Below, piece by piece: positions 1 through 22,676 of a stretch of 22,676 bases of DNA. The notes under the pieces were generated by a model. The model did not search any database. It saw only the letters and a list, made by a program, of their open reading frames with translations, and had not been told where the DNA came from. The stretch spans positions 11,921-34,596 of the forward strand of contig DEHW01000224.1 in assembly GCA_002352135.1 (NCBI GenBank), read 5' to 3'. A program made the translations under genes and the position numbers. The DNA comes from Lysobacterales bacterium UBA2790. Its GTDB lineage: Bacteria > Pseudomonadota > Gammaproteobacteria > Xanthomonadales > Xanthomonadaceae. Numbering within the stretch: position 1 is the stretch's first letter; every line of letters starts with the position of its first letter.

Positions 1-725
1 ACGGCATCGATGCGCGAGCCAATCGCTGCCACCTTTCCGTCGAACTCGCGACCCGCAAAGGCGGCACTGCGCGCACGCACGGTCTGGCCCACGGCTACCG
101 AGGCGATAAAGGTTTCGGGAATGGAAAAATCCAGCTTGATCACATCGACGGCATCCAGGGTCGCAATCGGCGTACCTGGTGTGAGCAGGGTGCCAGGGCT
201 GACCTGACGGAATCCGAGAACACCAGAGAACGGCGCCGTAATCACTCGATCTGCCAGACGCGCGCGAATCGCGGCGACGCGTGCCCGCGCCGCATCACGC
301 GTAGCGATCTGGCTATCCAACTGACTGCGCGGCACGGTGCCGTTGCTGACCAGACCTTCCAGGCGCTGATATTGCTGCTCGGCTTCTTTGTAGGTGGCCT
401 GCGCCTCTTCCAGACCGGCAATTTCCGCGCGTCCCGAAAGATCGACCAGCAGATCACCTTCCGTCACCACATCGCCGTCATTGAAATTGACCCGCTCCAC
501 GACCTCGGTCACTTTCGCGCTCAAGGTCACCGACTCACGGGCATGGACCGTCCCAAGCGCCTCAAGCGTGTCGACCCAGGGGCGTGCTTCAATTTGCGTG
601 CTAACCACTTTGACCGGACCGATGGCGCCAGCCTGTGGCCCGGCCTGCTGACTTCCACACGCCGTCATTCCCACCGCCAGCGCCACGCTGAGTAGCGCGT
701 TGACCCATCGATTGTCTGCCTTCAT
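1..725 (-). CDS. RND efflux periplasmic adaptor (MFP/HlyD family) lipoprotein, N-terminal part
   Basis: The frame is open from the window edge and starts at the ATG on 725-723, giving 241 residues with the C-terminus missing. A hydrophobic signal segment (residues 8-22) ends at Cys23 in an MTAC lipobox, so the protein is probably an inner-membrane-anchored periplasmic lipoprotein. Residues 39-97 look like the beta-barrel/lipoyl start typical of membrane fusion proteins (ALGTVHARESVTLSAKV, then FNDGDVV). Residues 100-161 form an Ala/Glu/Arg-rich alpha-hairpin, and 162-205 return to the lipoyl half (TAPFSGVLG, SPGTLL). Such adaptors link an inner-membrane RND pump to an outer-membrane channel. 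A purine-rich GGAAGGAA lies just before the ATG. The pump gene would be expected downstream, beyond coordinate 1. The substrate cannot be inferred. Confidence 0.9.
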   Translation of the reverse strand, partial: MKADNRWVNALLSVALAVGMTACGSQQAGPQAGAIGPVKVVSTQIEARPWVDTLEALGTVHARESVTLSAKVTEVVERVNFNDGDVVTEGDLLVDLSGRAEIAGLEEAQATYKEAEQQYQRLEGLVSNGTVPRSQLDSQIATRDAARARVAAIRARLADRVITAPFSGVLGFRQVSPGTLLTPGTPIATLDAVDVIKLDFSIPETFIASVAVGQTVRARSAAFAGREFDGKVAAIGSRIDA

Positions 726-905
726 GGCTTCCTTCCTTGCCAAGCGAATTTCCATCCGCTGCGAACGCAACACAGCGCCAGTTCCGTCGACGGCGAACGC
801 TGCTCGTCGCGGATCTTGCGTACCTCGTGCAGTGTGCGGCAAAACATGACTTTCGACCTGTGCCGTAAGTCGGCCCAAGCCGTCGATTGCTTGTGAAGGC
901 AATTC

Positions 906-928
906 GTTGCACTGATGCGGAGTGCAAC
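906..928. promoter_or_regulatory. Perfect 8-bp inverted repeat, possible operator
   Basis: Arms GTTGCACT and AGTGCAAC are separated by 7 bases. The site lies in the 262-base gap between the divergent efflux-adaptor gene (starts at 725) and the cyclophilin gene (starts at 988). The size and spacing suit a dimeric repressor or activator site, but no regulator gene is visible here, so its role is inference. Confidence 0.3.
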
Positions 929-987
929 CCAAGTTCGTATGCTCGCCACTCCGCCCCGTTCGGGCCAGACCTTGAGCTGATTCACCC

Positions 988-1950
988 ATGAAGAAGATCC
1001 ACTTCGTTGCCACACTGATTCTTGCCCTGCCGACGATGTCCAACGCGCAGCAGAGTCAACCCCGAGTGCTGCTCGACACCACTCAAGGGCCGCTGATCCT
1101 TGAGCTGGACAGCACCCGTGCGCCACGGACTGCAGCGAACTTTCTCGCCTACGTGGATGACGGCAGCTTCAACGACATGATTGTGCAGCGCGTGGTCAAG
1201 AACTTCGTCATCCAGAGTGGAAGCCTGAAGTCCAACGGCGCGACGATCGCATCCAAAGGTGCCATCAGCAGTGAACGCGGCAACGGGCTCAGCAACACCT
1301 CCGGCAGCATCGCCATGGCATTGAGCTCAACGGTCTCTGGGCAGACCAACGTCAACAGTGCGACCTCGGCCTTTTACATCAATACCGGCAACAACAGCAG
1401 CAATTTGGATGCCAACTTCACCGTCTTCGGGCGGGTCGTCTACGGCTTGAACACCCTGACCACCCTCAACAACACGGCGGTGTTTTCAGGCAGCGACCAA
1501 CCCGTGGTGTTTCCAGTCGTTCGCCGTGCTGTGCGTGTCGACGGCTTCCCGATTCTGGATGTCCATACCGGCGCATGGTTCGACCCGAACAACAGTGGCC
1601 GCGGTTTCGGTCTGGAGATTTCGCGCGCGTCCGAGGGCGGGCCGCAACCGCTGATGGTTGTGCATTGGTATGACTACAGTGAAGGCAAGCAGATCTGGCT
1701 GGTCGGTGCGGCCGCCTTCCAATGGGGCGACAGCACGGTGACCGTGCCATTGCAGATCACATCTGGAGCACAATTCGGCGCGGCATTCGCACCGGATCAG
1801 GTGCAGAACGATGCCGAGTGGGGCTCGCTGACCATCCGCTTCAGCGATTGCCACCATGGCGAATTCAGCTTCCAGTCGCGCCTGGGCAATGGCAGCTACC
1901 AGCTGACCCGCATCACCGAGCCAACCCATATCCAATGTCTGGATGACTGA
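988..1950 (+). CDS. Exported peptidyl-prolyl cis-trans isomerase (cyclophilin) with extra C-terminal domain
   Basis: The product has 320 residues. Residues 1-20 are a Sec signal peptide (basic MKK start, hydrophobic core, SNA before QQ), so it should act in the periplasm or outside. Residues 26-185 are a cyclophilin domain that accelerates proline isomerisation during folding. Catalytic-type Arg68, Phe73 and Gln76 are present (VQRVVKNFVIQSG), as are the SATSAFYIN and TVFGRVVYG blocks. The usual Gln of SQFFI is Ala128 here. PpiA-like proteins normally end near here, but this one continues for about 130 residues (188-320) with a Trp/Gly-rich unit: TGAWFDPNNSGRGFGLEI, a WYDY segment, then SDC near 288 and a terminal Cys317. 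I have the impression that this tail occurs on diverse secreted proteins of Lysobacter-type bacteria; its function is unknown to me. No strong ribosome binding site is visible. Confidence 0.88.
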   Translation: MKKIHFVATLILALPTMSNAQQSQPRVLLDTTQGPLILELDSTRAPRTAANFLAYVDDGSFNDMIVQRVVKNFVIQSGSLKSNGATIASKGAISSERGNGLSNTSGSIAMALSSTVSGQTNVNSATSAFYINTGNNSSNLDANFTVFGRVVYGLNTLTTLNNTAVFSGSDQPVVFPVVRRAVRVDGFPILDVHTGAWFDPNNSGRGFGLEISRASEGGPQPLMVVHWYDYSEGKQIWLVGAAAFQWGDSTVTVPLQITSGAQFGAAFAPDQVQNDAEWGSLTIRFSDCHHGEFSFQSRLGNGSYQLTRITEPTHIQCLDD

Positions 1951-1964
1951 GACGACATGGCGTG

Positions 1965-1994
1965 GCGAGTCGATGCAGCTCGGCATCGACTCGC
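1965..1994. terminator. Strong hairpin between convergent genes, likely bidirectional terminator
   Basis: Perfect 12-bp arms GCGAGTCGATGC and GCATCGACTCGC enclose a 6-base loop. It begins 14 bases after the cyclophilin stop and ends 19 bases from the stop of the opposing lipase gene. The U-tract is poor (GGCGTTTG on the plus side), so termination efficiency is uncertain, but position and stem strength fit a shared terminator. Confidence 0.65.
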
Positions 1995-2013
1995 GGCGTT
2001 TGCATCACGCGGC

Positions 2014-2715
2014 TTACTGAATCAAGTCCACCTGCTTGGCCGCAGTATCCGACAGCAGGCCGAAATGGCCCAGCGCATAAGTGGTCGTGCTGGTCTGGTT
2101 CCAGATCGAGGACGAATGCACGCCGCCCACGGTGCAGACGCCCGTGCTGCAGACAATCTGATCGATGTTGGATTTGATCGAGTGCATGCGATCGGCGAAG
2201 CGCACGCCGAAGATGCTGTTCAAGAAGGGATTGCTCACTGACAAGCCCCAGCTTCCGCAGGTCGTGCTCCATACGTTCCACGGATACGTGCCGCAGGACC
2301 ACAAACCACGGAATGCCCCGGCGATGCCCACAAAGCTCTGCACGTAGGGACGCAGGCTGTTCTTGATGATCACCCTTGCGGCCAGGGTGCCGCCCATCGA
2401 GTGGGTAATGACATCGACTTTGCCCGTGCACGAGGCGGCAATGGCGTCGATCAGCGCATCTTCCACCGGTATTTCTTCGCTGCCGTTGTGATCGTTGCAG
2501 GCTGCACAGATCTTGCTGCCCCAGCTCGGCGCGAAAATCTCCGCATCCACATAGCCGCGTCGTTTCAGCTCGGCAACGGTGTTGGCGAAATCCGATGGAT
2601 TGCCGGTATTGCCATGAACCAGAACCACGTTGTCACGGCACGCCGCCACCGCCGATCCGACCGTCGATAGCGCCAAGAGCACGACGGCAACGCCGCCCAG
2701 AATTGTTCTCTGCAT
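2014..2715 (-). CDS. Exported lipase/esterase-like alpha/beta hydrolase (lipase class 2 type)
   Basis: The product has 233 residues. The start at 2715 is chosen because GGGAGGG lies 6 bases upstream and the ATG begins a clear signal peptide (MQRTILGGVAVVLLALSTVG, cleavage near SAVA-A). VLVHGNTGNPSDF (residues 31-43) is the oxyanion-hole HG block. THSMGG gives the nucleophile Ser106 in a variant of the GxSxG elbow, with Thr replacing the first Gly. His217 in GHFGLL near the C-terminus is the likely catalytic His. Several Cys residues (26, 70, 73, 96) suggest disulfides in an exported protein. These features match small lipases related to Bacillus LipA. The frame runs open far upstream to about 4188, but that part is a shadow of the aldolase gene. 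The substrate is not predictable; phospholipase or polyester activity is equally possible. Confidence 0.82.
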   Translation of the reverse strand: MQRTILGGVAVVLLALSTVGSAVAACRDNVVLVHGNTGNPSDFANTVAELKRRGYVDAEIFAPSWGSKICAACNDHNGSEEIPVEDALIDAIAASCTGKVDVITHSMGGTLAARVIIKNSLRPYVQSFVGIAGAFRGLWSCGTYPWNVWSTTCGSWGLSVSNPFLNSIFGVRFADRMHSIKSNIDQIVCSTGVCTVGGVHSSSIWNQTSTTTYALGHFGLLSDTAAKQVDLIQ

Positions 2716-2858
2716 GATGATCCCTCCCCAGGGTGATGGCTTCGACGCATTTACGGTCTCCGTCCATGACAGCAGCCTAGCGACCTCATGCCGCCATGAC
2801 TGTGGTACCAAAGGACAGGCTGTGCTGCACTGCGTAGGGTTTGTCATGAGCGCACCGC

Positions 2859-2864
2859 TATACT
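2859..2864 (+). promoter_or_regulatory. Candidate -10 element of the aldolase promoter
   Basis: TATACT matches 5 of 6 positions of the sigma70 -10 consensus and would start a transcript about 46 bases before the aldolase ATG. No good -35 hexamer is visible at 16-18 bases upstream, so this is tentative. Confidence 0.35.
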
Positions 2865-2916
2865 CGCCCGCCTCTTGCATGCGGTCATTGCGACCCATCG
2901 CGTTCCGGAGCAACAC

Positions 2917-3921
2917 ATGAGCATCGAGCAACTGGAAGACATCGCCCAGGCATTGGTCGCCGAGGGCAAAGGCATCATCGCGATTGATGAATCCACCAAT
3001 ACGATCAAGCGACGCTTCGAGGCGGTGGGTATCGAGAACACTGAAGAGCACCGCCGCGCCTATCGCGAGATGCTTCTGACGACACCGAATCTGGGCGAAC
3101 ACATTTCCGGCGCCATCCTGTTCGATGAGACTTTGCGGCAATCCACCAAGGCCGGCGTGCCCTTCGCGCAGGTCATGCGCGAGGCGGGCATTCTGCCTGG
3201 CATCAAGGTCGACAAAGGCACCGCGAACCTGGCGGGATTTCCCGGCGAACTGGTGACCGAGGGATTGGATGGCCTGCGTGAACGACTGAAGGAATATGCT
3301 CGCTTGGGTGCCACCTTCGCCAAATGGCGCGCGGTGATCACGATTGGCGACGACATCCCGTCCGGCACCTGCATCGATGCCAACACACATGCCTTGGCGC
3401 GCTACGCCGCGCTGTGTCAGGAACAGGGCCTCGTGCCCATCGTCGAGCCCGAGGTATTGATGGATGGCGACCACGATATCGAGGTCTGCTATGACGTCAC
3501 CGAAGCCACTCTGCGTTCGTTGTTCGGTGCGCTGTATCAGCAGGACGTACTGATCGAAGGCACCATCCTGAAGGCCAGCATGGTGCTGCCCGGCAAGGAC
3601 TGCGCGGAACAGGCGAGTGAAGAAGAAGTCGCGGTGGCGACACTGCGTTGTTTGAAAGCGTCCGTGCCCGCCAACCTTCCCGGCATCGTGTTTCTTTCTG
3701 GCGGGCAATCCGATGAGGCCGCGACCGCCCACCTCAATGCCATGAACCAACTCGGCCACTCGCCCTGGCCCCTGTCGTTCTCGTATGGCCGCGCCATGCA
3801 GCAGGCCGCGCTGAAATTGTGGGCGCAGGATATGAGTGGCAACCATGCTGCCGCCCAGCAAACGGTTTACGCACGAGCGCGCGACAACGGCCTGGCGACT
3901 TTGGGGGAATGGAAGCGCTGA
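2917..3921 (+). CDS. fba: Fructose-bisphosphate aldolase, class I (Schiff-base type)
   Basis: This cytosolic enzyme reversibly splits fructose-1,6-bisphosphate into dihydroxyacetone phosphate and glyceraldehyde-3-phosphate in glycolysis and gluconeogenesis. The protein of 334 residues matches the animal-type class I family throughout: IAIDEST with Asp24, GIKVDKGT, FAKWRAVI, PIVEPEV with DGDHD, the Schiff-base Lys219 in GTILKASM, FLSGGQSDE and SFSYGRAMQ. The start at 2917 is preferred over the in-frame ATG at 2875 because GGAG sits 6 bases before it and the shorter protein begins where the family does. The C-terminal Tyr tail of eukaryotic aldolases is absent. It is divergent from the lipase gene with about 200 bases between them, and there is no sign of an operon. 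Confidence 0.95.
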   Translation: MSIEQLEDIAQALVAEGKGIIAIDESTNTIKRRFEAVGIENTEEHRRAYREMLLTTPNLGEHISGAILFDETLRQSTKAGVPFAQVMREAGILPGIKVDKGTANLAGFPGELVTEGLDGLRERLKEYARLGATFAKWRAVITIGDDIPSGTCIDANTHALARYAALCQEQGLVPIVEPEVLMDGDHDIEVCYDVTEATLRSLFGALYQQDVLIEGTILKASMVLPGKDCAEQASEEEVAVATLRCLKASVPANLPGIVFLSGGQSDEAATAHLNAMNQLGHSPWPLSFSYGRAMQQAALKLWAQDMSGNHAAAQQTVYARARDNGLATLGEWKR

Positions 3922-4421
3922 ACTGTTTTGCGTCCGCCGTGCCGTGCGATGGCGATGCGGTAACTGATCCAACGCTTTCGGAGCGCCCCCTGCCATCGTC
4001 AGTTGATGCTTGAGCGTGACGGCCACTTGAATCCATTGGGCGGACGCGCCGCGTAGGTGCGGTGCAGGCGCGGCTTTCGCCGCGGCGCCCACTTGGTTTC
4101 GCGTAAAGACTGCCTCGTCCCGCACGAACAATCCGCGCCCTCGGCCAACTCCCTGCCCTTCTGCCGGGCCAGGAACGCGGACCGGCAATGTATGCCGGGG
4201 CTGATATGCAACCGAAGCAGCGCCGCGTGTCTCTTTACCTGCAGTAACGCGTTGGTTCCGCCAGCAAGCCGTCGCAGCGCGTTGACGGTCGGTGTTCGAT
4301 CGGAAGCAAATTGCCAGGGGTAGTTCAGGGAACCGTGCAGCGTGCGGTCGAACGACCTCTTGCTACGGCCGCCAAAGGCCACGTCGCGCTAGCCGCTTCG
4401 TACACAGAAGGACCTCTTTGT
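3922..4421. other. 500-base gap with no convincing gene
   Basis: Short open frames here lack ribosome binding sites and recognisable protein character. A 6-bp GC hairpin (CGCGGC, loop TTTC, GCCGCG, at about 4069-4084) is the only secondary structure I noticed, and it has no U-tract. I found no tRNA, riboswitch or repeat. The promoter of the following CPBP gene probably lies in the last part, but I cannot place it. Confidence 0.5.
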
Positions 4422-5420
4422 ATGCACGACACTGGGCTCGCATCCATCCAACACGGCAACGCGTCCACTTCGAGTCACCCGGCGCAGGCGCAAGGAAGGA
4501 ACGCATTCGTGCTTCCGCCGCATTCTCAGCGCGGGTGGATGCCTGAGTGCCTGCGGCGTCTGGGCTCGACCGTCGGCAGTCTGCTACTTGGCGGAGCTGC
4601 GGTGCTCGGCGCCATGTTCGCGTTCCGACAGGGTGCACTGCCGCTGATCCAGTCCGCCTTTGGTTTGGATGCCGATGTGGTTAGTGCGGTCCGACGCGTC
4701 GGCCTTCTGGCCACTGCGCTGCTGGCGTACTGGGCCTTCGTGCGTCTTTACGAACGGCGCGTGGCCGCGGAACTCAGCCTGCGGCTGTTGCCGATCATGC
4801 TCGGCGGGCTGAGCGGCGCATTGTTGGTTGCGGTTCCAATCGCACTGCTGTTCGCACTTGGCGCCTACGCGCTGGTGGGAACGCGTGAGCTTGCCTGGAG
4901 CCTTTCCGGCGTCGCGGCGGTCATCGCCGTGGCGGCAACACTGGAGGAACTGATCTACCGCTGTCTGCTGTTCCGAATCGTCGAGCGCAGCTGGGGCACC
5001 TGGGTCGCCCTGATGGTGCAGGCGCTGATCTTCGCTGCGGTCCATCTCGAGAACGTCGAAGGCGCTGGCATCGCGGTCGCAGTGACGATGCTGCTTGCCG
5101 TCACCGTCGTGGGCCTGCTCTGGGCCAGTGTGTTCGTGTTAACCCGCAGTCTGTGGGCGGCGGCAGCCAATCATGCCGCCTGGAATTTCACCATCCTGCT
5201 CAGCGGCGTACCCCTGTCAGGCATCGAGGACTGGCGAGCGATGGCGCCTTTGCAGACAGCGCTGAACGGCCCCGACTGGCTGACCGGCGGCATGTTCGGT
5301 CCCGAAAGCTCCGTGCTTGTCATCACCTGCGCCAGTCTGGCGACGGTCTTCCTGCTGCGGCGTGCGCGCGCCACGGGGCATATCCGGCCACCAGCCGGAT
5401 CAAGCGATGGAGCAACGTAG
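4422..5420 (+). CDS. CPBP-family intramembrane metalloprotease (CAAX protease-like)
   Basis: Starting at 4422, where AGAAGGA is 9 bases upstream, the protein has 332 residues. A polar N-terminus of about 45 residues is followed by several hydrophobic segments, so it is an integral inner-membrane protein. The three signature motifs of the CPBP (Abi) family are in order: EELIYR with Glu175 and Glu176, FAAVH with His208, and NHAAWN with Asn250 and His251. These residues coordinate the catalytic metal in this family. Bacterial members range from peptide maturation and bacteriocin immunity to unknown roles, and nothing nearby points to a substrate. The frame is open upstream to 4311 and ATG 4539 is an alternative start just before the first membrane segment. 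It appears monocistronic. Confidence 0.85.
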   Translation: MHDTGLASIQHGNASTSSHPAQAQGRNAFVLPPHSQRGWMPECLRRLGSTVGSLLLGGAAVLGAMFAFRQGALPLIQSAFGLDADVVSAVRRVGLLATALLAYWAFVRLYERRVAAELSLRLLPIMLGGLSGALLVAVPIALLFALGAYALVGTRELAWSLSGVAAVIAVAATLEELIYRCLLFRIVERSWGTWVALMVQALIFAAVHLENVEGAGIAVAVTMLLAVTVVGLLWASVFVLTRSLWAAAANHAAWNFTILLSGVPLSGIEDWRAMAPLQTALNGPDWLTGGMFGPESSVLVITCASLATVFLLRRARATGHIRPPAGSSDGAT

Positions 5421-5652
5421 CGCTCCGCGGCAGGATCAAGCGCCACGCGCTGACTCTCCGCACTGCCCGGGGGAAATCCGATTGCCTCTTCAGGCAGACT
5501 CAGCCAGCGCCGCGTCGCTCAGCTGAACCACATGAAAATTCTGGCGCAGCAACCGAGGGCTGTTCGCGCCGATTTTCGGGCCCCAAGGTCACAGGTGCGA
5601 CCTGATCGACTCAGGCCGCCGGTTCAACCAGCCACGGCCGCAGCGCTTCCCC

Positions 5653-5685
5653 CGACGCGGCACCGAGGTCATCGGTGCCGCGTCG
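5653..5685 (-). terminator. 14-bp hairpin downstream of the chemoreceptor gene
   Basis: Perfect arms CGACGCGGCACCGA and TCGGTGCCGCGTCG enclose the loop GGTCA. It begins 8 bases after the chemoreceptor stop codon on the minus strand and sits about 230 bases after the CPBP stop on the plus strand. There is no U-tract on either side, so it may act as an mRNA 3' stabiliser or a weak terminator for either gene. Confidence 0.6.
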
Positions 5686-5693
5686 ACCTCTTC

Positions 5694-8153
5694 CTAGATG
5701 CGGAAGCGCGCGACGTTCTCGGCCAGTCGCTGCGCCTGCTCTTCCAGTCCGCGCGCGGCAGCAGTGGCTTCTTCCACCAGGGCGGCGTTCTGCTGGGTCA
5801 TTTCGTCCAACTGAGTCACGGTCAGACTGACCTGCTCGATACCGCTGGTCTGCTCGATGGACGCGGCGGAAATCTCGCCCATGATGTCGGTAACGCGCTT
5901 CACCGCCGTCACGATATCGGCCATGGTCTGGCCCGCAGTGCCCACCAGTTGCGAGCCACTCTCGACTTTCTCGACGGTCTCCGAGATCAACTGCTTGATC
6001 TCGCGGGCCGCGTTGGCCGAACGCTGGGCCAGTGAACGCACTTCGGAGGCGACGACCGCAAATCCGCGACCTTGCTCACCGGCGCGCGCCGCTTCCACGG
6101 CCGCATTCAAGGCGAGGATGTTGGTCTGGAAGGCGATACCGTCAATCACGCCGATGATGTCGCCGATCCTTCGTGACTGCTGATGGATATCGTCCATCGT
6201 GTCCACCACTTGGCCGACCACCCGCCCGCCGCGCTCCGCGACGTCGGCGGCACCGATGGCGAGCTGATTGGCGGAACGCGCGTTTTCGGCATTCTGGCGC
6301 ACCGTCGAGGTCAACTCTTCCATGCTTGCCGCGGTTTCCTCCAGGGACGCAGCCTGCTGCTCCGTGCGCGAGGACAGATCCGCGTTGCCCCCGGCGATTT
6401 CACCCGCCGCCGTGGTGATCGAGGACACCGTTTCGAGAATGTCGGCGACGATGCCACGCACCTGACTGATCGATGTGTTGGTTGAGCCCTGCAGCTCCTC
6501 GAATCGACCCTGCATCCGAGTGTCCAGGGTGCGGGTCAGATCGCCCTGGGCCACTGCCCCGAGAATGTCGCAGGTAGCGCGCAATCCTGAGTCGGCCGTG
6601 CCCATCAGTGCATTCAGAGCAACGATCATTTCGCGGAACGCAAACTCGAAACGCGACTCATCGCCGCGCAAGTCGAACTGGCCTGCCGCGGCACCCTGCG
6701 ACAGCTTGAGAATCTCGTCATGCACCGCGCCCAGTCGCTCACGGATCCCTTCCACGGCATCGGTGATTCGGCGCTTCTCGCCTGCAAGAACCGGCATGCG
6801 AATCGACAGGTCACCGCGCGCGTAGGACTGCACGACATCGACAATCTGCGCACTGGTGGCGATGTGCTGTTCGGCGAGCTGGTTCAAACCGCCCGCCATC
6901 TCACCGAAGCCGCCGGGGTAAGCGCTGACCTCCATCCGTCGCGACAACTCGCCGGCTTCGTGCCGCCTGCTGAGCTCGATCTGCTCCTGCATGAAATTTT
7001 TCAGCACATCGCGCATGCGAGCCAGAGCGCGGTTCAGTCGACCGATCTCGTCGTCGCCCGCAGCGGATATGCGCCCATCAAAGCGTCCCGCGGACATGTG
7101 CTCGACGCTGGCGACCGCTTCCAGCAAGGGCGTTCCCACCGTGCGGCGTAGCAACCAGACCGTCAAGATGATGACCGCCAGCGCGACCACCACAGCGATC
7201 CAGATCACCCCATTGCGGATGACGCGGGCATCGGCCAGCAGCTCGTCCATCGGCAGTTCCGCACCCAGCACAAATCGTCCTGCGTAGTCGCCGATGCGGA
7301 TCGGCAAATACACGCGCGCCGCGTCCGCATCGGTGTGTTCGAACGGCGTGTCGACGCGCGTCTTGGCCAACAATTCCTGCAGATATGGCAATTCGGCCGG
7401 CTTGCCGACGACCTCGGCATGGCGCGCAGCCAGCACGGTGCCTTGCGGAGACATCAGCGTGACGCCGCCGCCCTCGCCAATTCGCACCTCGGCGAGACGC
7501 CGCTGCAAACTGTCCAGACCGATGTCGGCGCACACCGCGCCGACAAACTTACCGTCACGCAGAATCGGTACCGTGTAAGTGGTCATCAGCACGTCCTTGC
7601 CGTCGACCGGATAGGTGTAAGGTTCCAGCATCTCTTCTTTGCCACTGTTCTTCGCCAACACGTAGTAGTCGCCGTCGCCCGGCACTTCGTATTTCTCCAA
7701 TACGGCCGATTCCACGCCGCGTGGTGTGTGGTAGAAGTAGGGAACGTAGCGCCCGGTGGCATCATGGATCGGCGCGTTCACGTATTCCGCGTCGCGGCCA
7801 TCGAAGGCGTTGGGCTCCCAAGCCGTCGCCATGCCGACAAACTGTGTCTGCGGGGTCAGCACGCCACGAATCAGGGCGTCTGCCGTGGCCCGGTCTGCAC
7901 GACCAGCCAGCACCTCATCCAGCAGCACCCGCGCAACGGATCGGTTCAACAAGGGGGCCTGATTCAACAACGTGGAGACGGCCGCTGACTCGGCGCGGGC
8001 ACTGACGCGCAATTCCGCCATCGCGGCGTCCAGCACCACCGACTCGGCTCGCTCATAGATCACGATGCTGGCAACGCCGAAGCCGATGACCGTCAATAGA
8101 CCGATCAACGCAGCAGACCGGCCCGCGATACCCCAGCGATTGAAAATGGCCAT
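5694..8153 (-). CDS. Methyl-accepting chemotaxis protein with dCACHE sensor and poly-HAMP linker
   Basis: The start at 8153 has GGGAGGG 3 bases upstream and gives 819 residues; ATG 8189 would only add 12 residues without a site. TM1 is at about 13-33 and TM2 at about 315-335, so residues 36-310 are periplasmic. This part looks like a double-CACHE ligand sensor ([19 protein letters not shown], then [19 protein letters not shown]). After TM2, five HAMP-like repeats follow with conserved Gly at 356, 401, 447, 491 and 537. Residues 570-819 are the cytoplasmic signalling coiled coil, with the canonical tip near 671-721 ([18 protein letters not shown]) that binds CheA and CheW. No NWETF-type CheR tether is present; the protein ends in ARFRI. 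The gene is monocistronic, with no other chemotaxis genes in view. The ligand is unknown. Confidence 0.95.
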
Positions 8154-8303
8154 CGTCCCTCCCAGAACCTGAATTGGCTTGGTGGGCAAATTGCAATGCG
8201 TGTGCCGCCAAGCTGGCGCTCATCGCCGTACGTTCGCCTTGATGGCAGTCGCGCTATTCCGCCGACATGGGGAAGGGCATGCCGGTTGCATGTGCGTTTG
8301 CAG

Positions 8304-8309
8304 CATAAT
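8304..8309 (+). promoter_or_regulatory. Possible -10 element ahead of the small gene at 8355
   Basis: CATAAT matches 5 of 6 positions of the -10 consensus and lies about 46 bases before ATG 8355. No matching -35 was found at the usual spacing. It gives slight support that the small plus-strand frame is expressed. Confidence 0.2.
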
Positions 8310-8354
8310 CGCACCACATCGACCACACCTCCGACGCCACGAACACGACACCTC

Positions 8355-8618
8355 ATGCGCATCCGACCTGACGATACGAGGCAAGCCTTGACCGTCGATA
8401 ACGACTTTGTGCGCGGCAACACCTACTACTTGAGTTTGCCGCGCCATCCGCATTTCAGTCCGGGCCATACCCAGACACTCGTCTACCGCGAACAGATCGA
8501 GGTCCGCGAGGGTTGCCCACGGTGTGTCTTTAGCATCATGCTGGCGGGACGAATGGCGGGCGAGTTCTGCATTGATCCAGGACGCGCGCACAAATTGATC
8601 TACTCGCAACCGCAATGA
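8355..8618 (+). CDS. Small protein of unknown function (87 residues)
   Basis: I do not recognise this protein. Starting at ATG 8355 it has 87 residues, is soluble and has no signal or membrane segment. A central stretch (VDNDFVRGNTYYLSLPRHP, then TLVYREQIEVREG) has beta-strand-like alternation and reads as real protein, unlike the Arg/Pro-rich extension further upstream in the same frame, which I leave out. Two Cys (in EGCPRC) resemble a lone metal knuckle. There is no visible ribosome binding site. An opposing open frame at 8220-8636 covers the same DNA and cannot be excluded, but it looks less protein-like. Confidence 0.42.
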   Translation: MRIRPDDTRQALTVDNDFVRGNTYYLSLPRHPHFSPGHTQTLVYREQIEVREGCPRCVFSIMLAGRMAGEFCIDPGRAHKLIYSQPQ

Positions 8619-8672
8619 CCTGCCATGCCCGATCACGCGGCGTCGAAGTGGACGCAGGAATCACCCATCCGC

Positions 8673-9782
8673 TCAGGCCAGAACGCGACCGATCCCGGAG
8701 CCGTCGATTTGCGCAACCAGCTCTGCCAGCGTGGCCTTGGCCACTGGCGGCGTGAAGGTGAAACGGAAATGCACTTCACCCTGCGGCGTGCGCGAGGAAT
8801 GGATCGACGCCAGATTTACGCCCGCTTCTTCAAACAGTCCCAGCAAGGCACGCAACGAACCTGGTCGATCTTCCGGCAAATGCACCGACAACGCACGGTT
8901 GTCGCTCAAGTCGGCCAGCAGATAGCCTATTCGCTCGAAGGCATGATTACCTTCCGCCAGAGTGGCTTCACCAAAGTGCTCGCGCGACGGCTGCAGAAAC
9001 TGTGCTCGGAAGGTCTCGCGACCCGCATCACCACACGCCACCGCCGCTTGCAGGGCATCCACCTGCCGACTCAACTCCGCCAACACCTTCGGCACCGCCG
9101 CATTGCCGAACTGGATGTCCTCATAGATCGCCGGATTACCCGACAGGATCCGACTCATCATCAGCAGATCCATCTCGAACGAGGCGGATCGGAACGGCAG
9201 GATCTCAGACGGATGGCCGACTTCATCCTGCATGACGCGCAGTGTGGCTGCCTGAGCGAGATGACTTGCATGCACCATCGCTTGCACCACCGCCATCATG
9301 CGGTCGTGCTGATCAGGCGTGGCACGAACCAGATTGGCTTCCAGCGCATTCAACAAATGCTCGACGAAGGGTCGCCATGTATGTAGACGCGCCTCGGACA
9401 CCACCATGACGCGGCCTTTCAAGGTCGGAGCCTTGGGCGGTGCGGTCATCGGATGCAGGCCAACGACTTCTGCCTCCGAACGCAACATCGCCGCCACCGG
9501 CTCGGCCTTGATAGAGGTGACGTCCAGCCAGAGTTGGGCCTGCGACCGTGCTCCAGCCAGGCGCACATAGTCCGCAATAACCGCTGCGGTGTGGCGAATC
9601 GGTGCACTGAAGATCAGCACATCACAGGTGTCGATGAGTTCCTGCGCGGTTCGACTGTCTGGATCGGCCGGATCTTGTCCGCACACGACGAGTTGCAGAC
9701 GTTCGCGCAGAAACCGTGTCAACCAGCGCCCATACGCACCGGCGCTGCCGATGATGCCCACCGTGGGCACATGCTGATTCAT
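8673..9782 (-). CDS. tyrA: Prephenate dehydrogenase with C-terminal ACT domain
   Basis: TyrA oxidatively decarboxylates prephenate to 4-hydroxyphenylpyruvate in tyrosine synthesis, using NAD(P)+. The 369-residue protein starts with a Rossmann fold (VGIIGSAGAYGRW, residues 8-20). It then has LDVTSIK, and LHPMTAPPK containing His110, which aligns with the HPMFGP catalytic block of the E. coli T-protein. The helical dimerisation domain includes FEMDLLMMSRILSGNPAIYEDI (202-223), again T-protein-like. Residues 297-369 are an ACT domain (EDRPGSLRALLGLFEEAGVN), which probably gives feedback by an aromatic amino acid. There is no N-terminal chorismate mutase domain. Its ATG overlaps the trhO stop by 4 bases (ATGA), so the two genes are transcribed together and probably translationally coupled. 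It is convergent with the small gene at 8355. Confidence 0.93.
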   Translation of the reverse strand: MNQHVPTVGIIGSAGAYGRWLTRFLRERLQLVVCGQDPADPDSRTAQELIDTCDVLIFSAPIRHTAAVIADYVRLAGARSQAQLWLDVTSIKAEPVAAMLRSEAEVVGLHPMTAPPKAPTLKGRVMVVSEARLHTWRPFVEHLLNALEANLVRATPDQHDRMMAVVQAMVHASHLAQAATLRVMQDEVGHPSEILPFRSASFEMDLLMMSRILSGNPAIYEDIQFGNAAVPKVLAELSRQVDALQAAVACGDAGRETFRAQFLQPSREHFGEATLAEGNHAFERIGYLLADLSDNRALSVHLPEDRPGSLRALLGLFEEAGVNLASIHSSRTPQGEVHFRFTFTPPVAKATLAELVAQIDGSGIGRVLA

Positions 9783-10546
9783 CCGACGCTAACCATGACC
9801 TGTGGCTTTGCCGTGCCATCGACCAGCGGCGTCAGATCGGGCCGCAAGGCCACCCGCTGATCGAAGACGAAACAGCCGCCGTCATAGCCTTCGCCGCCCA
9901 CCTGTTCAAAGTAGCCAAGGATGCCGCCTTCGAGTTGCAGCACGTTGTCCATGCCGGTGTTGTGCATCCAGATGGCGGCCTTTTCACAGCGGATGCCACC
10001 GGTGCAGAAGCTCACCACCGTGGCGTCTTTCAATGTCTCGCGATGCGGCGCCAAGGCGTCGGGCAGTTCGGTGAACTTGCGGATCGGCAAGGTCAGCGCG
10101 TTCTGGAACGTGCCGTAGGCAAACTCTTCCTGATTGCGTGTGTCCAGCATCACCACCGGCTTGCCACCATCATCACAACCCTGACGCAACCAGCGCTGCA
10201 GATCGGCGGGCAGCACACTGGGCGCACGCCCGTCGACGGGTTTCAGCTCGGGATGACGAAAGGTGATCGTCTCGTGCTTGAACTTCACCTTGAATCGTTC
10301 GAATGGAACCGTGTGGCTGTAGCTGAATTTCACCTGCAGGTCGGCGAAGCGCGGTTGCGCGCGCAGCGCCTGCAGCAGTTCGGCAATGGCCGAAGCCGCC
10401 CCCGCAAGAAACAGGTTGATGCCTTCCGGCGTGAGCAACACGGTGCCTTTCAGTCCGTCACGCTCGGCGTGATCGCGGAACAGTCGGGCGAGCGCGTCGC
10501 GGTCCTCAATGGGCGTGAAGTGATACGCGGCGATATTGGTGATCAT
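9779..10546 (-). CDS. trhO: tRNA uridine(34) hydroxylase, rhodanese family
   Basis: TrhO (formerly YceA) uses molecular oxygen to make 5-hydroxyuridine at wobble position 34 of tRNAs that are later modified to cmo5U or mcmo5U. The 255-residue protein has the N-terminal ferredoxin-like domain (GLKGTVLLTPEGINLFLAG, 31-49) and a rhodanese domain (about 130-215). The latter carries the active Cys181 in SFCTGGIRCEKA, with Cys187 in the same loop. It ends about 30 residues after the rhodanese core and lacks the longer Cys-containing C-terminal part of the 350-residue E. coli protein. It is the first gene of a two-gene unit with tyrA. There is no ribosome binding site; a -10-like TAAAAT lies 6 bases before the ATG, so the mRNA may be leaderless. 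Confidence 0.92.
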   Translation of the reverse strand: MITNIAAYHFTPIEDRDALARLFRDHAERDGLKGTVLLTPEGINLFLAGAASAIAELLQALRAQPRFADLQVKFSYSHTVPFERFKVKFKHETITFRHPELKPVDGRAPSVLPADLQRWLRQGCDDGGKPVVMLDTRNQEEFAYGTFQNALTLPIRKFTELPDALAPHRETLKDATVVSFCTGGIRCEKAAIWMHNTGMDNVLQLEGGILGYFEQVGGEGYDGGCFVFDQRVALRPDLTPLVDGTAKPQVMVSVG

Positions 10547-10552
10547 TGCGCT

Positions 10553-10558
10553 ATTTTA
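10553..10558 (-). promoter_or_regulatory. Candidate -10 of the trhO-tyrA operon, leaderless geometry
   Basis: On the minus strand TAAAAT (5 of 6 matches to TATAAT) ends 6 bases before the trhO ATG, which would put the transcription start at or within a base or two of the A of the start codon. The -35 region is weak. Confidence 0.4.
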
Positions 10559-10598
10559 CGTCCAGCCCGCCACCGCACCATGTCGACCGGAGTTGAAG

Positions 10599-11135
10599 AT
10601 GCCAATCCGTCGCTGCGCACAATCCTGTCTCGCGCTGCTACTGGGTTACGTTTGCGCCATCGGACTTGGCATCACATCGCCCATCCAAGCTGCCGGGAAG
10701 CCTTCCATGCCTGCAGAACACCGCCTGAGCATCGTCTACGCCAGCAACAACGGCAGTCTTCCGCCACCGCATCGACGCGACACCCGAATCCGCATCGCGC
10801 GTGATGGCTCGACCCTGATCGAGCACAGTCGCGGCTATGACGCCAGCACCACGGTTCGCCGCGAGGCCCGGATCGCCCCGGAAAAACTCGCGGCACTATC
10901 GGCTTGGCTGAGCGAAGCGGGCGTCTGGACACTGCCGTGGCGCGAACAGGAGCCGCGCGCAGTGGGTGGTGCAACGCAGTTTCTCGAACTGAGATTCGGC
11001 GAACAGCAGCTCGCTCTGCCGATCCAGCCGGTCGAATCGCAGCGCGCATTGCGCGATGACATCCTGCGCCGCGTGCTGGACCTGATCCCACCCGAACCCG
11101 ACCGTCAAACCGAGCCACAAGCCGATCCTTCCTGA
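10599..11135 (+). CDS. Exported protein of unknown function (178 residues)
   Basis: I do not recognise a family. The start at 10599 is supported by GGAG 6 bases upstream and by the signal peptide it creates: basic RR, a hydrophobic core ([14 protein letters not shown]), and probable cleavage near IQAA. The mature part of about 145 residues starts with a strand-rich segment ([28 protein letters not shown]). It continues with a helix ([22 protein letters not shown]) and ends in [16 protein letters not shown] plus a charged, Pro-rich tail. This resembles small periplasmic domains in which a strand-rich unit precedes a helical segment, but I assign no function. It is divergent from trhO with 52 bases between starts and lies 68 bases ahead of glyA. 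Confidence 0.72.
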
Positions 11136-11144
11136 GCGCGGCGC

Positions 11145-11171
11145 TTGGCACTGCCCGGCGCGGAGTATCCT
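11145..11171 (+). promoter_or_regulatory. Possible glyA promoter
   Basis: TTGGCA (11145-11150) and TATCCT (11166-11171) resemble -35 and -10 hexamers, but the spacer is only 15 bases. A start near 11178 would give a leader of about 26 bases before glyA. I see no riboswitch in this gap. Confidence 0.3.
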
Positions 11172-11203
11172 ATGCGCCCCTCCGCCAGACTGGTGTTTCG
11201 CGC

Positions 11204-12454
11204 ATGTTTGCTTCCACGCTGAAGATCGAAGGTTACGACCCTGAACTGGCCGCGGCGATGGCCGCCGAACGGCAACGGCAGGAAGACCATGTCGAACTGA
11301 TCGCCTCGGAAAACTACGCCAGCCCACGCGTGCTCGAAGCGCAAGGCAGCGTACTGACCAACAAGTACGCGGAAGGCTATCCAGGCAAGCGTTACTACGG
11401 TGGATGCGAATACGTGGACATCGCCGAAAAGCTCGCCATTGAGCGAGTAAGGCAACTGTTCGGTGCCGACTACGCCAACGTCCAGCCGCATTCCGGCTCA
11501 CAGGCCAACGCGGCGGTGTATCTAGCCCTGCTGCAACCCGGCGACACCATTCTCGGTATGTCACTGGCACACGGCGGCCATCTGACCCACGGCGCCAAGG
11601 TCAACTTCAGCGGCAAGATCTTCAATGCCGTGCAATACGGCGTGGATGAAAACGGCCTGCTCGACTACAAAGAGATAGAACGCTTGGCCCATGAACACCG
11701 CCCGAAGATGCTGGTCGGCGGTTTTTCGGCCTATTCGCAGAAGATCGACTGGGCACGCATGGCCGAGATCGCCAGATCGGTGGACGCGTATTTCTTTGTC
11801 GACATGGCGCATGTCGCTGGTCTGGTCGCGGCGGGCGTGTATCCGAATCCGCTGCCGCATGCGGACGTGGTGACCTCAACCACCCACAAAACCCTGCGTG
11901 GCCCGCGCGGCGGCATCATCCTGGCCAAGGCCAATGAAGAACTGGAAAAGAAGTTCCAATCGCTGGTCTTCCCCGGCACCCAAGGCGGGCCGCTGATGCA
12001 CGTCATCGCCGCGAAAGCGGTCGCGTTCAAGGAAGCGCTGGAACCGGAATTCGCCGCCTACCAGCAGCAAGTCGTCAAAAACGCCCAAGCCATGGCGAAA
12101 ACCCTGATCGCCCGAGGCTACAAGATCGTTTCCGGCGGCACCGAAAACCACCTGATGCTGATCGACCTGATCGGTCGCGAGGTCAGCGGCAAGGATGCCG
12201 AAGCAGCACTCGGCAAGGCGCACATCACCGTCAACAAGAACTCGGTGCCGAATGATCCGCGCTCGCCCTTCGTCACCTCTGGGTTGCGCATCGGCACACC
12301 GGCCGTGACCACACGCGGCTATACCGAGGCCGATTGCGTCGCCTTGGCAGGCTGGATCGCCGACATTCTGGACGCGCCCAGCGACGCAGCGGTCATCAGC
12401 CGCGTTCGCGATGCGGTGACCGCCCAATGCCGTCAGTACCCGGTGTACGGCTGA
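11204..12454 (+). CDS. glyA: Serine hydroxymethyltransferase
   Basis: This PLP enzyme interconverts serine plus tetrahydrofolate with glycine plus 5,10-methylene-tetrahydrofolate, supplying one-carbon units for thymidylate, purines and methionine. The 416 residues are almost the same length as E. coli GlyA (417). Hallmarks are [10 protein letters not shown] near the N-terminus, [18 protein letters not shown], the [13 protein letters not shown] block and the PLP Lys229 in [13 protein letters not shown], the same number as in E. coli. The C-terminal domain includes SGLRIGTPA. No ribosome binding site is obvious upstream. It leads the cluster glyA-nrdR-GNAT-ribD, in which glyA and nrdR both serve DNA precursor supply. 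Confidence 0.97.
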
Positions 12455-12467
12455 GTCCATGAAACAC

Positions 12468-12503
12468 CCGTCGGGGCCTGCATTCGGCGCAGTACCCCGG
12501 CGG
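12468..12503 (+). other. Hairpin between glyA and nrdR
   Basis: A 9-bp outer stem (CCGTCGGGG with CCCCGGCGG, one G-U pair) encloses an inner CTGC/GCAG stem. It fills much of the 84-base gap between the glyA stop and the nrdR ATG. There is no U-tract, so it may be a partial terminator, a processing site or an mRNA stability element that separates glyA and nrdR expression. Confidence 0.45.
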
Positions 12504-12538
12504 TGACCACTCATTTCGTTTGAGCCTGCCCATCGCCC

Positions 12539-13066
12539 ATGCACTGCCCGTTCTGCCAGCACGAAGACACCCGCGTCATCGACTCCCGAGTCAGCGATGA
12601 CGGTGCCAGCATTCGCCGACGTCGCGAATGCCCTTCCTGCGGCGAGCGTTTCTCCACCGTCGAAGTGGCCGAGTTGCGCCTGCCCTCGGTGATCAAGAGC
12701 GATGGCCGACGTGAACTGTTCGATGAGCGCAAGCTGCGCTACAGCTTCGAGCGCGCCCTGCAGAAGCGTCCGATCAGCGCGCACCAGATCGACCTCGCCG
12801 TACGTCAGGTGCAGAACGAACTTCGCCGCAACGGCGAGCGCGAAGTCGCCTCACGTCGCGTCGGTGAGTTCGTGATGGAACAACTCAAGCGGCTGGATGA
12901 AGTCGCCTATGTCCGTTTTGCCTCGGTGTATCGAAGCTTCCAGGACGTACAGGCGTTCCGCGAAGAAATCGAAAAACTCGAACGCGACCTGCCGGCCTCA
13001 CAAAGTTTGCCGCTGCCTCTCGAAGGCATGGAGCCACGACCGTTGCGTGGTCGTCGCGGTGCCTGA
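12539..13066 (+). CDS. nrdR: Transcriptional repressor NrdR
   Basis: NrdR represses ribonucleotide reductase genes by binding tandem 16-bp NrdR boxes, sensing ATP/dATP through its ATP-cone. The protein of 175 residues begins with a zinc ribbon: Cys3 and Cys6 (MHCPFC) and Cys31 and Cys34 (RECPSCG). Between them are [17 protein letters not shown], as in the family. Residues 49-139 are the ATP-cone ([28 protein letters not shown], then [13 protein letters not shown]). About 25 extra residues at the C-terminus (after the E. coli length of 149) are Pro/Arg-rich and probably disordered. It lies between glyA and the GNAT gene, 6 bases from the latter. Candidate target boxes lie in this window ahead of nrdA (19628-19675). 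Confidence 0.97.
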
Positions 13067-13072
13067 ATCGAC

Positions 13073-13573
13073 ATGAGCTTGCGCATCCTGCACGCCAGCC
13101 AACACTCGCACCACCTACCCGCACTGGCCGAATGGCATCACCGTGAGTGGGCGCATCTGTACCGCGACTGGACCCTACCCACTGCACTCTCGGAACTGCA
13201 ATCACATCGGGATGCCAACGCCATTGCTGATACGACCTGGCTGGCGCTGGATGAGGACACACTGCTCGGGTCGGTCAGTCTGCTAAGCGAAGACGCACCC
13301 GCCCTGGCCCACCTCGATGGACCATGGCTGGCCAGCCTGTGGGTGCATCCAGCGCATCGTCGACAAGGCCTGGGTGCACACCTCGTCAACCACGTCCGTC
13401 AGCATGCGCGACAGCACCAATTGCCCCGCCTCCGTCTGTTTACTGTTGACGGTGCGGACTGGTACCGCCGTCTTGGCTGGCAAGCCGAGCGAACCGCCGC
13501 ACTGAACGGCAGCGCAGTGACGATCATGCACTGCGCACCGGCTATCGAGACAGGTCCGATACCGGCGCCATGA
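13073..13573 (+). CDS. GNAT-family N-acetyltransferase
   Basis: The 166-residue protein fits one GNAT domain, which transfers an acetyl group from acetyl-CoA to an amine. Motif A, with the pyrophosphate-binding loop, is LWVHPAHRRQGLGAHLVNHV (residues 91-110; R/Q-x-x-G-x-G). It is preceded by a strand (LLGSVSLL) and followed by LPRLRLFTVDGADWYRRLGW, the motif B region with the typical WYRRLGW turn. The substrate is not predictable; the fold also covers protein and small-molecule acetylases. It starts 6 bases after nrdR and its stop overlaps the ribD start by 4 bases (ATGA), so it belongs to the same transcription unit. Confidence 0.88.
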   Translation: MSLRILHASQHSHHLPALAEWHHREWAHLYRDWTLPTALSELQSHRDANAIADTTWLALDEDTLLGSVSLLSEDAPALAHLDGPWLASLWVHPAHRRQGLGAHLVNHVRQHARQHQLPRLRLFTVDGADWYRRLGWQAERTAALNGSAVTIMHCAPAIETGPIPAP

Positions 13574-14658
13574 ACGCGTTCAGCGCCGTCGACCATGACT
13601 TCATGCAGCGCGCCTTGGCGCTGGCCGCGCAGGGTCTGCATACCACCCAGCCCAATCCGCGCGTTGGCTGCATCTTGGTACGCGATGGCGTTGTCGTCGG
13701 CGAAGGCTGGCATCAGCGCGCTGGCGAAGCCCATGCCGAAGTCCACGCGCTGCGCCTGGCAGGCGAACGGGCAGAGGGCGCAACCGCCTATGTCACGCTG
13801 GAACCCTGCGGACTGCATGGGCGCACGCCGCCCTGCGCCGATGCGCTGATCCGCGCAGGCGTGCGGCGCGTGGTGATTGCCAGCGAAGACGCGTTCCAGC
13901 GCGAGGGCGCGGCCATCGCGCGCATGCGTGCGGCGGGTATCGCGGTGCAAATCGGCCTGCTCCGCGAGGAAGCGCGCGAACTGAATGTCGGCTTCTTTCA
14001 GCGCATCGAGAGCGGGCGACCGTTTGTCCGCCTGAAGCTCGCCATGAGCCTGGATGGGCGTACCGCGCTCGCCTCGGGCGAATCGAAGTGGATCACCGGC
14101 GAGGCCGCTCGCGCCGACGTCCAGCAATGGCGCGCGCGCAGTTCCGCGATCGTCACCGGCATCGGCACCGTGCTCGCCGATGACCCGGCATTCACCGTGC
14201 GTTGGCCAGGTCGCGAGTTTCGGCCGCCGCTGCGCGTGGTACTGGATTCCGCCGCGCGGCTTTCTGCGCAAAGCCAACTCGCCAGCGACGGACTCGCCCC
14301 GACCCTGCGCGCACACGCCACCGACATTGGCGCCGACCAACTGCCCGGCGTGGAAAACCTGCCCATCCCGCATCGTCCGTCAGGTCTGGATTTGCAGATC
14401 CTGCTGCAAACCCTGGCACAACGCGGGTGCAACGAAGTTCTGGTCGAATGCGGCGCGAAACTGGCCGCCACGTTGCTGACCGAGGATCTTTGCGACGAAC
14501 TGCTGCTTTATATCGCGCCCGTGCTGCTGGGCGATCAGGCGCGCCCGTTGCTGAACGGCATGAACCGCGCACGGCTTGCCGATGCCACACGCCTGACACT
14601 GATCGAACAGGTTCGCATCGGCGACGATCTGCGCCTGCGCCTGCGGCGAAGGTCCTGA
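13570..14658 (+). CDS. ribD: Bifunctional riboflavin biosynthesis deaminase/reductase
   Basis: RibD carries out two early riboflavin steps: deamination of the diaminopyrimidine product of GTP cyclohydrolase II, then NADPH reduction of the ribosyl side chain. The N-terminal zinc deaminase (1-145) has HAEVHAL with His55 and Glu57, and PCGLHGRTPPC with Cys80 and Cys89. The usual PCSHHGRTPPC is slightly altered, with Gly-Leu for Ser-His, but the zinc ligands are intact. The C-terminal reductase (about 150-360) begins with RLKLAMSLDGRTALASGESKWITG and includes GIGTVLADDPAFTVR. At 362 residues it is of normal length (E. coli 367). It is coupled to the GNAT gene by ATGA overlap. No ribE or ribBA follows directly; the next gene is an unrelated lipoprotein. 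Confidence 0.96.
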   Translation: MNAFSAVDHDFMQRALALAAQGLHTTQPNPRVGCILVRDGVVVGEGWHQRAGEAHAEVHALRLAGERAEGATAYVTLEPCGLHGRTPPCADALIRAGVRRVVIASEDAFQREGAAIARMRAAGIAVQIGLLREEARELNVGFFQRIESGRPFVRLKLAMSLDGRTALASGESKWITGEAARADVQQWRARSSAIVTGIGTVLADDPAFTVRWPGREFRPPLRVVLDSAARLSAQSQLASDGLAPTLRAHATDIGADQLPGVENLPIPHRPSGLDLQILLQTLAQRGCNEVLVECGAKLAATLLTEDLCDELLLYIAPVLLGDQARPLLNGMNRARLADATRLTLIEQVRIGDDLRLRLRRRS

Positions 14659-14683
14659 ATCCAGCGGAGCCCAGCAATGCGCC

Positions 14684-14703
14684 ATGGCGTCCGCAAACGC
14701 CAT
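14684..14703 (+). terminator. Small hairpin after ribD
   Basis: Perfect 7-bp arms ATGGCGT and ACGCCAT with a 6-base loop lie 25 bases after the ribD stop. A second hairpin (GTGTCC, loop CAGC, GGACAC) follows at 14724-14739. Neither has a U-tract, so a terminator role for the glyA-ribD unit is only plausible. Confidence 0.35.
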
Positions 14704-14786
14704 CCGGATACGTGTCTGGCCTCGTGTCCCAGCGGACACTTGCTCAATCTGTTAGATTTCGCGCCGCCTCAATCTGGAGTTCACAC

Positions 14787-15749
14787 ATGAAACGTATCGT
14801 CAAACTGGCCACCAGCGCGCTGTTCGCTGTCTCGCTGGTCGCCTGTTCCTCTTCCGAAGCGCCGCAGGATCCGGCCAAGGCCACTCAGGATCCCGCTGGT
14901 GCCGTCAATGCCAGCGCGCAAGCGCTGAAAGCAGGCGACATTCTGCAGACCGTCCGTCTGGTTCTGCCGGAAGACAAATTCGCGGAAGCCAAGAAAAAGT
15001 ACGAAGAGGGCGTGAAGGCCAATCCGCCCAGCGACGAAGACAAGGCGCAATTCGCCGAAGCCATGGCCAAGTTCACGGCCGATGGCGCCGAGGATGCACT
15101 GATGGCCGAACTGGAACCGCAACTGGCGATGTTCGACAGCCAGTACGCGGCGCAGATGCCGATGATGATCGGCATGGGTCGTGGCTTTGCTGCCCAGGCG
15201 ATCCAGCAGGACGCCACCCTGACCGCCGAGCAGAAAACCGAAGCCACCGCCGCCATCGATGCGATGGGCAACTGGCTGGGCGGCGTCAAACTGTCTGACC
15301 GCGCTCTGGTGCGTCAGGCCGTCGGCGAAGCCGTGGCAACCGCCCGCGCCCTGAAGATGAGCTCACTGGACGAACTGCAGAACATGTCGTTTGAAGACAT
15401 GTTGGGCAAGGTCGGCGTCGCCTTCACCGGCCTGAAGAAGATCTTCAAGGTTTACGGTTTCGATCTGGATGCCACGCTGGACAGCATGAAGACCGAAATC
15501 GTCTCGCAGGAAGGTGACAGCGCCAAGGTCAAGGTCAGCTACACGCTGTTCGGTCAGAACCTCAGCAGCCAGACCGACATGGTGAAGGTCGGTGATCGTT
15601 GGTATGGCAAGGACTCGATGGCCAAGATCGCCGAAGCATTCAACCCGGCACCGGCCGCTGAAGAAGTCGTGATCGACGAAGAAGAAGTGATCGATGAAAC
15701 CGTCGATGGCGAAGAAGAAGCCGTCACCGAAGAAGCCGCCAGCGAGTAA
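14787..15749 (+). CDS. Lipoprotein of unknown function with acidic tail
   Basis: I do not recognise a family. The start at 14787 has GGAG 7 bases upstream and gives 320 residues. The leader MKRIVKLATSALFAVSLVAC ends in the lipobox LVAC with Cys20, followed by a Ser-rich linker. Ser after the Cys suggests outer-membrane sorting. The body is mostly helical and very rich in Ala, Glu, Lys and Met. It includes a Met-rich stretch near 130-136 and a KVKVSYTLFGQNLSSQTDMVKVGDRWYGKDS region that resembles a small beta domain (SnoaL/lumazine-binding-like layout). The last 30 residues are Glu/Asp-rich (VIDEEEVIDETVDGEEEAV). The frame is open upstream into ribD, but that extension lacks protein character. 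A hairpin at 15808-15829 ends the unit. Confidence 0.85.
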   Translation: MKRIVKLATSALFAVSLVACSSSEAPQDPAKATQDPAGAVNASAQALKAGDILQTVRLVLPEDKFAEAKKKYEEGVKANPPSDEDKAQFAEAMAKFTADGAEDALMAELEPQLAMFDSQYAAQMPMMIGMGRGFAAQAIQQDATLTAEQKTEATAAIDAMGNWLGGVKLSDRALVRQAVGEAVATARALKMSSLDELQNMSFEDMLGKVGVAFTGLKKIFKVYGFDLDATLDSMKTEIVSQEGDSAKVKVSYTLFGQNLSSQTDMVKVGDRWYGKDSMAKIAEAFNPAPAAEEVVIDEEEVIDETVDGEEEAVTEEAASE

Positions 15750-15807
15750 GCGCTGACGGTGCCAGCGCCGACTTCCAGGTCGCGCGCAGGCGAAACGATC
15801 ACCCACG

Positions 15808-15829
15808 ACGCCCGGCTCTGGCCGGGCGT
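15808..15829 (+). terminator. Hairpin terminator after the lipoprotein gene
   Basis: Perfect 9-bp GC-rich arms ACGCCCGGC and GCCGGGCGT with loop TCTG, followed by TTGTGCTATGT. It lies 58 bases after the lipoprotein stop and 57 bases before the plsB start, so it separates the two units. The downstream tract is only weakly U-rich. Confidence 0.65.
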
Positions 15830-15874
15830 TGTGCTATGTACCTTGTGCACATCGCATCGCTGCCCTGCTGCAGC

Positions 15875-15880
15875 GATAAT
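15875..15880 (+). promoter_or_regulatory. Candidate -10 of plsB, leaderless geometry
   Basis: GATAAT (5 of 6 matches to TATAAT) ends 6 bases before ATG 15887, so transcription would begin at or next to the start codon. No ribosome binding site is visible before that ATG. The -35 region is weak. Confidence 0.4.
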
Positions 15881-15886
15881 GGCCGC

Positions 15887-18400
15887 ATGAACAACCAATC
15901 GACAAACCGCGCCAGTCACGCCCCTTGGTGGCAACGCCTGCTCGGTCGCTGGATGCGACCGTGGGTCACGCTGCGCCAGCAACTGCCCTTGCCCGAGCAC
16001 CGCCAGATCCAGCTCGATCAACCGGTGTGCTATGTACTGGAGCGATACGGCGTTTCGAACACGCTGATCCTCAATCGCGCCTGCGAAGAAGCCGGGTTGC
16101 CCGCGCCCTGGGTGGTACTGGCGCCCAACGACCTGCTCGGAAATGGTCGCGCGATGCTGGCCCTGTCGCGACGCCATGGCACCTTTCGCGAGCGCCCGCG
16201 CAATCGCACCCATTCAGTTGGCATCGCGCGCCTGATCGCCGCCGCCGAAGCCGATCCCGAACTCGACGTGCAGATTGTCCCGGTCTCGATCTTCGTTGGC
16301 CGTGCACCGAACCGGCAAAGTGGCTGGTTTCGCGTGTTGTTCTCGGAAAACTGGGCGATGGTCGGTCGGTTCCGGCGCCTGCTGTCGGTGCTGTTGAACG
16401 GCCGCGACACGCAGATCCAGTTCGCCTCGCCGGTGTCGCTGCGGGAAGTCGTCGCCGAGGGCCTGCCCACCGAACGCGCCGTGCGCAAACTGTCGCGTGT
16501 GCTGCGCGCGCATTTCCGTCGTATTCGTACCGCCATCATCGGCCCGGATCTGTCGCATCGACGCACACTGGTCGACAGCGTCATCGCGGCACCGACCGTG
16601 CAGAGTGCGATCAACGATCTCGCACGCAAGGAAAAGCTCAGCGTGGCACAAGCCACCGGTCGGGCTCGCGGCTACGCGGTGGAGATCGCCGCGGACTATT
16701 CCCACCCCGCGGTTCGTTCCGCGTCGTTCATGCTGACCTGGGTGTGGAACAAGCTGTACAACGGCGTCAACGTGCATCACTTCGATTCACTGAAGCAGGT
16801 CGCTCCAGGGCACGAAGTCATCTACGTGCCCAGCCATCGCAGTCATATCGACTATCTGCTGCTGTCGTATCTGCTCTACGTCAACGGCATCGTGCCACCG
16901 CACATCGCTGCGGGTGTCAACCTGAACCTTCCGGTGGTCGGACCGATCCTGCGTCGCGGCGGCGCGTTTTTCCTGCGTCGCAGTTTCAAATCCAACGCGC
17001 TGTATTCGGCAGTGTTCAGCGAGTACGTGGCGCGCCTGATCAGCCAGGGTGTGTCCATCGAGTACTTCATCGAAGGCGGTCGCTCACGCACCGGACGACT
17101 GCTCGAACCGAAAGCCGGCATGTTGTCGATGACCTTGCGTGCCTTCCTGCGTCAGCCGCGCACACCGGTCGTTTTTCAGCCCGTCTACATCGGCTACGAA
17201 CAAGTGATGGAGGGCAAGAGCTATCTGGCCGAACTCTCCGGCGCACCCAAGAAAAAAGAGTCGCTGCTGGGCCTGCTCGGCGCGTTCCGCAAACTGCGGC
17301 ACAACTACGGCAAGGTCGCGGTCAATTTCGGACAGCCGATTTTTCTGCAGCAACTGCTCGACCGGCACGATCCCGACTGGCGTCGATTCGAAACCCAGCT
17401 CGACGAGAAACCCACCTGGATCAATGCGGCCGTCGACGAGCTTGCGGTAAGCATCCAGCGCGCCATCAATCAGGCCGCCGATGTCAATCCGATCAATCTG
17501 CTGGCGCTGTGTCTGCTCTCCACACCCAAGCACGCCATGGCGGAATGCGATCTGCGTGCCAGTCTGGATCTGATGAAGTCGTTGATGGAAGCGCTGCCCT
17601 ACTCGGGACGCGTCACCGTCACGCCGCTCAGTCCTGCCGAGATCATCGCGCATGGCGAACAGGCCGGTGTGCTGGTGCGGACGGAGCATCCACTGGGCGA
17701 TGTGCTCGGCTATAGCAGTGAACAGGCGGTGCTGCAGAGCTACTACCGTAACAACGTCGTGCATCTGTTCGCCGCTGCATCATGGGTGGCATGCTGTTTC
17801 CAAAACAACCGGCGCCTCAGTCGTGCCGCGGTCGAAAAGCTCGGTCGCGGCCTGTATCCCTTCGTACAGTCGGAACTGTTTCTGCCTTGGGACGCGGACG
17901 AATTTGCCGCGCGCATCCAGGCCACCATCGAACTGCTTATTCAGCGCGGCCTGTTCACCTTCGATGCGGAAACGGGGATGCTGCAGCGCGGCCCGGGCCA
18001 AACCGATGAAGTGTTCCAGCTGCGGGTGATCGCACACAGCCTGCAACAGGCCTTTGAGCGCTACTACATCGCCATCGCCATCCTGGTGAAGAATGGCAGT
18101 GGTGTGCTGGGCAGCGGCGAACTGGAAAACCTCTGCCAGCTCACAGCACAGCGTCTGTCACTGCTGTATTCGCAGGCGGCGCCCGAGTTCTTCGACCGCA
18201 GCCTGTTCCGTGGCTTCATCGGCAAGCTGCGTCAGCTGGGCATCGTGCGGCTGGATGCCAACAGCAAGCTCGCGTTTGACGAAGCGCTGGAGAGTTGGGC
18301 CAAGGATGCACGCCTGATCCTGTCGCGCGAACTGCGTCACTCGATCCTCAAAATCAGCCCGGAAATTGCCGGTGCTGTCGCCAGCGATCCTGCCACCTGA
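15887..18400 (+). CDS. plsB: Glycerol-3-phosphate 1-O-acyltransferase
   Basis: PlsB is an inner-membrane-associated enzyme that acylates glycerol-3-phosphate at position 1 with acyl-CoA or acyl-ACP, the first step of phospholipid synthesis. The 837 residues are a little longer than E. coli PlsB (807). Acyltransferase block I is PSHRSHIDYLLLSYLL with His317 and Asp322 forming HX4D. The following blocks are GGAFFLRRSFKSN, IEGGRSRTGRLLEPKAGM and PVVFQPVYIGYEQVMEGKSY. The long N- and C-terminal helical regions typical of PlsB are both present. I chose the ATG at 15887 because it sits 6 bases after a good -10 hexamer; the in-frame ATG at 15836 lies just after a terminator hairpin and has no ribosome binding site. 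It is monocistronic and convergent with the transporter gene, 18 bases apart. Confidence 0.97.
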   Translation: MNNQSTNRASHAPWWQRLLGRWMRPWVTLRQQLPLPEHRQIQLDQPVCYVLERYGVSNTLILNRACEEAGLPAPWVVLAPNDLLGNGRAMLALSRRHGTFRERPRNRTHSVGIARLIAAAEADPELDVQIVPVSIFVGRAPNRQSGWFRVLFSENWAMVGRFRRLLSVLLNGRDTQIQFASPVSLREVVAEGLPTERAVRKLSRVLRAHFRRIRTAIIGPDLSHRRTLVDSVIAAPTVQSAINDLARKEKLSVAQATGRARGYAVEIAADYSHPAVRSASFMLTWVWNKLYNGVNVHHFDSLKQVAPGHEVIYVPSHRSHIDYLLLSYLLYVNGIVPPHIAAGVNLNLPVVGPILRRGGAFFLRRSFKSNALYSAVFSEYVARLISQGVSIEYFIEGGRSRTGRLLEPKAGMLSMTLRAFLRQPRTPVVFQPVYIGYEQVMEGKSYLAELSGAPKKKESLLGLLGAFRKLRHNYGKVAVNFGQPIFLQQLLDRHDPDWRRFETQLDEKPTWINAAVDELAVSIQRAINQAADVNPINLLALCLLSTPKHAMAECDLRASLDLMKSLMEALPYSGRVTVTPLSPAEIIAHGEQAGVLVRTEHPLGDVLGYSSEQAVLQSYYRNNVVHLFAAASWVACCFQNNRRLSRAAVEKLGRGLYPFVQSELFLPWDADEFAARIQATIELLIQRGLFTFDAETGMLQRGPGQTDEVFQLRVIAHSLQQAFERYYIAIAILVKNGSGVLGSGELENLCQLTAQRLSLLYSQAAPEFFDRSLFRGFIGKLRQLGIVRLDANSKLAFDEALESWAKDARLILSRELRHSILKISPEIAGAVASDPAT

Positions 18401-18418
18401 GCCACGCGCCAAGCTCTT

Positions 18419-19507
18419 TCAGGGCTTGGCGCCATTCAAACGTGGCAACGAGGTCAAAGCCCCTTTTGGACCATCGATCAGGCGGTCGGCGATGCCGCCG
18501 CCAAGCCACATGCCGATCAGTGCCACCCACGCGGTCAGCGCAAATACCGAGCCACCGGTGATGCCTGCGCCCACCGCGCAGCCTCCGGCCATCATCGAGC
18601 CGAAACCCATCAACACCGCACCGATCACATAGCGCGGCACGCTGTAACCGGGACCGAAGGTCTCGACATGCCATTCCTTGCCGACCAGCGCTCCGATCAG
18701 CGAACCGAGAAACACTCCGGGCAACAGCCCCAAGGCAAAGGTCCATGGACCATCGGGCTCGATCAGCACGCGCATCAGCCAGTCAGACGATGGGCCACTG
18801 AAGGTGATGCCTTGAATCTGCACCGGCTCGAACGAGTTGTTCATGACGTTGTAGGTCGCCCACCAAGCCAGCGCGACCATCAATCCGGCACCGATGCCGC
18901 TGGCCCACTGCCAGACGCTACCGACCGCGCGATAGGCATAGAACAGCGCCGCGATGCCCCAGATCAGCCCGAAGGCCAAACCGCCCCAATGACCGACGCC
19001 CAGCAAGGCAAGGACATCGCGTGAACCGGCTTCCACTGTCCACCATCCGGCAATCGTTTCGCGCAAGGGCACCAGCACACCCTGACTGGCTGCCTGCGCC
19101 GCAACCGAAAACACCAAGCCAGCCAGCAAGGCACGCAGATTCCCATTGGCCGACAGAATCAACAGCCGACTGGCGCAGCCACGCGTCAGCACCATGCCGA
19201 TGCCGAACATCAGTCCACCCACCAGTGCACCCGACAGACTGCCCCGCGACGACAACTGGCGGGCGGTACTGACGTCCAGCCAGTCAAGCAGGATCATTGC
19301 TTGAATCGCCACCACCGCACTGGCAAATGACAAGAGCCACACCGCCAGCTTGTCGCCGAAATGCCCGTGCCAGAAGGCGACGACCGCTCCGCGCAAACAG
19401 AAGCGCGAGCGTTGCCCGAAGAATCCAAACCCCAAACCGACGATGGCACCGGTCATCGCCAGCACAGCCGGTTCACCCCAACGATCAATCCAGGCAGTCC
19501 AGTCCAT
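18419..19507 (-). CDS. YeeE/YedE family transporter, thiosulfate-uptake (TsuA) type
   Basis: The 362-residue protein is almost entirely hydrophobic helices and sits in the inner membrane. It matches the YeeE/YedE (sulphur transport) family, whose characterised member TsuA moves thiosulfate through a pore lined by cysteines. Three conserved Cys are visible: Cys37 in RSRFCLRG, Cys111 in LTRGCASR and Cys310 in MAGGCAVGAGITGGS. The first and second halves carry related Gly-rich motifs, as expected from an internal duplication. GAGG-like GAGGTGACAG ends at the ATG, with the core 6 bases away. No TusA-like (YeeD) partner is adjacent in the window. It is divergent from nrdA; its promoter must lie between 19508 and about 19630. 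The exact substrate (thiosulfate or another sulphur or selenium species) is inference. Confidence 0.9.
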   Translation of the reverse strand: MDWTAWIDRWGEPAVLAMTGAIVGLGFGFFGQRSRFCLRGAVVAFWHGHFGDKLAVWLLSFASAVVAIQAMILLDWLDVSTARQLSSRGSLSGALVGGLMFGIGMVLTRGCASRLLILSANGNLRALLAGLVFSVAAQAASQGVLVPLRETIAGWWTVEAGSRDVLALLGVGHWGGLAFGLIWGIAALFYAYRAVGSVWQWASGIGAGLMVALAWWATYNVMNNSFEPVQIQGITFSGPSSDWLMRVLIEPDGPWTFALGLLPGVFLGSLIGALVGKEWHVETFGPGYSVPRYVIGAVLMGFGSMMAGGCAVGAGITGGSVFALTAWVALIGMWLGGGIADRLIDGPKGALTSLPRLNGAKP

Positions 19508-19627
19508 CTGTCACCTCGGTGTCATGCGTCTGGCTATTCCAGCACGCGGCGTGCCAGCGGCTTTGATTGCGCGCAATTGCGGACCCAGTCACGAGATTCG
19601 CAAGCCAACTCACGCGACCAGGCACTG

Positions 19628-19643
19628 GTCCAACATATTGGAT
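19628..19643 (+). promoter_or_regulatory. Candidate NrdR box 1 (distal)
   Basis: GTCCAACATATTGGAT contains the palindrome TCCAACATATTGGA and matches 9 of 10 positions of the central core of the published NrdR consensus (acaCwAtATaTwGtgt), with weaker outer positions. Its centre is exactly 32 bp from that of the second box, the three-helical-turn spacing typical of NrdR sites. It ends where the -35 hexamer begins. Confidence 0.75.
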
Positions 19644-19671
19644 TGACCATAAACGGAAACCACAATATCTT
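19643..19671 (+). promoter_or_regulatory. nrdA promoter (sigma70 type)
   Basis: TTGACC (19643-19648, 5 of 6 consensus) and TATCTT (19666-19671, 4 of 6) are separated by the optimal 17 bases. The predicted start is near 19677-19679, which coincides with the first bases of the riboswitch P1 stem. The -10 lies inside NrdR box 2 and the -35 touches box 1, so NrdR binding would occlude RNA polymerase. Confidence 0.7.
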
Positions 19672-19675
19672 GTGG
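19660..19675 (+). promoter_or_regulatory. Candidate NrdR box 2 (proximal)
   Basis: CCACAATATCTTGTGG matches 14 of 16 positions of the NrdR consensus and is the core of a longer perfect inverted repeat (AACCACAA, TATC, TTGTGGTT, 19658-19677). It overlaps the -10 of the nrdA promoter. The nrdR gene is at 12539-13066. Confidence 0.85.
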
Positions 19676-19676
19676 T

Positions 19677-19910
19677 TGTCGGTGTTTCTGGCGCCCGCCA
19701 GAAACCGAAGAGGGAAGCCGGTGTGAATCCGGCGCTGCCCCGCAGCGGTCAGCGGAAACGAACCCATCATTGGCACTGGGCCTTGGCCCGGGAAGCGATG
19801 GGCTAGGCGAAGTGCGAAACATGGCTGTCGCTCGCAGGCTGCTTTCCAACAGCCCACCTGCAACAGGCCGTCCCGCACTTCACGTCCGCAAGCCCGAAGA
19901 CCTGCCGACA
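19677..19910 (+). ncRNA. Cobalamin (B12) riboswitch upstream of nrdA
   Basis: The core GGGAAGCCGGTG, then AATCCGGC, then CTGCCCCGCAGCGGT (19712-19749) and the B12 box GAAGACCTGCC (19896-19906) are the defining conserved blocks. P1 pairs TGTCGG (19677-19682) with CCGACA (19905-19910). P2 is a 9-bp hairpin (GTTTCTGGC, loop GCCC, GCCAGAAAC, 19684-19705). An 8-bp stem, GAAGTGCG (19809-19816) with CGCACTTC (19874-19881), closes a peripheral arm that itself contains a GCAGGCTG/CAGCC hairpin. Adenosylcobalamin-type ligands normally switch such RNAs off. The only gene downstream in the same direction is nrdA, with a 256-base leader in between. Confidence 0.95.
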
Positions 19911-19950
19911 GACCGCGCTCATGCACACCGCGCGGTTACCGGCCATTCGG

Positions 19951-19966
19951 GTCTTCGCGGGAAGAC
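19951..19966 (+). other. Leader hairpin A between riboswitch and nrdA
   Basis: GTCTTC and GAAGAC pair around the loop GCGG. The apical 12 bases CTTCGCGGGAAG recur exactly at 20119-20130 in a second hairpin close to the start codon. The purpose is unknown. Confidence 0.4.
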
Positions 19967-19982
19967 GGTCGGAAATCCGCTG

Positions 19983-20004
19983 CGCCCCACGGCGTGGCGT
20001 TTTT
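19983..20004 (+). terminator. Possible riboswitch-linked attenuator
   Basis: A short GC stem (CGCC with GGCG, plus a C-G pair in the loop) is followed directly by five U residues (20000-20004), about 75 bases after the riboswitch. A competing 6-bp pairing, CACGGC (19988-19993) with GCCGTG (20007-20012), would disrupt it. This could be the expression platform, but the stem is short and the pairing is inference. Confidence 0.3.
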
Positions 20005-20111
20005 CTGCCGTGCTCACGTCGAGGATTCCGCAACGCCCGAGGGGGCGTGGTCGTGCCGCCTGCGCGTCCGCCTGTCGCCGACGCCCTGTGTCACGTCCGC
20101 GCGCGCTCGTA

Positions 20112-20137
20112 TCGACGGCTTCGCGGGAAGCCATCGA
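20112..20137 (+). other. Leader hairpin B near the nrdA ribosome binding site
   Basis: An 11-bp stem with one mismatch (TCGACGGCTTC with GAAGCCATCGA) carries the same GCGG loop and flanks as hairpin A. It ends 15 bases before the AGGAG site (20153-20157) of nrdA, so it could influence ribosome loading. Confidence 0.4.
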
Positions 20138-20166
20138 GCCTGTGCCTGACGCAGGAGTTGATCGCA

Positions 20167-22599
20167 ATGTCTTCCGTTGAATCCCTCAGCCGCACCGCCG
20201 TGACGGCCGCATCGCCCTCGATGGCCGAGTCGCATGCGTCCTTGCAGCTCACCCCACCCTATGCACCCGCCGCCATGAGCGTGACCAAACGCAATGGCCG
20301 ACGCGAGCCGGTAGACCTCAACAAAATCGTGCGCGCGGTGCAGCGCTGCAGCGACGGTCTGTACGCCGTGGACCCGATGCGCGTCGCCACCCGCACGATC
20401 TCCGGTTTGTACGACGGGGCCAGCACCCGCGAACTGGATGAACTGTCGATCCGCACGGCGGCACTGTTGACGGCAGAAGAACCCGAATACAGCCGACTGG
20501 CCGCTCGTTTGTTGGCGGCCTACATCGACAAGGAAGTCAGCGGCCAGGAGATTCATGCGTTCTCGCAATCGATCAGCCGAGGCCACGAACTCGGCCTCAT
20601 CAACACGCGCCTGCTCGGCTTCGTGCAAACCCATGCGCGCAAGCTCAACGCCGCGCTGAACGGTGCCTTTGACCGACACTTCGATTACTTCGGCCTGCGC
20701 ACCGTGTACGACCGCTACCTGCTGCGTCACCCGCACTCACGCAAGGTGATCGAAACGCCGCAGCAGTTTTTCCTGCGCATCGCCTGTGCGCTCAGCACGG
20801 ATGTCGCCGAAGCGCTGGCGCTGTACCAACGACTCGGCCATCTCGACTACATGCCCAGCTCGCCGACGCTGTTCAATGCAGGCACCACCCACGAGCAACT
20901 GTCGAGTTGCTTTCTGCTCGACTCGCCACAGGATTCGCTGCAGTCGATCTACCAACGCTATGGCGACATTGCCCAGCTCAGCAAATTCAGTGGTGGCATC
21001 GGTGTGTCGTGGACCCGCGTACGCTCGCGTGGCTCGCTGATCCGCTCGACCAATGGTCACAGCAACGGCATCGTGCCTTGGCTGAAGACGCTCGACTCCT
21101 CGGTGGCCGCCGTCAATCAGGGCGGCAAGCGCAAAGGCGCGGCCTGCGTCTATCTGGAAACCTGGCACGCCGACATCGAGGACTTTCTGGAGTTGCGCGA
21201 CAACACCGGCGATGAATCGCGGCGCACCCACAACCTCAACCTGGCCAACTGGGTGCCCGACCTGTTCATGCAGCGCGTCGAAGCCGACCAGGACTGGTCG
21301 TTGTTCGATCCGCGAGTCGTACCCGAGCTGACCGACCTGTACGGCAGCGACTTCGAGCACGCCTATCGACAGGCCGAAGCGCAGGGCAAGGCCAGCAAGA
21401 CCGTCCCGGCGCGCAAGCTCTACGCGCGCATGCTGCGCACGCTGGCCGAAACCGGCAACGGCTGGATGACCTTCAAGGATCATTGCAACCGCAGCAGCAA
21501 CCAGACCGCCAAGCCCGGAAACGTCATCCATCTGTCGAACCTCTGCACTGAGATTCTGGAGGTCACCTCCGATGGCGAAACCGCCGTCTGCAATCTGGGC
21601 TCGATCAATCTCGTGCACCACCTCGATAGCGAGGCCGATCAGGGCCGCAGCGAGTTTGATTTCGGCAAATTGGCCGAAACCGTGCGGCTCGCCGTGCGCC
21701 AGCTTGATCGCGTCATCGACCTCAACTTCTACCCCATCGACAGCGCACGCCGCGGCAATTTGCGCTGGCGTCCGGTCGGCCTGGGCTGCATGGGCTTGCA
21801 GGACGTGCTGTTCCGCCTGCGTCTGCCCTTCGACAGCGACGCGGCGCGAGATCTGTCCAAGCGCATCGCCGAAGAAATCTATTTCCACGCGCTGCAAGCG
21901 TCCTGTGAACTGGCCGAGGAACTCGGCGCCCACGCCGCCTTTGCCGACACCCGCGCGGCACGTGGCGAACTGCAGTTCGATGCCTGGGGCGTGGTCCCAG
22001 AAAACGCCGCACGCTGGGATGCACTGCGGCACCGCATCCAGCGGCACGGCTTGCGCAACTCGCTGCTGATTGCCATCGCCCCAACCGCAACGATTGCCTC
22101 GATATGCGGCTGCTACGAGTGCATCGAGCCGCAGGTCAGCAATCTGTTCAAACGCGAAACACTCTCCGGCGACTTCCTGCAGGTCAATCGCCATCTGGTG
22201 CAGGAGCTCAAGCAGCTCGGTCTGTGGACGGCGGAGATCCGCGACGCCATCAAACTCGCCGATGGCTCCATCCAAGGCATCGACGCGATTCCCGCCAACC
22301 TGCGGAAGATCTATCGCACCGCGTGGGAATTGCCGATGCGCGCACTGCTGGACATGGCCGCTGATCGGGGTGCCTTCATCGACCAATCGGCCTCGCTCAA
22401 TCTGTTCATGGAAAGCCCCAGCATCGGCGCGCTGTCGTCGATGTACATGTACGCCTGGAAACGTGGCATCAAGACCACCTACTACCTGCGTTCTCGACCG
22501 GCAACCCGGATCACCAAGACCACGGTGAACGCCTACACACCCGCCGAGGCGATGAGCTGTTCACTGGAAAATCCGGATTCCTGCGAGGCTTGCCAGTGA
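20167..22599 (+). CDS. nrdA: Ribonucleoside-diphosphate reductase, class I alpha subunit
   Basis: NrdA is the catalytic subunit that reduces ribonucleotides to deoxyribonucleotides, using a radical generated by the beta subunit NrdB. The start at 20167 has AGGAG 9 bases upstream and gives 810 residues. About 37 extra N-terminal residues precede an ATP-cone (38-128, SVTKRNGRREPVDLNKIVRA), the allosteric activity site that responds to ATP and dATP. Catalytic residues are visible: Cys248 (SSCFLL), Asn458-Cys460-Glu462 (SNLCTEI) and Cys475 (AVCNLGSIN). Tyr772-Tyr773 (KTTYYLRSRP) is the radical-transfer pair of class I enzymes, and Cys806/Cys809 at the tail take electrons from thioredoxin or glutaredoxin. 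It is therefore B12-independent, although a B12 riboswitch precedes it. nrdB is not within the last 77 bases and presumably lies beyond the window. Confidence 0.96.
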   Translation: MSSVESLSRTAVTAASPSMAESHASLQLTPPYAPAAMSVTKRNGRREPVDLNKIVRAVQRCSDGLYAVDPMRVATRTISGLYDGASTRELDELSIRTAALLTAEEPEYSRLAARLLAAYIDKEVSGQEIHAFSQSISRGHELGLINTRLLGFVQTHARKLNAALNGAFDRHFDYFGLRTVYDRYLLRHPHSRKVIETPQQFFLRIACALSTDVAEALALYQRLGHLDYMPSSPTLFNAGTTHEQLSSCFLLDSPQDSLQSIYQRYGDIAQLSKFSGGIGVSWTRVRSRGSLIRSTNGHSNGIVPWLKTLDSSVAAVNQGGKRKGAACVYLETWHADIEDFLELRDNTGDESRRTHNLNLANWVPDLFMQRVEADQDWSLFDPRVVPELTDLYGSDFEHAYRQAEAQGKASKTVPARKLYARMLRTLAETGNGWMTFKDHCNRSSNQTAKPGNVIHLSNLCTEILEVTSDGETAVCNLGSINLVHHLDSEADQGRSEFDFGKLAETVRLAVRQLDRVIDLNFYPIDSARRGNLRWRPVGLGCMGLQDVLFRLRLPFDSDAARDLSKRIAEEIYFHALQASCELAEELGAHAAFADTRAARGELQFDAWGVVPENAARWDALRHRIQRHGLRNSLLIAIAPTATIASICGCYECIEPQVSNLFKRETLSGDFLQVNRHLVQELKQLGLWTAEIRDAIKLADGSIQGIDAIPANLRKIYRTAWELPMRALLDMAADRGAFIDQSASLNLFMESPSIGALSSMYMYAWKRGIKTTYYLRSRPATRITKTTVNAYTPAEAMSCSLENPDSCEACQ

Positions 22600-22676
22600 A
22601 AAGCGCGTGCGCAGCGATGAGGCGAACCATCGCGCGGCCTACCAGTGATAGCGCACACGTCATACCCGCGAACGCG

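Follow-up and report, generated by a model that had tools for sequence, protein, structure and literature searches.

An NrdR box pair, a cobalamin riboswitch and repeated L13-like hairpins in the leader of nrdA in a Lysobacterales bacterium

Results

The nrdA locus and its promoter

The DNA analysed here, referred to as the window, is a stretch of 22,676 nucleotides from Lysobacterales bacterium UBA2790, whose genome belongs to the same genus as Aquimonas voraii; all features described below lie on the forward (+) strand. The gene nrdA, for the large subunit of the oxygen-dependent class I ribonucleotide reductase, occupies positions 20167-22599, and its product matched TIGR02506 at 733 bits (cut-off 341) and carries C-terminal cysteines in CSLENPDSCEACQ. 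The contig ends at the end of the window, and nrdB is therefore outside the view. The gene nrdR, encoding the Zn-ribbon/ATP-cone repressor, was found at 12539-13066 (TIGR00244, 203.9 bits, above the curated cut-off), that is, 6.6 kb upstream of the nrdA leader, as a preliminary description of this DNA had stated. Within the window, nrdR is located between glyA and ribD.

The upstream region of nrdA was scanned for NrdR boxes, which were scored out of 16 against what we take to be the consensus. Box 1 (19628-19643) is weak when taken alone (10/16), with an offset that is kept in relatives; box 2 (19660-19675) scored 14/16. The box centres are 32 bp apart, and in a box-pair scan their summed score of 24 was the highest in the window, compared with 19 for the next-best pair that shares no box with it; none of 40 Markov shuffles reached 24 (maximum, 22). 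A pattern scan revealed a sigma-70-type promoter at 19643-19671, consisting of TTGACC (19643-19648), a 17-bp spacer and TATCTT (19666-19671), and this was the only promoter-like match in positions 19400-20300, where 0.1 would be expected. The -35 element begins on the final base of box 1, and the -10 element falls within box 2. The predicted start, 7 bases past the -10 element at about 19678, lies inside the 5′ strand of the aptamer helix P1 (19677-19682). These motif and promoter scans bear out the preliminary description, which had placed two NrdR-like palindromes 32 bp apart around a 17-bp-spaced promoter and the start of transcription at the 5′ edge of a riboswitch.

When the 14-base box-2 pattern was searched for in the bacterium's own genome with at most one mismatch, only the site in the nrdA leader was recovered; with two mismatches there was no excess of matches in this genome (8, versus 26 for the reversed pattern). 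One of these 8 matches lies upstream of nrdJ. The class II gene nrdJ is present in the genome and has NrdR-type boxes of its own, and a box pair spaced 31-33 bp was the best pair upstream of nrdJ in this genome and in all 20 relatives whose nrdJ upstream regions were fetched. The locus thus has what would be expected of an NrdR regulon: two boxes about 31-32 bp apart, centre to centre, over a promoter, an nrdR gene in the same genome, and boxes on another ribonucleotide reductase gene. From its sequence, the nrdA box pair is predicted to be bound by NrdR carrying dATP plus ATP.

A cobalamin riboswitch aptamer in the nrdA leader

An Rfam search of the window returned a single match above its own gathering score, namely the cobalamin riboswitch family RF00174 at 19663-19923 (111.5 bits, with a gathering score of 31.5; E value, 1.5e-27). 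The match extends over the full length of the model (positions 1-189), in agreement with the earlier claim that a complete cobalamin riboswitch lies in the nrdA leader. Membership of the family stands on this match in sequence and structure, and corrinoid binding and a resulting change in expression are predicted for the aptamer. The aptamer loop L5 (CCCCG, 19738-19742) is the kissing partner according to the available part of PMC10653944. The first pattern used to count L5 was too strict and missed most leaders; with a looser pattern, L5 (CTGCCCCGC) was present in 52/52 aptamer-bearing nrdA leaders. Immediately 3′ of P1 lies a hairpin, ACCGCGC/GCGCGGT (19912-19936), which is kept in an alignment of 42 leaders.

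Conservation was assessed in the nrdA loci of 80 named relatives; the comparison comprised 81 leaders, 52 with and 29 without the aptamer. In each of the 80 named loci the best box pair was located upstream of nrdA, and it was the canonical pair in 75 (72 recognised by position and, by eye, 3 more in which the promoter pattern is absent); pairs lying elsewhere in these loci scored 20 at most. The promoter pattern was shared by 78 of 81 leaders, and in 69 of these 78 the -35 element sits at offset 15 of box 1. Box 1 was degenerate in L026, L068 and L071. The aptamer was found in 51 of the 80 named loci. Taken together, the conservation of the boxes and the retained geometry of box pair, promoter and aptamer indicate the two-level control by NrdR and B12 that was predicted earlier. 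The combination had also been called the most distinctive system in the window. The stack is real, but its distinctiveness was overstated: it occurs across the family, extends to other families of the order and has published precedents. The idea that the arrangement is peculiar to this organism was accordingly rejected.

It is conceivable that NrdR alone matters in this genome, the riboswitch being inert or a relic. Several Stenotrophomonas retain boxes and promoter while their aptamers are eroded, and none of the 29 aptamer-less loci gave an RF00174 match above the gathering score. In the window, however, the aptamer is intact, with L5, P13 and the B12 box present, and the genome contains nrdJ as well as a btuB-like gene that has a riboswitch of its own, so that we consider such a relic highly improbable.

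Repeated L13-like hairpins downstream of the aptamer

Hairpin scans and alignment of the region between the aptamer and nrdA revealed several hairpins. The first, H1 (19939-19972), is the P13/L13 hairpin; its loop, CGCGGG, is the complement of L5 apart from a one-base bulge. It is followed by hairpin T (19978-20004), which resembles an intrinsic terminator and is trailed by a U5 tract that most relatives do not share. A second L13-like hairpin, H2 (20033-20048; stem ACGCCC/GGGCGT, loop GAGG), and a third, H3 (20112-20137; GGCTTC/GAAGCC, loop GCGG), which is proximal to the ribosome-binding site (RBS), were found further downstream, H3 being recovered by scan, alignment and stem test. A small hairpin, CCTGTG/CGCAGG (20139-20157), overlaps the Shine-Dalgarno sequence AGGAG (20153-20157), and its GTGC part is nearly invariant. 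The terminator-like hairpin and the three L13-like hairpins were absent from the preliminary description.

Two or three hairpins 3′ of the aptamer thus have CG-N-GGG loops, the bulged complement of L5; this holds for H1, H2 and H3 in the window and is a statement of complementarity, not of contact. A permissive count of hairpins, which accepted any loop with one of six 4-base words, was too loose (3.8 observed versus 3.0 in shuffles) and was replaced by the rule CG-N0-2-GGG, chosen after the loops had been seen. Under this rule the 52 aptamer-bearing leaders contained 2.25 L13-like hairpins each, with at least two in 48, compared with 0.36 in shuffles and 0.21 in segments taken from elsewhere in these loci. 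The 29 aptamer-less leaders averaged 0.66, and none had two. The description of a single L13 per aptamer, which is the usual one and not part of the Rfam definition, therefore does not fit the nrdA leaders.

The copy near the start codon was examined separately. CGNGGG was present 12-85 bases before the chosen start in 48/52 aptamer-bearing and 1/29 aptamer-less leaders, and in 424 of 4000 control windows. Among the aptamer-bearing leaders that lack it, the absence is real in L091 and L094, and the start codons of L072 and L075 look miscalled. The aptamer-less exception, L016, has CGCGGG 41 bases before the start, with no hairpin there under the CG-N0-2-GGG rule. The C, G, G and G of the H3 loop were invariant in 42/42 aligned leaders, as strictly kept as the H1 loop, and the H3 stem had at least 5 bp in 36/52 (one of which, in L094, is really H2), compared with 20% at other CGNGGG sites. 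These GC-rich tails often contain the reverse complement of the motif as well (6.9 versus 9.4 per kb).

We considered whether the stack is an ordinary one with a single L13, in which H2 and H3 are unrelated leader hairpins (for instance acting at the RBS or as stabilising elements) whose GNGG loops merely resemble L13. H1 alone occupies the expected L13 position, where it is kept in 51/52 aptamer-bearing leaders; the leaders have a very high GC content and form stable folds, H2 is absent from about half of them, and L016 shows that the RBS-proximal motif can exist without an aptamer. On the other hand, such hairpins would not account for the invariant H3 loop, nor for the recurrence of the RBS-proximal motif in 19/33 btuB leaders (10% of control windows). 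An unrelated hairpin is also not expected to disappear together with the aptamer, as the near-start motif largely does, although most of the aptamer-less leaders come from one Stenotrophomonas clade. Relics of H1 are kept in nine aptamer-less leaders. On balance, we regard a single L13 as possible but doubtful.

Binding sites for CsrA/RsmA, whose motif has a GGA core, were also considered, in which case H1 and H3 would serve a third, protein-based control. Their loops often read AGGGA or CGGGA and so contain the core, and csrA was present in 17/17 genomes searched. GGA is, however, missing from the H2 loops (GAGGGGGC, GCGGGGGC) and frequently lies within the stem, and the RBS-proximal motif is missing from 28/29 aptamer-less leaders, csrA being present in 12/12 aptamer-less genomes searched. 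Neither GGA in every hairpin loop nor retention of the hairpins wherever csrA is present was thus observed, and this explanation appears improbable.

Of the 52 leaders scanned, only 3 contained a hairpin with a T run behind it: those of the window, L023 and L079, the last being weak. An intrinsic terminator was therefore rejected as the general output, and transcriptional control by the nrdA riboswitch may depend on Rho or be local. Hairpin T is retained in aptamer-less S. maltophilia leaders. A possible antiterminator formed by aptamer strands with T was inspected visually, in the window only; the sequence of T is not conserved.

Association of the aptamer with nrdJ

The aptamer was present in 47 of 50 genomes with nrdJ and in 1 of 28 without it, being missing or eroded where the class II enzyme is missing. 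L036 has nrdJ and lacks the aptamer. On the tree this association amounts to only 4 changes and 3 independent pairs, a number with which a sign test is not, and cannot be, significant.

Discussion

A two-stage model for nrdA control

These combined data suggest that the nrdA leader works as a gate with two stages, in which NrdR acts at the DNA and tandem L13-type loops, docked in response to B12, act at the RNA; we put the probability of this reading at roughly 60%. When deoxynucleotides are plentiful, NrdR loaded with dATP and ATP would occupy both boxes, three helical turns apart, covering the -35 and -10 elements and preventing transcript initiation. If transcription does begin, at the first base pairs of P1, the message would carry an aptamer that senses what is probably adenosylcobalamin. 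With B12 bound, L5 (CCCCG) would kiss the L13-type loops (CG-N-GGG). H1 would presumably dock first, favouring termination at or after hairpin T; in messages that escape, H2 and H3 could dock near the RBS and hold the leader closed. The predicted sign of regulation is that class I NrdA is off when B12 is present, with the B12-dependent class II enzyme NrdJ taking over, and that without B12 the loops stay undocked and nrdA is made.

A wider proposal, for which we would give a little less than even odds, is that cobalamin riboswitches of Lysobacterales use tandem L13 hairpins, with the aptamer-proximal P13 directing termination and one or two RBS-side copies directing translation, giving two or three checkpoints behind an NrdR-gated promoter. 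Upon loss of the class II enzyme, the aptamer and extra hairpins would decay together and the NrdR operator would stay. If this is true, a single B12 sensor acts at more than one position in its message. Leaders that naturally carry the docking loop in two or three copies, together with the aptamer-less relatives, are built-in mutants for studying successive control of transcription and translation by one aptamer, and the stack offers a proteobacterial model for the choice between B12-free and B12-dependent ribonucleotide reductases.

Comparison with known systems

The following comparisons draw on the available parts of the cited papers. As stated in the preliminary description, B12 riboswitches before class I nrd genes are known. 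In Streptomyces coelicolor, a B12 riboswitch lies upstream of nrdA in the class Ia operon nrdABS (PMC3293853), the Streptomyces nrdAB promoter has NrdR boxes and binds NrdR, and class II nrdJ is a second target (PMC9110341). The window has riboswitch, NrdR boxes and nrdJ as a likely NrdR target in common with it; S. coelicolor, however, is an actinobacterium in which nrdR is joined to nrdJ, not placed between glyA and ribD. For Propionibacterium acnes nrdAB, a mapped start, an nrd-box over the promoter, a cobalamin riboswitch and what seems to be premature termination within the 5′ UTR have been reported (PMC3848588); there the nrd-box is single, whereas the window has two boxes in tandem, their centres 32 bp apart. 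Tandem NrdR boxes of E. coli, Listeria and Streptomyces have 15-16 bp between the boxes and centres about three helical turns apart (PMC12051234), and the window shows no essential difference from them except that its box 1 is weak.

Repeated L13 hairpins were not found mentioned in the portions of the S. coelicolor and P. acnes (PMC3848588) accounts at hand, and the open-access literature covered, which did not extend to older comparative papers or Borovok 2006, yielded no description of more than one L13 and no recognised account of a B12 riboswitch on nrdA in Lysobacterales. How the corrinoid binding state steers the alternative structures of the expression platform is stated as not known in the introduction of PMC10653944, in which one repressing and one activating transcriptional corrinoid riboswitch were examined.

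The E. coli btuB, P. megaterium metE and env8HyCbl riboswitches have the aptamer family and L5-L13 kissing in common with the nrdA leader as predicted here (PMC10653944, PMC10907184). L5 of the window is near the UCCCG consensus, and P13/L13 with its CGGG-type loop comes right after the aptamer, as in known kissing-loop riboswitches. The complementarity in the window would also give a bulged interloop helix as in env8, for which a bulge of one or two bases has been reported to make kissing ligand-dependent (PMC10907184); CG-N-GGG on CCCCG has a bulge of this type. While the NrdR/B12 stack has precedents, one L13 per aptamer is described for btuB, metE and env8HyCbl, and what is new here is that two or three L13-like hairpins, one of them near the RBS, lie downstream of one aptamer in the nrdA leaders.

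The nrdA leader and its NrdR box pair

The window (G000:C93:11921-34596, 22,676 bases) belongs to a 2.97-Mb assembly of 246 contigs (G000, 76% complete; order Lysobacterales, family Lysobacteraceae in the NCBI taxonomy), in which nrdA (TIGR02506, 733 bits) lies at the contig end and nrdB is beyond view. Riboswitch coordinates in G003, a relative assigned to the genus of G000, are identical to those in G079, the genome of locus L035 (Aquimonas voraii), which places the window in the genus of A. voraii. The nrdA start was set at the ATG at 20167 because a Shine-Dalgarno sequence (AGGAG) is found there; the frame stays open for at least 82 codons 5′ of this start (19921-20166). Upstream of nrdA, NrdR box 1 (19628-19643) is followed by the promoter TTGACC-17-TATCTT, NrdR box 2 (19660-19675) over the -10, and the cobalamin riboswitch; about 245 bases of further leader, including a terminator-like hairpin with T5 (19978-20004), then extend to the ATG. 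A promoter scan found 1 site in the leader region (0.1 expected). The riboswitch proposed in the preliminary description was confirmed by a match to RF00174 (19663-19923, 111.5 bits), and nrdR, placed there about 6.6 kb from nrdA, was indeed found (TIGR00244) 6.6 kb upstream, flanked by glyA and ribD. A TsuA/YeeE-like membrane protein (18419-19507, minus strand; 76.9 bits, under the cut-off) is encoded divergently from the leader.

The tandem NrdR boxes previously described at nrdA were likewise borne out. When boxes were scored against an NrdR consensus and pairs at 31-33 bp were considered, the nrdA pair scored 24/32, the best in the window (the runner-up pair sharing no box scored 19), and 0/40 shuffles reached 24. 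The sole match in the genome to the 14-base box 2 pattern with at most one mismatch was the nrdA site; with two mismatches, matches in this genome were no commoner than for the reversed pattern, so that single boxes prove little and it is the pair that matters.

For comparison with relatives, a search with the window NrdA supplied the 80 top-ranking loci from named genomes (L-numbers). By title these are chiefly Stenotrophomonas, Pseudoxanthomonas, Lysobacter, Luteimonas, and Arenimonas, plus other genera; one, L084, is a cyanobacterial record that looks chimeric. The best box pair lay within 950 bases 5′ of nrdA in 80/80 loci, and its downstream member fell by position on the promoter box in 72 of 80. 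L024, L066, and L074 were without the promoter pattern, yet showed the same box arrangement by eye; in L026, L051, L059, L068, and L071 the best pair was box 2 plus a downstream 16-mer. The promoter pattern was present in 78/81 leaders. Within these 78, a score of at least 10 was reached by box 2 in 77 leaders and by box 1 in 72, and base 16 of box 1 was the first base of the -35 in 69. L026, L068, and L071 (2 of these 3 are Arenimonas by title) have a degenerate box 1 alongside a retained promoter box; NrdR control may therefore be weaker there. In a second set from an nrdA search (29 loci, L096-L124; species overlapping in part with the named set), 28/29 had a pair 5′ of nrdA, with scores of 19-27 vs 15-19 for the runner-up. 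The pair of L119 was weak at 19, and no box pair was found upstream of nrdA in L124 (NrdA 47%). A box pair was also the best pair of the stretch in all 20 fetched nrdJ upstream regions and in that of G000.

The riboswitch and its L13-like hairpins

The riboswitch is a modular part of the nrdA leader. A B12 box was present 5′ of nrdA in 51/80 loci; 11 of these 51 were among 14 loci scanned with Rfam, and 11/11 matched RF00174. A whole-genome search of 40 genomes of B12-box loci placed an RF00174 match beside nrdA in 40/40 (positions read by eye). The remaining 29 loci, all Rfam-scanned, had no RF00174 match above the gathering score; they comprise 25 of one Stenotrophomonas clade together with L016, L057, L060, and L073. 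Aptamer-less loci retain the NrdR boxes and promoter, and several contain readable aptamer relics, e.g. GAAGACCTACTGACAACCGCACGAAG in L029.

The aptamer loop L5 (consensus UCCCG) is reported to kiss loop L13 of hairpin P13, conveying ligand binding (PMC10653944), and a 1- or 2-base bulge in the L5-L13 interloop helix reportedly makes kissing ligand-dependent (PMC10907184). L5 was CCCCG in 52/52 nrdA leaders. Immediately 3′ of the aptamer are a CCGCGCG hairpin and then a two-part hairpin, H1 (19939-19972), whose loop reads CG-N-GGG, the bulged complement of L5; judged by its sequence, H1 is P13 with its loop L13. Only L067 among the 52 leaders was missing H1. The same loop motif is repeated in H2 (20033-20048) and H3 (20112-20137). 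H2 (CGCCC[GAGG]GGGCG) was found mid-leader in 22/52 by pattern, with L067 and L090 added by eye; H3 stands about 30 bases 5′ of the Shine-Dalgarno sequence.

Under a hairpin rule fixed after the loops were seen (an earlier loose rule gave little excess), the 52 aptamer-bearing leaders averaged 2.25 motif hairpins (at least two in 48, at least three in 15), compared with 0.36 in 2,600 shuffles and 0.21 in 1,040 segments taken from elsewhere in these loci. The 29 aptamer-less leaders, mostly close kin, averaged 0.66, and 0/29 had two. Aligning 42 of the 52 leaders showed no variation at the loop bases C, G, G, and G of H3, nor at those of H1, while the stems varied. With stems anchored on the motif, H1 had at least 5 bp in 50/52 (L067 is really H2) and H3 in 36/52 (L094 is really H2), vs 20% of 2,318 other CGNGGG sites. 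CGNGGG occurred somewhere beyond H1 in 52/52 aptamer-bearing leaders and, in the second set, in 26/26 of those with a B12 box (26/29). It occurred anywhere in 13/29 aptamer-less leaders: 9 cases were H1 relics, L054 and L056 had it in aptamer relics, and in L016 and L073 it stood elsewhere. When start codons were called from their Shine-Dalgarno sequences, the motif lay 12-85 bases 5′ of the start in 48/52 aptamer-bearing leaders, 1/29 aptamer-less leaders (L016), and 424/4,000 control windows, although its reverse complement is almost as common in the tails (6.9 vs 9.4 per kb).

H1 and H3 might instead be CsrA sites. However, csrA was present in 17/17 genomes searched, 12 of them aptamer-less; CsrA being kept there, its loss does not explain that of the hairpins. 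Another hairpin, the terminator-like T (GCAGGG...CCCTGCGACGCC), is retained in the S. maltophilia leaders L020, L033, and L042-L047 without aptamer, H1, or H3, and may for that reason have a separate role in the nrdA leader.

To return to the L13-like loops, 40 non-nrdA riboswitches of these genomes served as controls, 34 before BtuB-like genes (tblastn) and 2 before metE (protein starts read). At equal length they carried 1.33 L13-like hairpins vs 2.23 for nrdA. Among btuB leaders with a start found, some apparently miscalled, CGNGGG lay at most 75 bases from the start in 19/33 vs 402/4,000 control windows. This result suggests that the RBS-proximal L13 copy may be a wider habit of the order; the third copy may be a feature of B12-independent isozymes. 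A further cobalamin riboswitch of the window's own genome precedes the gene for a BtuB-like receptor (TIGR01779, 417.6 bits, below the cut-off of 599.7). Many btuB aptamers among the non-nrdA loci L125-L161 have L5 with one extra C (CTGCCCCCGC) and the L13 loop GCGGAGGGC. In L138 and L151 the riboswitch precedes a gene starting MNxMxRVAxxxATVKLLIDG, which by eye looks like an aldehyde dehydrogenase of methylmalonate-semialdehyde type.

Association with nrdJ

The class II gene nrdJ of G000 lies on contig C36, broken by a scaffold gap; the best family of its 439-residue piece was TIGR02504 (366.6 bits, under the whole-protein cut-off of 399.95). With L016 and L085 left out of the 80, the search covered 78 genomes; at a criterion of at least 80% identity, nrdJ was found in 47/50 aptamer-bearing genomes (absent in L067, L084, and L090) and 1/28 aptamer-less genomes (L036). 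The tree required 4 changes of aptamer state and yielded 3 independent pairs, of which a mean of 2.7/3 went in the expected direction and 0 against, too few for significance. The nrdJ matches of L036, L066, L072, and L079 were split near query residues 40-48 inside a single open reading frame (1139-1223 residues), as would be expected if an intein interrupted the gene.

Among 60 relatives (G-numbers), a class I nrdA could be assigned in 39 genomes, and 33 of these showed the riboswitch immediately upstream; the 39 leave out G007 (32% match, unassigned) and G017 (short match). nrdJ was present in 30/33 of these, the misses (G010, G026, and G032) each being less than 90% complete, and in 1/6 relatives without an nrdA riboswitch (G040). 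Given that the 33 span other families of the order (f2, f3, f5, f7, and f12) and include distant class I NrdA proteins (35-37% identity; G004, G009, G030, and G032) with a cobalamin riboswitch immediately upstream, the aptamer-nrdJ association may have more than one origin. The riboswitch on these distant NrdA genes suggests repeated recruitment. G020 has the same kind of distant NrdA, with the riboswitch absent.

Discussion

NrdR with dATP and ATP is reported to form a tetramer spanning a pair of boxes separated by three turns (PMC9110341, PMC12051234); on the nrdA box pair, such a tetramer would cover both promoter hexamers. In transcripts that are initiated, the aptamer with B12 bound would dock on H1 and promote termination (this genome has a terminator-like hairpin with a U tract), and after H1 it could dock on H2 or on H3 near the RBS. 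From the gene class and the published riboswitches of B12-independent isozymes, we infer that B12 would repress class I nrdA.

A stack of NrdR and B12 control on class I nrd genes has been reported for P. acnes, where starts were mapped and transcription apparently terminates prematurely (PMC3848588), and both halves of the stack (NrdR and B12 riboswitch) have been reported in Streptomyces. Searches of an open-access library gave no paper that we recognised as describing repeated L13 loops; as read from the leaders compared here, they would be a new variant. The nrdA stack itself appears to be of a known kind, that of the NrdR and B12 control of P. acnes, in a new group.
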